Part shown: positions 1 through 64,000 of the stretch, in pieces
How the letters are laid out: each line of letters begins with the position of its first letter
Numbering within the stretch: the first letter of the stretch is position 1
DNA from: Synechococcus sp. M44_DOE_062
Lineage (GTDB): Bacteria; Cyanobacteriota; Cyanobacteriia; Thermostichales; Thermostichaceae
DNA: 64,000 bases
NCBI GenBank assembly: GCA_015295985.1
Contig: DVDX01000004.1
Coordinates: forward strand, 1-64,000
Direction of reading: 5' to 3'
Translations under genes and position numbers: made by a program
The notes under the pieces: generated by a model
What the model saw: the letters and a program-made list of their open reading frames with translations, nothing else
The model's database searches: none
What the model was told of the DNA's origin: nothing

Positions 1-54
1 GAGTCCTATCGCGTCAGCGGGACGGAGTCCTATCGCGTCAGCGGGACGGAGTCC
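1..54. repeat. Tandem copies of the dispersed GC-rich repeat
   Basis: The window opens with about two and a quarter head-to-tail copies of a 24-base unit (GAGTCCTATCGCGTCAGCGG plus GACG). The unit is the core of a dispersed repeat found more than twenty times in this window. A related variant at about 83-106 forms the end of the next gene. Tandem arrangement is unusual here, because nearly all other copies are single or loosely paired. Confidence 0.85.
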
Positions 55-79
55 TTAAAAAGCCTTCTGGCTCCGTGCA

Positions 80-1240
80 TTATTGCTCTGCAACGCCGAC
101 GCGACCCATGTTTTGGGTGTGGGATCCCAGCTTTTCCTGGCTGGAGGGGGAGAGCCGTAGCGACGACCAGGCCACTCCTGCTCGGTGGGCCACCACCACT
201 CCAATCGCCTCTAGATAGGAGGTTACCGACACATGAGGGATCCCCAACTGGCGGGGGTGCACCTGCATCACGGTGGTGTTTTCCTCGACGGCAATGAAAA
301 GCGGAGAACGGGCAAGGACTCTGTCTGTTTGCCTCAGCGGCAGAGCAGTGTAGGGTGGTCGCGACAGCGTTGCGCAGCCACAACGGCTGGCCAGGTGCAG
401 CAAGCCAGGTCCCCCGAAGGCAGTGGCCGGGGCAATAACGCTGTCCACCTGCTCTGCTGTCAGGTCGCCCGGTTGGACGGGATCCCCGCTCTTGACGAAC
501 TGGGGAGCGTAGCTGAGGCCCACCAAAACCGAAGGCAAGAAGGTAAACCCCACCTCTTCAGCAGCAGCACGGGGGTGAACCGGCTTGGGGAAGGTCTCAG
601 GGTAGAAGGCGGGGGCATGGGCGCAAGGGATCCGCAACTCCCGCACCACCAGGTGACTGATCAGGGCTTCGACGCCGGCCAAGGGATCCACCCCCATTCC
701 CTGCTCGTATTGGCTGAAGTCCAAGTCATCCGGAAAGCGGGCCACCACGGCAATGGCTTCTGCCCCCAGGCGAACCAGCTCCTGAGCAGTCTCCAAGAGA
801 GCATCCGGCTGGGCCAGGGATCCCTGGCTGGCTCCTGAGGGGGAGAAGTTGACAGAAACGCCCAAGGGTTGGCGGGTCAAGCGCCAGGGGCCAATGTTGA
901 GCCCCAAGGTGGCCTGAGCAGCCTGTATCACCTGCAGGTGGCGTTGTTGCAGATCGGGGGGGATCCCGGCATCCAACACCACCCCAACACAGTTTTGGCG
1001 CACTGGCCGCAAATTCCACACCCCCGCACAGAACTGATCCAGGCCGTACCCTTCCACGTACAACACATTTCCCATCGGCCAAAACAAACTGGCTCCGTTC
1101 AACACGTTGGGATGGGTAATGACCCGCTCTGCGGCTGCTGCCAGAGTGCGGGCAACAGGCAGGGCATCCCCGGCAAAGCCGCCAATGCGGGCACCAATGC
1201 CGGTAGGGATGAGCAGGAGGCTGGTGTAGGGATGGTTCAT
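80..1240 (-). CDS. DUF3326 family protein
   Basis: A 386-residue protein from the ATG at 1240. It begins MNHPYTSLLLIPTGIGARIG and matches the cyanobacterial DUF3326 family as I recall it; the function is unknown. The frame stays open upstream, but the extra 20 residues are encoded by a dispersed repeat (about 1263-1300), so the ATG at 1240 is preferred. The last residues (RVGVAEQ) are also encoded by a repeat copy, so the C terminus is lineage-specific. There are no membrane segments. The protein contains several short Gly/Pro-rich loops but no catalytic motif I can name. It lies downstream of the protoporphyrinogen oxidase gene on the same strand. Confidence 0.75.
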   Translation of the reverse strand: MNHPYTSLLLIPTGIGARIGGFAGDALPVARTLAAAAERVITHPNVLNGASLFWPMGNVLYVEGYGLDQFCAGVWNLRPVRQNCVGVVLDAGIPPDLQQRHLQVIQAAQATLGLNIGPWRLTRQPLGVSVNFSPSGASQGSLAQPDALLETAQELVRLGAEAIAVVARFPDDLDFSQYEQGMGVDPLAGVEALISHLVVRELRIPCAHAPAFYPETFPKPVHPRAAAEEVGFTFLPSVLVGLSYAPQFVKSGDPVQPGDLTAEQVDSVIAPATAFGGPGLLHLASRCGCATLSRPPYTALPLRQTDRVLARSPLFIAVEENTTVMQVHPRQLGIPHVSVTSYLEAIGVVVAHRAGVAWSSLRLSPSSQEKLGSHTQNMGRVGVAEQ

Positions 1241-1262
1241 GCTGCTATGCCTACGGCACCCT

Positions 1263-1335
1263 TTCGCGCCAGCGGGACGGAGTCCTTTGTTGCTACACAA
1301 CGCCTACGCGAACGGGAACCGCACCGCTAACGCCG
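1263..1335. repeat. Dispersed repeat, double variant copy
   Basis: Between the DUF3326 gene and hemY lies one standard unit (TTCGCGCCAGCGGGACGGAG), followed by a variant containing GTTGCTACACAACGCCTACG and a further CGCTAACGC fragment. It fills nearly the whole gap between the two genes. Confidence 0.8.
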
Positions 1336-2868
1336 GACGGACAGGATTTGCTGAGCCAGGGCCTCAGCCCGCCGCACACAATCTCCCAAGGCCACACCAT
1401 CCAGGTAGTTGGCACACACCCACACCCCTGGGGTTTGGTCGGCCAGGCTAGCTTGCAATTGGGCAATTCGCTGCCGGTGGCCAAGCATGTATTGCGGGAT
1501 AGCCTGGGGCCACAGGCGCTCTCCTAGGCGGATGGGATCGACAGGGCGGGTGAGCAGGATCTGGCTGAGTTCTGCATGCACAATTTGGGCCCGCTCGTCG
1601 GGGGAGAGAGCCGTAATGGGCGGGATCCCCTTTTGGCGGGCAAAAGCCGCATCGGTGGCTCCCCCGATGAAGCTGACCAGGCAGTGATAGCCCTGAGGAG
1701 CCCGCTCCGGAAAGAGGGAGGAGGCCCAGATGGTGCCCAGGGTGCGCAGGCCCTGAGAGCGAGGGATCAGATGGCCAAACCCTCGCAGCGGTTGGGGGAG
1801 AGCTTCTTCTGGATAGGCCAAAGCCACCACCGCCACAGGGGGGTAGGGGATTTCACTCAGCAGCCGGCTGGCCTGGGGGTTGAGATCCTGCAGGAGGGTG
1901 GCAGCGGCGTAGGCAGGGAGGGTGAGCACCACCTGTTGAGCCATCACCCAGTGGATTTCTTCACCGCTGTCGGGTGTGACGAAGCCCACCCGGTAGCCGG
2001 TCTCATCCCGCTTGAGATGCACAGCCCGCCAGCCCAGCCGCAGCGCACTGCCGAGTTTCTGGGCAATTGCCTCAGGTAGCTGCTGTAGCCCCTGCCGCAG
2101 GTTACCCAGTTGGCCCCGTTTGGGAGGAGGCTGGATGGGGGAGTTGGCGCTGTCCTGTTGACGGGTTTGGGAAAGCGTCGCGTAGCGATAACGGCTGCGC
2201 AAAGCCTGCACAGCACCGGCAAAGAGGCTGCCGTAGCGTTCTTCCAAGCCGGCAATGCGGGGAAAGGCGGCCAAGGCGCTGAGCTGATCCGGATCCCCGG
2301 CATACACCCCTGAGGTGAAAGGTTCGACCAGCCGTTCCACCACCTCGGATCCCAGTTGCCGTTGGAAGAATTGCCGCACCGTTTCCTCTTTGCCCGGCGG
2401 CGGCGCAACAAACCCCAACAACCCACGTAAGGCCCGCAACTTGCCACCCACGCTCAACAGCCGTGAGCCAATTGCTGCAGAAGGGCTCAAGGGCACCGGC
2501 AACAGCTCTTTCTCCCAGTAGATGTAACGGGGCAGCTTGGCATCAGCCAGCACCAGTTGAGAGGACTCTGTCCCGCCGTCTCGACCGGCCAAGCCCACCT
2601 CGGCGATCAGGTTGAGCAAGGGAAGGGTGGGAGTGAAGCTGTTGGGACCCTCTTCCCAGCGATAGCCGCCTCTGGATTGGGTGGAGATACAGCCCCCCAC
2701 GCGGGAGCTGGCCTCGGCCAGGAGCACTGGCTGGGTGGAGTCGTCCTTGGGGGATAAGCCCTGTTGGAGTCGCAAGGCCAACGTTAGGCCGCTGATGCCC
2801 GCCCCGACCACCACCACCAAGGCCTGCAAGGGCTGCGTCCCGCTAAAGTGCTCAACAGAAGAGTTCAT
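1327..2868 (-). CDS. hemY: Protoporphyrinogen IX oxidase
   Basis: A 513-residue oxygen-dependent protoporphyrinogen oxidase, which converts protoporphyrinogen IX to protoporphyrin IX, the last common step of haem and chlorophyll synthesis. The N terminus has the FAD-binding Rossmann motif VVGAGISGLTLAL. It is followed by the family's VGG and EEGPNSF segments, and near the C terminus by the GVWVCANYLDGVALGDCV stretch typical of HemY. The start is set at the ATG at 2868 (MNSSVEHF), because that places the FAD motif about 20 residues in. A longer frame to 2901 is possible. The enzyme is probably associated with thylakoid or plasma membranes, as family members are. Confidence 0.93.
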   Translation of the reverse strand: MNSSVEHFSGTQPLQALVVVVGAGISGLTLALRLQQGLSPKDDSTQPVLLAEASSRVGGCISTQSRGGYRWEEGPNSFTPTLPLLNLIAEVGLAGRDGGTESSQLVLADAKLPRYIYWEKELLPVPLSPSAAIGSRLLSVGGKLRALRGLLGFVAPPPGKEETVRQFFQRQLGSEVVERLVEPFTSGVYAGDPDQLSALAAFPRIAGLEERYGSLFAGAVQALRSRYRYATLSQTRQQDSANSPIQPPPKRGQLGNLRQGLQQLPEAIAQKLGSALRLGWRAVHLKRDETGYRVGFVTPDSGEEIHWVMAQQVVLTLPAYAAATLLQDLNPQASRLLSEIPYPPVAVVALAYPEEALPQPLRGFGHLIPRSQGLRTLGTIWASSLFPERAPQGYHCLVSFIGGATDAAFARQKGIPPITALSPDERAQIVHAELSQILLTRPVDPIRLGERLWPQAIPQYMLGHRQRIAQLQASLADQTPGVWVCANYLDGVALGDCVRRAEALAQQILSVRR

Positions 2869-2946
2869 CTTTTGGGTTCCAACGGGGTTTTCAATCCTCA
2901 AGAGTCAAACCATTATGCTCTGAGCCGCTCCCCGTCCCACCAGCGC

Positions 2947-2972
2947 GTTCGCGTCAGCGGTGCGGAGCATTT
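2947..2972. repeat. Dispersed repeat copy
   Basis: A single unit (GTTCGCGTCAGCGGTGCGGA) in the short space between hom and hemY. This is the 'GTGCGGAGC' subtype rather than the 'GGGACGGAGTCC' subtype. Confidence 0.8.
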
Positions 2973-2986
2973 AGGATCTATAGCAG

Positions 2987-4369
2987 CTAGCGCAGCACCC
3001 GAAATAGGCTGGGGATCCCCGCCACCTGGGGCAGTTGTTGGATCTCGGCTAGCGCCTGCCGGCAATCGGCCTCCCGAACGGTGTGGGTGAGAATAACGAT
3101 CTCCGCCTGCTCTTGGTGGCATTCCTTTTGGGTAATGCTCTCCAGGCTAACCCGGTGGCGACCAAAGCAGGTACCAATCGCCCCCATCACCCCCGGCTGA
3201 TCCTGGGCCAACACCCGCACGTAAAACTCCGACTCCAATTCCGAGAGAGGGATCAAAGAGGCGGCAGCGGGGAAGCAGGGGAATCCCCACAGTGGATTGG
3301 GGGCATGAGCCCCCGTTTGCCGGTGGGCAATCAGGGTCAGCAGATCGCCAACAACGGCACTGGCAGTTGGCCCCTGCCCTGCCCCCGGCCCCGACAGCAC
3401 CACCTGACCCAAGGGATCCCCCTGCACCAAAACGGCATTCTCCACGCCGTTGATGTTGGCCAAGGGGTGGGTAGAGGGCAGAAGGGTGGGGTGAACGCGG
3501 ATATCCAAAGCCAAAGGACTCCGTTCCGCTACCGCGAACGTGTTGCTCCGCAACGCTGACGTGACAGCTCCTTCCCCATCCAGGTTGGTCCTTGCTGCTC
3601 CGCAGTGCGGACGCGACTGGGCGATGGCCAAGAGCTTGAAGGTGTAGCCCCACTCGCGGGCATATCGAATGTCAGTGGGGCTGATGCCGCGGATCCCTTC
3701 GCAGGGGATGGCTTCCCGCTCCACAGACACCCCGAAGGCAAGGCTGGCCAAAATGGCGATCTTGTCGGCGGCATCCCACCCTTCCACATCGGCACTGGGA
3801 TCCGCTTCGGCGTAGCCGCGGGCCTGGGCTAGGGCAAGGGCTTCCTCAAATGAGCTGGCCGCCTGGGTCATCTGGCTGAGGATGAAGTTGGTGGTGCCGT
3901 TCACAATCCCCCAGACCGCCTGGATGTGGCTGGCCTGCAGAGACTGTTGCAAGGGCTGCAGAATGGGAATCCCGCCGCCGACTGCTGCTTCCAAGAGCAC
4001 CGAGACTTTGGCTTGGGCTGCCGCCTGAAAGATCTCTTCTCCGTGGCGGGCGATCACTGCTTTGTTGGCCGTGATCACCGGTTTGCCGTGGTCAATGGCT
4101 TTCAAGATCAAGCTGCGGGCCGGCTCCAAGCCCCCCATCAGCTCGATGACCACGTCGATTTCTGGATCCGACACAATCTGCTCGAGATTGGTGGTGAGGC
4201 GCTCAGGTGGGATCCGCACTTGCCGTGGTTTATCCAAAGAGCGCACCCCCACTGCTGCAATCTCAACCGACCGCAAGAGAGGATGTCGGGGTTGCTGCAG
4301 AATTTGCACAACACCCGTGCCAACCGTGCCCAGCCCCAATAGCCCAACTCGTTCGCGGTAGCGGCGCAT
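2987..4369 (-). CDS. hom: Homoserine dehydrogenase
   Basis: A 460-residue NAD(P)-dependent homoserine dehydrogenase, reducing aspartate semialdehyde to homoserine for threonine and methionine synthesis. The N-terminal Rossmann motif is LLGLGTVGTGV. The catalytic region includes GTTNFIL and the DPSADVEGWDAADK segment. An ACT regulatory domain covers about the last 80 residues (YVRVLAQDQPGVMGAIG), suggesting feedback control by an amino acid, probably threonine. At about residues 252-288 a block encoded by two dispersed repeats is inserted (TSALRSN... AVAERSP). It lies between the catalytic core and the ACT domain and lengthens the protein beyond the usual size of about 430 residues. Confidence 0.95.
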   Translation of the reverse strand: MRRYRERVGLLGLGTVGTGVVQILQQPRHPLLRSVEIAAVGVRSLDKPRQVRIPPERLTTNLEQIVSDPEIDVVIELMGGLEPARSLILKAIDHGKPVITANKAVIARHGEEIFQAAAQAKVSVLLEAAVGGGIPILQPLQQSLQASHIQAVWGIVNGTTNFILSQMTQAASSFEEALALAQARGYAEADPSADVEGWDAADKIAILASLAFGVSVEREAIPCEGIRGISPTDIRYAREWGYTFKLLAIAQSRPHCGAARTNLDGEGAVTSALRSNTFAVAERSPLALDIRVHPTLLPSTHPLANINGVENAVLVQGDPLGQVVLSGPGAGQGPTASAVVGDLLTLIAHRQTGAHAPNPLWGFPCFPAAASLIPLSELESEFYVRVLAQDQPGVMGAIGTCFGRHRVSLESITQKECHQEQAEIVILTHTVREADCRQALAEIQQLPQVAGIPSLFRVLR

Positions 4370-4555
4370 AGCGCTTTAGACCACAACTCTTCCTCTTGCC
4401 TGCTGATGCCCTGTGAGGGCTCCGCCCCGCCAATGCAAACAGGAGGCGGACAGGATCCCCTCACCATTATCACGTTTAGAACTACGCTCTGCTAACGCGA
4501 CTGTGATCCTCGTGCAGATCACTTTGAATGATGCCGGCCACTCCGAAGTTGGGAT

Positions 4556-5392
4556 CTATCCCTTGTCCGCCTCCCGCAGGGCACGGACAAAGTGATAGGG
4601 GGGCAAAGGGGCGCTCCAATCCAGTTGCCAATGGGGATGCTGAGCCAGCCAAGTTTGGGTGAGCTGAGCGGCAGCTTCCCACTCAGCAGAGGTGAGCAAG
4701 AAGTAGAGTCGCAAGGCTTCTCCCGGCTGGGGATCCACCCTTTGCACAGGCCAGGTGGAAGGCCAAAGCTGCTGTAGGGCTTGCTGCTCCTGCTCTTGCT
4801 GCTCTTGGGCTTGTCGTTGCTGGAGATAGGCTTGCTTGCGGGCCAAAAGATAGGCTGTCCCGCTCAGGGAGGGCTGGGACTCCGGTTGGGGCTGTTCGCG
4901 CCAGCGGGACGGAGTCCTTGGTTGAACCCTTCCTTTGAGACAGTACTCGGCTCGCCCCCCAATGGTTGCCAGGGCTTGTTCGTACTCCGCCTGCCGAGAC
5001 AGCAGATGGGATCCCAGCTTTTCTGCCGAGAGGAAGCAGGTGCCGAAGCGCAGGGGCAGCACCGGCATCTGGGCAAACAGCCGGCAGATCACCTGATCGT
5101 GGCGCAGGGCAGAACGCACCAACACCTCATCCGAGACTTGCAGCAACTCCGGATCCGGCATCGGCTCCACAGCAGCGGCAATTCGGCTCCCTGCTGGGGA
5201 AAATACCTGCACCGACCTCTGGATCCCCTCGGTTTGCCGGATGAAGGGCAAAAGCCCTGGCGCTGGTTGCAGGAAGAAGGCGTAGGTGTAAAGGGGACTA
5301 AAGAACTCCGTCCCGCTACCGCGAACGGCACTCTGCTCATTCCCGTCAGCAGTACGGATCACTTGGGGTTCTGGCTGAGCTGGGAAAGTCAT
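4556..5392 (-). CDS. GvpL/GvpF-family gas vesicle protein (orphan)
   Basis: A 278-residue member of the GvpL/GvpF family, accessory proteins of gas-vesicle assembly. Family features are LYTYAFFL near the start, the MPVLPLRFGTCFLS segment and YHFVRALREADKG at the end. No other gvp gene, in particular no gvpA, is visible nearby, so a role in gas vesicles is doubtful. Two dispersed-repeat copies lie in frame. One, near residues 20-30, gives AVRGSGTEFF. The other, near residues 158-167, gives VQPRTPSRWR. Both sit between conserved blocks, so they probably form surface loops. The repeats make the protein somewhat longer than typical members. Confidence 0.85.
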   Translation of the reverse strand: MTFPAQPEPQVIRTADGNEQSAVRGSGTEFFSPLYTYAFFLQPAPGLLPFIRQTEGIQRSVQVFSPAGSRIAAAVEPMPDPELLQVSDEVLVRSALRHDQVICRLFAQMPVLPLRFGTCFLSAEKLGSHLLSRQAEYEQALATIGGRAEYCLKGRVQPRTPSRWREQPQPESQPSLSGTAYLLARKQAYLQQRQAQEQQEQEQQALQQLWPSTWPVQRVDPQPGEALRLYFLLTSAEWEAAAQLTQTWLAQHPHWQLDWSAPLPPYHFVRALREADKG

Positions 5393-5455
5393 GGCCTCAG
5401 GTTTGAGACAGATAGGCCCGCCTTCCCAGTCTACGCAATCTAGGATTGGGATCTT

Positions 5456-5481
5456 AAGGACTCCGTCCCGCTAACGCGATC
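5456..5481. repeat. Dispersed repeat copy
   Basis: A single unit in reverse orientation (AAGGACTCCGTCCCGCTAAC followed by GCGATC). It lies in the divergent intergenic region between the GvpL/F gene and the DUF3318 gene, which otherwise holds only the two promoter regions. Confidence 0.8.
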
Positions 5482-5626
5482 AGAAACCCGTAGAGTTCCA
5501 CAGCCAGCCTGGAGATGCGATAGACTAACCTCGCATTGGTTCTGTACAGGCTGTGGTGTCCGGAGCCGGAACAGCGCCTGTGTTTCCAGCGGGCTCCCCA
5601 CCCTGCTGCCCCCAACAGGTGAGGCC

Positions 5627-6253
5627 ATGACCAGCCGCCCAGATTTCCAACCCTTTGAAAAAGAAGAAATCGAACGGCTGCGGGATCTGCTCCCCGCTTC
5701 CTTTCGCCCCCTGATCACCATTGTTCCCCACTTCGGGGGCGAAACCCTGCTCACCTCCCGCCGCAAAGCCCCTTGGCAGCCCCAGGGCACAATTGCCATC
5801 GATTTTCGCCGCTGGCAAGGGATCCCTCAGCCGCAGCGGGATCTGTTGTTTCTGCGGGAGGTGGGCTGGCTGGGCAACCGCAATTGGCTACAGCCGGGGT
5901 TTTACCAATCGCTGGCTTTGATGGGGGGCATCACCACTGTGGTGGAGCTCTCTTTGCAGCACCCTTTTTCCGCTCTCTTGGCAGGTGGGATTACAGCTCT
6001 CTCTGTCCGGCAGATCTGGCAAAACCTGAACCGGGAGAGCGCCCATTTCGATGCCGATGAATTTGCCCTGCGCCGCGCTCAGTTCCGCGGCTACACTCGA
6101 CAGGAGGCCGCTCAACACCTGGCAGATGCCATAGAACAGGTTCTGAAGCTGGATCCCACTGACATCCTGACGGCGCTACGGCTGCAACGGCTGAGAACCA
6201 TTGCCCACAACCTCGCTCCCACCCCCTCTAGCGGAAACGCCTGGTCGCGTTAG
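5627..6253 (+). CDS. DUF3318 family protein
   Basis: A 208-residue cyanobacterial protein of the DUF3318 type; the function is unknown. The first 100 residues are charged and soluble. They are followed by two hydrophobic stretches (SLALMGGITTVVELSL and ALLAGGITALSVRQIW), which could form a membrane hairpin, then a helical charged tail. The start follows GGTGAGGCC. The C-terminal residues (NAWSR) and the stop are provided by a dispersed repeat. The gene runs convergently into surE with a 78-base 3' overlap. Confidence 0.75.
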   Translation: MTSRPDFQPFEKEEIERLRDLLPASFRPLITIVPHFGGETLLTSRRKAPWQPQGTIAIDFRRWQGIPQPQRDLLFLREVGWLGNRNWLQPGFYQSLALMGGITTVVELSLQHPFSALLAGGITALSVRQIWQNLNRESAHFDADEFALRRAQFRGYTRQEAAQHLADAIEQVLKLDPTDILTALRLQRLRTIAHNLAPTPSSGNAWSR

Positions 6254-6982
6254 CGGGACGGAGTCCTTGGCCAGTTGCACTTGGGTAATGGCCACCCGAC
6301 CGGAGAAGCAGATGTCGGTATCGGTCTGGGGATCCCGGACGCGCTCCGCATAGCGGCCCTGATAGCGAAACCACAGGGACTCTGCCTCATTTCCCTCTGC
6401 TTCGACTGCATAGTCGAGCGGCAGGGGTTGGGTGCAGAGGGGACAATAAACCCGCTCCGGCAGCGGGGATCCAGCAGGCAAGTGGGGCAGGTTCACATTC
6501 CAAAACGCCCCCCTGGGCAAAGGTTGTTCCATCAGCTCCGCCAAGATTTCCCGCGTCCACCGCTGGGCTTGCTCCCAGTCGATGGGTTGGCCCCCTGCTC
6601 GGTATTGGGAAATGGCAATTCCCCGGACCCCGCGCATTGCCGCTTCCCGTACCGCCGCCACCGTTCCCGATAGATACACATCCGACCCGAGGTTTCCCCC
6701 CTCGTTGATACCGGAAAGCACCCAATCCACCGCTGGGGCCAACTTGAATAGGGCCACCCGCACACAGTCGGCAGGGGATCCCTCGACAGCAAAGGTGCGC
6801 TCGCCACGGGCCAAGGCTCGAAAAGGTCGCCCCGTCGTCACTTGGTGGCTGCAGCCGGAAATCTGCTGGTGGGGGGCCACAATCCAACAATGTTCTTCCG
6901 GGATGAGAGCGCTGAGGGCCAACTTGAGATTGGCCAGCCCGGCAGCCTCGATGCCATCATCGTTGGTCAGCAATACCTTCAT
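6176..6982 (-). CDS. surE: 5'/3'-nucleotidase SurE
   Basis: A 268-residue survival protein SurE, a divalent-metal-dependent nucleoside monophosphatase. Family motifs are visible: MKVLLTNDDGIEAAGL at the N terminus with the metal-binding DD pair, the SGCSHQVT loop with its Ser/Asn ligand region, and the SGINEGGNLGSDVYLSGTVA block. The usual domain ends near VAITQVQLA. The remaining 30 or so residues (KDSVPLTRPG...) come from a dispersed repeat plus antisense sequence of the DUF3318 gene, so the C-terminal tail looks like an accidental extension. The gene is convergent with the DUF3318 gene. Confidence 0.93.
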   Translation of the reverse strand: MKVLLTNDDGIEAAGLANLKLALSALIPEEHCWIVAPHQQISGCSHQVTTGRPFRALARGERTFAVEGSPADCVRVALFKLAPAVDWVLSGINEGGNLGSDVYLSGTVAAVREAAMRGVRGIAISQYRAGGQPIDWEQAQRWTREILAELMEQPLPRGAFWNVNLPHLPAGSPLPERVYCPLCTQPLPLDYAVEAEGNEAESLWFRYQGRYAERVRDPQTDTDICFSGRVAITQVQLAKDSVPLTRPGVSARGGGSEVVGNGSQPLQP

Positions 6983-7028
6983 GCCTACTTTTCCGCTCCA
7001 AAAGACCTATGCAACAGTGAACGAGACT

Positions 7029-7055
7029 GTTCGGGATAGCGGGACGGAGTCCTTT
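7029..7055. repeat. Dispersed repeat copy
   Basis: A single unit (GGGATAGCGGGACGGAGTCC) in the divergent region between surE and gap1. The rest of the 216-base region holds no recognisable gene. An A/T-poor stretch and the gap1 ribosome site GGAGG at 7188-7192 are visible. Confidence 0.75.
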
Positions 7056-7198
7056 CGCAAGTCCCAGTGGCCAATCTGCAGATCTTGGGTGCAAAAGCGA
7101 CAGGGATCCCGTTCTTCTTCTACCCTATCCCTAGGGGGGTAGCGTCTCCCATGCCGCGTCCCTCGACCCATGGTATGAACTGACACCGGAGGATTGCG

Positions 7199-8239
7199 AT
7201 GACCACACGGGTAGCCATTAACGGATTTGGTCGCATTGGGCGGGCCTTCTTGCGGGTGCTGCTGTCTCAGCCAGCTCTGGATCTGGAGGTGGTAGCAGTG
7301 AATGACCTGACCGAACCCGACAACTTGGCCTACCTACTCCAGTTCGACTCGGCCTATGGGCGTCTTCCCCAAACCGTGAGCGTGGTGGACGGACATCTGC
7401 AAATCGGCAACCACCTGTTCGCGTCAGCGGCGCGGAGCGCCAAAGTCCGGGTTTTGGCAGAGCGGGATCCGGCGCAACTGCCCTGGAAAGATCTAGGGGT
7501 TGACCTGGTGGTGGAATCGACCGGCTTGTTCACCAAACGAGAGGGGGCGGCCAAACACCTGGAAGCCGGGGCCAAAAAGGTGATCATCTCTGCCCCCGCC
7601 AAAGGCCCCGACTTGACGGTGGTGATGGGGGTCAACGATGACCAATATGACCCGGAGCGGCATCACATCGTCTCCAATGCTTCCTGCACCACCAATTGCT
7701 TGGCACCACTGGCCAAGGTTTTGTTGGATCGCTTCGGCATCGAGACCGGCTTTCTCACCACTTGTCATGCCTATACTGCCACCCAGGCAATCGTGGATCG
7801 CCCGGATCCCAAAGATTACCGGCGGGGCCGCTCAGCAGCGGTGTCGATTGTGCCTTCCACCACCGGGGCTGCCACGGCAGTGGCCGAGGTTTTACCTGCC
7901 TTGAAAGGGAAGATGGATGGCCTGGCGCTGCGGGTGCCCACCTTGACCGGCTCGATTGTGGACTTTGTGGTGCGTACCGAGCAGCCCATCACCAAAGAAG
8001 CCGTCAACCAAGCCTTTATCGAGGCTGCAGAAGGCCCAATGCGCGGCATCCTGGCCATTGCTCCACCGGAGATCGTCTCGGCGGATATCGTCGGGGCTCC
8101 CCACTCTTCCATTGTGGATTTGGGATCCACCATGACCTTAGGGGATCGCACGGTGAAGGTGCTCTCCTGGTACGACAACGAGTACGGCTATGCCGCGCGG
8201 CTGGTGGATCTGGCAGCCAAAATCGGGGCTGCGCTGTAG
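7199..8239 (+). CDS. gap1: Glyceraldehyde-3-phosphate dehydrogenase, Gap1-like
   Basis: A 346-residue phosphorylating GAPDH. It has the Rossmann motif INGFGRIGR, the catalytic SNASCTTNC with Cys at about residue 163, and the closing WYDNEYGY. The segment VNDLTEPDNLAYLLQFDS resembles the NAD-linked glycolytic type of cyanobacteria (Gap1) rather than the NADP-linked Calvin-cycle type at 39 kb. The expected role is therefore glycolytic, in the dark or fermentative, but cofactor choice is inferred from a few residues. A dispersed-repeat copy at about 7419-7441 is in frame and encodes LFASAARSA in a coenzyme-domain loop (about residues 74-82). A strong GGAGG lies 6 bases before the ATG. Confidence 0.93.
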   Translation: MTTRVAINGFGRIGRAFLRVLLSQPALDLEVVAVNDLTEPDNLAYLLQFDSAYGRLPQTVSVVDGHLQIGNHLFASAARSAKVRVLAERDPAQLPWKDLGVDLVVESTGLFTKREGAAKHLEAGAKKVIISAPAKGPDLTVVMGVNDDQYDPERHHIVSNASCTTNCLAPLAKVLLDRFGIETGFLTTCHAYTATQAIVDRPDPKDYRRGRSAAVSIVPSTTGAATAVAEVLPALKGKMDGLALRVPTLTGSIVDFVVRTEQPITKEAVNQAFIEAAEGPMRGILAIAPPEIVSADIVGAPHSSIVDLGSTMTLGDRTVKVLSWYDNEYGYAARLVDLAAKIGAAL

Positions 8240-8394
8240 GCGGCCATCCTCGTTGCGTTCAAGGCAAGGCTACTGCCAGCAGCGAAGAAAGCAGGGCAGA
8301 GATAACGGGCTGCTGATGCGCCACCAGGGGGTGGAAAGGCCAACGGTAGACACAGACAACCAAAGCCGGATTTGCAGTGGGGCGGTTGCCTAAG

Positions 8395-8592
8395 GCGCCG
8401 TAAAGCCCTGCCTTTCAAGGCGGGGATAGAGCGCTCTGCGCCGCCGAAGGCGATAAGGCCCCAGTCGCGTCAGCGGCACGTAGCGCTTGGGGAGACAAGC
8501 ACCGCTGTTGCAGAAGGGCAACCGGATACGGTAAGTGCTGTCGCAGAACCAAGAATAGGAATCCTTTGCCTAAAGGCAGGGGAGCATGTCAA
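8395..8592 (-). mobile_element. ORF-less IS605/HEARO-type element
   Basis: This roughly 200-base element fills most of the gap between gap1 and the AmpG-like gene. Its right edge, read on the minus strand, is TTGACATGCTCCCCTGCC followed by a TTTAGGC hairpin. Its left edge is a hairpin of the form CCCCGCCTTGAAAGGCAGGG followed by CTTTA. The ends match those flanking the IsrB remnant at 20 kb. There is no reading frame inside. A dispersed-repeat copy (8463-8490) sits inside the element. It is best read as a non-autonomous derivative that would depend on a TnpA encoded elsewhere. Confidence 0.65.
8482..8592 (-). ncRNA. Solo HEARO-like / omegaRNA copy
   Basis: About 110 bases on the minus strand are nearly the same as the sequence upstream of the IsrB remnant (20939-21048). 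Shared blocks are the TTGACAT start, a short CCTGCCT/AGGC hairpin, GGATTC, CTTGGTTC, CGACAGCACTTACCGTATC and GGTGCTTGTCTCCCCAAGCG. The AGCAC and GTGCT blocks can pair to close a central stem. HEARO RNAs are the guide RNAs (omegaRNAs) of IscB/IsrB nucleases and lie upstream of the nuclease ORF, with the guide at the 5' edge. No nuclease follows here, so this is a standalone copy. Expression is not shown by the sequence. Confidence 0.6.
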
Positions 8593-9935
8593 GGCTCAGA
8601 TGCAGTCGTGGCTGGAGTTGCAGGCGATGAAGGGGGGCCGAGCCACAGCAGGATCACCATTGCCGGAGCGGCTGTCATCGCTGTGATCAGATAAAACAAA
8701 GGCCAATTGACGGCAGCCGCCAAATAGCCTGACACAGCCCCGGCCAAGGTTCCCCCCACGGCAAACACACTGGTGAGCAAAGCATACTGGGTGGCACTAA
8801 ATTGCCGGTCGCAGAGGCTCATCAAAAAAGCCAGAAAAGCAGCCGTACCCATGCCCCCCGCCATGTTGTCGAAAATGGTTGCCCCCACCAGCAGCGGATA
8901 GTTTTGCCCCACCAACCCAATCGCTCCCAGGCCCAAATTGCCGATCCCTTGCAACGCCGCGAAGATGAACAGACAGCGGTAGGTGCCGATGCGGCTGACC
9001 CACTCTCCCCCTACAAAAGCCCCCGCCAAGGTGGCCAACAAGCCTATCCAACTGCGGATAATACCCAAATCGCTGGTGCTAAATCCCGTCTGCAGCAGGA
9101 ATGTGGGGGTCATCTGCCCTGCCAAGCTGTCCGGCAACTTGAAGCAGACCACAAACAGCAGGATTGCCCAGGCCAAGCGATGCCGCCAAAAAGATTGAAA
9201 TGGCTCGATGATGGCTGCTCGCAAAGAGGTGGGCTTGAGGGCGCTGTTTTCCGGCTCGGGGGCCAAAAACGAGGTGACCAGCCCGATTGACATCAGCAGC
9301 GCCATGATTCCGTACACCTGCCACCAGGGCAGATAGTCCGCCAAGATCAAGCTCACGCCACTGCTGACCAGCAGCGCGATGCGGTAGCCGAATACAAAAA
9401 TCGCTACCCCTGCCCCCATCTCCCGCTCTGCCAAGATATCGGTACGGTAGGCATCCACCGCAATGTCTTGAGAGGCGCTCAAAAAAGCCACCAGTAGCCC
9501 CACCAGAAAGATCGGGCGGGTAAAAACCGTAATTCCTGGCCAAGTCTGGGCCAGCTCTTCCCATCCCAAGGTTTCCAGCCAGGTTTGGGTCGGATCCTGA
9601 AAACCCAGTAGCCCTATGCTGAGCAGCAACAGCACCTGGGTCAGGGCCATCCACCCCCGCCGCCGACTGCCCCGCAGGGATCCCGGTGCCGGCAACAGAA
9701 ATCGATCCAGAACAGGGGACCACAGGAACTTGAAGGAGTAGGGCAAATTGAGCAGGTTAAACAGGCCAATGGCAATGGTGGTCAAGCCCGCTTGGGTCAG
9801 CCAAGCATTCAAGGTGGTGTTGATCAACAGCAGCGGCAAACCCGAAGAAAACCCCAACAGCAGCAGGATGCCCATCTTGGAGCTGCCGTAGACCCCCAAC
9901 ATCCGCCTCAAAACGCTTGTCCCCACCTCAATCAT
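8589..9935 (-). CDS. AmpG-like MFS permease
   Basis: A 448-residue major facilitator superfamily protein with about 12 to 14 hydrophobic segments. It resembles the AmpG muropeptide permease family. Support comes from the start LLLGFSSGLPLLLINTTLNAWL, LPYSFKFLWSPVLDRF at the second helix pair, and QDIAVDAYRTD in the middle, all characteristic of AmpG-type transporters. The likely role is uptake of peptidoglycan fragments across the inner membrane for recycling, but the substrate in cyanobacteria is uncertain. The 3' end abuts the ORF-less HEARO element at 8592, which overlaps the last few bases of the gene, so the terminal residues may be replaced by element sequence. Confidence 0.82.
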   Translation of the reverse strand: MIEVGTSVLRRMLGVYGSSKMGILLLLGFSSGLPLLLINTTLNAWLTQAGLTTIAIGLFNLLNLPYSFKFLWSPVLDRFLLPAPGSLRGSRRRGWMALTQVLLLLSIGLLGFQDPTQTWLETLGWEELAQTWPGITVFTRPIFLVGLLVAFLSASQDIAVDAYRTDILAEREMGAGVAIFVFGYRIALLVSSGVSLILADYLPWWQVYGIMALLMSIGLVTSFLAPEPENSALKPTSLRAAIIEPFQSFWRHRLAWAILLFVVCFKLPDSLAGQMTPTFLLQTGFSTSDLGIIRSWIGLLATLAGAFVGGEWVSRIGTYRCLFIFAALQGIGNLGLGAIGLVGQNYPLLVGATIFDNMAGGMGTAAFLAFLMSLCDRQFSATQYALLTSVFAVGGTLAGAVSGYLAAAVNWPLFYLITAMTAAPAMVILLWLGPPSSPATPATTASEP

Positions 9936-10059
9936 GACCAGTCCTCTCCACCATCCTGTCCATTCTCAGGGATCCCTGTACTGCCAGTTACCCAGAAAAC
10001 TGGGTTTGAAGTCCCCGTCTTTGGTGCTGGGCAAAGGCTTTGTTCAGATTGAGAGGAGT

Positions 10060-10317
10060 TCACAAGCTGCTGCGAATCACGAACGAGTAGTTGCCGCCGG
10101 GTTCCAGCAGATAGTCCGATTTTTCCAGAAAACGGCTCAAGGGCTCGCAAATCAAAGCCCGCCCCACAGAAGGCTCCACCTTGAGCTCCCCGGCCCGAAA
10201 GCACCAGCAAAAGCGCCAAACCCAACCATTAGCGTTGACTTCCCCCTCAATCGCACCCTCTTGCCAAGAGCGGCGGGTAATTTGGACATGGGCAGTGGTT
10301 TGAGGCAGTCGGCTCAT
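10060..10317 (-). CDS. Small conserved cyanobacterial protein (DUF3146-like)
   Basis: An 85-residue acidic/aromatic soluble protein beginning MSRLPQTTAHVQITRRSW and ending YSFVIRSSL. The pattern (TAHVQITRRSWQEG, EPSVGRALI, LEPGGNYSF) resembles my memory of the cyanobacteria-only DUF3146 family, but I cannot check the assignment. The function is unknown. It lies upstream of the AmpG-like gene on the same strand, with a 124-base gap. Confidence 0.65.
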   Translation of the reverse strand: MSRLPQTTAHVQITRRSWQEGAIEGEVNANGWVWRFCWCFRAGELKVEPSVGRALICEPLSRFLEKSDYLLEPGGNYSFVIRSSL

Positions 10318-10474
10318 CCGGTATCTCCCGACGGGCTCCCTTGTAGGGTAGCGTGTAGCTCCCTCGCTGCTGCCAGCAGGCCAAGCATGAGGACTAAGGC
10401 CTCAGAGGCTCAACCCACGGAGAGGGATCCCGTACATAGGGTCAGCTCTTTTGATTTTCTAAGAGCGGCTGCAA

Positions 10475-10500
10475 CAAACCCCCCAGGGTGGGGGGCTGTT
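10475..10500 (-). terminator. Intrinsic terminator after the DUF3155 gene
   Basis: CCCCCC and GGGGGG arms (10479-10484 and 10490-10495) with a 5-base loop form a strong hairpin. Read on the minus strand it is followed by TTTGTTG. It lies about 40 bases beyond the stop of the DUF3155 gene on the same strand. The T-run is short, so termination efficiency is uncertain. Confidence 0.6.
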
Positions 10501-10536
10501 TCCTGAGCTCCTGCTGTAGGAAAAGTCGGTCAGAAG

Positions 10537-10878
10537 CTAGCGAGCAGCAGTTGCAAGGGCCTTCGAGGATTTTTTCTCCGGCTTCTCAGCCGCAACCTCT
10601 GCTAACAAAGCTCGCAGGCTGGGAAAAAGGAAGTGGTTCTCCTCGACATATTGTGCACCGAACAACCCCTTCTCCGCCCAGAAAAATCGATCAACGGTAT
10701 GCTCATTTCGTCGCACCAAAATCAGTGCGGGGGGCTGAATAGACTTTTCCTGAATGTATTTTCGAGCAGCGGTTACAGACTTCTCCTCACCACTGTCCAA
10801 ATTAAATTGAGGAATGTGATCTAAAATTTTGCGCCCTTCCAGACGACGGCGGCTCTTACGCTTTCTTCTCCTAACCAA
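10537..10878 (-). CDS. DUF3155 family small basic protein
   Basis: A 113-residue protein of the cyanobacterial DUF3155 type; the function is unknown. It begins with a very basic segment (MVRRRKRKSRRRLEGR), followed by conserved-looking blocks PALILVRRNEHT, DRFFWAEKGLFGAQYVEENHFLFPSL, and a lysine/alanine tail. The start is taken as a TTG at 10878. On the minus strand a perfect AGGAGG stands 6 bases before it, and the upstream frame to 10953 adds a hydrophobic segment not expected in the family. The basic N terminus could bind nucleic acid; that is inference. Confidence 0.78.
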   Translation of the reverse strand: MVRRRKRKSRRRLEGRKILDHIPQFNLDSGEEKSVTAARKYIQEKSIQPPALILVRRNEHTVDRFFWAEKGLFGAQYVEENHFLFPSLRALLAEVAAEKPEKKSSKALATAAR

Positions 10879-10953
10879 TGTAAGCCTCCTGTAGAAGGAT
10901 GACCAAACAACCGCAACCGCAAAGAATATATCAGCACTGCTTAAGAAAAGCAA

Positions 10954-11734
10954 TAAGCTTTACCCATTTTTGTTATCATCTTTTACAAACGCAATAAAAA
11001 CAGCAGCCGCCCTCAAAGCTTCTGGAGAGGTAGTTTGAATGCACCCAAAAAATCCAGCAAGAGACCTTTCTCCGCCCAAAAAGCCCCCCAGAAACCGCCA
11101 ATCCTAAAGCAAACCAGCAACCGAGCGCCTGCTGGATTGACCGTTGATATACCGTCAATGTGGACAGTCGATACGGATATTGGTAAGGGATCCAGTAGCT
11201 CTGACGCCTGCGAAGAAAGTCAGATGACGACGCAGGAGAGCCACCTCAAACTTGGTCTCTAGCCTAGCATTAACAAAAACGATATTCAACAGAACATATA
11301 CCTAAGCTCAGCTTCAAGACAACCCCCTTTGGGTTAAAGTGCTGAGTCAATTGCCAATGCTGCCAGTCCGGAGCTGCTCAACTGAGGAGAGGAAGGGGCA
11401 CTCCAGTGCCGAGCCACCCTCGAACAGGGCACTAAGACTGTACAACCAACTTCTTGTTTCTACAAGGGATCCACGGCAGATCCTCAGCATGTCCACACAG
11501 CCCTTTCGCGAGTCTATCCTGGGAGTCCTGGAGTGAGGAGTTCTGGTACCGTAGGGATTGGATGGATCCCGCCTCAGGTGCTGGCAAAGAAGCTGGAATG
11601 AGCTTGATGGGCTTCCAAGACTGCGCTGAATCGATTAGACGGAATTCAGGCATCCTGCTAGTCTGGCTTCAGGCTTGGCTGCACCTCAAGGGCCTAAGTC
11701 TATTTAGGTCTATCTTGTCTGGGTCTAGGGAGTT
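10954..11734. other. Intergenic region without a recognisable gene
   Basis: About 780 bases separate the DUF3155 and DUF4168 genes. Short open frames exist on both strands, but none has a ribosome site with a plausible protein behind it, and none shows a family I recognise. The first 350 bases are AT-richer than the surroundings (for example around 10920-11040 and 11250-11330). No tRNA-like cloverleaf was recognised by eye. An unannotated structured RNA cannot be excluded. Confidence 0.5.
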
Positions 11735-11740
11735 TTGGGC

Positions 11741-12259
11741 ATGATGAAATTGGCGTTGCTGATGGGTCTGGGACTGAGGCTGGGATCCCTGCCGGCTTGG
11801 GCACAGGGAGCAACCCCGCTACCTTGGGCACAGGGAGCAACCCCGCTACCCAGCCCTGCTGCCACTGCTTCTCCGACTTCGGGGGAGACTCCAGCCACAG
11901 CAACTCCCAGCCCTCTGGCATCTCCAACTCTGACCCCGGAGCAAGTCACCGATGCCCAGGTGGAACAGTTGGTGCGCATTTTGTTGGAGTTAGATCCCCT
12001 GATTCGGGAAGCCAGCGCCCAACTGCGGGAAACCCAGAACGAGGAAGAGTACGAACAGATTATGCGGCGCACAGAAACCCAAGCCAGCCGTATCGTCGAG
12101 GAGCAAGGGCTGACGGTGCTTCAATACCGCGAATTGATGACCTTGGCGAACGAAAATCCCGTCCTCAACCAGCGGGTTCGTGTGCGCTTGCAAGAAGTTT
12201 TGCAAAAAAGGGAAGCTTCCAACTCTCCAAAGCCGGCCACTCCGACGCCTACGCCCTAG
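11741..12259 (+). CDS. DUF4168-type exported protein
   Basis: A 172-residue protein with a signal peptide (MMKLALLMGLGLRLGSLPAWA) and predicted cleavage after AWA. A low-complexity Pro/Ala/Thr/Ser linker follows, then a helical domain (about residues 70-150) with TPEQVTDAQVEQLVRI and EEEYEQIMRRTETQASRIVEEQGL, which resembles DUF4168. A Pro/Thr tail ends the protein. The linker contains a perfect 27-base tandem duplication encoding WAQGATPLP twice (about 11799-11853), straddling the cleavage region. The likely location is periplasm or envelope. The start is ATG 11741 or 11744; the open frame begins at a TTG 6 bases upstream. Confidence 0.65.
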   Translation: MMKLALLMGLGLRLGSLPAWAQGATPLPWAQGATPLPSPAATASPTSGETPATATPSPLASPTLTPEQVTDAQVEQLVRILLELDPLIREASAQLRETQNEEEYEQIMRRTETQASRIVEEQGLTVLQYRELMTLANENPVLNQRVRVRLQEVLQKREASNSPKPATPTPTP

Positions 12260-14132
12260 GCTGAGCTGGCTTGCCTTGGCCAAAGGCAGGAAGAACCTGA
12301 GGCAACCGCAAGGCAAAGCAGGTGCGATTGGCCTCACTGTTGAGGTGAATGCTTCCTTGCAACAGGCTTACCTGCTGCTGCACGAGGGCCAACCCCAACC
12401 CTGTCCCCCCTTGCCGCCAGGGATCCGCGCTGGGCACCCGATAGAACTTCTCAAATACCCGCTTTTGTTCTTCCGGGGGAATGGTTACGCCGGTGTTGAG
12501 GACTTGGATTTCCAGGTGGTCGGAATGGTATGTGGCCTGAAGGCTGATCAGATGCTCAGCAGGGGTGAATTTGCATGCATTGTTCAGCAATTCCTCCAGC
12601 ACCGACCTTAGCACTCCCGGCAAGGTAAAAATGGCAGGCAGTTCTAAAGGGATCCCAAGGCTGAAGCGCTGATGGTGGCTGTGGGCCTCCTGAGCGAAGG
12701 GCTCGGCAATCTGGGGCAACCACTCTTTCAGCTCCAACCAGCAGGGCTGCTGTGAACCGTCCGTGTTAGGGGGACGGAGTCCCTTGAGCACCTCTAACTG
12801 CTGCAGTTCCAGCAGATCCTCGACCAGTTTGATCTCCCGCTCGCATTCGTTGTCCAACACCTTCAAGTACTGAGAGATTTTGGCCGGATCCGGGGATCTG
12901 GCAGCGCCCTGAGCAGGCAGCAGGACAGCGCTGAGCAGGTGGATAGCCATTTTCATGTTGGAAAGAGGGGTGCGCAGCTCGTGGGACACCGTGCTAAGGA
13001 AATCATTTTTCAGGCAATCCAGCCGCTGCAATTCCTGTACCTGGCGATCCAGTTGGGCGGTGCGAGCCTGTACCTTTTCTTCCAAGGTGCGGTTCAGCTC
13101 CTGAACCTGTTGGAACAATTCCGCCTGCTGAATGGCAATGGAGAGGTGATCGGCCAAGGCCAAGATCAGATCCTGACTGGTGGCCAACCAACCGGGACGT
13201 GCCGTTTTCAGTTGCAGGCACAGGCTGCCCCAAAGGGTGGGGTGGGCTGGGCCAGATTCGGGGCTTTCGCCGCCGTAGAGCGGTACCAGCAGCCAACTGC
13301 CAGGATAGGCTTTGGCCATGGCGGAGATGTAGACCCAGCCTTTGGCTTGTCCGGCTGCCTCCAGCAACACCACTTTCCCCTGCTTCAGTTGCCGGGCAAT
13401 GGGGCTTTCGGAATCGGGGATCTGACAACCCAGATAGCCGTCGGGCTGAGGGGAATATTCGGAGACAATGCGCCAATGCTGTTGCTGGGGTCGATAGATG
13501 CTGATGCTCACCCGATCCGCCTCTAGCAGATGGCAAATCTCACGGGTGGCAACGGCAAAGATCTGATCCAACTGCAAAGAAGTGCGAATGGCCCGGACGA
13601 CACGGTTCAGGGCTTGCTCGCGGGCCGCCTGTTGGCGTAAGTTCAACAGGTTCTGGCGGGTTTTGAGCAGGTGTCGGATGCGCTGACGCATCACCGGCCA
13701 GTGAATGGGCTTGGTAATGTAGTCGCTGGCTCCGGCAGCAAAGGCTTTGTCTACGGAAGCTTGATCCTCGAGCGAGGTGATCATCAAGCAGGGCAGATCC
13801 GCATCCAGAGCCTGCAAGCGTTGGCAACACTCGAACCCATCCATGCCGGGCATGAGGGCATCCAGCAGGGCAATTTGAGGCTGAGTTTCACCGAAGAGCA
13901 GCAGGGCTTGGTCGCCGTCTTCAGCCTCTGCCACTCGATAGCCTTCATGAACCAACAGGTGGGTCAAGTACCGGCGTACGAATGGGTCGTCATTGGCCAG
14001 CAGCACCGTCGGCGAAGCATTTGGCAACGGATATCCAGAACTGGGGATGGGTGGAGATTGCACAAAATTCACTCCACAGAGTTGGCCGTTCGCGACAGCG
14101 GTGCCGAGCACTAAGGCTTTTTTTGCACGCAA
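12249..14132 (-). CDS. Hybrid response regulator-GAF-histidine kinase
   Basis: A 627-residue signalling protein. Residues 41-155 are a receiver domain (LLANDDPFVRRY, phospho-acceptor Asp in ALLDALMPGMDG). Residues 190-335 are a GAF sensor domain. A coiled coil (QVQELNRTLEEKVQARTAQL) leads to a HisKA domain with His384 in SHELRTPLSN, then an HATPase domain with NACKF and GGTGLGLALV. No transmembrane helix is seen, so the protein is cytoplasmic. The receiver-first order suggests it is an intermediate in a phosphorelay. Two dispersed repeats are in frame. One forms the first residues (near 14086-14112). The other (12763-12787) encodes PPNTDGSQQ between HisKA and HATPase. The partner is unknown. 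The gene is convergent with the DUF4168 gene, with an 11-base overlap. Confidence 0.9.
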   Translation of the reverse strand: MRAKKALVLGTAVANGQLCGVNFVQSPPIPSSGYPLPNASPTVLLANDDPFVRRYLTHLLVHEGYRVAEAEDGDQALLLFGETQPQIALLDALMPGMDGFECCQRLQALDADLPCLMITSLEDQASVDKAFAAGASDYITKPIHWPVMRQRIRHLLKTRQNLLNLRQQAAREQALNRVVRAIRTSLQLDQIFAVATREICHLLEADRVSISIYRPQQQHWRIVSEYSPQPDGYLGCQIPDSESPIARQLKQGKVVLLEAAGQAKGWVYISAMAKAYPGSWLLVPLYGGESPESGPAHPTLWGSLCLQLKTARPGWLATSQDLILALADHLSIAIQQAELFQQVQELNRTLEEKVQARTAQLDRQVQELQRLDCLKNDFLSTVSHELRTPLSNMKMAIHLLSAVLLPAQGAARSPDPAKISQYLKVLDNECEREIKLVEDLLELQQLEVLKGLRPPNTDGSQQPCWLELKEWLPQIAEPFAQEAHSHHQRFSLGIPLELPAIFTLPGVLRSVLEELLNNACKFTPAEHLISLQATYHSDHLEIQVLNTGVTIPPEEQKRVFEKFYRVPSADPWRQGGTGLGLALVQQQVSLLQGSIHLNSEANRTCFALRLPQVLPAFGQGKPAQPRA

Positions 14133-14190
14133 AAGGGATCCCTGACCCCTCTCCAGCTTAGTCTATCCCGACAGCGGTGCGGAACACTTT
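14086..14190. repeat. Two dispersed repeat copies
   Basis: Two units of the 'GCGACAGCGGTGC' subtype lie at about 14086-14112 and 14163-14190, flanking the start of the histidine kinase gene. The first is inside the reading frame of its N-terminal residues, and the second is in the divergent intergenic region before the FAD oxidoreductase gene. Confidence 0.75.
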
Positions 14191-14267
14191 AAAACCCCAA
14201 AGCATGAGGGGATCCCTTGGATAGACCTATTTCCGTTAGGATCGGAGAGGTGGTGTAAGGAGTTGCC

Positions 14268-15851
14268 ATGACTGCTTCTGAGGACATTTTTTCTGAGAAC
14301 ATTTTTGAGGAAATGACCCCACCACCAGATGGGATCCCAAGGCAGGTATCCGGAGTGCAGTCCACAGTGGTGATCGGGGCAGGGCCAGCCGGATTGAGTG
14401 CTGCCTATGAGCTGAACAAGCAGGGCTACCCGGTAACGGTTTTGGAGGCGGATCCGGTGCAAGTAGGGGGGCTATCCCGCACTGTAACCTACCAAGATTA
14501 TCGCTTTGATATCGGTGGGCACCGCTTTTTCTCCAAGTCGGCAGAAATTGAGGCTCTGTGGACAGAAATTTTGGGCTCGGAAATGCAGGTTTGCCGGCGG
14601 CTTTCCCGCATTTTTTACCGAGGTGTTTTCTTCGATTATCCAATTCGACCTGCGGATGTCTTTGCCAAACTGGGGCCAGGGTTTACCAGCCTCTGTCTGC
14701 TCAGCTACCTAAAGGCGCGCCTCTTTCCCAGGCCCAATCCCGTATCTTTTGAAGATTGGGTCATCAACCAGTTTGGGGAACGGCTGTATCGCACTTTTTT
14801 TAAGACCTACACCGAGAAGGTGTGGGGGATCCCTTGTCACGAGATTAGTGCCGACTGGGCAGCCCAGCGGATCAAGGGTCTATCAATGGCTTCTTTGATC
14901 CGCAAAACCTTTTTCCCCAACCAAGAGGGGGTGATCAAAACCCTAATCGATCGCTTTCGCTATCCTCGCCTGGGGCCAGGCCAGATGTGGGAGCGCGTTC
15001 AAACCTTGCTAGCGGAAGCCGGGCAGCCGGTACAACTGGATCGCAAGGTTACGGCAATTCACTGGAACCAAGCCGGGGTTCAAGCTGTACAAGCCCGTTC
15101 TCAAGAGGGAGAGACCTTTTGGGTGACCGGCGAGCAGTTCATTTCCACCATGCCGCTGCGCTCTTTGGTGCGGGCTTTGGTACCCGCAGCACCAGAGCCG
15201 GTGCGAGAGGCCGCCGACCAACTGCGGTATCGGGATTTTTTGACGGTGGCTTTGCTGGTGGATGAGCCCAATCTATTTCCAGATCAGTGGATCTACATTC
15301 ACGATCCCTCGGTGCGGGTGGGGCGCATCCAAAACTTCAAGAATTGGAGCGCGGACATGGTTCCGGATCCCTCGGTCACCTGCTTGGGTTTGGAGTATTT
15401 TTGCTCGGCGACAGATCCCTTTTGGCGACAAACCAATGAGGATTTGGTGGCCTTGGCAACGCTGGAATTGCAGCGGTTGGGCCTGCTAGGGGGGACAGTC
15501 GCATCAGCGTTGCGGAGCAACAAGGTTCTGGGCGGCACTGTCATTCGCGCCCCGAAAGCCTACCCGGTTTACGATCACGGCTATCAAGCTCACATCCGAA
15601 CCATTCGGGCCTTTTTGGAAAAGGCACTGCCCAATTTGCAGGTGGCAGGCCGCAACGGCATGCACCGCTACAACAACCAAGATCATGCCATGATGACAGG
15701 CATTTTGGCCGCTCGCAACATTGTGGCGGGGGAACGGCGCTACGATGGGTGGCGGGTCAACCAAGATGCTGAATATCTGGAAGAGGAGGATTCAACAGCA
15801 GCCCTGGCGGGAGGACGGGCGGTACCTCAGGTGCTGGGTCGCCGGAGCTAG
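14268..15851 (+). CDS. FAD-dependent amine-oxidase/desaturase-type oxidoreductase
   Basis: A 527-residue flavoprotein of the NAD(P)/FAD oxidoreductase class related to protoporphyrinogen oxidase, carotenoid desaturase and UDP-galactopyranose mutase. The dinucleotide-binding motif VVIGAGPAGLSAAYEL starts near residue 36, followed by VGGLSRTV and the FDIGGHRFFSK segment. The RYNNQDHAMMTGILAARNI block near the C terminus is the second FAD contact. The substrate cannot be told from sequence; a polysaccharide or sugar-nucleotide role is possible. A dispersed repeat (15494-15522) in frame encodes VASALRSNK about residues 410-418. AAGGAG lies 5 bases before the ATG. The 3' end overlaps lpxB by 4 bases, convergently. 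Confidence 0.8.
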   Translation: MTASEDIFSENIFEEMTPPPDGIPRQVSGVQSTVVIGAGPAGLSAAYELNKQGYPVTVLEADPVQVGGLSRTVTYQDYRFDIGGHRFFSKSAEIEALWTEILGSEMQVCRRLSRIFYRGVFFDYPIRPADVFAKLGPGFTSLCLLSYLKARLFPRPNPVSFEDWVINQFGERLYRTFFKTYTEKVWGIPCHEISADWAAQRIKGLSMASLIRKTFFPNQEGVIKTLIDRFRYPRLGPGQMWERVQTLLAEAGQPVQLDRKVTAIHWNQAGVQAVQARSQEGETFWVTGEQFISTMPLRSLVRALVPAAPEPVREAADQLRYRDFLTVALLVDEPNLFPDQWIYIHDPSVRVGRIQNFKNWSADMVPDPSVTCLGLEYFCSATDPFWRQTNEDLVALATLELQRLGLLGGTVASALRSNKVLGGTVIRAPKAYPVYDHGYQAHIRTIRAFLEKALPNLQVAGRNGMHRYNNQDHAMMTGILAARNIVAGERRYDGWRVNQDAEYLEEEDSTAALAGGRAVPQVLGRRS

Positions 15852-17056
15852 CGGCAAAAGGGATCCTGCTTCGAGCCAGCTTTGCCATCCAACACCTCCA
15901 GGATGGCTTTGGCAGCGCGGGCCAGAACGCCGGGTTCTCCCAGGGTCGCCCGCATCGCAGCGTAGTCGGCTTGCAGTTGGGCTTTGCGTTCGGGCCGAGT
16001 TAGCAACTCCAGTGCCAGTTGGGCGACTTTCTCCGGCTGGGCCTGCTCCTGCAGCAACTCCGGCACAATAGGGCGCATCTGCACCAAGTTGGGCGGAGAC
16101 ATGAAGGGCACCGACACCCTCAGCCAGTGGCGGGCGATCCAGAAGGTGAGGGGGTTAAGGCGATAGATCACCACCTGGGGGATCCCCAAGATGGCCGTCT
16201 CCAAGTTCACCGTGCCGGACTTGGCCAACACCAGATCAGCCGCTGCCAAGGCGAGGTGATGGGCTTTGTGGGGGGAGAAGAAGGGTAGAGCTTGAGGATC
16301 CAAAAGGGTGAGGTTGAGCCCAAGACGGTGGGCAGCCCGCGCAATCGGGGCAGCAAAACGGGGGGAGGCCAAGGGCACCCAAAACTGTGCCTGGGGCAGG
16401 TGGGTTTGCAGCAACTGGGCCGCCTTGAGCAGGACAGGCAGAACCGAGCGCAGCTCTTGCCGCCGCGAAGCCGGCACCACCACCACCACTGTGGCTTCGG
16501 CAGGGATCCCCAACTGGGCTCTGGCGGCAGCACGGTTGGGCACAGCGGCCAAAATATCCAACAGGGGATGGCCCACATACTGGACATGGGCTCCTGCTGC
16601 CGCGTAGTAGCGGGCTTCCTCAGGGAAAATCGCCAACATCAGCCGCATCTGCTGGGCCAGTTGGTAGTTGAGGCGGGCGTCCTGCGACCACACCCACTCT
16701 TGGGGGGCAATGTAATAGACAGCAGGGATCTGCCGCCGTTGCAGCAGACGGGCAATGCGGCTGTTGACGCTGATGTAGTCCACCAGCACAGCCACATCGG
16801 GTGGATCCTGGGCCAAAAAGCGGCGAATCTTCCATTCCGTCCAGAGGGCGGGGCCGATAAAGGGAAGAGCCTCTAAAATGCCAACGGAGCTGATCTCGGT
16901 GGTGCGGTGCAATAAACGGGCCCCGGCAGCAGCCATGCGCTCTCCCCCGACTGCTGTGATGCGCAGTTGAGGGCGTTGGCGCAGCAATTCTTCAATCAGA
17001 TGGCTGGCCTGCAGATCCCCTGAGACCTCGCCCGTGCAGATAAACAGGTGGCTCAC
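15848..17056 (-). CDS. lpxB: Lipid-A-disaccharide synthase
   Basis: A 402-residue glycosyltransferase (GT19) joining UDP-2,3-diacylglucosamine and lipid X to give the lipid A disaccharide at the inner membrane. Recognisable features are the N-terminal LFICTGEVSGDLQASHL, VLVDYISVNSRIARLL, PQEWVWSQDARL, PEEARYYAAAGAHVQYVGHPLLD and the nucleotide-sugar segment LAKSGTVNLE. The start is a GTG at 17056; no ATG gives the conserved N terminus. It is the last gene of the lpxC-fabZ-lpxA-lpxB cluster, 26 bases after lpxA, so probably cotranscribed. Confidence 0.95.
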   Translation of the reverse strand: MSHLFICTGEVSGDLQASHLIEELLRQRPQLRITAVGGERMAAAGARLLHRTTEISSVGILEALPFIGPALWTEWKIRRFLAQDPPDVAVLVDYISVNSRIARLLQRRQIPAVYYIAPQEWVWSQDARLNYQLAQQMRLMLAIFPEEARYYAAAGAHVQYVGHPLLDILAAVPNRAAARAQLGIPAEATVVVVVPASRRQELRSVLPVLLKAAQLLQTHLPQAQFWVPLASPRFAAPIARAAHRLGLNLTLLDPQALPFFSPHKAHHLALAAADLVLAKSGTVNLETAILGIPQVVIYRLNPLTFWIARHWLRVSVPFMSPPNLVQMRPIVPELLQEQAQPEKVAQLALELLTRPERKAQLQADYAAMRATLGEPGVLARAAKAILEVLDGKAGSKQDPFCR

Positions 17057-17082
17057 CAGAGCTACGCTCCCGACCGCAATTC

Positions 17083-18069
17083 TTAATCATCCAGCTCTGA
17101 AGTGCTCTGCACCGCTGTCGATAAGGAATCTTCCCCTCTCCCGCGTAGGGCCGGCAGAGGGCCTCGTCGTTGCGGCTGCGAGAGGGAGTCTTCCAAAAAT
17201 TGCAGCAGATGTTGCAGGGATCCCGTCTCGTCCACCCACTCTTTCCCCTGCAGAGAAAGGATGTGGCGCTCTCCCTCCGCACCGCCGCTACGAACAACAC
17301 ACAGGCTGCTGCGCAGCGTTTGCAGCGCTTTTTCCAAAGGCAACCCTGAGCGGTACAAAAATCGGTAGACCTGCCGCAGCAAGGGCAGGGATCCCTCCAT
17401 CCCTTGGGCTCGCCGCAACCCCACCAAGTTCAGACCGCGAATGCGAGCCGGATGTCCTTCCACCAACATGTAGGGGGGAACGTCGCGGTCAACCCGGCTC
17501 ATCGCCCCTACCATGGCCAAGCGCCCAATGCGGGTGAACTGGTGGATCCCGACCATGCCGCCAATGCGGGCTTGAGACTCGATGTGGATGTGGCCGGCCA
17601 AAGAGACAGCATTGGTAATCACCACCTGATTTTCGATGACGCAGTTGTGGGCGACATGGGTGTAGGCCATCAGCAGGTTGTGATCTCCGATCAGGGTGGC
17701 TTCCCCTTCATTGGTGGCCCGGTTGATGGTGACAAACTCGCGGATGCGATTGCCCCTGCCGATCACCACTTGAGAGGGGGCGCCGCTGTACTTCAGATCC
17801 TGAGGCTCGGTGCCCACAACTGCTCCCGGAAAAATGTGGTTGTCCTCGCCGATTTCCGTCCAGCCATCGATCACCACATGCGCCCCCACCACCGTATGGG
17901 CTGCAATGCGAACATGCTCACCGATCACCGCATAGGGGCCAACCTGCACCGTCTCATGTAACTCGGCTTTCGGATGGATCACCGCGGTGGGATGGATCCG
18001 CTCCCGTGAGCGGTGTAGCCCACTTGCAGAGGTGTTGGGAGTGGATCCCGCTGAAGCGAACGAACTCAT
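17083..18069 (-). CDS. lpxA: UDP-N-acetylglucosamine acyltransferase
   Basis: A 328-residue protein. LpxA transfers an acyl chain from ACP to UDP-GlcNAc, the first step of lipid A synthesis. The N-terminal 200 residues form hexapeptide repeats of a left-handed beta helix (IHPTAVIHPKAELHETVQVGP and so on). They include the catalytic-His region (MAYTHVAHNCVIEN) and GMVGIHQFTRIG. The C-terminal helical domain is followed by an extended tail of about 50 residues that is longer than in typical LpxA (about 260-280 residues). The final residues (LSTAVQSTSELDD) are encoded by a dispersed repeat. The start is the ATG at 18069; a TTG two codons upstream is also possible. Confidence 0.94.
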   Translation of the reverse strand: MSSFASAGSTPNTSASGLHRSRERIHPTAVIHPKAELHETVQVGPYAVIGEHVRIAAHTVVGAHVVIDGWTEIGEDNHIFPGAVVGTEPQDLKYSGAPSQVVIGRGNRIREFVTINRATNEGEATLIGDHNLLMAYTHVAHNCVIENQVVITNAVSLAGHIHIESQARIGGMVGIHQFTRIGRLAMVGAMSRVDRDVPPYMLVEGHPARIRGLNLVGLRRAQGMEGSLPLLRQVYRFLYRSGLPLEKALQTLRSSLCVVRSGGAEGERHILSLQGKEWVDETGSLQHLLQFLEDSLSQPQRRGPLPALRGRGEDSLSTAVQSTSELDD

Positions 18070-18144
18070 TTCCAACCTAGCCAGCTACTGTGGTTACGCT
18101 CCCAACCCTGCGAATGATTGCCAAGGCTTAACCCCAGATGAACC

Positions 18145-18170
18145 CTAGAGCTACGCCCCGCTATCGCGAC
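18145..18170. repeat. Dispersed repeat copy
   Basis: A single reverse-orientation unit (GAGCTACGCCCCGCTATCGC) in the 239-base gap between fabZ and lpxA. The gap otherwise shows no gene. Confidence 0.7.
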
Positions 18171-18308
18171 CCACATGTCTACCGTATCCCGACAAAAAGG
18201 CGCAAGCGGCCCCTGAGCCATCTCCCTACCCCAACACTTTATCTCAATTGGCTTAATTGACGAGAACACCCCCAGCAGAGCCCCTCCCGGATGGCCGCTG
18301 TTTGTCCC

Positions 18309-18809
18309 TCAATCTACCAAGGAGAACATCAGCTCCCCCTCGGTCACCAGTTGCCCTCCCACCTGGGCGCGGCAGAACATCTTGCCAATGCGCTTCTGGC
18401 GAATGGTCAGCAAATCGGCAGAGAGCAGCAGTTGATCCCCCGGCAGCACCGGGCGGCGAAAACGAACGCCATCGATCCCGGCAAACAGGGCCAAACGCCC
18501 GGCCACCTCCGGCAACTTGGTCAACACGATCCCCCCTATCTGGGCCATGGCCTCAACGATCAAGACGCCAGGCATGATGGGTCGGTTGGGGAAATGCCCC
18601 TGAAAGAAGGGCTCGTTGAAGGTGACGTTTTTCAGACCCACCGCCCGTTGCCCCGGTTGGTACTCCACAACCCGATCCACCAGCAAAAAAGGATAGCGAT
18701 GGGGCAAGATTTCCATAATCTGCTCCGTGGTGAAGACGGGGGGAGCGGTTGCCAACTGAGCGGCTGCTTCAGCGGAGAGAAGGGGAGAAGGGGAGACATC
18801 AGAGGACAT
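18309..18809 (-). CDS. fabZ: 3-hydroxyacyl-ACP dehydratase
   Basis: A 166-residue hot-dog fold dehydratase of type II fatty acid synthesis. Signature motifs are [17 protein letters not shown], the catalytic His in [20 protein letters not shown] with the following Glu, and [13 protein letters not shown]. The N-terminal 30 residues ([19 protein letters not shown]) are a low-complexity extension. Its place between lpxC and lpxA is the classical arrangement, since the enzyme supplies 3-hydroxyacyl-ACP used by LpxA competitively with chain elongation. Confidence 0.95.
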
Positions 18810-18948
18810 GGTAACCCACAGAGGCAGAGGACAAAACTGAAAACCCGGATGGGGAGAGCCGCAGGCCAGAACTCAGCCAAAAGAGCACCCAGGGATCTTA
18901 CGGAAAAGAGGCGAAGCGATGGGGAATAGAGCGGATCCCTTGGAGGAA

Positions 18949-18970
18949 AAGTGCTCGGCACCGCTGTTGC
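18949..18970. repeat. Dispersed repeat copy
   Basis: A single copy of the 'GTGCTCGGCACCGCTG' subtype in the short gap between lpxC and fabZ. Confidence 0.65.
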
Positions 18971-18993
18971 AACTGAGGATGGCAGGGTTGTTG

Positions 18994-19875
18994 CTACGCA
19001 ACCGGATCCCTTTCTCCCCCCCACTCTTCGTGGATGAGCAGGGATCCACTCTTGAGCAACTGCTCGGCCAAACGGTGGTGCAGGGCATGACCCGCCTTGT
19101 AGGCCACAACGTGCCCCTGCAGTCGGCAGCCCAGGAGACTGAGATCTCCTAGTAAATCTATCAGCTTATGGCGCACCGGCTCATCTGGGTAGCGCAGTGG
19201 CCCCAACCACTCGGTTTGGCTACAGACGATGGCATTTTCCAAGCTGCCCCCCTGAATTAGCCCCCGTTCCCGGGCCAGCTCCACATCCTGCTGGCGGGCG
19301 AAGGTGCGGGCCGGCGCAATGGACTGGACAAAATCTGGCCCGTTCTCTCTCCAGCTCAGCCATTGTTCTCCAATGGGGCAATCGGCAAAATCGATGCCAT
19401 AGGTAAAGCGGGCTGTGGGATGGGGGAGGGCGCTGACAAAGGCTTCCCCTGCCCAGACGGTGACCGGTTCTTGGAGCACCCCCAGCAGGGCTGGCTGATC
19501 TTGGGCTTGGATCCCGGCTTGGGCAATGGCCTCTACAAAGGGCAGGGCAGAGCCATCCAGAATCGGCAGCTCCGGCCCCTCCACCTCGATGCGGCAGTTG
19601 TCGACGCCCAGGACGTAGAGGGCGGCCAACAGGTGTTCTACCGTCTGCACTTGAACAGGGGGGGATCCCTGCTGCAACAGGGTGCAGAGATGGGCAGGGG
19701 CCAGGGATCCCAGCCGGGCCGGGATCTCAGGGGATCCCGCTTGATCCACCCGCACAAAGACCCGACCGCTGCCGACAGGAGCTGGATGCAGGCTGCAGCG
19801 AATCGGCAGGCCGGTGTGCAGGCCAACGCCTTCTAGGGAAATAGAGCTGGCTAAGGTGTGTTGCCGGCCTCTCAT
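18994..19875 (-). CDS. lpxC: UDP-3-O-acyl-N-acetylglucosamine deacetylase
   Basis: A 293-residue zinc-dependent deacetylase, the committed step of lipid A synthesis. The motifs are TLASSISLEGVGLHTG at the N terminus, QTVEHLLAALYVLG with the first zinc His, and HKLIDLLGDLSLLG with the second His/Asp ligands. GHVVAYKAGHALHHRLAEQL ends the catalytic core. The start is ATG 19875. The frame is open upstream to 19953, but that sequence belongs to the terminal hairpin of the IsrB element, so it is not used. The transposon end lies immediately before the start codon and must have replaced or displaced the original promoter region. Confidence 0.94.
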   Translation of the reverse strand: MRGRQHTLASSISLEGVGLHTGLPIRCSLHPAPVGSGRVFVRVDQAGSPEIPARLGSLAPAHLCTLLQQGSPPVQVQTVEHLLAALYVLGVDNCRIEVEGPELPILDGSALPFVEAIAQAGIQAQDQPALLGVLQEPVTVWAGEAFVSALPHPTARFTYGIDFADCPIGEQWLSWRENGPDFVQSIAPARTFARQQDVELARERGLIQGGSLENAIVCSQTEWLGPLRYPDEPVRHKLIDLLGDLSLLGCRLQGHVVAYKAGHALHHRLAEQLLKSGSLLIHEEWGGERDPVA

Positions 19876-19881
19876 CGAAAA

Positions 19882-19942
19882 CCCTGGGTTTGAAACCCCG
19901 CCCTTAGGCCTACGGCCCGCTGACGCGACAAGGGCAGCTTTG
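19882..19942 (-). repeat. Terminal hairpin of the IsrB element with embedded dispersed repeat
   Basis: On the minus strand this reads CAAAGCTGCCCTT, then a dispersed-repeat copy (GTCGCGTCAGCGGGCCGTAG), then AAGGGCGGGGTTTCAAACCC. The CCCTT and AAGGG arms pair, so the repeat sits in the hairpin loop. The same hairpin without the repeat stands upstream of the IsrB remnant (20764-20801). A similar hairpin, also with a repeat in the loop, ends the TnpB element (42894-43010). Confidence 0.65.
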
Positions 19943-20692
19943 TTACCAACCATAAAACCTCCAAGAACAAAAGCTTAAATGGCGCACATCAGCCTTCCTA
20001 GCGTTTTGAGTCAACCTCTTTCCATCCTCCAGCCGGTGGAGGCTGAGCTTGTTACCCGAACTACCGCCCACAAAAGCGAGTCCCCATTTGGGGTGACGTA
20101 CCAAACTCCCTCGCTTTAAGCCTAAACTTAGCGTCCCCCCATAAGGTGTTCTTCTCCCCTTTTTGTCCGGTTGCAAACGGTGCAACTGCCTGCGGTGAAA
20201 GCGAAGGGGAGCAAGGAACAACATTCGTTTATTGTCCGGTAGCCTGTGCCCACCAACCGCGGAGTTTGCTAACACCCAAGCATCTACGCAGTGCGCCTTA
20301 AAAACTTCAGCCGTCTTTTTGTTCGTTTTCTTGAGACCTAGAGCATCTCGCATCTGTTTAGTCGCCCAACCAGAACAAGTGAGTACCTGCCCCAGTTCGC
20401 TGAGTTGCCGGTAAAACCATTGCTTTCCTACCTCTAAGGGGGAAAAAGAAGTGTCCCAGCGACGTTGACCTTTGGTTTTTGCTTGGATGTCCTCAACGAC
20501 AAACGTAGTGACCGGAAATAACCTAACTAACCAACGGGCTAGACGCAGTTTCCACTGCCACCTTGCTTTGGTAGAAGGGGGAAGCCCACCTCTAGCTCGG
20601 TTGCTTCTGGGCTGACGACAAGGGGTTTTGCGGTAACGGCGAGTACGCCGCATTTGACGGCGTTGCTCTACATGTTCTTTCACCCAAGTCAC
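19943..20692 (-). pseudogene. IsrB-like RuvC nuclease, N-terminally truncated
   Basis: The 249-residue product carries the arginine-rich bridge helix (RRQMRRTRRYRKTPCR), then LPPSTKARWQWKLRLARWL and the RuvC-II motif TTFVVED. RuvC-III follows as KAHCVDAWVLA, then a C-terminal domain with RRTPYGGTLSLGLKRGSLV. This is the layout of the IscB/IsrB family. No HNH insertion lies between RuvC-II and RuvC-III, which defines IsrB. RuvC-I and the N-terminal PLMP domain are missing. The open frame continues upstream only to a TAG near 20771, where it meets a transposon hairpin. The stated start is a GTG with no good ribosome site. The product is therefore probably inactive for cleavage. The likely omegaRNA lies upstream. 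Confidence 0.75.
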
Positions 20693-20763
20693 AGCATCGG
20701 CTTGGATGTTTAGGTAGGTATGGGCTGCAGACTTAACCGACCAACCCTCTTTTTTACCAAAAA

Positions 20764-20801
20764 CCTGGGTCTAAAGCCCCGCCGTTTACGGCGGCTTTGT
20801 G
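20764..20801 (-). repeat. Transposon terminal hairpin, simple form
   Basis: On the minus strand this reads CACAAAGCCGCCGTAAACGG followed by CGGGGCTTTAGACCCAGG. CCGCCG and CGGCGG pair around a short loop. It is the repeat-free version of the hairpin at 19882-19942 and lies in the same orientation, so the IsrB remnant is bracketed by direct copies of the same end. Confidence 0.65.
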
Positions 20802-20938
20802 CTAAACTAAGAACAGAGGTAAGGGTAGTTAACCTCTCTAAAAACCCAGTAGCCTAACGGCTAAAGAGCCGACCTAAGTTTTTTTTGTGTTGGTTCAACG
20901 GTACCTAAGGGCATTAGGGAACCGGCTCGTAAGAGCGA

Positions 20939-21048
20939 ACGCTTGGGGAGACAAGCACCTCTGTCGTAGAGGGGAAACCTGATACGGTAAGTGCTGTCGT
21001 GGAACCAAGAACAAGAATCCTCTGCCTTTAGGCAGGGGGTATGTCAAC
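20939..21048 (-). ncRNA. HEARO-like / omegaRNA upstream of the IsrB remnant
   Basis: About 110 bases on the minus strand begin TTGACATACCCCCTGCC with an AAAGGCAGAGG hairpin. GGATTCTTGTTCTTGG, CGACAGCACTTACCGTATC and a CCTCT/AGAGG hairpin come next, then GGTGCTTGTCTCCCCAAGCG. AGCAC and GTGCT can pair. The position, upstream of and codirectional with the IsrB gene and with its 5' edge at the element boundary, is that of the guide RNA of IscB/IsrB systems (HEARO RNA). The guide would be the flanking sequence just beyond 21048. The core is conserved with the solo copy at 8.5 kb. A separate terminal hairpin (20764-20801) lies between it and the gene, so it may belong to a distinct ORF-less element. 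Confidence 0.6.
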
Positions 21049-21128
21049 CTTGCGGTTTCCGGCTGGCTAGACCCTACTCCCACAAGCCCCCAGCTTTAGC
21101 TGGGGGTACTTGACCGTGCTCCGCAGTG

Positions 21129-21725
21129 CTAGTGCAAACGCTCTTGGCCCCGGTCGAAAACGCGGTAGTACAGCTCCCGATAGCCCACGCGCAGGTTGCT
21201 GCTGGCCTCTGCCAACTTGGCTTTGTGACTGCGGGTGCCGTAGGCGCTGAATACCTCGTAGGTATCTCCCTCAAAGAAAAAGGAAGAGACATCGGACACC
21301 TCTTCGCCCCCCAGCAACTGCCAGCGCCCTTGGCGAAACTGCAGCCGGTAGTGGGCTCTATCCAAGCTGCCGGAAGGACGGTCAATCATGGCGTCGATGC
21401 TGCCCTCGTAGAGGGGCTCGGCACCACCACCGGGAATGGACAGATCCACAGGCCACACGTTCACAGCGATATCTCGGTAGCGACAGTTGGGCCGGTTGCA
21501 CAGGCGAATCGAGCGCATGGCCTCGGCAATGGCTTCCAACCGCTGCCGCGCTACAGCTAGGGAAGAGTGCTCTGCACCCCCATCGCGAACGAGCTGGGGC
21601 GATACCTGAGCTGGCTCTGCCGCTACGGGGAGCGATGCATCGGCAGCCAACGCCGGGGATCCCCAGCAGCATCCCAACAACACCAGACAGATCAAGCTCA
21701 GCCAACAACGGCATGCGGATCCCAT
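21129..21725 (-). CDS. Exported hypothetical protein (possible lipoprotein)
   Basis: A roughly 198-residue protein of unknown function. The N terminus is a signal sequence (CRCWLSLICLVLLGCCWG), with LLGC fitting a lipobox and ALAAD offering a type I site, so export is likely but the class is uncertain. The C-terminal half (YEGSIDAMIDRPSGSLDRAHYRLQF through VGYRELYYRVFDRG) is rich in beta-strand-like segments. A dispersed-repeat copy (21565-21592) in frame encodes VRDGGAEHSSLA near residue 50, in the linker after the signal peptide. The ATG at 21725 overlaps the ATG of the divergent trmJ frame (CATG); a GTG at 21731 is the alternative. Confidence 0.6.
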   Translation of the reverse strand: MGSACRCWLSLICLVLLGCCWGSPALAADASLPVAAEPAQVSPQLVRDGGAEHSSLAVARQRLEAIAEAMRSIRLCNRPNCRYRDIAVNVWPVDLSIPGGGAEPLYEGSIDAMIDRPSGSLDRAHYRLQFRQGRWQLLGGEEVSDVSSFFFEGDTYEVFSAYGTRSHKAKLAEASSNLRVGYRELYYRVFDRGQERLH

Positions 21726-22623
21726 GGACACAATCTATGACAGAATCAAGCTCCTCTTCTCTACTCTAGGTACTCTGGGGGATCCCGACCTGGTGCAGAT
21801 ATTAACCCACTCTGGCCCTGAACAACTGGCGCAGGTGCGGCTGGTATTGGTGCAGCCGTCTGGGCCGCGCAATGTGGGCGCTGTTGCCCGCATCATGAAA
21901 AACATGGGCCTCAGGCAATGGGTGCTGGTGGATCCCCAATGCGATCCCTTGGATGCTGAGGCGCTCACTGCAGCCGTGCATGGGGCGGACTTGCTTCACC
22001 AAGCCCAGAAGGTGCAAACCTTGCCCGAAGCCCTGCAGGGGTGTGTGCAAGTTTTCGGGACAACGGGGCGCAGCCAAACCTACCCACTCGAATGGCAAAT
22101 TCAGTCTCCTCGCCAAGCCTTTCCTGCCTTGCTGGCTGCTGGTCCTGCCGCCCTTGTGTTTGGCCCTGAGGATCGCGGTTTGAGCAACGAGGAGCTGGCC
22201 CTCTGCCATCGCCAGATCCAGATCCCCACCGATGCGACCTATCCCTCTTTGAACTTGGCCCAAGCTGTGGCCATTTGTTGCTATGAGCTGTACACCCTTG
22301 CCTGCCAGAGCCCTTCTCCCCCTCCTCCTGTGCCCTCACCGCAAAAGCTTGCCCCCTTCGAGCTGCTGGAAGGCTTTTTTGGCCACCTGGAAGCGCTGTT
22401 GCTGCAGATTGGCTACCTGCGCCCCCACACAGCTCGCCGCAAAATGCTCAAGTTTCGCGCCCTGTTCCAGCGGGCCGGCCTGACCGTGGCCGAGGTGGCC
22501 TTGTTGCGCGGGATCCTACGGCAACTGCAATGGAGCCAGGGATCCTCTTATCAGAAACCTCTGGAAGCAAGTAAGGATCCCATCCCGCCGACACGACCGG
22601 ATTCCCGTGGGATCCCCTCTTAG
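21724..22623 (+). CDS. trmJ: TrmJ-like SPOUT RNA methyltransferase
   Basis: A 299-residue SpoU/TrmH-class (SPOUT) RNA 2'-O-methyltransferase, most like TrmJ, which methylates the ribose at tRNA position 32. Motif 1 is [18 protein letters not shown], motif 2 [15 protein letters not shown] and motif 3 [17 protein letters not shown]. The C-terminal 100 residues form the helical extension typical of TrmJ. The annotated ATG at 21724 overlaps the start of the divergent gene, leaving no room for two promoters. The conserved domain begins about 35 residues in, so the true start may be a GTG or TTG further inside. Confidence 0.85.
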
Positions 22624-23579
22624 AGCTTGAGGGCAGCGCGAGGATCGTAGGATTGAACCCGCTGCAGCTTTTCGTAAAGTTCTCGCTCTTCTTCGGAGAT
22701 CTGGGTGGGCAAATGGATCTGCACCACCACGTAAAAGTCCCCCCGTTCTCCGTTGCCTTTGGGAAATCCCCTTTCCGCCAGCCGCAACTTTCGCCCCGGC
22801 TGCATGCCAGGTGGAATCCGCAGCTTCACCACCCCATCCAAGGTAGGCACTTCCACCTGGGCACCCAAAACCGCTTCGCTGGGGCTGATGGGCAGATCGC
22901 AGTAAACATCAAACCCCTCTAGGCGATAGAAGGGGTGGTCTTTCAGCTCGATCTTGAGGTACAAATCACCGGCACCGCCGTTGGGGTTGGGGTGACCTTG
23001 GCCGCGCAGGCGAATCCGCTTGCCTGGAGTAATGCCGGGCGGGAGATTGACCTCTAGCGTGCGATCCCCGCCTACCCGCAGGCGGCGCTTGCCCCCTTCA
23101 AAAGCTTCTGGGATGCTGATCTGGATGGTGGCCTCAGCATCGTAACTGGTGTTACCGGTGGATCCTGAAAATCCGCTGCTACGGTCTGTGGTTTGGCCGC
23201 GCACCCGGCCCAGCAGTTGATCAATGAAGTCTTGAAAATCATCAAATTGGCTGAAATCGACGCCACTCCCCCCAAATCCGCTTCCCGCAAAGTCTTCGCT
23301 GAAGGGGCTGCCACTGTAGGTGTAGGCATCGCGGCTGGAGCGGAACCCGCCCTGCTGATGGTATTGGCCAAATTGGTCATATTGCCTGCGCTTGCCGGGA
23401 TCCGAGAGGACTTCGTAGGCTTCGTTGATGTCTTTGAACTTCTCTTCGGCAGTTTTGTCGTTTGGGTTAACATCTGGGTGATACTTGCGGGCTAGGCGCC
23501 GATAGGCTTGTTTGACCTCATCGGCAGTGGCCGTTTTGCTGACCCCCAAAATCTTGTAGTAGTCCTTGAAATTTTGCAT
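22620..23579 (-). CDS. dnaJ: DnaJ/CbpA-type J-domain co-chaperone
   Basis: A 319-residue type II Hsp40. Residues 1-66 are the J domain with the HPD tripeptide ([11 protein letters not shown]) that stimulates DnaK ATPase. A Gly/Phe/Ser-rich linker follows (about 67-125). Two beta-sandwich substrate-binding domains make up the rest ([38 protein letters not shown]). No cysteine zinc-finger repeats are present, so it is CbpA-like rather than a classical type I DnaJ. It is downstream of dnaK on the same strand, with a 208-base gap containing a strong hairpin. Its 3' end overlaps the trmJ end by 4 bases. Confidence 0.93.
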
Positions 23580-23756
23580 GGAGGCATTCGCAGGTTGGTC
23601 AAGTGAGAATGGGCAGGCAGCGTCGGGATTGAGAGCTTAGAAACTGGGACACTTCCCCCAACCCGCCGATTGGCCCATTGAATAAGAAGAAAGCGGGTTA
23701 GACGCCATCGCCTACCCCGTCTCTTCCCATTATCAATCACTGCTTCCGGTGGGGAA

Positions 23757-23780
23757 GGGATCCACCTGAGGGTGGATCCC
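23757..23780 (-). promoter_or_regulatory. Perfect 10-bp hairpin after dnaK
   Basis: GGGATCCACC and GGTGGATCCC flank a 4-base loop, forming a perfect inverted repeat 7 bases beyond the dnaK stop. Each arm contains GGATCC, so the hairpin is built from two copies of the over-represented palindrome. No T-run follows on the minus strand, so it looks more like an mRNA 3'-end stabiliser or attenuator between dnaK and dnaJ than a simple terminator. Confidence 0.55.
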
Positions 23781-23787
23781 GGAAGGG

Positions 23788-25680
23788 TTACTTGGTCTCG
23801 GTGAAGTCAGCGTCGATCACATCATCGCTGCCGCCGGAGGTCTTCCCTGAGCCGGAAGCCGAGCTAGAGGAGGCCCCCGGCTGTTGATACAGCTCGCTGC
23901 TCATGGCGTAGAGGGCCTCTTGCAACTCCCGCTCTTTGCTCTGGATGGCGCTGTCGTCTTCCCGCTGGATGGCATCCCGCAGCTCTCGCACCAGGGTCTC
24001 GATTTGCGTGCGTTTGCTGGACGAGATCTTGTCGCCCAACTCCTTCAACTGCCGCTCGGCCTGGTAGGCCAGAGAATCGGCTTTGTTGCGGCGCTCGATT
24101 TTCTCCCGGCGGGCCCGGTCTTCGGCAGCGTATTTTTCCGCCTCGGCAATCATGCGCTCCACCTCTTTGCTATCCAAAGTAGAGGCGCCAGTGATGGAGA
24201 TGCTCTGCTCTTTGCCGCTGCCTTTGTCTTTGGCCGTCACCTTCAAGATGCCATTGGCGTCGATGTCGAAGGTAACCTCGATCTGGGGCACGCCACGGGG
24301 GGCCGGTGGGATCCCGTCCAGCTTGAAGCGGCCCAGAGATTTGTTGTCGCGAGCCAGCTCTCGCTCCCCTTGCACCACGTGGATTTCCACAGAGGTCTGC
24401 CCATCTTCGGCAGTGGAGAAGATCTCCGACTTGCGGGTGGGGATGGTGGTGTTGCGCGGGATCAGTTTGGTGGCCACGCCGCCCAAGGTTTCCACACCCA
24501 AGGACAAGGGAGTGACATCCAGCAACAGCACATCTTTGACTTCGCCTGCCAGTACGCCAGCCTGAATGGCAGCACCGACGGCCACCACCTCATCGGGGTT
24601 GACGCTCTGGTTGGGTTCTTTGCCCAGCAGCTCCCTCACCAGCCGCTGTACCGCCGGAATGCGGGTGGATCCCCCCACCAGCACCACTTCGTTGATGTCG
24701 GCTTTGGTGAGCTTGGCATCCCGCAGGGCTTGCTCCACCGGCCCCTTGCAGCGCTCCAGCAGGTCGGCACAGAGGTGCTCAAACTGGGCGCGGGAGAGCT
24801 TCAGCTCCAGGTGCTTGGGCCCATCGGCAGTGGCAGTGATGAAGGGCAGGTTGATGGTGGTTTCGGAAACGCTGGACAGCTCGATCTTGGCTTTTTCCGC
24901 GGCTTCCGTTAGCCGTTGCAGCGCCTGCCGGTCTTGCCGCAGGTCGATCCCTTCCATTTGCTTGAACTGCTCGGCCATCCAATCGACGATCTTCTTGTCG
25001 AAGTCGTCGCCCCCCAACTGCGTGTCGCCGCTGGTGGATTTCACCTCGAAAACGCCATCCCCCACTTCCAAGATGGACACGTCGAAGGTGCCGCCGCCCA
25101 GGTCGAAGACAAGGATGGTCTCGTTGTTGCGCTTGTCCAAGCCATAGGCCAAAGAGGCTGCCGTCGGCTCGTTGATGATGCGCAGCACTTCCAAACCGGC
25201 AATGCGGCCCGCGTCTTTGGTGGCCTGCCGCTGCGAGTCGTTAAAGTAAGCAGGAACCGTGATCACCGCTTGGGTGACCGGTTGGCCCAGGTAGCGGCTG
25301 GCGTCATCCACCAGCTTGCGCAGCACCATGGCCGAGATCTCTTCCGGCGCAAATTCCTTGTTCAGGCGGGGGGCGTACAACTTAACATTGCCCCGCTCAT
25401 CCCGCCGTACTTGGTAGGAGACCCGCTTGGAGTCGGCATTCAGCTCATCGTACCTACGACCGATGAACCGCTTAACCGAGTAAAACGTGTTTTCGGGGTT
25501 GAGCACTGCTTGCCGGCGTGCCATCTGGCCCACCAGGCGCTCTCCATCTTTGGTGAAGGCGACTACTGAGGGCGTGGTGCGAGTGCCCTCAGCATTGGCA
25601 ATGACGGTGGGGACACCCCCTTCCATTACGGCGACAACCGAGTTGGTTGTGCCCAAGTCAATTCCTACGACTTTTCCCAT
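23788..25680 (-). CDS. dnaK: Molecular chaperone DnaK (Hsp70)
   Basis: A 630-residue Hsp70. The nucleotide-binding domain covers about residues 1-385, with [27 protein letters not shown]-type phosphate 2 (here [15 protein letters not shown]) and [17 protein letters not shown]. The hydrophobic linker [12 protein letters not shown] leads into the substrate-binding domain and a helical lid. The C terminus is [12 protein letters not shown], the EEVD-like bacterial tail. The length is normal for the family. Cyanobacteria carry several dnaK genes; which paralogue this is cannot be told here. The upstream 246 bases show no CIRCE element. Confidence 0.97.
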
Positions 25681-25926
25681 CGGCTTTTTGTTCTCCTCTT
25701 CAGTACGTCGCTCCGGTTACCGCCGCCAGGCTGTATGAAGTAGCTTGGGCAGCCAATCCGTGAAAGTCCAGCAGGTAACTTAACCGTTTTCTGGGTCGAT
25801 CCTATCCGGCCTAGCCGCTTGGCCAGGGCGAGAATGCCGCCCATTTCTCGGACTTGGAAGGCAGACCCATTACGGATCTCCGTACCTGCTGCATCTGGGC
25901 AAGCGGGATTGGTGCGGTTTTGGCAG

Positions 25927-27027
25927 CTAGCTTTGAATAAGCTGCAGGGCTTCGAGGCTGCGGGCCACAACGGTTTCGGCCAAAGGAAGGTAACCCATAG
26001 TTTCGGCCAGGGGTTGTCCTTCGGTGAGGGCCCAACGCAGCACAGCTTGCAGGGCAGCGGCCATGGCGGGATCCGAGTACCGGCGGTAGGTCAGGATCCA
26101 GGTGTAGGTGACGATGGGATAAGCCCCAGGGCCAGCGGGATCCGGCACAAAAGCTCGCAGGTTTTCCGGCAGCTCAATTTCGCTGAGGGCCAGGGCCGAG
26201 GCTTCCGGTGAGGGGAGAATGAACTCGCCGCGGCGGTTCTGCAGAGCCGCCACCGACAGATCCAGCTCGCGGGCATAGACCGACTCCACATAGCCGATCA
26301 CCCCTTCGCTGAGGAGCATTTGGGCACTCATGCCCTCGTTGCCTTTTACCCCAATGCCCACTGGCCACTCCAGCGACATACCCACACCGATTTCCGAGGC
26401 CCAAGCCGGATCGATGGCGGCCAGGTGGCGGGTAAAGGTATCGGTGGTGCCGCTGCCATCGGAGCGGTAGCAGACGGTGATGGGCAGATCGGGAATGGTC
26501 AGCTCTGGGTTCAGGGCCAGGATCTCCGGATCCCGCCACTGATCGATTTGGCCGCGAAAGATCTTCACCAAAACAGGTCGAGACAGCTTGAGTCCAGAAG
26601 GGATCCCCGGCAGGTTGTAGCCTACGGCAATGCTGCCTGCGGTCATCGGGATCATCACCACACCCCGCTTCACCTCGACGATCTCGGCATCGGTCATGGC
26701 CACGTCGCTGGCAGCAAAGTCCACCGTTTGGTCGATAAATTGCCGGATCCCGGCAGCACTGCCCACCGGTTGGAAGTTGATCTCCACCTTGGGATCCACC
26801 TGGCGGTAATCGGAAAACCAGCGCAAATAAAGAGGAGCCGGAAAGGTGGCTCCGGCCCCGTTGATCAGCAAAACCTTGTCGGCGGGCTGGCTGCGGGGGG
26901 CAGGAACGGGATCCCTGCCGCTGGGTTGGTCAGAACGGGATCCCCTTTGGCAAGCACTCAAGGTAGCGCCGGTGGCCAGCAAAGAAAGCAACACTTCTCG
27001 GCGACGGAAGCGGGGCAGTTGAGCCAT
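25927..27027 (-). CDS. pstS: Phosphate ABC transporter substrate-binding protein
   Basis: A 366-residue periplasmic phosphate-binding protein. The N terminus (RRREVLLSLLATGATLSAC) combines a possible twin-arginine-like start with a lipobox (LSAC), so it is probably a lipoprotein. Binding-site motifs are GAGATFPAPLY near residue 56, DFAASDVAMTD, and CYRSDGSGTTDTFTRHL, which is diagnostic of PstS. It would hand phosphate to PstCA at the inner membrane. No pstC, pstA or pstB gene is adjacent, so the transporter is encoded elsewhere or this copy is standalone. No clear Pho box was recognised upstream. Confidence 0.92.
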   Translation of the reverse strand: MAQLPRFRRREVLLSLLATGATLSACQRGSRSDQPSGRDPVPAPRSQPADKVLLINGAGATFPAPLYLRWFSDYRQVDPKVEINFQPVGSAAGIRQFIDQTVDFAASDVAMTDAEIVEVKRGVVMIPMTAGSIAVGYNLPGIPSGLKLSRPVLVKIFRGQIDQWRDPEILALNPELTIPDLPITVCYRSDGSGTTDTFTRHLAAIDPAWASEIGVGMSLEWPVGIGVKGNEGMSAQMLLSEGVIGYVESVYARELDLSVAALQNRRGEFILPSPEASALALSEIELPENLRAFVPDPAGPGAYPIVTYTWILTYRRYSDPAMAAALQAVLRWALTEGQPLAETMGYLPLAETVVARSLEALQLIQS

Positions 27028-27475
27028 GGTTCAGGTTCTCCGAGGTCACCGCCCCGATCCTTGTCTTGCCCACGGGGCCCTGTCAAGGGTTGCCGGCAAA
27101 AGCCCCTGGGATCCCGTGCGTGGGCCCACTTTCCCCAGGTAGTTGTCTTTCCCTCTGTACCATCCCCGTATTCCTCGCTACGCTTCCCGGCAAAAGTTGG
27201 GATCCAACCCAAGCCCAGAAAGGAAAGACAGAAAATGCAGAATTCAAGAGAAAAATAAAGAAAAACGGCGTAAACAAGAGATTGAGCGATCTGACTTCTG
27301 TGGCAATTGGACAGGGATCCTCAAGCCAAAGCCTTGTCGGGCAAGGCTTAGCGGTTTTCGGGCCTGAGTCCCCCCGCATCGGAAAAATCTTGACATATTC
27401 TGGAATAGGGCAATATATTGTGGATTCTGTGCAGAAATCCTGCGCTGTTCACATCTCGGTATCTGGGGGACTACT
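27028..27475. other. Divergent intergenic region pstS-speA
   Basis: About 450 bases with no supported gene. The half near pstS is GC-rich. The half near speA is distinctly AT-rich (27220-27300) and carries the speA promoter at 27390-27419. Confidence 0.5.
27390..27419 (+). promoter_or_regulatory. Sigma70-type promoter for speA
   Basis: A consensus -35 hexamer TTGACA (27390-27395) and a near-consensus -10 TATATT (27414-27419) are separated by 18 bases. The predicted start of transcription is about 27426, giving a 5' leader of about 50 bases before the speA ATG at 27476. Confidence 0.65.
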
Positions 27476-29398
27476 ATGCCGACTTTGACTCGTTCTCCCT
27501 GGACACTGCGAGACAGCGAAAAGCTCTATCGCATCTCAGGTTGGGGGGATCCCTACTTCCGTATCAACGCCGCCGGTCATGTGGAGGTGACCCCACAGGG
27601 CTTACAGCAGCAGGAACCGGGCATTGACCTGTACCACTTGGTGATGGATCTGGTGGCGCGGGGCCTGCAGTTGCCCCTCTTGATTCGCTTTCCCGAGATT
27701 GTGGCCGACCGCATGCGGCAAATTTGTGAGAGTTTTCAGCAGGCCATCCAGCGCTTTGGCTACCCCAACGTGTATCGAGGGGTCTATCCCGTCAAGGTGA
27801 ACCAGCAGCGCCACCTGGTGGAAGAAGTGGTGAAACACGGTCGCGCCTACCACTTTGGCCTGGAGGCGGGATCCAAGCCGGAGCTGTTGATTGCCCTGGC
27901 TCTGCTGGATACTCCTGGGGCCTTGCTGATCTGCAACGGCTACAAAGACCGCGACTTTATGGAAACAGCCCTCTTGGCCCAGCGGCTGGGGCGCACCCCG
28001 ATCATCGTTTTGGAGCGGCTGCAAGAGCTGGAGCTGGTGCTGGAGGCTGCCGATCAACTGGGCATTGACCCCATCTTGGGAGTGCGGGCCAAGCTCTCGG
28101 CCCAAGGGAGCGGGCGCTGGGGTACCTCGGCTGGGGATCGGGCTAAGTTCGGCCTGACGGCCACCGAGATTTTGCAAGTGGTGGAACGGCTGCGAGCAGC
28201 GGGCAAACTCCACTGTCTGCGCCTGCTGCACTACCACATCGGCTCCCAGATCTCGATGGTGAGTGTGCATGGACGAGCCGTGCGGGAAGCCAGTCAAATC
28301 TACATTGAGCTGGTCAAGCTGGGGGCGCCCATGGGCTACCTGGATATCGGCGGTGGCTTGGGGGTTGATTACGACGGATCCCAGTCCCCCAATCCTTTTT
28401 CCCAGAGCTACAGCATGGAGGACTACGCCGCCACCGTGGTGCAGACCGTGCTCACCGCCCTGGAACCCCGCGGGATCCAGCCGCCGGTACTGGTGACCGA
28501 AAGCGGACGCGCTCTGATGTCCCACCAGTCGGTGCTGGTGTTTGACGTGCAAGATGTCAACGCCGCCAGCCCCTACCCAATGCCCACCCAGCTCACTTCC
28601 GATGCGGAGGTGATCCAGAAGCTAAACCAGCTTTACTACCAAATCCAGCCCGATACTTTGGTGGTCAATTACCGCCGTTGTCAGGAGCTGAAGGAGGCTG
28701 CTCTGCGTCAGTTCACCGAGGGATCCCTCAGCTTGCAGGAGCGGGCCGAGGTGGAACGCCTGTTTTGGAACTGCTCCGACAAGATCTGCACCTTGGCCTA
28801 CGAACAGCACCAAGCGGGGCATCCGGTGGCGGTGGATCTCTTGGATCTGGACGAAATGTTGGCCAGCATCTACTACGGCAATTTCTCCCTGTTCCAATCC
28901 CTGCCGGATAGCTGGGCCATCGACCAGGTATTCCCTATCATGCCGATTCATCGTCTGGATGAGGAGCCACGCCAATGGGCCACCTTGGCCGATCTCACCT
29001 GCGACAGCGACGGCAAGATCAACCGCTTCTTTGGTGAAGATGGGCAGATCACCTCGGTCTTGCCGCTGCACGACCCCAACGGGCATCCCTACCTGCTGGG
29101 GGTGTTTCTGGGAGGCGCTTACCAGGAGATTCTCGGGGATCTACACAACCTGTTTGGTGATACCAACGCAGTGCATATCCGCTCCCGTCCTGGCGGCTAC
29201 CACGTTTCCCAAGTCATCAAGGGGGATACCATTGGCGAAGTGCTGAGCTGGGTGCAGTACAACAGCGAAGATCTGGTGGAGACCCTCCACCACGCCACCG
29301 AAGCCGCCCTACAACGGGGGCAGATCAGCCTATCCCAGGCCCGCGCCTTGCAACGGCACTTCGAAGACAACTTGCGAGCCTACACCTACTTGCACTGA
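27476..29398 (+). CDS. speA: Biosynthetic arginine decarboxylase
   Basis: A 640-residue PLP-dependent decarboxylase (fold III) converting arginine to agmatine, the entry to putrescine and spermidine. The PLP-lysine segment is YRGVYPVKVNQQRHLVEEV, followed by HFGLEAGSKPELL. The glycine-rich phosphate-binding motif is YLDIGGGLGVDYDGS. The active-site Cys region near the C terminus is LFGDTNAVHI. The length matches bacterial SpeA. A good promoter precedes it and an intrinsic terminator follows at 29470-29494, so it is probably monocistronic. Confidence 0.96.
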   Translation: MPTLTRSPWTLRDSEKLYRISGWGDPYFRINAAGHVEVTPQGLQQQEPGIDLYHLVMDLVARGLQLPLLIRFPEIVADRMRQICESFQQAIQRFGYPNVYRGVYPVKVNQQRHLVEEVVKHGRAYHFGLEAGSKPELLIALALLDTPGALLICNGYKDRDFMETALLAQRLGRTPIIVLERLQELELVLEAADQLGIDPILGVRAKLSAQGSGRWGTSAGDRAKFGLTATEILQVVERLRAAGKLHCLRLLHYHIGSQISMVSVHGRAVREASQIYIELVKLGAPMGYLDIGGGLGVDYDGSQSPNPFSQSYSMEDYAATVVQTVLTALEPRGIQPPVLVTESGRALMSHQSVLVFDVQDVNAASPYPMPTQLTSDAEVIQKLNQLYYQIQPDTLVVNYRRCQELKEAALRQFTEGSLSLQERAEVERLFWNCSDKICTLAYEQHQAGHPVAVDLLDLDEMLASIYYGNFSLFQSLPDSWAIDQVFPIMPIHRLDEEPRQWATLADLTCDSDGKINRFFGEDGQITSVLPLHDPNGHPYLLGVFLGGAYQEILGDLHNLFGDTNAVHIRSRPGGYHVSQVIKGDTIGEVLSWVQYNSEDLVETLHHATEAALQRGQISLSQARALQRHFEDNLRAYTYLH

Positions 29399-29469
29399 AG
29401 CTGGCCTCTCCTGGCCGACCTGGACAGTTGGTCAGGAACGGCCCCAGAACCCAGGCCAAAAACAAAAAG

Positions 29470-29500
29470 AGATCCCGGTTTTGGGCCGGGATCTTTCATT
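29470..29500. terminator. Bidirectional intrinsic terminator
   Basis: AGATCCCGG and CCGGGATCT arms (29470-29478, 29486-29494) form a 9-bp stem with a 7-base loop. Read forward it is followed by TTCATTTTT, ending speA. Read backward it is followed by CTTTTTGTTTTT, ending the exported-protein gene at 29547. The convergent layout fits a shared terminator. Confidence 0.8.
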
Positions 29501-29546
29501 TTTGATTTGATCTGGCGGTTGGGGGAAGGGGATTAGACGTGGCCCC

Positions 29547-30149
29547 CTACAGGCGCAGCGGGCTATCCAGGGTCAGGTTAATCACTTGATTGGGGCGCAA
29601 CACCACCACCTGGGGAGCAGTGATATTGCCCACCGCCACTCCGACTCCGGCTCCGCCAATGACCCCCAAGGCAGAAACGCCTCCTGTGAGCAAGCCCAGC
29701 ACCGTACCCCCCACAGCACCAATAGCTGCGTCTTGAGCAATTGCTTCGGCAGAATAGTGGCGCGGGTCTTTCTCGTCGTGGATCAAATCAGAAGACATCT
29801 GTACCGAGTAAAGTCGCCCGTTGGCAATCAAAGCCGTGCCAAAGAACCTGGCCCCTCCCTGAGTCGGTCGTAAGCTGCCTCGCACCTCGCTGCCTGCTGG
29901 GATTACCAATTGGCCGCTGCCGTTGTAGATGTCCTGAGACACCCGCAAGGTAAGCGGATGGGTGCTGTTGGGGCTAAAGTACTGGGGCTCCTGACCCTCG
30001 ACGCTCTGGACGGGAATGATCGTGCCTGGCTGCAATTGGCGCACGCCCACATCAAACAATTGCTGAGCAGAAGCAGGGGGCAAGGCAAGCAGACCCAAAG
30101 TGGGGGTTGCCAAGCCAATCATCGCCGCCGAAAGAACACGAATGTTCAT
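29547..30149 (-). CDS. Exported protein with TrbI/VirB10-like region and glycine zipper
   Basis: A 200-residue protein of unknown role. A signal peptide (MNIRVLSAAMIGL to ASAQQ) is followed by a beta-rich domain with GTIIPVQS, VSQDIYNGSGQLVIPAGSEVRG, a pattern reminiscent of the VirB10/TrbI core. Next comes a glycine-zipper stretch (AIGAVGGTVLGLLTGGVSALG, IGGAGVGVAVG) that could form a membrane hairpin or oligomer, and a short C-terminal strand (PNQVINLTLDSPLRL). The start is ATG 30149, with GGAGAG 6 bases upstream. Envelope location is likely; the VirB10 resemblance is by eye only. Confidence 0.6.
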   Translation of the reverse strand: MNIRVLSAAMIGLATPTLGLLALPPASAQQLFDVGVRQLQPGTIIPVQSVEGQEPQYFSPNSTHPLTLRVSQDIYNGSGQLVIPAGSEVRGSLRPTQGGARFFGTALIANGRLYSVQMSSDLIHDEKDPRHYSAEAIAQDAAIGAVGGTVLGLLTGGVSALGVIGGAGVGVAVGNITAPQVVVLRPNQVINLTLDSPLRL

Positions 30150-30229
30150 AAAAACTCTCCGGTAAATGTTCAATCAGGATCCCAAGGAAAACGCAGATTC
30201 TTGGGAGCCACTTGCGAGCCACCTGAAGG

Positions 30230-30475
30230 TCAAGCCCGACGAATGAAGCTGATCAAGGCCAACAGAACCAAAGCCCCAATGGTGGCCATCAGCAAACTTC
30301 CCAACAGGCCGGTAGCCGGCAGGCCAAATAAGTCGAAGAGGAATCCCCCAAAAAATGCCCCGCAAACACCAACGATTATGTTGCCTATCAATCCAAAGCC
30401 GTAGCCGCGTCGAATATTTCCTGCCAGCCAACCTGCTAGGGCTCCGATCAGGAGAAACCCAAGGATACTGTTCAT
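30230..30475 (-). CDS. GlsB/YeaQ/YmgE-family small membrane protein
   Basis: An 81-residue inner-membrane protein with three hydrophobic helices and glycine-rich turns: LGFLLIGALAGWLAGNIRRG, GFGLIGNIIVGVCGAFFGGF and GLLGSLLMATIGALVLLALI. The GWLAG and GNIIVGVCGA patterns are typical of the family once called transglycosylase-associated proteins; members are often stress-induced. The molecular function is unknown. It lies 80 bases upstream of the exported-protein gene on the same strand, and AGAAGTAGGTTC precedes the ATG. Confidence 0.85.
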   Translation of the reverse strand: MNSILGFLLIGALAGWLAGNIRRGYGFGLIGNIIVGVCGAFFGGFLFDLFGLPATGLLGSLLMATIGALVLLALISFIRRA

Positions 30476-30964
30476 AGAACCTACTTCTCCAAAGTATGCT
30501 GTTTCTACAGCATACCCATTGTTGTGGGAAAATAAATTCTCTGAGAACTAACCTTCTGTACACTTGGCACACTTGACGCCCGCTTGACAAATTGTTAGCC
30601 TCTGCCGAGAATAGATGGTTATTTGTCTTTTAATATACAGACTCTACAGAAAAGAAGATGAGAATCTCATGAATGATAGAAAGGGATCCCCTACTTGCTG
30701 CAGTTTCACAATACCTAAACCTCAAACAAAAAAAGACTGGCAGTGTGAGGTCTACCAGTCTGAGTCAGTTCCCTGTGAGTGAGCTGATGCCGTCGTTGCC
30801 AACGTCTTCAACCCGATTCCCAGTTTGTGTTGCTTTTTGCCATTTCGAAGTGATTCAGATCACTTGCAGCTTGAGGAGCCGGCAGCTTTGGCGAGCACTC
30901 CTGTCCTGATTTCTTCCGCAGGGATCCCCATCCCCACGAACCCTGAGGCAACGAAGGGAGCATC
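30476..30964. other. Intergenic region
   Basis: About 490 bases without a supported gene. The half near 30475 is AT-rich and should carry the promoter of the YeaQ-like gene. A TTGACA at 30583-30588 faces the other way, with no gene in front of it. The terminator of the SbcD-like gene is at 30727-30761. A 78-codon frame at 30673 shows no family and no ribosome site. Confidence 0.5.
30727..30761 (-). terminator. Intrinsic terminator for the SbcD-like gene
   Basis: AGACTGG and CCAGTCT arms (30734-30740, 30755-30761) form a 7-bp stem with a 14-base loop. On the minus strand it is followed by a T7 run then GTTTG. It lies about 200 bases beyond the sbcD-like stop on that strand. Confidence 0.65.
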
Positions 30965-32278
30965 TCAAAACAAAGGCAACTGCTCCTCTTCCACTGGGGC
31001 AGGGGTTGAAGATCCCAGCTCCTCCCAGTTGGGATCCCAGTCCTGCAAGGGATCCGCATATTCCTCCAACAACTGACGGGCGGCGGCCAGCAAATCGTTG
31101 TGCAAGGGGGCCAGATCGCTGCGGTCGGCCAGATACTGCTCCAGAGCCGTCAGGGGCTCCAGTCGGCTGGGATCCAATCCCGGCAGACGGATGCGGCTAG
31201 GGCTGACCACTTCCGGGGCAATGGTGTAGCTAAAAGCAGGGGCAAGAGCGTTGTGCAAAGCCCGCTCATCAATGCAGTCTAGCTGGTCGGGGCGTATGCG
31301 GTAGATCAACCGCAAAATGGAGCCGGCCACGGGGGCCTTGGCGATGGCAGCCAACAGCTTGGACTGCACCTGCTGGGGGGGATCTGCGCTTAGATCCAGG
31401 CGAATGGTGTGAAAGGTACGGGTTGGCAAAGGCAAAAACTCATAGCTGGCTCCCGTAGGGGTGACTTCCACCAGCACGCAGCCTTTTTCTTCTTTTTCTT
31501 CGCCAAAATCCACCCGCTCAATGCTACCGGGATAGAGTATCAAGGGATCCCGACACAGCACCTGGTGACGGTGGACATGTCCCAAGGCAACATATTGGTA
31601 GGCAGGCCGAGCCAGCAGCGAAAGGGGCACCGTAAATCCTCTGCCCACTGAAAGGTGGCGTTCTGCTCCGTAGCGGGCGGTCTCCACCATGACGTGAGCC
31701 AACAAAATTGCCGGGATTCCTGGTTGCAGGGTGCGGATCTCCCCTTCCAGGGCTAGGTGGAGGCGCTGCAAAAGCTGATGGGCAAGGATTTCCGCCTCAA
31801 GGCCCAAGCTCTCTTGTTGGGCGAGTAAAGCAGAGCGACTCAGCCAAGGTAAGGTGGTCACCTGCACCGGGCCACTGCGAGTTTCAATCCAATGAGTTTC
31901 CAGCCTGTCTCCCACAATAAAGCCTGAGACTCCCAAAGCGCGGTAGATAGCCAGGCTGTTGCCTCCCTGTCCCTGCCCGTACTGATCGTGGTTGCCTACC
32001 AACAGGACGGTTGGGATCCCTGCATCGGCCAAGCGGCGAAACTGTTGGGCAAAAAGCTCCTGATGGAGAGGGGGAGGTGTCGCATCGGGAAAAGCATCGC
32101 CCCCAAACAACACCAGATCCACCGCTTGGTTGAGAGCATGGTCAATGCACAGGCGCAAAGAAGCTACAAAATCTTCCAAACGGGTATTCAGTCCAGTGGC
32201 CGGGTTAATGTGGCCGTAGGCAAGGCCACTGCCCAGATGAATGTCGGAAAGATGTAGCAGCCTCACCACCTTGAGCAC
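30965..32278 (-). CDS. SbcD-like metallophosphoesterase (DNA repair exonuclease)
   Basis: A 437-residue calcineurin-like phosphoesterase of the SbcD/Mre11 type. The two-metal motifs are HLSDIHLGSG (D-x-H), LFGGDAFPD (GD), LVGNHDQYG (GNHD), LLAHVMVETAR (H) and ALGHVHRH (GH-x-H). The C-terminal 170 residues correspond to the capping/regulatory region. SbcD works with SbcC on DNA hairpins and ends; no sbcC gene is adjacent. The start MLKVVRLLHLSDIH places the first motif at the family's usual position. The protein is likely cytoplasmic. A dispersed repeat lies just upstream. Confidence 0.87.
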   Translation of the reverse strand: MLKVVRLLHLSDIHLGSGLAYGHINPATGLNTRLEDFVASLRLCIDHALNQAVDLVLFGGDAFPDATPPPLHQELFAQQFRRLADAGIPTVLLVGNHDQYGQGQGGNSLAIYRALGVSGFIVGDRLETHWIETRSGPVQVTTLPWLSRSALLAQQESLGLEAEILAHQLLQRLHLALEGEIRTLQPGIPAILLAHVMVETARYGAERHLSVGRGFTVPLSLLARPAYQYVALGHVHRHQVLCRDPLILYPGSIERVDFGEEKEEKGCVLVEVTPTGASYEFLPLPTRTFHTIRLDLSADPPQQVQSKLLAAIAKAPVAGSILRLIYRIRPDQLDCIDERALHNALAPAFSYTIAPEVVSPSRIRLPGLDPSRLEPLTALEQYLADRSDLAPLHNDLLAAARQLLEEYADPLQDWDPNWEELGSSTPAPVEEEQLPLF

Positions 32279-32322
32279 TCTTGGAGACTTTGCAGCTCTC
32301 CCATCTGTTGGGATAAAACTTG

Positions 32323-32352
32323 CCGTTCGCGTTAGCGGGACGGAGTCCTTTG
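32323..32352. repeat. Dispersed repeat copy
   Basis: A single, near-consensus unit (TTCGCGTTAGCGGGACGGAG followed by TCCTTT) in the gap between the RRM gene and the SbcD-like gene. Confidence 0.85.
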
Positions 32353-32392
32353 GTTGTCCTGAATCGCAGACCCAGGGCTGAACAATCTCTGC

Positions 32393-32644
32393 TTAAGCTT
32401 GCCGGCGGGGCCTGGCTCGATCCAAACGCAAAGGCCGGCCCATAAACTCCTGCCCGTTTGCGCTCTCGATGGCTTCATCTTCCTCAGCTTCGGTTGCCAG
32501 ATCCACAAACGCGAAGCCTCGTGTCTGCCCGGTTTCTCGATCTATCGGGATTGTAACCGACTTAACGTTCCACCTCTGCTGGAAGAAAGCTTTTAGTTCT
32601 TCTGTTGAGGCTTTATAGTTCAGGTTTCCCACAAAAATGGTCAT
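32393..32644 (-). CDS. RNA-binding protein with one RRM domain
   Basis: An 83-residue protein consisting of a single RNA recognition motif. RNP2 is IFVGNL near the start and RNP1 is RGFAFVDL near residue 43. A short basic tail (RLDRARPRRQA) follows. It resembles the cyanobacterial Rbp family, whose members are often cold-induced and bind mRNA. The start is ATG 32644; the open frame extends six codons further upstream without a better site. Confidence 0.92.
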   Translation of the reverse strand: MTIFVGNLNYKASTEELKAFFQQRWNVKSVTIPIDRETGQTRGFAFVDLATEAEEDEAIESANGQEFMGRPLRLDRARPRRQA

Positions 32645-32908
32645 AGCAATTAATTCAAGCAAAGTAAGTCACCAATCAGCAGGAGTGGCAACAAAGCTCC
32701 AGAGTACTTCACTTCTATCATGGAGGCTTGCCAAATCGCCGAACATGACAGGATGTAAAGGGATCCCTGCCAGAAAATCTTCCTCCTTCCCCATCCAAAA
32801 TCCACCTTCGTCAAGGGCCTGTACTTTTTCTGCCCCTGGGTTAAGTTTCTCTACCCTTGCCTCGGCCAAACTCCCTTCTGGCCCGCTGGGATCCGGCATC
32901 TTGTCAAG

Positions 32909-32937
32909 TTGTTGCGATTTGTTAAGATATGTATTAT
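32909..32937 (+). promoter_or_regulatory. Promoter for the nblA operon
   Basis: TTGTTG (32909-32914) and TATTAT (32932-32937) are separated by 17 bases. They lie about 80 bases before the nblA ATG, leaving a leader of roughly 72 bases. Binding sites of nutrient regulators (NtcA, NblR) were not recognised. Confidence 0.5.
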
Positions 32938-33015
32938 CCTGCTTGCAGCACCTGGCCCGATCTGCGCCGTTGGAACTTTTTGCAGACCTCTCTACCTGAG
33001 TACCCTAAGGTGATA

Positions 33016-33195
33016 ATGATGGATGAAACGCTAGAGCTCTCTTTGGAGCAAGAATTTCGCCAGCGGGCTTTCGAGACCTTGGTTTCTCGCATGAGCCCCG
33101 AGCAGGCTAAGGACATTTTGGTCAAACTGCATAAGCAGATGCTGTTGCAGGAGGCCACTTACCGCCAACTGCTTCGTCATTCCCTCAGCGCCTGA
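33016..33195 (+). CDS. nblA: Phycobilisome degradation protein NblA
   Basis: A 59-residue protein (MMDETLELSLEQEF...) with the NblA pattern: LSLEQEFRQRAFETLV, then MSPEQAKDILVKLHKQMLLQEATYRQLL. NblA is a small helix-hairpin dimer that binds phycobiliproteins and directs them to Clp proteolysis during nutrient stress. The start is ATG 33016, with AAGG 5 bases upstream. A frame open from 32929 is ignored because it would begin inside the promoter. The stop overlaps the next start (TGATG), so translation is probably coupled to the DUF2499 gene. Confidence 0.85.
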   Translation: MMDETLELSLEQEFRQRAFETLVSRMSPEQAKDILVKLHKQMLLQEATYRQLLRHSLSA

Positions 33196-33527
33196 TGCAC
33201 GCCCTTTCGCTTCCCACCTGGTGGATTCACATTGCTAGCGTCTTGGAGTGGATCGCTGCCATTGTTCTTGTGTGGCAATTTGGGGAGCGAGTGGGCCAGC
33301 CCGAATGGCGGAGTTTGAGCTGGGCAATGCTGCCCGCCTTGTTGGGGGCAATGTGTGCAATTACCTGGCACTGGTTTGATAACGACCCCAAGTTGGACTG
33401 GGTGGTGACTGCCCAGGCCAGCTTCACCTTGCTGGGCAACTGCACCCTGGCTGGGGCTGCTTACCACATTTGGCGGGCTGAAAGGGTGGACGAGCCTGCA
33501 CAGGAGGGGGATCCGACTCAGCAATGA
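33195..33527 (+). CDS. DUF2499 membrane protein
   Basis: A 110-residue protein with three hydrophobic segments (WWIHIASVLEWIAAIVLVW, SLSWAMLPALLGAMCAITWHW, ASFTLLGNCTLAGAAYHIW). It matches the DUF2499 family of cyanobacteria and plastids. The function is unknown; a thylakoid location is plausible. It begins within the nblA stop codon (TGATG) and ends by ATGA overlap with the DUF3593 gene, so the three genes form one translationally coupled unit. Confidence 0.85.
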   Translation: MHALSLPTWWIHIASVLEWIAAIVLVWQFGERVGQPEWRSLSWAMLPALLGAMCAITWHWFDNDPKLDWVVTAQASFTLLGNCTLAGAAYHIWRAERVDEPAQEGDPTQQ

Positions 33528-33838
33528 ACAGTTTGTTTGCCCTTTCTTTGTTCCCTTACCTGATCTTTTTATTCTTCCTGTCGCGGCTGCGCCGGATTCC
33601 ACGTTTGGCCTTGGTCGGATTTTGGCTGCTGTTGCTGTTTGTTGCCGTCAGCATCCCGGCAGGGCTGTACGCTCAGATTCATTACGGCACTTCCCTGGCC
33701 AATGTGGATCCCTTGCATGGGGGGGCAGAGGCTTTTCTCACCCTCTCCAACGTTTTGGTGGCCCTGGGCTTTAAGCAGGGAATTGACCAGCAGGCCCAAC
33801 GACTTCCAGGGGCTGGCGACGGCAACCCTGAGCCATAG
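33524..33838 (+). CDS. DUF3593 membrane protein
   Basis: A 104-residue protein with three hydrophobic segments (LFALSLFPYLIFLFFLS, LALVGFWLLLLFVAVSIPAGLYA, EAFLTLSNVLVALGFKQG). It matches DUF3593, a family that commonly sits next to DUF2499 in cyanobacteria. The HYGTSLANVDPLHGGAEAFL segment is the conserved centre. The function is unknown. The gene starts with ATGA overlap on the DUF2499 stop. Confidence 0.85.
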   Translation: MNSLFALSLFPYLIFLFFLSRLRRIPRLALVGFWLLLLFVAVSIPAGLYAQIHYGTSLANVDPLHGGAEAFLTLSNVLVALGFKQGIDQQAQRLPGAGDGNPEP

Positions 33839-33948
33839 TCATCCCAAACAAGCCCTTACCCCCTCTTCAAAACCAAAAGGAGAAGAGGGTTAGGCAACAA
33901 TCGTTTCGGCGCAACTGGGACTGGATGTAGAATGGGGATCCAGGTCTA

Positions 33949-34572
33949 ATGCCTGCTGTTTATTCTGAAGAGATCTGCCGGATGGTGGCTACCCTTTCTG
34001 TTGCTGTTCCCAAAGTGAAGCTGAAGCATCCACCCCTGCGCATTTATCGCATGGGGGACAAGGTGCTGCGGCAGCCGGCCAAGCGCGTCAGCCAGATCAA
34101 TGAGGAGATCCGCCAGCTTGCCCGGGACATGCTACAGACCATGTACAGCTTCGATGGGATTGGTCTGGCGGCTCCGCAAGTTGGCATTCCCAAGCGCATG
34201 ATTGTGGTAGATCTCTATCCTGATAAGCCGGAGGTGCCACCGCTGGTGCTGATCAACCCGGAGATCCGCGAGTACATTGGTGAGGCCGTTGCCGGACAGG
34301 AGGGTTGCCTGAGCATTCCGGGGGTATTTTGCGAGGTCATGCGCCCAGAAGGGATTGTGGTTTCGTTCAAGGATGAAACGGGGCGGCCCCGCATCCTTCG
34401 AGCTGATGATTTGCTGGCGCGGGTGATCCAACACGAAATCGACCACCTCAACGGTGTGTTGTTTGTGGATCACGTGGAAAACGAGCTGGTACTGGATCAA
34501 GAGCTGCGCAAGCACGGCTTCCAGATGCAGGATGTGCAACGCAAAGGCAAGCCCTCTGCTGCCCCCCGCTGA
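33949..34572 (+). CDS. def: Peptide deformylase
   Basis: A 207-residue metalloenzyme removing the formyl group from nascent N-terminal Met. All three catalytic motifs are present: GIGLAAPQVG, QEGCLSIPG with the metal-binding Cys, and QHEIDHLNGVLF with both metal His and catalytic Glu. The N-terminal 30 residues are less conserved. An internal ATG at 33982 (MVATLSVAV) could be the true start. Confidence 0.96.
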   Translation: MPAVYSEEICRMVATLSVAVPKVKLKHPPLRIYRMGDKVLRQPAKRVSQINEEIRQLARDMLQTMYSFDGIGLAAPQVGIPKRMIVVDLYPDKPEVPPLVLINPEIREYIGEAVAGQEGCLSIPGVFCEVMRPEGIVVSFKDETGRPRILRADDLLARVIQHEIDHLNGVLFVDHVENELVLDQELRKHGFQMQDVQRKGKPSAAPR

Positions 34573-34610
34573 AGCCTTGCCAGACCAGTCCAGACGAGTG
34601 TCGGTTGGGT

Positions 34611-34964
34611 TTAGTGTTGCAAGCGCTGGGCCAAGAGTTGCTCCTCTAGGGCGGCAATGCGGTTGTAGGCGGCGGTTAACTGGGCGCTCAAGCGCTGTAT
34701 TTGGGCTTCGGGGGCCAACTCATGCCCCATGCTGCGGTTGCTCACTACGGTGGGTTCATCATCCAGCAGGAAGTTGTGGCTGCCATCTTCCACCAAGTCT
34801 GAGATGAGAACGCTGTAACGGGAGGGGGTGGGGGTGTTTTTTTTGGCTTCCTGGGTAGCCAGGAGAACAGCCACCACCTGCTCGGGCATCCGCTCGATGG
34901 CAGCTTTTAGCTCCTGTATTTGCGACTCCAGACGCTCAAGATAGTGCTGCACTGCTTCGCTCAT
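34611..34964 (-). CDS. Small coiled-coil hypothetical protein
   Basis: A 117-residue soluble protein with a coiled coil at each end (QHYLERLESQIQELKAAIER and IQRLSAQLTAAYNRIAALEEQ). Between them is a middle segment SRYSVLISDLVEDGSHNFLLDDEPTV that looks conserved in style. I do not recognise the family. It is convergent with def (38 bases apart) and divergent from cbiD. Codon use is like its neighbours. Confidence 0.6.
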   Translation of the reverse strand: MSEAVQHYLERLESQIQELKAAIERMPEQVVAVLLATQEAKKNTPTPSRYSVLISDLVEDGSHNFLLDDEPTVVSNRSMGHELAPEAQIQRLSAQLTAAYNRIAALEEQLLAQRLQH

Positions 34965-35163
34965 AGCTGCGCCAGCTTTCGACTACCTTCATTGAAAGAG
35001 GCAAATTTCTGATCCCCTCTTCTTCCCCCAGATCATTTAACGATTGCTTCCAGGAGGTGTTCTCCGAAACTCATGGGTTCTCTCACAAGCCACAATTGAG
35101 GTGTGCATTTTCCGGAGATTTTGGTTTTCTGGTCATCCATTTCCCAAGCAAAAAGCTGTGCAG

Positions 35164-36288
35164 ATGCAGGATGCTGTTCAGGGATCCCAACCGCGGGGCT
35201 ACACCTTGCCCGTTTTCGCCGTTGCCTCGGCCAGGGCTGCTCTTCACCACCTTCTGGGGATCCCTTTGGAGAAGGAAGGGGGGCGCTTGGCCATTGCGGT
35301 GCAGGCTGAGCTCCCGTCCCCTGAAGCTTGGATCTGCATCCCAGTGGAGCAGGTAGCTGCTTTGGAGAAGGCAACAGCTCTGGCCATTACCCGCTCGGAT
35401 CCCGGCCCCCACCTGGATCTTACCCGCGACACGCCAGTCTGGGCTTGGGCCAGGCTAGAGGATAGGGATCCCGAGGATCCCCCCTTGATCTTGGAAGCCG
35501 GGGAAGGGCTGGGGCGATGCACCGATGGCAGTCCGGCCATTTATGCTTATGCCCGCCGCTTGTTTGAGATCAATCTCTTGCCTCGGATCCCCCCCGATTG
35601 CCGGTTGCGGGTTCGCATTATCTTGCCTGAGGGAAAGCTGCTGGCCGAGCGCACGTCCAATGCTGCTTTTGGGGTGCTGGAAGGGCTGGCCCTGTTGGGA
35701 ACGCGGGCGGAAGTGGAGCCTTCCTCAAGTGTCGAGAGCTTAGAGCAAGCCCGCCAAGAGCTGCAGCAGAAGCTGGAGCAGCACAAGCATTTGACCTTTT
35801 GCGTGGGCAGCCATGGGCAGCAAGTGGCGCTGCGGCAAGGGATCCCAGTGGATCACATCCTGCTGGTGGCCAATTGGATAGGGCCGTTGCTGGTGGAAGC
35901 GGCGCTGCGGGGGGCAGAATCCATTCATCTGGTTGGCTACCACGGCAAGCTCATCAAGCTGGCGGGGGGGATCTTCACCACCTCCAGCCACGTGGCCGAT
36001 GCCCGCTTGGAAATTCTAGCGGCAGCCCTGATCCGGTGCGGGGGAACGGCAGAACAGGCGCGGCAGGTGCTGGAGTTGCGGACAGTAGATGCAGCGGTGC
36101 ACTATCTGGAGGGCCTTGGCTGGGCAGCACCCGTGATGCAGAAGCTGGCCCACCAAATCCTGGAGCGAGCCACAGCCTATGTGCGGAAATACGCCAGCCG
36201 ATCCCCGTCCTTGCAGGTGACGCTGTTCGATCGACAGGGGCAAATCTGCGCTCAGGCTGGGATCCCAGAATCGGATCATTCCGACTAG
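35164..36288 (+). CDS. cbiD: Cobalt-precorrin-5B C1-methyltransferase
   Basis: A 374-residue CbiD, the C1-methylating enzyme of the anaerobic cobalamin pathway. Motifs are [21 protein letters not shown] at the start, [47 protein letters not shown], and the C-terminal [28 protein letters not shown], which is strongly conserved. The start is ATG 35164, which puts the first motif about 10 residues in. A longer frame to 35044 lacks family sequence. Neighbouring genes are unrelated; no cobalamin riboswitch was recognised upstream. Confidence 0.92.
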
Positions 36289-36456
36289 GACGAGGACATC
36301 GCAACCCCGCCCAAATCCTCAGCCGCAGCAAGCCAAAGACCTTCCCTCAGACCTCCCGCCATCTCTGCCCGCAGGTTCAGCCCTCTGTTCCTCAGCGAGC
36401 AGAGGATCTCTGAGGTGAGTGGTTAAGATCACGGGTATCCCCAACCCCATCTGCTC

Positions 36457-37251
36457 ATGGATACTGAACTGTTGGTTCCCGACGTTGCCGACCTCGTGAC
36501 TGAGGATGATACCCCGGTGGATAATTTCGCCTCTGAAAAGCAGCAGCGCCTCTTGACAGGGGCTCTCTACAGCGCTTTGCAGGGCAGAACCTTTTTGGCG
36601 GCGGCAAATGTGGGCATCTACACCGCCATCGGTCGGCCCCCGATTGTGCCGGATGTTTTTCTTAGCCTGGACGTCACGGTGCCGGAGCAATGGTGGGAAA
36701 AGCAAAACCGTTGCTACCTGCTCTGGCAATTTGACAAGCCGCCGGATGTGGTCATCGAGATCGTCTCTAACCGCGAAGGCGACGAGCTGGAAGGCAAGCT
36801 GAGCCGTTATGAGCAGATGCGAGTCAGCTACTACGCGGTCTTCGATCCCAATCATGAGCTGGGGCCAGAGGAGTTGCGCATTTTTGAGCTGCGGGGCCGC
36901 CACTTTGCGGAAATGACCGAGACCTGGCTAGAACAGGTGGGACTGGGCCTGACGGTGTGGGAAGGCGTTTTTGAGGGGAAACAAGCCCGCTGGCTGCGTT
37001 GGTGTGATGCCCAAGGGCAGTTGCTGCTGACCGGCGATGAACGGGCTGAGTTGGAGCGGGAACGGGCCGAGCAAGAACGCCAAAGAGCTGAACAAGAACG
37101 CCAAAGAGCCGAGCAAGAACGTCAAAGAGCCGAGCAAGAATGTCAAAGAGCCGAACAAGAACGCCAAAGAGCCGAGCAAGAACGCCAACGGGCGGAGCGT
37201 CTGGCGGAAAGACTGCGGGCCTTGGGTGAGGATCCCGATTGGGAGAGCTGA
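36457..37251 (+). CDS. Uma2-family (DUF820) nuclease-like protein with repeat tail
   Basis: A 264-residue protein. The first 190 residues are a Uma2/DUF820 domain, a PD-(D/E)XK-fold family greatly expanded in cyanobacteria (VPDVFLSLDVTVPEQWW, PPDVVIEIVSNREGDELEGKLSRYEQ, VSYYAVFDP). The Asp, Glu and Lys of the fold are visible in these segments. From about residue 195 a low-complexity coiled coil follows, built from seven-residue units (EQERQRA), seven or more in a row and encoded by 21-base tandem repeats. Activity of the family is unproven. Confidence 0.82.
   Translation: MDTELLVPDVADLVTEDDTPVDNFASEKQQRLLTGALYSALQGRTFLAAANVGIYTAIGRPPIVPDVFLSLDVTVPEQWWEKQNRCYLLWQFDKPPDVVIEIVSNREGDELEGKLSRYEQMRVSYYAVFDPNHELGPEELRIFELRGRHFAEMTETWLEQVGLGLTVWEGVFEGKQARWLRWCDAQGQLLLTGDERAELERERAEQERQRAEQERQRAEQERQRAEQECQRAEQERQRAEQERQRAERLAERLRALGEDPDWES
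37053..37200 (+). repeat. 21-base tandem repeat in the Uma2 gene
   Basis: About seven copies of a 21-base unit (GAACGCCAAAGAGCCGAGCA plus one base) encode EQERQRA. The copies differ mainly by silent or single changes (one reads ECQRA). Such a tract can expand or contract by slippage without breaking the frame. Confidence 0.85.
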
Positions 37252-37337
37252 AGCCAGGGATCCCTTTCAGCACCCACCCTCCACTACACTCAGAAAGGAA
37301 ACTGCTGCCAGAGTGGCAGGGATCGTTGGACTTGCAG

Positions 37338-37970
37338 ATGGGCTATCGCCGCCGAGATTGGTTGGCCTACTGGCTGCTCAAGTGGCTGGTGGTCAACCCT
37401 CTATTCCGTGGGCTGTACTTTGGGCGTACCTGGGGGCAGGAAAAGGTACCCCGTCAGGGATCCCTCATTATCGTCAGCAACCATGCCAGCCATCTGGATC
37501 CACCGCTGGTGGCCAATGCGGTGCGCCGTCCGGTGGCCTTCATGGCTAAGGAAGAGCTGTTTCGGGTGCCGGGGTTGAAGCAAGCGATTCAGCTCTACGG
37601 GGCCTATCCAGTCAAAAGAGGCGGCTCCGACCGCGCTGCCTTACGAGCCACGGAAGCAGCCTTGGCACGGGGATGGGCGGTAGGGATCTTTTTGAATGGC
37701 ACCCGTACCCCCGATGGCCGCATTCCTCATCCCCACTTGGGAGCGGCTCTGGTTGCAGCGCGCACGCAAACCCCTCTGTTGCCTGTAGCCCTCTGGGGTA
37801 CCGAGAAAGTGCTGCCCAAGGGATCCCGGTGGCCGCGTCTGTTTTGCCCCATCACGGTGCGCATTGGCAACGTGATTCCCCCCCCTCCTTCCAGCGATAA
37901 GGCCGATTTGCAGCGGGTGACGGCAGAGTGCGTACAGGCTATCCATGCCCTTCTGGATCAGGGGCGCTGA
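37338..37970 (+). CDS. plsC: 1-acyl-sn-glycerol-3-phosphate acyltransferase
   Basis: A 210-residue PlsC-type membrane acyltransferase making phosphatidic acid. Motif I is SNHASHLDPP (H-x4-D), motif II GAYPVKRGGSDRAA, motif III GIFLNGTRTPDGR (usually FPEGTRS, so Pro-Glu is replaced by Leu-Asn here) and motif IV LLPVALWG. The replaced Glu of motif III normally contacts glycerol phosphate, so substrate preference may differ. The start is ATG 37338; the upstream frame shows no family sequence. The 3' end overlaps the convergent ferredoxin gene by 32 bases. Confidence 0.9.
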   Translation: MGYRRRDWLAYWLLKWLVVNPLFRGLYFGRTWGQEKVPRQGSLIIVSNHASHLDPPLVANAVRRPVAFMAKEELFRVPGLKQAIQLYGAYPVKRGGSDRAALRATEAALARGWAVGIFLNGTRTPDGRIPHPHLGAALVAARTQTPLLPVALWGTEKVLPKGSRWPRLFCPITVRIGNVIPPPPSSDKADLQRVTAECVQAIHALLDQGR

Positions 37971-38388
37971 GAGTATCCTGGGCTACCAGATACTCAGCAA
38001 CAGGGATCCCTCCCAAGATGTGCTTTTGAAGAATTTCCTCCACCACCTCCGGCGTGACCGAGTGGTACCAAAACCCGCCGGGATAGACCAGCAGCACAGG
38101 GCCGGGAACAGCATAGTCGCATGCCCGCAGGCAGTTGGCTTTGGTGCGATGCACCCGCAGGGATCCGGCGCTCCCGATTTCCAGATCCAATTCCTTGATC
38201 CGCGACTTTAAATAGTCCCAGGCTTCCAGCCCCACAGCTTTCTCACAACATTTGGGCTTGGTTTGATCGGCACAAAGGAACAAGTGCCACTGGTAGGTTG
38301 GAATGGAAGCCGACTGAGGCGCTGAACCTGGGGATCGGGTTGCCGAGGTGGGGTCTGGGATGGGGAAAGAAGCAGCAGGACGCGACAT
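37939..38388 (-). CDS. Thioredoxin-like [2Fe-2S] ferredoxin
   Basis: A 149-residue protein with a thioredoxin-like [2Fe-2S] domain. The first Cys pair is in HLFLCADQTKPKCCEK and the second in NCLRACDYAVPGP, the spacing used by this ferredoxin class. The N-terminal 40 residues are a Ser/Pro-rich extension. An electron-transfer role is likely; the partner is unknown. It overlaps plsC tail to tail. Confidence 0.87.
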   Translation of the reverse strand: MSRPAASFPIPDPTSATRSPGSAPQSASIPTYQWHLFLCADQTKPKCCEKAVGLEAWDYLKSRIKELDLEIGSAGSLRVHRTKANCLRACDYAVPGPVLLVYPGGFWYHSVTPEVVEEILQKHILGGIPVAEYLVAQDTLSAPDPEGHG

Positions 38389-38447
38389 AACAAGATGGGT
38401 GGGCTTGGCTACGGTTGTATTATCCCCTGTTCTCTAGGTTCTTGCCG

Positions 38448-39008
38448 ATGCGGATGGATAACCCCAAGCAGCGACTGTTTCTGGCTCTGCTTCCCCCTCC
38501 GGCCCTGCAAGAGCAGGTAACGGCCATCAAACAGCAGTTTGCCGAGCAATTTGCCAGCCAAGCAGCCCTGCGCTCGCCTCCCCACATTACTCTGGTGCCG
38601 CCGTTCGAGTGGCCCAGTTCTGACCTGCCGGTCTTGACGGGATCCCTAGAGGTCTTTGCCAAACAGCAGGCCCCCGTCTCCATCCAGCTATCCGGCTTTG
38701 GGGCCTTTGCGCCGCGCGTCATTTTTATTCATGTTGTGCCTTCCCCAGAACTGCAGCGGCTCCAAGCGCAAGCCCATCACCACATGGGGATCCTTCTCAA
38801 CCAGAAAGAGACAACTGCTCAAGCCCGTCCGTTTGTGCCCCACATAACCGTGGCCTTCCGAGACCTAACCCCTGCCCACTTTCGCGCCGCTTGGCCAGAG
38901 TTCAAGACTCGTTGCTTTGAGGGTGCCTTTGTGGCGTCAGCTTTGACGCTCCTCCTCCACAACGGCAAACGTTGGCAGGTTTTTGCCCAGTTCTCAATGG
39001 GAGAATGA
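38448..39008 (+). CDS. thpR: RNA 2',3'-cyclic phosphodiesterase
   Basis: A 186-residue 2H phosphoesterase (LigT/ThpR). Both H-x-T motifs are present: PPHITLVPPFEW near residue 47 and VPHITVAFRDL near residue 130. The family opens 2',3'-cyclic phosphates of RNA and can ligate tRNA halves in vitro. The start is ATG 38448; ATG 38454 is equally possible. It is convergent with gap2, 35 bases apart. Confidence 0.88.
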   Translation: MRMDNPKQRLFLALLPPPALQEQVTAIKQQFAEQFASQAALRSPPHITLVPPFEWPSSDLPVLTGSLEVFAKQQAPVSIQLSGFGAFAPRVIFIHVVPSPELQRLQAQAHHHMGILLNQKETTAQARPFVPHITVAFRDLTPAHFRAAWPEFKTRCFEGAFVASALTLLLHNGKRWQVFAQFSMGE

Positions 39009-39042
39009 TGGAGAACAGAAGATGGTTGCCAACCAAAGCAGC

Positions 39043-40062
39043 CTACTCCACCCAGTGAGCGGCCATATACTCAGCCAGATCCACCACCCGCTGGGAGTAG
39101 CCCCACTCGTTGTCGTACCAAGCCATCACCTTCACCAGATCCCCATCCAGCACACTGGTCATCTCCGCATCCACAATGGCCGAGCAGTCATGACCACGAT
39201 AGTCAATCGAGACCAGCGGAATATCGGAATAGGCAAGGATCCCTTTCATCGTAGTTTCTGAGGCTTCTTTGAGGGCCGCATTCACCTCTTCGGCAATGAC
39301 GCGCCGCTCCGTTTGCACCACCAAGTCCACCAGAGACACATTGGGCGTGGGAACCCGTACCGCCACCCCATTCAGCTTGCCCTTCAGTTCCGGAATCACC
39401 AAAGCTACGGCCTTGGCCGCCCCTGTGGTAGTGGGCACCATACTCAACGCTGCTGCCCGCGCCCGCCGCAGATCACGATGGCCCCCATCCAAAATCCGCT
39501 GGTCGCCGGTGTAGCTGTGGGTAGTGGTCATGGTGGCGCGAAGGACGCCGAACTTGTCCAGCAACACCTTGATGATCGGGGCGAGGCAGTTGGTGGTGCA
39601 ACTGGCATTGCTGACAATGTTGTGGCGCACCGGGTCGTAGGTGTGCTGGTTAACACCGTAGACAAACGTGGGAATGTCTCCCCCCTTGGCCGGAGCGGTG
39701 ATCACCACCTTTTTGGCTCCCGCTTCTATGTGCTTAGAGGCGCCCTGGTAGTCGACAAAAACACCTGTAGCCTCGATAACAAGATCCACCTTCCACTCTT
39801 TCCAGGGCAGGTTGCTGGGGTTGCGGTCGGAAACGGCATGGATGTGCTTGCCGTTCACCACCAAACCATTTTCTGCAGGCTCAACGTCTGCTCCCTGCAA
39901 CGGCCCAAGGATGGAATCGTACTTGAGCAGGTGGGCAGCCGTGCGAGCGTCTGAGGTGTCGTTGATGGCGACGATGTCGAGGTTGGACTGGGAGCGACCC
40001 AGCCAACAGCGCAAAAAGTTGCGACCAATGCGACCAAACCCGTTGATGGCTACCCTGACCAC
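39043..40062 (-). CDS. gap2: Glyceraldehyde-3-phosphate dehydrogenase, Gap2 (Calvin cycle)
   Basis: A 339-residue GAPDH of the cyanobacterial/plastid type that works in photosynthetic carbon fixation with NADP(H). It has [41 protein letters not shown], catalytic [36 protein letters not shown] and [17 protein letters not shown], closely matching known Gap2. No CP12-like C-terminal extension is present. Unlike gap1 at 7 kb, it contains no dispersed repeat. The upstream region to 40217 has no other gene. Confidence 0.96.
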
Positions 40063-40217
40063 TGCTCCTGACCTCGCTGCTTGAAATTTCCTGGGGGCTG
40101 CTTAGCACATGATATCGCAACCCCTGAACATTCTGAAGACAAAATTTGGGATCCAAGGGGGGCGTCTTCGCGGACGTTCACCTGCAAACCCTATGCAGAG
40201 CAAGGATTGAGCCGCTT

Positions 40218-40733
40218 TCAAGAAGGATAGCGCTGGTGCAGCAGAGCCATGGCCGAGGCTACATTTTCTACCCCTCGCTGCTCCAGCAGATCCGCGAACA
40301 TGCTATCCAGCCAGTAAAGGTGTTCGCTGATGATCTGGCTCCAGGCGCGGTAGAGTTTCACCTGTACTTCCAGGGGCAGCAGGATCAGCCCTTCGCTGGA
40401 AAGGCGCAGGGTTTGCACCTCGGTCATGCTCACTGCCGTAAAGGAGCGCCGCCGTCCCGTCAGCAGAGAAAGTTCCCCAAACAGGCGCCCGGCGTGCAGC
40501 GTAGCCAGCCAATAATCTCCCGGATGTCGCACATACTGGCGACGCAGCTCCACCACTCCACTGAGGATCATGTATAGGTCACTACTGGGATCCCCTTCCT
40601 GGAAGATCACCTGGCCTGGGGAAAAGCGGCTGGGCAACAGGGCAGCCGTCAATGCCTTCCACTCGGCATCTTCCAAGGATTGGAAGAGCAGATGCTCGCG
40701 AACACGCTCAAACGGATAACGGGTGCTGCTCAT
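40218..40733 (-). CDS. Cyclic-nucleotide-binding domain protein
   Basis: A 171-residue protein with one cNMP-binding (Crp-type) beta-barrel (PGQVIFQEGDPSSDLYMILSG, LFGELSLLTGRRRSFTAVSMTE). A C-terminal helical segment follows, with no helix-turn-helix, so it is not a DNA-binding Crp. In the phosphate-binding cassette the GELSLLTGRRRS sequence keeps Glu and Arg-like positions, so ligand binding is possible. The start is ATG 40733; upstream codons to 40778 are open. The role is unknown. Confidence 0.8.
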   Translation of the reverse strand: MSSTRYPFERVREHLLFQSLEDAEWKALTAALLPSRFSPGQVIFQEGDPSSDLYMILSGVVELRRQYVRHPGDYWLATLHAGRLFGELSLLTGRRRSFTAVSMTEVQTLRLSSEGLILLPLEVQVKLYRAWSQIISEHLYWLDSMFADLLEQRGVENVASAMALLHQRYPS

Positions 40734-40809
40734 CGCATCGGTGATCCCAAGGGGGGCTTGAGGCCGGCTCTGTCTCATCCTACCCTCGCCAGAGTTGCCC
40801 TGAAGGGGG

Positions 40810-41586
40810 TCAGTCCTGGCGGAAGACCTCTCTTAAGCTTTCCAGTACTGCTCCCGTCAGCTCAAAGAAGCGGGTGGAGCGCCAAGTCTCGAAGCCGCGT
40901 GGCTGGGGTAGATCTACCGGGATCACCTTGGCAATTTGGCCGGGGTTGGGAGTCATCACCACCACTCTGGTGGCAAGAAACACAGCCTCTTGAATGGAGT
41001 GGGTAACGAAAAAGACCGTTTTCTGGGTGGTCTCCCAGAGACGCAGCAGCTCCAGGTTCATTTTCTCGCGAGTGATCTCGTCTAGGGCCCCAAAGGGTTC
41101 GTCCATAAACAGCAGCTCGGGGTCAAAGACTAAGGCCCGCGCCAGCGAAACTCGCTGTTGCATACCTCCAGACAGTTGCCAGGGGTAGCTGTGCAAAAAG
41201 TTCCCCAGCCCCACCCGCTGCAACATCGCTTTGGCCCGCTCCTGACGCTCTCCTTTGGAGAGGCGCATCACCTGCAGCGGCAACATCACATTCTGCAAAG
41301 CCGTGCGCCATTCCAGCAAGGTCGGGGCCTGAAAAATATAGCCGTAGAGCCGCTCCTGCCGGGCCTGTCGGGGGCTTCGTCCTGCAATGGACACGGATCC
41401 CTCGCTGGGCTGCTCCAGATCCGCCAAAATACGCAGCAGCGTGGTTTTGCCGCAACCGGAAGGGCCAATCAAGGCAATAAACTCGCCCCGCTGCACCTCC
41501 AGATTGATATCCCGCAGCGCCACCACTTCCCCTACAGGGCTGGAGTACCGCTTACCAACCCCACGCAGGCTGACCAGGGATCCCAC
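40810..41586 (-). CDS. ABC transporter ATPase, nitrate/sulfonate/taurine type
   Basis: A 258-residue ATP-binding subunit of the SsuB/TauB/NrtD class. Walker A is GPSGCGKTT, the signature LSGGMQQRVS, Walker B LLFMDEPFGALD, and the switch His is in VTHSIQEAVFLA. The family powers uptake of nitrate, sulfonate, taurine or pyrimidine precursors; no permease or binding protein is nearby. The TnpB-element end lies just upstream at about 41604-41640. The longer frame to 41658 would translate transposon sequence (NPSPLGEGECQG). A GTG at 41586 begins native sequence, but the true 5' end may have been lost. Confidence 0.85.
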   Translation of the reverse strand: MGSLVSLRGVGKRYSSPVGEVVALRDINLEVQRGEFIALIGPSGCGKTTLLRILADLEQPSEGSVSIAGRSPRQARQERLYGYIFQAPTLLEWRTALQNVMLPLQVMRLSKGERQERAKAMLQRVGLGNFLHSYPWQLSGGMQQRVSLARALVFDPELLFMDEPFGALDEITREKMNLELLRLWETTQKTVFFVTHSIQEAVFLATRVVVMTPNPGQIAKVIPVDLPQPRGFETWRSTRFFELTGAVLESLREVFRQD

Positions 41587-41642
41587 CTCACCGGCCCGCA
41601 ATCCTTGACATTCTCCCTCGCCTAAAGGCGAAGGATTCTTTC

Positions 41643-42851
41643 TCAGGTTGCAGGACAATTCCCACCTCCTGAGCTACACCGGGTATGAGGCCGAAACCTC
41701 AACCCGATGGGGGATGCCATAACCCCAACTACTGGGACATGGAACTGCCCCAGATACTTTCGTCTCAGATTTACCGCTCCCACACCGTCCCGATGAAATT
41801 GAAAACCACAGGCCCGGCATCGATACTCCCTGCCACTGGGCTTGTGGAGCATGTTGCAGCGCGGGCACTTCTGTGAGGTGTACCGCTCCTCCTGCAGCAC
41901 CACCCGCATCCCCAACCGCTCTGTCTTGTAGGTGAGCATCTGCCGCACCTGCCCCGACAGCATTTGGTGGATTTTCTGATTAACGACCTTGTTGTAGTTG
42001 GCCAACTGCCGGATATCCCGGATGTCCCCAATCACAACTGTCTGCACGCCTCTTGCGTGGAGCGCGGAGACCAGCCTAGTTGTCTGCTTGTGCAAAATGT
42101 CCGCAATTTGTTTGCGCAGCTTAGCCAACTGCTTCTGCTTGGAACGAATCAACCGCTTCCAGCGCCGCGAGCCCCTTTTCTTGCGAGCCATTAGCCTGGA
42201 GAGCTTGCCCTTTAGCTGGTTCTGGTAACGCCTTTTGGAACGCAGCAGCCGCCCGTTGGTAATCAACGTTGCCGCTCCATCGTGAGCCGTTGCCAAATGT
42301 ACTTCTCCCAAATCCACCCCCGCTACTTCTCCATTTTGCGGGGTATCTGCTACCTCTTTTCCTTCCTTTTCTGCGGCTTGGCTCAGGCTGTAACAAGCCC
42401 GCAGTTCATACTGCTTGCCGTCCCAACCAATTTCCACTTGCACTGGGGTATCCCATGGCCAAGGGATCACTACAGGTGGGTTACTCTTGCCATTAGAAAG
42501 AAGCAACTTGCCGTGTTGTACCTTGATGGCAGAAGATTTCCAAATTACCTTGAAATACCGCCGCCTTCTCTTGGGCGGTTTAGCATTGGGATCAGCTTTG
42601 CGTCGCCTGCGCCAAGACTGCAAAGCGGCAAAGAAAGTCTGTATGACCGCATCGGCACTGTGGCTGTGCAGCTCGTTTTGGTTACTGTTGGGAAACCAGC
42701 GCATGAAACTGGCAGATTTCAACCACAAACCTTTCTTGCGTACCACCCGCCAGAAAGCAACCAAGGTTTTGGAGTACAATTCTCCAGCCGCTAAAGCCAG
42801 TCGCTCTAACTGCTCCGAAATTCCTAGTTTTAACCTGCGAACAACGTACAT
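41643..42851 (-). CDS. tnpB: TnpB (OrfB) RNA-guided nuclease-type protein
   Basis: A 402-residue TnpB. The N-terminal helical and beta-barrel region covers about 1-180. RuvC-I is GVDLGEVHLAT, RuvC-II VVIGDIRDIRQ, and a CxxC...CxxC zinc ribbon lies in CPRCNMLHKP/RCRACGFQ. RuvC-III is FHRDGVGAVNL. The usual RuvC-II acidic residue (xxxED) is replaced by Gly, although the next Asp may take its place, so nuclease activity is uncertain. TnpB uses an RNA from the element's end to cut donor DNA and favour retention. The gene is complete, with an ATG start. Confidence 0.9.
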   Translation of the reverse strand: MYVVRRLKLGISEQLERLALAAGELYSKTLVAFWRVVRKKGLWLKSASFMRWFPNSNQNELHSHSADAVIQTFFAALQSWRRRRKADPNAKPPKRRRRYFKVIWKSSAIKVQHGKLLLSNGKSNPPVVIPWPWDTPVQVEIGWDGKQYELRACYSLSQAAEKEGKEVADTPQNGEVAGVDLGEVHLATAHDGAATLITNGRLLRSKRRYQNQLKGKLSRLMARKKRGSRRWKRLIRSKQKQLAKLRKQIADILHKQTTRLVSALHARGVQTVVIGDIRDIRQLANYNKVVNQKIHQMLSGQVRQMLTYKTERLGMRVVLQEERYTSQKCPRCNMLHKPSGREYRCRACGFQFHRDGVGAVNLRRKYLGQFHVPVVGVMASPIGLRFRPHTRCSSGGGNCPAT

Positions 42852-42896
42852 CTAAAAATTCTATTGTCGCCTAAGAGCAGTTACAACACAAAGCCG

Positions 42897-42975
42897 CCCT
42901 AGTCGCGTCAGCGGGCCGTAGGCCTAAGCGCTCCACGCCGCTAAAGCGGTCGCGCCGCGTTGCGTAGCAACAAAG
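42897..42975. repeat. Compound dispersed repeat within a transposon hairpin loop
   Basis: Several variants follow each other: GTCGCGTCAGCGGGCCGTAG, AAGCGCTCCACGCCGCTAAA, and a CGCGTTGCGTAGCAAC block. Together they occupy the loop between the hairpin arms of the TnpB element end. The hairpin near the IsrB remnant has the same kind of insertion. Confidence 0.65.
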
Positions 42976-43097
42976 GGCGGGGCTTGAACCCAGTTCTTTG
43001 GCCAGAAACAAGGGAAGGGTTCATGAAAGAAGACGAAGGTCAGAACAGCCATCCACCACAAAAAACCAAACGGTTAGTTACAGACCTAACTGGGTGC

Positions 43098-43433
43098 CTA
43101 TTCCTCAAGCACGTAGGAAATGGCATTTTTGTTGACGCAGATAAACTCCGCATGGGCAACACGGCGGCCATTGATAAACATTTCTGAGTCAGTCATGGGC
43201 ACGAAAGTGCGTTCGTCGTTGAGCAAGCTGGAAACCCGTCGCTCGAACTCAGTTCCTTCCAGAAACACCTCGCCGCGAATGTCGGTGCCATCCAAGGTGC
43301 GAACACGGATGCGTCGCCGCTCCTCTCCAATGGCCTGGGCAGTTTCATAGGCTCCTCGTCGGGCTGCTTTCTTGATTGAGCGACCCGCGGTGCTCATGGC
43401 CTCTTGCAAATCATCCAACTGTTTGTCGCTCAT
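43098..43433 (-). CDS. Conserved-looking hypothetical protein
   Basis: A 111-residue soluble protein. A helical N-terminal 40 residues (QLDDLQEAMSTAGRSIKKAARRG) is followed by a beta-rich domain (RIRVRTLDGTDIRGEVFLEG, VSSLLNDERTFVPMTDSEMFINGRR, EFICVNKNAISYVLEE). The LLNDERxFVP pattern recalls small beta-barrel families such as DUF6812, but I cannot confirm that. It has an ATG start and the same codon use as the core genes. It is not obviously linked to the TnpB element upstream of its 3' end. Confidence 0.65.
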   Translation of the reverse strand: MSDKQLDDLQEAMSTAGRSIKKAARRGAYETAQAIGEERRRIRVRTLDGTDIRGEVFLEGTEFERRVSSLLNDERTFVPMTDSEMFINGRRVAHAEFICVNKNAISYVLEE

Positions 43434-43842
43434 GTGCCCACCCTAGAACTCAGCACGGGGCCGGAAAGCAGCCCAATCCTCTCCTGTGGAGTTAAGACTA
43501 ACACAACCGATCGCTCCACCTTACAAGCTGAGGCGCTAACTCTTGCAAAGCTATGCTCTGCACGTCTGTTGTGGGGCAAGACGAGCAACATCATCAAAAA
43601 AGATGATGAAAGGTGGTTTCTCTCCGCCAGAGCACGGACTATGTCCCAGATTCCCTGCTGATGAAGCCACTGACAGCTCAGGTGGTACTGCGTGTAGGTT
43701 AGGAAAGAAACCACGGCCCTACTCGTGCCAACGCCGAAGAGGGATGGGTGCAAGGCTACTTAGCTTTTCTTAGTGGGCCCCCGATGGAGGCTGCATGCAT
43801 CCTGGATCGATTGTCTGCTGCCGAAACCGCAAATGGGTTGTG
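43434..43842. other. Boundary region before the defence island
   Basis: About 410 bases without a convincing gene. On the minus strand a frame at 43430-43753 contains a stretch (VVSFLTYTQYHLSCQWLHQQ) that reads like protein rather than noise and might be a relic of an ORF or insertion sequence, but I cannot name a family. Base composition is more AT-rich around 43570-43620. Confidence 0.4.
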
Positions 43843-46696
43843 ATGCCCGCAGACACGGACGAGACGATTGTTCTCCGCCCCCTCACCGGCACCCCGGAGG
43901 ACGTGGTTTACCTTCACCGGGAACTGATGAATCTGGTGGGCGGTACTCTGCCGTTTGAGCGAGTCACGCCTGCATCCTTCCCGCTGCCCACAGCCGAGGA
44001 CGTTTCCGACGCCACAGGTGCTCGTCTGCTCTGGCAAGCTGCACGGCTTACGCTGCGCGAGGGGGCTACTCCGCTTCGCTCCCTGGGGCGCATTTCCATC
44101 CGGCCACGGACGTACCAATTTGTGCCTCTCCTGATGGCCCTGCGCCTGGATCCCGTGCGGCTGTTTATCGCCGACGACGTTGGCGTAGGCAAAACCATCG
44201 AAGCACTGCTGATAGCTAGGGAGCTTCTAGATCGGGGCGAAATCCGGCGCTTTTGTATCCTCTGCCCACCCTACCTGTGCGAACAATGGGCTAGGGAGCT
44301 GGCGGAAAAGTTCAACCTTGAAGCGACCATCATCCGTTCGGGAACCGTTGGGCAGCTTGAGCGTCAGACACCTGCCGGATGCAGCCTCTATGAACACTTC
44401 CCCGTCCAGGTGGCCAGCATTGATTTTGTGAAAACAGAGCGCAACCGCCATCAGTTTCTGCACTTCTGTCCTGAGCTGGTGATTGCTGACGAAGTGCATG
44501 GAGCGGCAGCAGCTAATTCCGGTAGAGCTCAGCAAGAGCGACATGAACTTCTCAAGTCAATTGCTCAAGACCCCAAGCGCCACCTGATCCTGCTGACGGC
44601 AACTCCCCACAGTGGTATCGAAGACGCCTTTCGTTCCTTGCTGGAACTGCTGCGACCTGAGTTTGAAACCTGGGATCCCCAGGCGCTCGAGGAGGCCCAG
44701 CGGATTGAACTGGCTCGTCACTTCGTCCAGCGCACGCGGCGGGACATCGAGCGGATGTGGGAGGAAACTCCTTGTTTCCCGATACGGAAGGCCACCGACG
44801 AAACCTACACCCTTTCCGAGCAGCAGCGGGAGCTGTTCGAGCGCACCTATGCGTTTTGCTCGGAAATCGTGCGTACCGGCGAAGCATTTGGAAAGGCGTC
44901 GGCGGCGGGTGCGTTACTGGGGCGCTTTGGCGCTCTTGCGCTGCGTTATGTCCAGCCCAGCAGCAGCCCTGGTAGCATTGGCCCCTCGGGCCGGAGTACC
45001 GCTGGCCGAAGAGGAGACAGAGGAATTTGGGCATCTGGTGTTCGAGTCGGCAGAAGGGCGCACCGACGACGAATCGCCCACTTTGGCTCTCGAGGCCACC
45101 GGCGCAACTCCGCAAGAACAAGAAGCAGACCGCCGCCAACTGGGCGAACTCACTCAATTGGCCAACAAACTCCACGGCACGGACGACGACACCAAGCTTC
45201 AGCGGGCCATCAAGATTGTGCGGGATCTGCTAAAGGAAGACTTCCATCCCATCCTGTGGTGCCGGTATGTTGCTACGGCGGAGTACCTTGCAGAGCACCT
45301 GCGCCAGTCGTTGGGAACCACAGCCCAAGTGGTGTGGGTCACCGGTCGCATGGGCGACGATGAGCGGGAAGCGAAAATTGCCGAAATCGAACCTGGCCGT
45401 CCTCGGGTGCTTGTGGCAACGGACTGCCTCTCGGAAGGGGTGAACCTGCAGGAGAAGTTTACGGCTGTTGTTCACTACGACCTGCCGTGGAATCCCAATC
45501 GGCTAGAGCAGCGGGAGGGCCGAGTGGATCGCTATGGCCAAAAGGCCAGGCGGGTTAGGGTCATCCGGTTTTTTGGGCGCGACAACCCCATAGACGGCGT
45601 GGTGCTTGAGGTGCTGCTCGACAAAGCACGGGAGATCCACCGCACCCTGGGCACCCATGTGCCTGTGCCGGAAGCCAGCGAGAGCGTCACACAGGCCGTT
45701 CTCGAAGCCCTCTTCCTGCGCAAGAGACACGGGTCTGCCGAACGCCAGCTTGTGCTGGATCTTGGCGTGCCAGAAGTGGATGAGTTTCATCGGCAGTGGC
45801 AACAGTACGCCGAGCGCGAGCAGATCAACCGCACCCGGTTTGCCCAGCGGGCGCTCAAGCCCGAAGAAGTGCAGCGAGAAGTCGAGGCCACCGATGCTGT
45901 GCTAGGGGATCCCACGGCTGTGCGCGAATTTCTCTTGGCGGCAGCAGAGCGCATTGGTCTGCTTGTTGCCCCGGACAACCGAACGGGTGTCTTTCGGGTG
46001 AGCGTCACTCCAGAGGCAACCAGAACCCTGCCTGAACTGGTCAAGCTGGCCCTGCCCTCCCCCAAGGACGGGCGGTGGCTCATTAGCTTCGACTCGCCCA
46101 CACCTGAAGGGGCGGAATACATTGGCCGAAACCACCGCTTCGTGGCTGCGCTGGCCCGCTACCTCTTTGAGGCAGCCTTGAGCGACTCCAGCCCCAATAG
46201 CAGGGTGGTCTCCCGCTGCGGCGTCCTGCGCACCCGTGCCGTAACCAAACTCACGACCATCCTGCTGCTGCGTGTGCGCTACCTGGTCGAGCAACCTGCC
46301 GCCCGATCCCTTTTATCGGAAGAAGTCCTGGTGCTCGCCTATGTTGGCCTAGGAGGCAGCAATCCCCAGTGGCTGGAGACCGGCGATGCCCTGCGGCTGC
46401 TGGCAGAAGCCCAGCCGGAGGACAACCCCCCTCTGGCTGAGAAGCGGGAGCTGATCCAACAGGTGCTCGACAACCTTGGTAGCTGGCACAGGGATCCCCC
46501 CGCAGCCTGGGGCACAGGGCACCTGCTGCAACAAGCCATCCGGGATCAAGTTATCCGCCGCGCGGACGAACTGACCGCTGCTCACAAACGCATCCGCCAG
46601 GCAGTGGCACTGCGGGTGCGGGGGCTTGAGGTCAAGCCGCAATTTCCGCCGGATCTTCTGGGACTCCTTGTCTTGCAGCCTATGGTGTCGCGATGA
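43843..46696 (+). pseudogene. SNF2-type helicase (DrmD-like), frameshifted
   Basis: About 951 codons in two frames. The first (to about 44,890) holds an N-terminal domain, the ATP loop DDVGVGKTIEA, the motif II box VIADEVHGA and LTATPHSG. The second holds RRRRVRYWGALALLRC, motifs V and VI (ATDCLSEGVNLQEK, QREGRVDRYGQ) and a long C-terminal region. One extra base in GGAAAGGCG (about 44890-44897) restores continuity if removed. The sequence resembles the SNF2 helicase DrmD of class 1 DISARM and related systems. The 3' end overlaps the methyltransferase start by ATGA. No other stops interrupt the gene, so the lesion is recent, or it is an error or a recoding site. Confidence 0.8.
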
Positions 46697-49600
46697 GCCA
46701 GTTCCCTGCTGTACGCCTTGAAGGGGGGCTTTTGGGCCCCGATACGCTGGAAAAGCTCCTTGCCGGTGGGCTTACTGGGCAGAAGCCAAAAGACTTTGGG
46801 CTGGACAACCGGCGCAGCTTGACGGACGAGATTGCCAGTGTCTTTGCCGATGCCCGCGCCCAGTGGGAGGTCTTCCGGCGTCGCCTAGAGCGTCTGCCGG
46901 AGAGCGACTTGGCCACCTCGGTTACTCGCGATAGCTGGTTAATCCCGTTTCTGAGCCTGCTGGGCTATGAGCTGCGCTACAACGCCCGCGCTTACGAAAT
47001 AGACGGTGCCACGTTTGCCATTTCGCATCGAGCTGGAGAGGCGGAGGATGCGCCGCCAGTCCACATTGTCGGGGCCCGGCAGGAGCTGGGGCGTCTGGCT
47101 CCCAGCGGTCGACCTAGGCTTTCGCCCCATTCGCTGGTGCAGGAGTATCTCAACCGCAGCGATCACCTCTGGGGCATTGTAAGCAACGGCCTGAGGCTGC
47201 GCCTTTTGCGAGATTGCACCTTCGTGCGCCGCCAAGCCTACATCGAGTTTGACTTGCAGCAAATCCTGGAGGAGCAGCGCTTTAACGACTTTGCCATCCT
47301 CTACCGGCTGCTGCACCGCAGTCGCCTGCCGCACAGGGCTGAAGATGCCCCAACTTGCCTGCTGGAGCAGTACTACCGGGACGCCTTGGAACAGGGGGGG
47401 CGGGTACGGGATCGGCTGCGGGATGGTGTGGAGCAATGTCTGAAGCGCTTGGCCAACGGCTTTCTGGAGCACTCCAACAACACTGACCTACGGAGGCGGC
47501 TTGACCCAAAGGCCGGCAGCCCAGAGCCCCTCACCCCAGAGGAGTTCTATCGGCAACTGTTGCGCTTGGTCTATCGCTTTCTGTTTTTGCTGGTCTCGGA
47601 GGAGCGGGGGCTGATTAGCGACAATCCTCTCTACCGGGATCACTACAGCGTGACGCGGCTGCGGCGGCTTTTGGATCGGCATGGTGCCTACACCGAGCAT
47701 GAGGATCTGTGGTGCAGCTTGCGGGTGCTGTGGAGGGTGTTCTCGAAGGAAGAGCTGGCCAACCTGTTGAAGGTCTCTCCCCTTAATGGCGAGCTTTTTG
47801 CTCCCCTCGATCTAGACAGCTACAGCCTCAGCAATCGGGCTCTGCTGGAGGCCTTTTGGCATCTATCCTACTATCGAGAAGATGCTTCCGCCCCACCTCG
47901 GCGCGTAAACTATGCGGCGCTGGATGTGGAGGAACTGGGCTCGGTCTATGAAAGCCTGCTCGAATACCACCCTCAGATTGACACCTCGGGAAGGATCCCC
48001 CGCTTTGAGTTGGCCTTCGGGTCGGAGCGCAAGAGCACCGGCTCCTACTACACCCCGCCGGAGCTGGTGGCAGAACTCATCCGTTCGGCGTTGGAGCCGG
48101 TTCTAGCAGAGCGGCTGGCCGAGGCTAAGCGAAGGGCGGATCCTGAACAGGCCCTGCTCTCCCTCCGCGTCCTTGACCCTGCCTGCGGATCGGGACACTT
48201 TCTTTCTGCTGGCTGCTGCCCGACGGCTGGGCAAAGAGCTAGCCAAAATCCGCACCGGCGAAGAGGAACCTGCTCCTGAGCACGTGCGCGAGGCCATCCG
48301 GGATGTGGTGGCCCACTGTCTTTATGGCGTGGACAAAAACCCCTTGGCCGTGGAGCTCTGCCGTGTGGCCCTCTGGCTGGAGGCCCACTGTGCCGGCAAG
48401 CCTCTGACCTTTTTGGATCACCGCATCAAGTGCGGCGACTCGCTGGTGGGGGTGGTGGATCTCAAGGTTTTGGAAAGGGGCATCCCTGATGAAGCCTTCG
48501 ATCCCGTAAGCGCCGACTCTAGGGAGGCTGCCCGCTCTCTGAAGAGGCGAAATCGCACAGAGTGCCAAAATTTGCAGACGGGGCAGCTTTCCCTTCCTCT
48601 TGGCACTGAGCAGGTGGTGGCCGAGCTGAGCCAAGAGCGACAGAAGCTAGAAGCCATTCGAGACGATTCCCCGGCAGATGTGCGCCGCAAACAGGATCTC
48701 TATAGCCGCTACTGCCAAAACCGGGAACACCAAAGGCTGGTGGAAGCCTGCAACCTGTGGACGGCAGCCTTTTTCCAGCTCCTGACCTCTGACTTCTCCA
48801 GAGCCATTACCACCAAGGTGGTGGTTGATCGGCTGGAGGATAGAACCCACCCCCAGGCCCTCGCCACCGCCGCAGCCCTAGCCCTAGAGCATCGCTTTTT
48901 CCACTGGCCACTGGAGTTTCCCGAAACCTTTGAGCAGGGCGGTTTCGACGTGGTGCTCTCCAATCCGCCGTGGGAAATGATACAGCATGACCCAGAAGAA
49001 TTTTTCACCACTCGCGAGCCAACAATTGCTGCTGCTCCTAACATGGCCAAAAGAAGAAAATTGATTGAGAGCCTGCGTAGTAAAAATCCATCTTTATACG
49101 ACGAATTTTTGAATCAACAGCGCATTAATGACTGTTACAAAAACTTTGTTCATGTTTCAGGTAGATTTGCACGCACTGGCAGGGGCAGGATGAATACTGC
49201 CTACGTTTTTGCTGAACTTAGCTTAATGCTCATTGCAAAATCAGGCAGAGTAGGTTTGGTAGTACCAACGGGACTCATGACTGACTCTTTTGCCCAAGAA
49301 TTTTCTTCCAGTGTCATTGAGAACAACCAGCTTGTCAGTCTGTTTGATTTTGAGAACCGCCAGGCTCTCTTTCCAGGTGTGCATCGCAGCTACAAATTCT
49401 GCCTCCTCACCCTGGCAGGGTCATGGCAACCGACGCCAGCCGGCGTGCGCGAAGCGGCGCCGATGGTCTTCGCCTTCTTTGCCACCCATGCCAATCACCT
49501 GCGCGACCCGCGTCGCGTTTTCACCCTCACAGCGGACGACATTGCCCGCATCAACCCCAACACCCGCACCCTGCCGGTCTTCCGCACCCGGCAAGACGCC

Positions 49601-50839
49601 GACCTGACCCGGGCCATCCATGACCGCGTGCCAGTGCTAGCCAATAAAGAGGAAACTGAGAATCCTTGGGGAATCAAGTTCAAATTGATGTTCATGATGA
49701 ACACTGACTCGCACCTCTTCCGCACACGGGCAGAATTGGAGCAGCAGGGGTATCGGTTGGTGGGGAATGTGTTTGTCAGGGGTGAGCCATCCACCGCAAC
49801 GCACTACCTCCCGCTCTACGAAGCCAAAATGATCTGGCACTACGACCACCGCTACGGCACGTATGAAGGCGTGGATTCGCGTTCCAGCACCCAACTGCCC
49901 ACCCCCGACGAGCGCCAGCATGCCGATCCGCACTTCGTCGTTCTGCCCTGGTACTGGGTGCCCGCTGAAGAAGTAATGAAGCGCCTGGGCGACTGGCAGC
50001 GGGGATGGCTGCTTGGCTTCCGCGATGTGGCACGTTCTACCGACGAGCGCACCGCTATCTTCAGCCTGCTGCCCAGAGTCGGGGCAGGACACAAAGTGCC
50101 CCTCATCTTTTCCGAATCCCGATCCTCTGTGCTTATCACAGTATGGTTGGCAAATTTCAGCAGCCTGGTCTTGGATTTTGTCACTCGTCAGAAAATTGGC
50201 GGCACCTCGCTTGGGTTCTTCATTCTACGCCAACTTCCCGTCCTGCCGCCTGTGGCCTACACCCCCGAAGACCTGCGCTTTATCGTCCCGCGCGTACTGG
50301 AACTGACCTGCACCGCCTGGGATCTCAAGCCCTTCGCCGACGATGTGTGGAACGAAGCTGATGACGGGTTGCGGGCAGCCATCCATGCTGCATGGGATGC
50401 GAACTGTATCGCTACCGGCGGGCATGAAGGGCGCCTGCCATCCTGGATCAGCGCTTACCCGGAGATCGAAACCAACCCGCAGAAAGGCATCCCCTTTCCG
50501 CCCTTCCGCTGGGACGAAGACCGCCGCGCGGTGCTGCGCGCCGAACTCGATGCGTACTACGCCTGCCTCTATGGCCTGACCCGCAAGCAACTGCGCTACA
50601 TCCTCGACCCGGCGGATTTGACCGAACGCGAGCTTGCCGACATCCTCGACCCGTGGGAAGAGGTGCGCGACCTGCTCGACCCGGCGGGGTATGCTGCCCG
50701 CGTTGCCGCCAGCACCTTCCCCGGCGAAACCTTTCGCGTGCTGAAGGAGAAGGAAATTCGGCAATTTGGTGAGTACCGCACGCGGCGGCTGGTACTGGAG
50801 GCGTGGGAGAAGCTGGCGCATCACTCAATAAAAGCTTAG
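46693..50839 (+). pseudogene. Gamma-class N6-adenine DNA methyltransferase (DrmMI-like), frameshifted
   Basis: About 1,382 codons. The first frame (46693 to about 48,200) has a 450-residue N-terminal domain and ends at SAM motif I (LDPACGSGHFL). The second carries the rest, including catalytic motif IV SNPPWEMIQ, then a target-recognition region and a C-terminal domain. The break is a duplicated CTTT at 48198-48205; removing one copy gives HFLLAAARRLG. The domain layout matches large methylases of DISARM (DrmMI) and, more distantly, PglX. From about 49,000 the base composition changes. 49,010-49,340 is AT-rich and GGATCC sites vanish until about 51,870, indicating a foreign 3' half. It is cotranscribed with the helicase. 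Confidence 0.8.
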
Positions 50840-50882
50840 AATACACATAGATCTGCATTTCTATACACACAAGGCGCTCCTC

Positions 50883-51086
50883 ATGCGCACCAACATCGTC
50901 CTGGATGACGACCTGATCGAGCGTGCCCGCCAGGTAACCGGCCTCAAGACCAAGCGCGAGGTGATTCACGAAGCGCTGCGTGTCCTGATTCGCCTACACG
51001 AGCAAGCTGAGATCCGCAACTTACGCGGCAAGTTGAAATGGGAGGGCAATTTGCAGCAGCAACGCCTGTCGCGCCTGCAGGACTGA
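50883..51086 (+). CDS. vapB: VapB-type antitoxin
   Basis: A 67-residue protein starting MRTNIVLDDDLIERARQVTG, the ribbon-helix-helix pattern of VapB antitoxins that pair with PIN toxins (LKTKREVIHEALRVLI is the second helix). The basic C-terminal part (NLRGKLKWEGNL) normally wraps the toxin. It would bind its own promoter as well as VapC. The stop is two bases before the vapC start. It lies 43 bases after the methyltransferase stop and has the same foreign-looking composition. Confidence 0.88.
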   Translation: MRTNIVLDDDLIERARQVTGLKTKREVIHEALRVLIRLHEQAEIRNLRGKLKWEGNLQQQRLSRLQD

Positions 51087-51088
51087 GG

Positions 51089-51484
<396 letters not shown>

Positions 51485-51516
51485 GGCGGAGGTGGCCTTC
51501 TGCAGACCAGCTTTCT

Positions 51517-51555
51517 CCTGACATACCCCCTGCCTAAAGGCAAGGGATTCTGGTT
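51517..51555 (+). mobile_element. Fragment of a HEARO/IS605-type end
   Basis: TGACATACCCCCTGCCTAAA followed by GGCAAGGGATTCTGGTTCC matches the first 40 bases of the IsrB-associated omegaRNA copies (read in the forward direction here). The match stops there, so only the element's edge is left. It abuts a copy of the methyltransferase 3' end. Confidence 0.6.
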
Positions 51556-51571
51556 CCTGCGTTCGGAGAAC

Positions 51572-51620
51572 GCTGCAGCCGTCGGCGGGTACTGGAGGTG
51601 TGGGGGAAGCCGGCGCATCG
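51572..51620 (+). pseudogene. Second, truncated copy of the methyltransferase 3' end
   Basis: CGTCGGCGGGTACTGGAGGT and the next 25 bases encode RRRVLEVWGKPAHR. They align with the C terminus of the upstream methyltransferase (RRLVLEAWEKLAHH, near 50781-50826) with only a few differences. It appears to be what remains of the original gene end after a new 3' part and VapBC were inserted. Confidence 0.6.
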
Positions 51621-51752
51621 CCGATCCCACTTCAGAGATATCTTTTTGCCGTTCAGCGGGCCGTAGATCTTGGTGGGTGCGGTTTCAAACACCACTTGCG
51701 GCATCTTCAAGCTAGGCTTGAGCTAACCAAGCGGGCCTTAAGGGCAGATCCG

Positions 51753-54700
51753 ATGTCCACCATCTTTGATCTCCACGCCACTGTTCTGGACGACTATCGC
51801 GATTTTGCCCGCTCCTTTTTTCTCATTGCCGACCAACGGGCGCAAGCCTTTGTGAATCAAGCTCTAGAGGAAGGGATCCACCTCTGGCCAGAGCCTCTCA
51901 TCCAGCTAAGCCCTGCTTATGTACCCGGCCCAACCGTAGACGAGCTGGCCGAGGCTGGGCGCATTGCCCAAGCAACAGCCCGCATTTTCCGCTTTGAAGA
52001 TGGCAGGCCCTTTCGCCTCTACCGCCACCAGGAGGAGGCCATCGCCAAAGCCTTGGCAGGGGAAAGCTTTGTGGTTACCAGCGGCACCGGCTCCGGCAAA
52101 AGCCTTTGCTACTTCCTGCCCATTCTCGACAACTGGATCCGCCAGGGGGGATCCCGTCATCAGGTGGTGGCTATTGTGGTCTACCCCATGAATGCCTTGG
52201 TGAACTCTCAATACCAGTCTTTGCAAGCCCTGTGCGAGCGGTACGAGCGCAACTACCATCGCCCTTTTCCGGTGCGCTTTCCAGATACACCGGGGAAACT
52301 TCGGAAAGCGAACGAGACCAGCTACGGCGGGATCCACCTCAGATCCTGCTCACCAACTACGTGATGGCAGAACTCCTCCTGGTTCGCCCTGAAGATCAGC
52401 GGTTTTTGGCTCCCGAGATGGGCGGGCTGCGCTTTCTGGTCTTCGACGAGCTGCACACCTACCGGGGTCGGCAAGGGGCGGATGTGGCCATGCTGGTTCG
52501 CCGCCTGAAAGGACGCTGTGGGGCCAAGAACCTGGTTCACATCGGCACCAGCGCCACCATGATCTCCCGACCGGAAGCCGACGCCCAGGAGCGCCGCCAG
52601 ACGGTAGCCGCCTTTGCCAGCCGCTTCTTCGGCCATTCCTTCGGGCCGGAGCACATCATTGAGGAAACCCTGGCCCCCCTCACCGAGGGCGGCCCACCCA
52701 CGGTGGCAGAGCTCAAAAGCGCCCTGGACTTGCCTTGCCCCGAAAACCTGGCCGATCTGCGCCGCCATCCCCTGATGCGCTGGCTGGAGCATGAGCTGGG
52801 CCTGGAGCAAAGTCCCGATGGCAGCTTCAGGCGCCGCGTGCCCAGGGAGCTTTCCAAGGTAGCCGCCCAACTGGCCGAGGTGGCCGCCAGGGATCCCGAA
52901 ACCTGCGCCCAATCCCTGCGCCAGTTTCTGGCCCATGCCAGCAGCCTCAAAGAGGGCAGCACCCGGGGAGTTGCCTTTAAGCTGCACCAGTTTATCTCCC
53001 AGGGCCGCACCCTGTACGCCACCTTGGAGAGCCGGGAAAAGCGGCAATTTTCCCTGGAAGGGCAAATGCCAGCTGGGGAAGGAAAGCTGTTTTTCCCCGT
53101 CAAGTTCTGCCGCCAGTGCGGGCACGACTACTACCATGTCCTGAAGGCAAGGGGGCAGTTTTTGCCCCATCCCATCGAAGAAGAGATGGAGGAGGCTGAA
53201 GACCAGCAAGCCGGCTACCTGAGCCTGGATCCCGTTGAAAACGAGTGGTCGCCAGAGCAGATCCCTGAAGATTGGTACACCCCTGAGGGCAGGCTCAAGT
53301 GGAAAAGCCGCGTCCCCCAAGCATTCTGGGTGCGCCCCGACGGATCCTTTTCCGAGCAACCCCAGGCGGAGGCCCAGAAGATGTGGTGGCAGCCCCAGCC
53401 TTTTTCCCTCTGCTTGGCTTGCGGCGAGTACTACACCGCCCGCGAGCGGGAGTTTGTCAAGCTGGCTTCCCTCTCCAGCGAAGGCCGCTCCAGCGCCACC
53501 ACCACCCTTGCCACCTCTCTGTTGCGCCATACGGCCCAGACGCAAGCGGCTCGCGACAAGCTTCTGACTTTTACTGACAATCGCCAAGATGCCTCGCTAC
53601 AAGCCGGCCACTTCAACGACTTTGTCCATGTGGCCCTCCTGCGGGCCTCGCTGTATGCCGCCCTGCAGCCGAAAAAAGAGTTGGGCTTCGCTGAAGTGGC
53701 CCGAGAAGTGGTGCGGGCCTCAGGTCTTAGCCTTGCTGACATTGCCCAGAACCCCTCCTTGGATCCCCAGTCTTCCCTTGCTCAGGACGTTTGGCAGACC
53801 TTTACAGACCTGACAGAATACCGTCTCTACGAAGATCTGCGGCGCGGCTGGCGGGTCACCCATCCCAACCTGGAACAGGTGGGGCTGCTGAAAATCGAAT
53901 ACCGCGGGCTCAAGGAGCTTTGCCAAAGCCCTGCCCTGGCTTCCCTTCACCCTTGGTTTGGCCAAGCAACCGTTGGCGAGCGAGAGGGCCTGCTGCGGGC
54001 CGTATTGGATCAGTTTCGGCGGAAATTGGCCATCGATGTCCGTCTGCTCGAGAAAGAACCCCAGAGAACGCTGCGCCGGCGGGCCGAGCAACATCTCAAC
54101 GAGTTTTGGGGCCTAGAGGAGCATGACGAGCTGCGGACGGCTAGCTGCTTTGTTCGCCAGAGCCAGTCCCGGCAGGACTCGCAAGTTCATAGCTTGGGCC
54201 CCCGCAGCGCTATTGGGCGCTTTCTCATCAAGTATCTCGAGCTGACCAGAGAAGCTTACGACGAGCTTCTGGGATCCCTTCTCTCTTTTCCCTTCTCTCT
54301 TTGCTGGTCGGCTATGGCCTGTTGAGATCTCACCAGAGAAATGGCCAAGAAGCCCATCAACTGGATGCCGGATGTCTCCTCTGGTGCTTGGGAGATGAAT
54401 CTGCCCCCCTTGCGGATCCCTTGTATTCCCGCCGTGCCCAGCAGGAGGGCTACGCTGCCCCCCCCGCTCTGTCAACTCCTTCTTCCAACGCCTGTATCGA
54501 ACTGGAGCAGTAGGGCTGGGATCCCTGGAGGCCAGGGAGCACACTGCCCAAGTGGTTCGGCCAGGAGAGCGGGAGCAGCGAGAAAGGCGCTTTCGCGGGG
54601 AGGATCAAGCTCGACCCCTTCCTTACTTGGTGTGCTCGCCAACCCTGGAGTTGGGGGTCGATATTGCCGATTTGGATCTGGTACATCTGCGCAACGTCCC

Positions 54701-56813
54701 TCCAACGCCGGCCAACTACGCTCAGCGCAGTGGACGCGCAGGCCGCCAGGGGCAACCGGGGCTAATCGTAACGTATTGCAGTGCTTTCAATAGCCATGAC
54801 CAGTACTACTTCCGCCGCCGCGCCGAGATGGTGGCCGGTCGAGTGCGACCTCCCCGCCTGGATTTGGCCAACGAGTCCCTAGTGCGGGCTCACATCCACG
54901 CCGTTTGGCTGGCCCGCGTGCGCCTGCCTCTGGGCAATTCCATCGAAACCGTCATTGACTTGGATCATCGGGAAGAGCTGCCCCTCAGAGAGATGGTGGC
55001 CCAGCAAATCCAACTGGGGGAGGCCGCCCGGCGAGAAGTGGAGGAGCAAGTGCAGAAGCTGCTGGCCGCCGACCGGGAACTCCTAGACAGAAGTGGCTGG
55101 TTTAACAAGCGCTGGATCCGGCAGGTTATTGAAGAGGCGCCACGCGAGTTTGACCGGGCCTTTAACCGCTGGCGGGAGCTGTATCGGGCCGCCACCCAAC
55201 AGTTGGAAGCTGCTCACCAAGAGCTCCAAACAGCACGCCAAAGGGAAAGCCAGCAGAAAGCTGAGCGCCGCCAGCAAGAAGCCCTGCGCCAGCGCAACTT
55301 GCTGTTACAGATCGATACCCAGCGGGAGGAAGGTGACTTTTACCCCTACCGCTATCTGGCCAGCGAAGGGTTCCTCCCTGGCTACAACTTTCCGGCCTTG
55401 CCTGTCCGGGCCTGGGTGCCCCGCGGCAGCGAAGGGGAGTTTATCGCCCGACCCCGGTTTTTGGCCGTTCGGGAGTTCGCACCCCACAACTTCCTCTACC
55501 ACGAAGGCTGCCAGTGGGAATCGGTGGCTTTTCAGGCTCCGCCCGGCGGCCTAGAGGAGCGCAAAAGTACTCAAAAGCTCTGCTTGAGTTGTGGGGCTTT
55601 TGCGGATCCCTGCCTGGATTGCTGCCCCGTCTGCGGCACCCAGTTCGATGGGCAAAACAGCCGGCTGACCCATCTCCTCGAAATGCCCAACGTGCGCATG
55701 AAGCGACGGGATCGCATCACAGCCGATGAAGAAGAGCGGCGGCGGCGGGGATATGAGCTGCAGACCTTCTTTCAATTTGCTCCCAAGGGCTCCGGCTACC
55801 GTGTCCAAGAAGCCGACGTGCTGAGGGGGCAAACTCCCCTGCTTCACTTGCGCTACGCCCCAGCCGCCACCCTGCTGCGTATTAACTACGGCTGGCGGGG
55901 GAGTGGAGGGCAGGGCTTTCTGGTCAACTTTGACACTGGCGAAGTTCTCTCTCCAACTCAGATCCAGCAGAGCAGAACTGGCTCTTCCGACCCAACACGT
56001 TTGCAGCGCGTCTGCCTGGCGGTGCGCAGTACTCAAAACCTCTTGCTGGTGCGCCTGGTTCAACCAGGTCTAGGGGATCCCCAGACCTTGGAGACCAGCC
56101 TGCGCTACGCCCTTAAGCGGGGGATCGAAGAGACTTTCGAGCTGGAGGAGTCGGAGCTAGCCGCCGAGTCCATTGGCCAGGGATCCCATCGGGCCATTCT
56201 CCTCTATGAGACAGCAGAAGGAGGAGCTGGCGTCCTGCGTCGGCTGGTGGAGGAGCCAGAGGCCCTTGCGGAGGTGGCTCAGGCGTCTCTGGAGATCTGC
56301 CACTTCAGACTTTCAGAGGCCGGGGTTCAAGATCTCCGGCCTGAGTGCCGGGCAGCCTGCTACGAGTGCCTGCTGAGCTATGCCAACCAAAGGGAAGCGC
56401 TGGAGCTTGACCGATACAAGATTCGGGATCTTTTGGGTGAGCTGGCCCACAGTCGCACTGACCCAGGCAGCTCCCGACAAGAGCACTGGGATTGGCTACG
56501 CCAGCTCGTTGACCCTCGGTCTGAACTGGAGCGCAAGTTTCTCGAGGCGCTGGCAGAAGGAGGGTATCGATTGCCTGACGATGCCCAGAAGTCCATCAGT
56601 GAGCCCCGCTGTGTTGTCGATTTCTTCTATGACCTCAATATCTGCGTCTTTTGTGATGGCGCAGTCCACGATGAGCCAACTCAAGCCGAGCAGGATCGCC
56701 AACTGCGGGCTCAGCTCCTAGAAGGCGGCTACCGCGTGATTGTCCTGCGCTACGACCAGAATCTTCAGGAGCAACTGGCTCGCTATCCAGAAGTGTTTGG
56801 CCAGGGGAACTGA
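51753..56813 (+). pseudogene. DEAD/DEAH helicase-DUF1998-nuclease fusion, frameshifted three times
   Basis: About 1,687 codons. In order: Walker A TSGTGSGKS near residue 113, VFDELHTYRG (DEAH-type box), GTSATM, zinc-like pairs (CRQCGHDY, CLACGEYY), motif VI QRSGRAGRQGQ, and another Cys cluster (CLSCGAFADPC, CCPVCG). A DUF1998 domain (LLYETAEGGAGVLRRL, CRAACYECLLSYANQ) and a C-terminal nuclease-like segment (VVDFFYDLNICVFCDGAVHD) complete it. Single-base losses at about 52,280 (in CGCTTTCC), about 54,300 (in CTCTTTGC) and in the C8 tract at 54458-54465 break the frame. The DUF1998 helicase recalls DruE of Druantia and DrmA/DrmB of DISARM. The start is ATG 51753. GGATCC sites are frequent, so this gene is long resident. 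Confidence 0.8.
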
Positions 56814-56821
56814 GAAAACCC

Positions 56822-57637
56822 TCAGTCCTGCTGGTGGGAAAATTGATAAGCGCCCACAAAGGCCAAGATCACCGCCAAGCTGCCCAAAACCCCAACCGTG
56901 TACCAGGGAAACTGGGAGAGGGGCTGGTAGGCAGCCGCCCGCATGCCGATGCTGGCGTAGGAGAGGGGCAGGCAGTAGACCAGCACTTGCAGGTAGGTTG
57001 GCAACTGGGCCGGATCGAAAAAGGTGGCCCCCAGAAAAGACATAGGGGTAATTAGGAAGTTGGTGAGCACCCCCACGCTCTCCAGGCTAGGCACCTTCAA
57101 CCCGGCAATCACCCCAATGCCGGCAAAAACCGCACAGTCCAGGAGCAAAACCAGCAGGGACAGGGGGTGAAGCAGGCCCCAAGCGCCGGTGCCCAGCACC
57201 CCCACCGCCAAGACCCCCAAAGCCGTCAGCAGGCCGCGAGCAATGCCCGCCAGCACCTTGCCCAGATGCAAAGACAGCGGGTGAACCGGCAGGAGCAGCA
57301 ATTCTTCAAAGCTCTTGGTAAACAGCCGGGAGCCACAGATGGAGAAGGTGGTGCCCGCAAAGCTAATGGTCATGGCCGAGAGGGCCACCATTCCTGGCAA
57401 GATAAAGCGCAAGTAAGAACCCGCCGCCGTGGATCCCGCTACGTCGGCCAGGGCCTCTGAGCGCAGGGATCCCCCCAAGCCCACCCCAAAGGCGACAATG
57501 TAGATGAGGGGGGCCACCAGACCTGAGGCCACCACCTGCCAAACTCGCCCCCGCAGATCCAGCCAGTCCCGCCAGAAGATGGTTAAACTGTCTTCCCAAA
57601 TTTGCTGATAGGGTAGGGTCAGAGCACGGTTTACCAT
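56822..57637 (-). CDS. ABC-2 type transporter permease
   Basis: A 271-residue inner-membrane permease with six hydrophobic segments, of the ABC-2 family (exporters of polysaccharides, drugs or lipids). Conserved features are WRDWLDLRGRVWQVVASGLVAPLIYIVAFGVGLG, the FEELLLLPVHPLSL loop, and the C-terminal LPLSYASIGMRAAAY. The cognate ATPase is not adjacent, so the substrate is unknown. The start is ATG 57637, with the longer frame to 57700 disregarded. It is convergent with the defence helicase, only 8 bases apart. Confidence 0.87.
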   Translation of the reverse strand: MVNRALTLPYQQIWEDSLTIFWRDWLDLRGRVWQVVASGLVAPLIYIVAFGVGLGGSLRSEALADVAGSTAAGSYLRFILPGMVALSAMTISFAGTTFSICGSRLFTKSFEELLLLPVHPLSLHLGKVLAGIARGLLTALGVLAVGVLGTGAWGLLHPLSLLVLLLDCAVFAGIGVIAGLKVPSLESVGVLTNFLITPMSFLGATFFDPAQLPTYLQVLVYCLPLSYASIGMRAAAYQPLSQFPWYTVGVLGSLAVILAFVGAYQFSHQQD

Positions 57638-57719
57638 ACGTTTTCCTCGCCGTTCACGGGTTTTGGGCTTGCCTTCTTGTGTCTGGTTTTCTGTCACCAC
57701 TCCAGTTGAACCCTGTTGG

Positions 57720-58598
57720 CTAATAGCCGTAGTAGTTGGAACGCCACCAAGCCACCGGCAGCGCCAATGCCTTGCTCAAGGTGGATACATAGGCACGGGT
57801 GCGAAAAACCTGGTAGTGGTTGCGCTCGATGGCGTTGAGGATCTGCCGGTAGAGCATCAAAGAAGCGGCCACCGGCCAGCGGGAGTCGGGTTGCAGGGTA
57901 GGGATCCCCCGTTCGGCCTGGGCGTAGAGCTGCCTGGCCCGTTGGATCTCGTAGTCCATCAGAGCCATCCAGCGCTCATCGATAACATAGTCAAACAAAT
58001 CCCGCTCGGAGTAGTTGAAGCGGCGCAGATCTTCGAGGGGGATGTAGATCCGTCCGCGGCGGGCATCTTCCCCCACATCTCGCAAGATGTTGGTGAGCTG
58101 CATGGCGATCCCCAAGGCCACCGCCTCTTCACGGCCATCCCGGCCCGGCACAAACCCCATGATCTCGGAGCACATCAGGCCCACCACCCCGGCCACGCGG
58201 TAGCAGTAGACACGCAGATCTTCCCAAGTGGCGTAGCGCGGCGTATCCAGATCCATGCTTTGCCCCAGCAACATCTCGCGGAAAGGCTCGATGGAGAGGC
58301 GGTAGGTGCGGATGGTGTGGATGAGGGCCAGGTCAGTGGGAACCTGAGGCTCGCCCCCCTGGAACAGCGACTCCAGATGGGATCCCCACTGCTCCAACTT
58401 GCTGCGGGTAACCTCCACCTCTACCTGGCTGGCCTCCAGCCCATCCAACAACTCGTCCGTTTGCCGCAGCCAAGCATAAATGGCCCAGATGGCCCGCCGT
58501 TTGGGTCGGGGCAAGAGCAGGGATCCCAGATAGAAGGTCTTGGCGTGCTTGGCCGTGATCTGGCGACAGAGGGCAAAGGATTGCTCAAGCGGACTCAT
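57720..58598 (-). CDS. crtB: Phytoene synthase
   Basis: A 292-residue enzyme condensing two geranylgeranyl diphosphates to phytoene. The two Asp-rich substrate motifs are RQTDELLDG near residue 45 and NILRDVGEDARRGR near residue 170. The family signature YCYRVAGVVGLMCSEIMGF is also present. The start at ATG 58598 (MSPLEQSFALCRQ) is chosen because the upstream frame (GTG 58658) lacks the usual conserved N terminus. It follows pds on the same strand, with a 152-base gap, the common cyanobacterial pds-crtB arrangement. Confidence 0.95.
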   Translation of the reverse strand: MSPLEQSFALCRQITAKHAKTFYLGSLLLPRPKRRAIWAIYAWLRQTDELLDGLEASQVEVEVTRSKLEQWGSHLESLFQGGEPQVPTDLALIHTIRTYRLSIEPFREMLLGQSMDLDTPRYATWEDLRVYCYRVAGVVGLMCSEIMGFVPGRDGREEAVALGIAMQLTNILRDVGEDARRGRIYIPLEDLRRFNYSERDLFDYVIDERWMALMDYEIQRARQLYAQAERGIPTLQPDSRWPVAASLMLYRQILNAIERNHYQVFRTRAYVSTLSKALALPVAWWRSNYYGY

Positions 58599-58750
58599 CT
58601 GGCTGATCTCCAGGGACGCAGGGCCAGGATAGAGAAGGAAGGGGAACGGCGAGGGCACATATCAACACTACGGGAAAGCGGACACTGTGGATAGCCCGGA
58701 AGGTTAGGGGGGAAGCGATTCAAAAATCCAAAGAGGCCGACGGTGGAGAG

Positions 58751-60193
<1,443 letters not shown>

Positions 60194-60378
60194 TTATTTT
60201 ATTTGCAAACCGTTACAATTGCTGAGGCCAAGGGGCAGGCAGAAGATTGAGCCAGCCAAAGCAGCAGAACAAGGGGATCCCTGAACTCATCTGTCTCGCT
60301 GCCGGGATCCCAATCGCTGGTAGGATACATACGGAAGAAAAAGTAAAGATTTTCCGCAGTCCGGGGGGAAAGACAACA

Positions 60379-61617
60379 ATGGCCAAACAAACACTGGGAT
60401 CCCTGCTGTCATCCGGCTTTGATCTGGCCGGCAAGCGCGTGCTGGTGCGGGCCGATTTCAATGTCCCCTTGGACGCCCAGGGCAACATCACCGATGACAC
60501 CCGCATTCGAGCTGCTCTGCCCACCCTCCAGGCCCTCATCCAAGCAGGCGCCAAAGTGATCCTCGCCAGCCACCTGGGCCGCCCGGTCAAAAAAGACAAA
60601 GAGACAGGCGTGGTTAAGATCATCCGCGAGGGCAATAGCCTAGCCCCCGTAGCCACCCGTCTTTCTCAATTGCTGGGCCAGCCGGTTGCCTTTGCCCCGG
60701 ATTGCATTGGCCCTGAGGCCGAGGCGGTGGTGAACGGCCTGACCCACGGGCAAGTGGCCCTGCTGGAAAACGTCCGCTTCTACCCAGAAGAGGAAGACAA
60801 CGACCCAGAATTTGCCCGCAAGCTGGCCTCGCTGGCGGACTTGTTCGTCAACGACGCCTTCGGCACCGCCCATCGCGCCCACGCCTCCACTGCCGGCGTT
60901 ACCGCCTATCTCCAGCCTGCCGTGGCCGGCTACCTGGTGGAAAAAGAGCTGCAATTCCTCTCCGGTGCCATTGAGGATCCCCGGCGGCCCTTGGCAGCCA
61001 TCATCGGCGGCTCCAAAGTGTCCAGCAAAATCGGCGTCATCGAGAGGCTGCTGGAGAAGGTGGATAAGCTCCTCCTCGGCGGCGGCATGATCTTCACCTT
61101 TTACCAAGCCCAGGGCCTCAAGACCGGCAAATCCCTGGTAGAAACCGACAAGCTGGATCTCGCCCGCTCCCTGATGGAGAAAGCCAAAGAGCGAGGGGTG
61201 GAGCTGCTGCTGCCGGTGGACGTGGTGGTAGCGGATCGCTTTGACAAAGACGCCCATGCTCAAACGGTTTCCATCCACGCCATCCCCGACGACTGGATGG
61301 GTCTGGACATCGGCCCAGAATCGGTAAAAGCTTTTCAATCCGCCCTGCAAGGGTGCCAAACCGTGGTCTGGAATGGGCCAATGGGCGTGTTTGAATTCGA
61401 CCGCTTTGCCCTGGGCACAGAAGCCATTGCCCGCACCCTGGCCGACCTCACTCAAGCGGGAGCCACCACCATCATCGGCGGAGGGGACTCGGTAGCTGCC
61501 GTGGAAAAAGTGGGCCTGGCCGACAAAATGACCCACATCTCCACCGGTGGCGGAGCCAGTCTGGAGCTATTGGAAGGCAAGGTGCTGCCCGGCATTGCCG
61601 CCCTCACGGAAGTGTAG
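60379..61617 (+). CDS. pgk: Phosphoglycerate kinase
   Basis: A 412-residue enzyme of glycolysis and the Calvin cycle. It has the [10 protein letters not shown] signature near residue 25, [24 protein letters not shown], the hinge and [13 protein letters not shown], and the C-terminal [11 protein letters not shown] nucleotide site. The start is ATG 60379; the open frame upstream to 60247 covers the leader, which includes two GGGATCCC sites. It is divergent from pds with an AT-rich promoter region near 60180-60220. Confidence 0.96.
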
Positions 61618-61662
61618 GTTCTCCCTTCGGATCGGAGCCAATTCAGTACAAAAACCAAACCA

Positions 61663-61690
61663 AAAAGTAGGGGCTGCATCCAGCCCCTCT
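61663..61690 (-). terminator. Intrinsic terminator between pgk and ycf35
   Basis: GGGGCTG and CAGCCCC arms (61670-61676, 61681-61687) form a 7-bp stem with a 4-base loop. Read on the minus strand it is followed by TACTTTTTGGTTT, so it should end the ycf35 transcript. Forward it may also stop pgk, with a poorer T-run. Confidence 0.65.
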
Positions 61691-61740
61691 TAGCCTTAGT
61701 CGGTGTAGTTCGCTGCAGCGATGGCGAGACAGGATCCGGC

Positions 61741-62091
61741 TTAGTGCATCACCACTTTAACGTTGGCGTTGTTCAGGCCAGGACGCTTCACCTCGGCCAA
61801 GGTCTTGTTGACGGCATACTTCTGGTTGATGGAGTTGATCAACTCGGTCTGGTTGTGCTTCTTGGCCACGCCCCACAGATCGGCGATCAGGTCGTAGGAA
61901 CCATCGGGATTCTTCGACCAGCCCAGATCGTAGTCGCCTTCCAACTGAGCCACGATGTCAGCGCGAACACGCTGGCCGTTGTAGCCACGCACGTCGGCGT
62001 TCAGCTTAACGGTGTAGCCGAGATCGCGCAGAGAGTTGATCAGGATTTGGCTGTCGGTGATTTTGGTACGCAGGGTGCTAAAATGAGACAT
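61741..62091 (-). CDS. ycf35: Ycf35 / DUF1257 protein
   Basis: A 116-residue protein beginning MSHFSTLRTKITDSQILINSL. DUF1257 (Ycf35) is conserved in cyanobacteria and some algal plastids; the function is unknown. Conserved parts are GYTVKLNADVRGYNGQRVRADIVAQLEG, DLGWSKNPDGSYDLIADLWGV and the closing VKRPGLNNANVKVVMH. The start is ATG 62091, with GGAGAG upstream; a longer open frame to 62286 covers only the intergenic region. It lies 128 bases downstream of ycf46 on the same strand, the usual neighbourhood of the two genes. Confidence 0.9.
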   Translation of the reverse strand: MSHFSTLRTKITDSQILINSLRDLGYTVKLNADVRGYNGQRVRADIVAQLEGDYDLGWSKNPDGSYDLIADLWGVAKKHNQTELINSINQKYAVNKTLAEVKRPGLNNANVKVVMH

Positions 62092-62219
62092 GGTGTTTCT
62101 CTCCTGTGTGTAGGGGTTGGAACATCGACACAAACAATCAATGGGCACTGTTCTTTGGGGAAGGTTTAGGCTTTGCTGTCCCTGCCTCTGCCAAGGCAGT
62201 TTTGGATCCTCACCTCCTC

Positions 62220-63731
62220 CTAGAACTCCAGCCGCTGGTACTCGGCTACAGAGGCTGCTGCAGGCCGAGCCCGCTGCTGGGCCCATTCCCTCAACGCTAC
62301 CACTTGCTCCATCATGGTGCGAGATAGCGGTTGAGTTGCTTTCGTTGCTGCCAAAATGTCCAGTTGGGTAAATTCGCGGTTCTGGGCAAACGCTTCGTAC
62401 ATGGCAGCAATCAAAACTTGTTCAATCTCCGCGCCGGAGAAGCCTTCACAGGCCGCAGCCAACTGGCGCAGATCAAAGCGGCTAATGTCGCGCCGCCGCT
62501 TCTTCAGGTGGATCTCGAAAATCTCCATCCGCTCGTTAATGTTGGGGAGATCCACGAAGAAAATCTCGTCAAAACGGCCCTTGCGCAAGAATTCGCCTGG
62601 CAGACGATCCACACGGTTGGCCGTAGCCATGACAAAGACCGGTGAGCGCTTTTCCTGCATCCAGGTCAGGAAAGAGCCAAAGATGCGGCTAGAGGTGCCC
62701 CCGTCGGAATCACTGGAGCCTGCTGACCCGGCAAAGGCTTTGTCCAGCTCGTCGATGAAAAGGATGGCAGGGGCGAGAGATTCAGCAGTCCGCAGGGCAC
62801 TCCGCAGATTAGCCTCCGATTTGCCCACCATGGAGCCATCATAAACGCGGCCCATGTCCAGGCGCAGCAGGGGCAAGCCCCAGAGACGAGCCGTGGTTTT
62901 GGCAATCAGCGACTTGCCACAGCCGGGTACGCCCAGGATCAGCATGCCCTTGGGCTGAGGCAGTCCATAGGCGCGGGCCCGCTCGGTAAAAGCCTCAGAA
63001 CGTTGTAGCAGCCAGCGCTTCAGCTCCTCCAGACCACCAACGGCATCAATGGTCTCATCTTCTTCGATAAACTCAAGAATGCCGTTGCGGCGAATGAGCT
63101 GCTTCTTCTCAGAGAGGATAATGTCCACTTCCGCCTCGCTGAGACGACCGTGCATCACCACAGCCTTGCGGTAGACTTTCTCTGCTTCGTCTTGTGTCAG
63201 GCCCAGGGCTGCCTTGAGCAGCTTTTCGCGGGTGTCGGGAGCCAAGGGTAGAGAGCGCGGGATCTGCTCCAGTTGGCGGTTGAGGGTGCGCTCCAATGTG
63301 GCCATATCCGGCAGGGGGAAATCCACCACCGAGATGTCTTTTTCCAGTTCGACGGGGATCACCTGCACCGGAGACATGAGAAGGATGGTTTTGTGGGATC
63401 CCTTCAGGCTGGCAATAGCATCCCGTAGCCAGCGCTTCACCTCAGTGTTGTCCAAAAAGTCGTGCAAGTCTTTGAAGACACAGATGGCGGGATCCTTTTG
63501 CTCCATCACCCATTGAATGGCAGGCTGGGGGGACTGGGTGTTGTGCTGGGTGAGGCTGCGGGGGTTGCCGTATTCGACAATGCCGTGGGTAACTGTCCAA
63601 ATGAATAGGCGTCGCTGGGGCTTGAGGGTGCGGGCAATCGCTGCCAGAGCCGCCTCTGCCCGTTCCTCCTCTGGAGTAAGCAGGTACAGCAGTGGGTATT
63701 GAGCTTGAATGAGGATGCTTAGCTCTTGCAT
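62220..63731 (-). CDS. ycf46: Ycf46 AAA ATPase
   Basis: A 503-residue AAA+ protein. The N-terminal 230 residues are a degenerate ATPase-like domain (FIWTVTHGIVEY, ICVFKDLHDFL). The C-terminal AAA module has Walker A LGVPGCGKSLIAKTTA, Walker B AILFIDELDKAFAG, sensor 1 FVMATANRVDRLPGEF and the arginine-finger region RKGRFDEIFF, so ATP hydrolysis is likely. Ycf46 is conserved in cyanobacteria and red-algal plastids and has been linked to carbon-dioxide use. The start is ATG 63731 (MQELSIL). The remaining 270 bases to the window end show no gene. Confidence 0.93.
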   Translation of the reverse strand: MQELSILIQAQYPLLYLLTPEEERAEAALAAIARTLKPQRRLFIWTVTHGIVEYGNPRSLTQHNTQSPQPAIQWVMEQKDPAICVFKDLHDFLDNTEVKRWLRDAIASLKGSHKTILLMSPVQVIPVELEKDISVVDFPLPDMATLERTLNRQLEQIPRSLPLAPDTREKLLKAALGLTQDEAEKVYRKAVVMHGRLSEAEVDIILSEKKQLIRRNGILEFIEEDETIDAVGGLEELKRWLLQRSEAFTERARAYGLPQPKGMLILGVPGCGKSLIAKTTARLWGLPLLRLDMGRVYDGSMVGKSEANLRSALRTAESLAPAILFIDELDKAFAGSAGSSDSDGGTSSRIFGSFLTWMQEKRSPVFVMATANRVDRLPGEFLRKGRFDEIFFVDLPNINERMEIFEIHLKKRRRDISRFDLRQLAAACEGFSGAEIEQVLIAAMYEAFAQNREFTQLDILAATKATQPLSRTMMEQVVALREWAQQRARPAAASVAEYQRLEF

Positions 63732-64000
63732 GGGAAACACCAACTGCAGAGGGGAAATCTAAGGAAGCCGCCAGAACGGTAGAAAAACAGGGTTTGAGTT
63801 GCCTAGTGTTAGATCGCGCTTGGGATTATGTCCTTGTTGGATGGAGTGTTGAGAGGATTCTGGAAGCTTTCTGTGTTGTTGCCTGCTCCTGTTAGCTCAA
63901 GTTTGTGAAGGGGCTTGCTTGGTTTTAGCAGGGCACCAAGGCATCTTGCCGCTGTTCTTCCGAGCTGGCAGCCGATCCCCAGTATTCCGGCTCCACCTCT

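What the first reader, a model, noticed from the sequence alone, without database searches (positions are those of the whole stretch)
43843..56813. DISARM/Druantia-like three-gene defence island with an unusual helicase-DUF1998-nuclease fusion
The sequence shows an SNF2 helicase overlapping a large gamma-class adenine methyltransferase, then VapBC, then a roughly 1,690-codon DEAD/DEAH helicase with DUF1998 and a nuclease-like end. The first two match class 1 DISARM DrmD-DrmMI as known. The third is neither a clean DrmA nor DrmB. It seems to combine helicase, DUF1998 and a PD-(D/E)XK/Vsr-like module, closer to Druantia DruE. The combination may be a distinct system architecture. Assignment to a named system is inference.
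Basis: partly seen in the sequence, partly recalled or inferred. Interest (0 to 1): 0.8.

Follow-up and report, generated by a model that had tools for sequence, protein, structure and literature searches.

The report
Broken ARMADA Type I defence operon
This is a hot-spring cyanobacterium's copy of a recently described three-gene anti-phage system (ARMADA Type I), and in this genome all three genes are disrupted by frameshifts, so it is a decaying member of a known kind and not a new architecture.

Summary
The three proteins are present, but they belong neither to DISARM nor to Druantia. The locus (43795-56813) is an ARMADA Type I operon (Bell et al. 2025, PMC12458937): ArmA (DrmD/RapA-like helicase), ArmB (PglX/DrmMI-like adenine methyltransferase) and ArmC (YprA helicase with DUF1998/MZB and a C-terminal Vsr/EDxHD nuclease). 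The order is the A-B-C order reported for many cyanobacteria. All 34 related loci with full flanks, from many phyla, carry A and B beside C. ArmC falls in one clade with them, apart from E. coli ARMADA II and a Druantia III DruE. The C-terminal 142 residues model well (pLDDT 90), and their best credible structural match is the EDxHD homing endonuclease I-Bth0305I. So the "unusual fusion" is real but already published. What is specific to this window: five frameshifts break all three genes, while 33 flanking orthologues are intact and two sister genomes hold intact operons. The likeliest reading is recent pseudogenisation. VapBC is a strain-variable insert (98.6% identical to one sister, absent from the other). 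ArmB also carries a foreign A+T-rich segment. A side lead, outside the window: relatives' ArmB, PriA and other genes carry in-frame DUF559 nuclease inserts bounded by palindromic repeats, which look like a mobile element.

The parts
43795..46696 (+). armA: SNF2/RapA/DrmD-like helicase; pseudogene, one frameshift (+1 nt) near 44881
46693..50839 (+). armB: PglX/DrmMI-like adenine methyltransferase (DPACGSG, NPPW); pseudogene, +4 nt frameshift near 48203, directly after the SAM motif
49000..49460 (+). foreign segment within armB after NPPW: A+T-rich (40-45% GC) and only 37-47% identical to both sister ArmBs, which are 82-83% identical to each other there
49776..49804 (+). site where sister genomes' ArmB holds a palindrome-bounded DUF559 insert; no insert here
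50883..51086 (+). vapB antitoxin (PF09957)
51089..51484 (+). vapC toxin, PIN domain; the VapBC segment is 98.6% identical to G004 and absent from G001
51753..56813 (+). armC: YprA-family DEAD/DEAH helicase; pseudogene, frameshifts near 52281 (-1), 54285-54303 (+14) and 54443 (-1)
56100..56372 (+). MZB/DUF1998 zinc-binding domain of armC
   Evidence: PF09369, E 3.6e-10
56385..56810 (+). C-terminal Vsr/EDxHD nuclease domain of armC; E49, D79, D91, H95, D104 of the fragment present
41646..42851 (-). TnpB-like IS605 OrfB upstream of the operon, inside a ~3 kb stretch absent from G004 at this site

Best explanation
The locus is an ARMADA Type I operon in the A-B-C order, recently inactivated in this genome. 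In intact form (shown in two sister genomes) the inferred mechanism is: ArmB methylates adenines in a host sequence motif and marks self DNA. ArmA, a RapA-like translocase, and ArmC, a 3'-5' YprA-type helicase, load on unmarked incoming phage DNA. ArmC's C-terminal Vsr/EDxHD nuclease then cuts it, stopping the phage without killing the cell. Shown here: gene content, order, phylogenetic placement, catalytic motifs, nuclease fold, and the frameshifts. Inferred: self-marking, loading order, and non-abortive direct defence (the last shown experimentally only for ARMADA Type II in E. coli, PMC12458937).
For: Partner conservation: 80 ArmC loci from many phyla; 34 of 34 with >=8.5 kb on both sides hold ArmA and ArmB; order C-A-B in 41, A-B-C in 12. 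Tree: window ArmC with G001/G004 inside an 86-row clade separated with 100% SH-aLRT from E. coli ARMADA II (L110) and Klebsiella Druantia III DruE (L112). Nuclease: EDxHD residues conserved in 77-80 of 84 homologues; AF2 pLDDT 90; I-Bth0305I 3r3p probability 0.97 (E 0.06); DUF559 Pfam hits in 41 of 48 homologues. Paper: Type I = YprA + BrxHII/RapA-like + PglX-like, A-B-C order in many cyanobacteria, predicted active C-terminal Vsr. Inactivation: five frameshifts in the three genes, two of them +4 and +14 nt; 33 flanking orthologues (32.9 kb) in one frame each; no second copy in the genome.
Against: No experiment exists for Type I. The BrxA-like insertion after RecA1 that the paper uses as a shared derived feature gave no PDB match with my model, so that feature is unconfirmed. 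Foldseek E-values for the nuclease are weak (best 0.06). The tree is a quick one, with long branches on the outgroups. Local assembly error cannot be formally excluded without reads. Two other open frames tested also split (61744-62368 and 63928-64819).
Confidence: 0.88

Rival explanations
1. The frameshifts are assembly or sequencing errors and the operon is intact and working, as in the sister genomes.
For: Codon-position pattern of changes private to the window is still that of a gene under purifying selection (64% at third positions in the 3' part of armC, against 59-66% in sisters), and all catalytic motifs remain. The assembly is a 90-contig draft.
Against: Five shifts in 12.7 kb against none in 33 flanking orthologues over 32.9 kb; two are +4 and +14 nt indels, not single-base homopolymer slips.
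Confidence: 0.15
2. A degenerate or variant class 1 DISARM.
For: ArmA and ArmB are homologues of DrmD and DrmMI (PADLOC 318 and 279 bits).
Against: No DrmA, DrmB or DrmC; ArmA below the DrmD cut-off (357 of 610 bits); ArmC's DrmA score is 47 bits against 319 for DruE; the split DrmA/DrmB that typifies DISARM is absent.
Confidence: 0.03
3. A Druantia variant built on DruE.
For: ArmC's best PADLOC models are DruE3 and DruE1, and its best solved relative is a 2108-residue DEAD/DEAH helicase, 9tu7.
Against: No DruH or other Druantia partner; the nuclease is Vsr-like, not the two PLD domains reported for Druantia III DruE; ArmC separates from DruE III in the tree.
Confidence: 0.03
4. A type II/IIG restriction-modification gene that happens to sit beside two repair helicases.
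For: ArmB has type IIG-like profile hits.
Against: Three-gene linkage in 34 of 34 full-context loci across phyla.
Confidence: 0.01

Closest known systems
ARMADA Type I (Bell et al. 2025, PMC12458937)
   Same: BrxHII/RapA-like helicase, PglX-like methyltransferase, YprA helicase with DUF1998 and C-terminal Vsr-type nuclease; A-B-C order as in many cyanobacteria.
   Different: All three genes broken here; VapBC sits between ArmB and ArmC; ArmC is closest to non-cyanobacterial homologues (66% to a Terriglobia MAG), not to the main cyanobacterial clade.
ARMADA Type II (E. coli, L110)
   Same: Same three gene families in the same A-B-C order.
   Different: Type II adds ArmD (RelE-like fused to a UvrD/GajB-like helicase) and a longer ArmC (2113 aa); no ArmD here.
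DISARM class 1
   Same: DrmD and DrmMI homologues.
   Different: No DrmA/DrmB/DrmC; helicase and DUF1998 are in one protein fused to a nuclease.
Druantia III (DruH + DruE)
   Same: YprA-family helicase related to ArmC.
   Different: Partner is DruH; DruE carries PLD nuclease domains (PMC13192584).
MrfA/YprA (6znp)
   Same: Helicase core and MZB domain.
   Different: Short (751 aa), repair function, no fused nuclease.

Membership tests
ARMADA Type I | YprA-family helicase with DUF1998/MZB in the same polypeptide | tested here: met
   DEAD, Helicase_C and MZB above cut-off in intact sister ArmC; same domains in window frames
[quoted passage not shown]
ARMADA Type I | C-terminal Vsr-type nuclease with catalytic residues | tested here: met
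   EDxHD residues conserved, AF2 model and 3r3p match; activity untested
ARMADA Type I | ArmC within the Type I clade of the YprA tree | tested here: met
   only one Type II and one DruE reference, long branches
ARMADA Type I | BrxA-like domain inserted after RecA1 | tested here: inconclusive
   helical domain modelled (pLDDT 89) but no PDB match
ARMADA Type I | anti-phage activity | not testable with these tools
   shown only for Type II in the paper; genes broken here
ARMADA Type II | ArmD (RelE-GajB-like helicase) after ArmC | tested here: not met
   next gene is an ABC-2 permease on the other strand
DISARM class 1 | drmA, drmB (and drmC) | tested here: not met
   no such genes in the operon
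DISARM class 1 | DrmD equivalog score | tested here: not met
   356.8 bits, cut-off 610
Druantia | Druantia partner gene (DruH in type III) next to DruE | tested here: not met
   none among neighbours; compare L112
VapBC | VapB antitoxin plus PIN toxin | tested here: met
   PF09957 E 2.7e-17; NF047959 150 bits, cut-off 80

The most novel reading that the evidence does not exclude
ARMADA methyltransferases, and other proteins such as PriA, are repeatedly invaded by an undescribed mobile element. It is an EDxHD/DUF559 nuclease bounded by inverted palindromic repeats (GCCCTCACCCCC...GGGGGTGAGGGC) that inserts in frame and is translated as part of the host protein, without intein splicing. In sister genomes it sits in ArmB at the site that is empty in this window. 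ArmC's own related C-terminal nuclease could be a domesticated relative.
Probability: 0.35. Interest if true: 0.65.

Novelty: new member of a known kind. Interest (0 to 1): 0.3.

Why it matters
It gives a hot-spring cyanobacterial example of ARMADA Type I, a type with no experimental test in the paper. The genus provides a natural series: intact operon (G001), intact with VapBC (G004), broken (this genome), and no ArmC match (G002, G003). That would allow a test of whether loss or decay follows phage pressure or cost. The in-frame DUF559 inserts seen in relatives would matter more if confirmed as a mobile element.

Tried and rejected
A 64 kb DNA query was too long. An early idea that the window's ArmB has a different C-terminus from its sisters was wrong: the sisters have a DUF559 insert and the rest aligns. 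BrxA-like domain by fold search: no match. The PADLOC top label for ArmA, one DpdE model (PDLC02853, 612 bits), was not taken as Dpd membership: no Dpd partners were seen, and the NCBIfam DpdE model scores 186 of 500. In one search some G004/G001 rows were out of frame, so only the rows without a stop warning or inflated counts were used. Literature search for DUF559 as a palindrome-bounded mobile element found nothing.

Full report
WHAT IS THERE. Three large co-directional genes and a small toxin-antitoxin pair occupy 43795-56813 on the + strand. Profile searches identify an SNF2/RapA-type helicase, an Eco57I/DrmMI-like adenine methyltransferase, VapB and VapC, and a DEAD/DEAH helicase with an MZB (DUF1998) domain. 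The window is contig 12 of a 2.93 Mb, 90-contig genome. Two same-genus genomes, G001 (2,932,766 bp) and G004 (3,046,682 bp), carry the same operon at the same chromosomal place with open reading frames of 964, 1525/1519 and 1685/1734 aa. Their sizes match, from memory, Synechococcus JA-3-3Ab and JA-2-3B'a(2-13), which would make this a Yellowstone-type hot-spring cyanobacterium; that is recall, not a test.

BROKEN GENES. Against these relatives the window has a +1 shift in armA (~44881), a +4 shift in armB directly after the SAM motif (~48203), and -1, +14 and -1 shifts in armC (~52281, ~54285-54303, ~54443). Thirty-three other orthologues around the operon (32.9 kb) each align in a single frame; two further open frames (61744-62368 and 63928-64819) also split. 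The genome holds no other copy of any of the three genes. The +4 and +14 indels are not homopolymer slips. Changes private to the window still fall mainly at third codon positions, so the loss is probably recent. Reads are needed to exclude a local assembly fault.

WHAT IT IS. A scan of 84,980 species genomes with the ArmC alignment returned 80 loci from many phyla. All 34 with at least 8.5 kb on both sides contain homologues of the first two genes; the order is C-A-B in 41 loci and A-B-C in 12. A tree places the window protein with G001 and G004 inside this group, apart from an annotated E. coli four-gene cassette with the ARMADA Type II layout (L110) and a Klebsiella Druantia III-type DruE (L112). 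Its nearest relatives outside the genus are Terriglobia, Acidobacteria and Limisphaera MAGs, not other cyanobacteria, which suggests horizontal gain (inference). This is what Bell et al. (PMC12458937) named ARMADA Type I, including the statement that in many cyanobacteria the A-B pair precedes the YprA gene and that the C-terminus is a predicted active Vsr nuclease.

THE NUCLEASE END. In 84 homologues E660, D690, D702, H706 and D715 (numbering of the window's 753-aa ORF) are conserved in 77 to 80 sequences; the window copy has all five. The last 142 residues model at pLDDT 90. The closest credible solved structure is the EDxHD homing endonuclease domain I-Bth0305I, 3r3p, probability 0.97 but E 0.06, which a profile search also finds (E 0.026). 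Pfam DUF559 hits 41 of 48 homologues weakly.

MECHANISM. From the families: ArmB probably marks self DNA, ArmA and ArmC translocate on and unwind unmarked DNA, and ArmC's tail cuts it. The paper shows for Type II that all components and the Walker A and NPPW motifs are needed and that defence is not abortive. Nothing has been shown for Type I. In this genome the system should be inactive.

MOSAIC FEATURES. The VapBC segment (about 50.8-51.75 kb) is 98.6% identical to G004, while flanking armC is 80-88% identical, and it is absent from G001. Other A-B-C loci also carry toxin-like genes between ArmB and ArmC: PIN in L053, L054 and L111, a RelE/ParE-UvrD fusion like ArmD in L054 and L056 (with a homologous ORF in L070), and TumE in L056. 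ArmB 49.0-49.46 kb is A+T-rich and only 37-47% identical to both sisters, which agree with each other at 82-83%: a segment swap behind the NPPW motif.

SIDE LEAD. G001 and G004 ArmB carry a ~172-aa in-frame DUF559 insert (Pfam E 3e-35) with inverted palindromic ends, absent from the window. In 117 genomes of the phylum, DUF559 relatives occur in 66. Of 30 fetched, 13 lie inside larger open frames, and 12 of those 13 have the palindromes at their edges, against 3 of 17 others; the repeats are about 13 times denser near the insert than elsewhere in the same loci. Hosts include PriA just before its Walker A motif and adenine methyltransferases, among them another ArmB with the insert at a different place. 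I found no paper on this in the held library, which lacks most subscription journals.

VERDICT. The local news is inactivation and mosaicism of one member.

Noticed in passing
L014:12900-13400 and L015:13390-13900 (ArmB of G001 and G004); L113, L114, L116-L118, L121-L123, L129, L133, L140, L141: DUF559 nuclease domains inserted in frame in ArmB, PriA (just before Walker A), other methyltransferases and further proteins, bounded by inverted palindromic repeats (CCCTCACCCC / CTCTCCC...GGGAGAG / GGGGTGAGGG). They look like an in-frame mobile element without splicing.
   Followed up: partly
window 49000-49460: A+T-rich foreign segment inside armB behind the NPPW motif, suggesting a segment swap in the methyltransferase.
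   Followed up: partly
window 50800-51750: VapBC block 98.6% identical to G004 within an operon that is otherwise 75-88% identical, and absent from G001: a recent exchange.
   Followed up: partly
L054:7589-9673, L056:7594-9666, L070:7426-9576: A RelE/ParE-like plus UvrD helicase fusion (shown by Pfam in L054 and L056; homologous ORF in L070), resembling the Type II gene ArmD, lies between ArmB and ArmC in cyanobacterial A-B-C loci.
   Followed up: partly
L057, L061, L064, L100 (ArmC C-termini): Chloroflexota ArmC proteins whose C-terminal nuclease motifs are degenerate or missing.
   Followed up: no
window 32319-32353: A ~30-bp sequence repeated at many places in all five same-genus genomes searched.
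   Followed up: no
window 63928 to contig position 64819: Another open frame that is split into three frames relative to G004.
   Followed up: no
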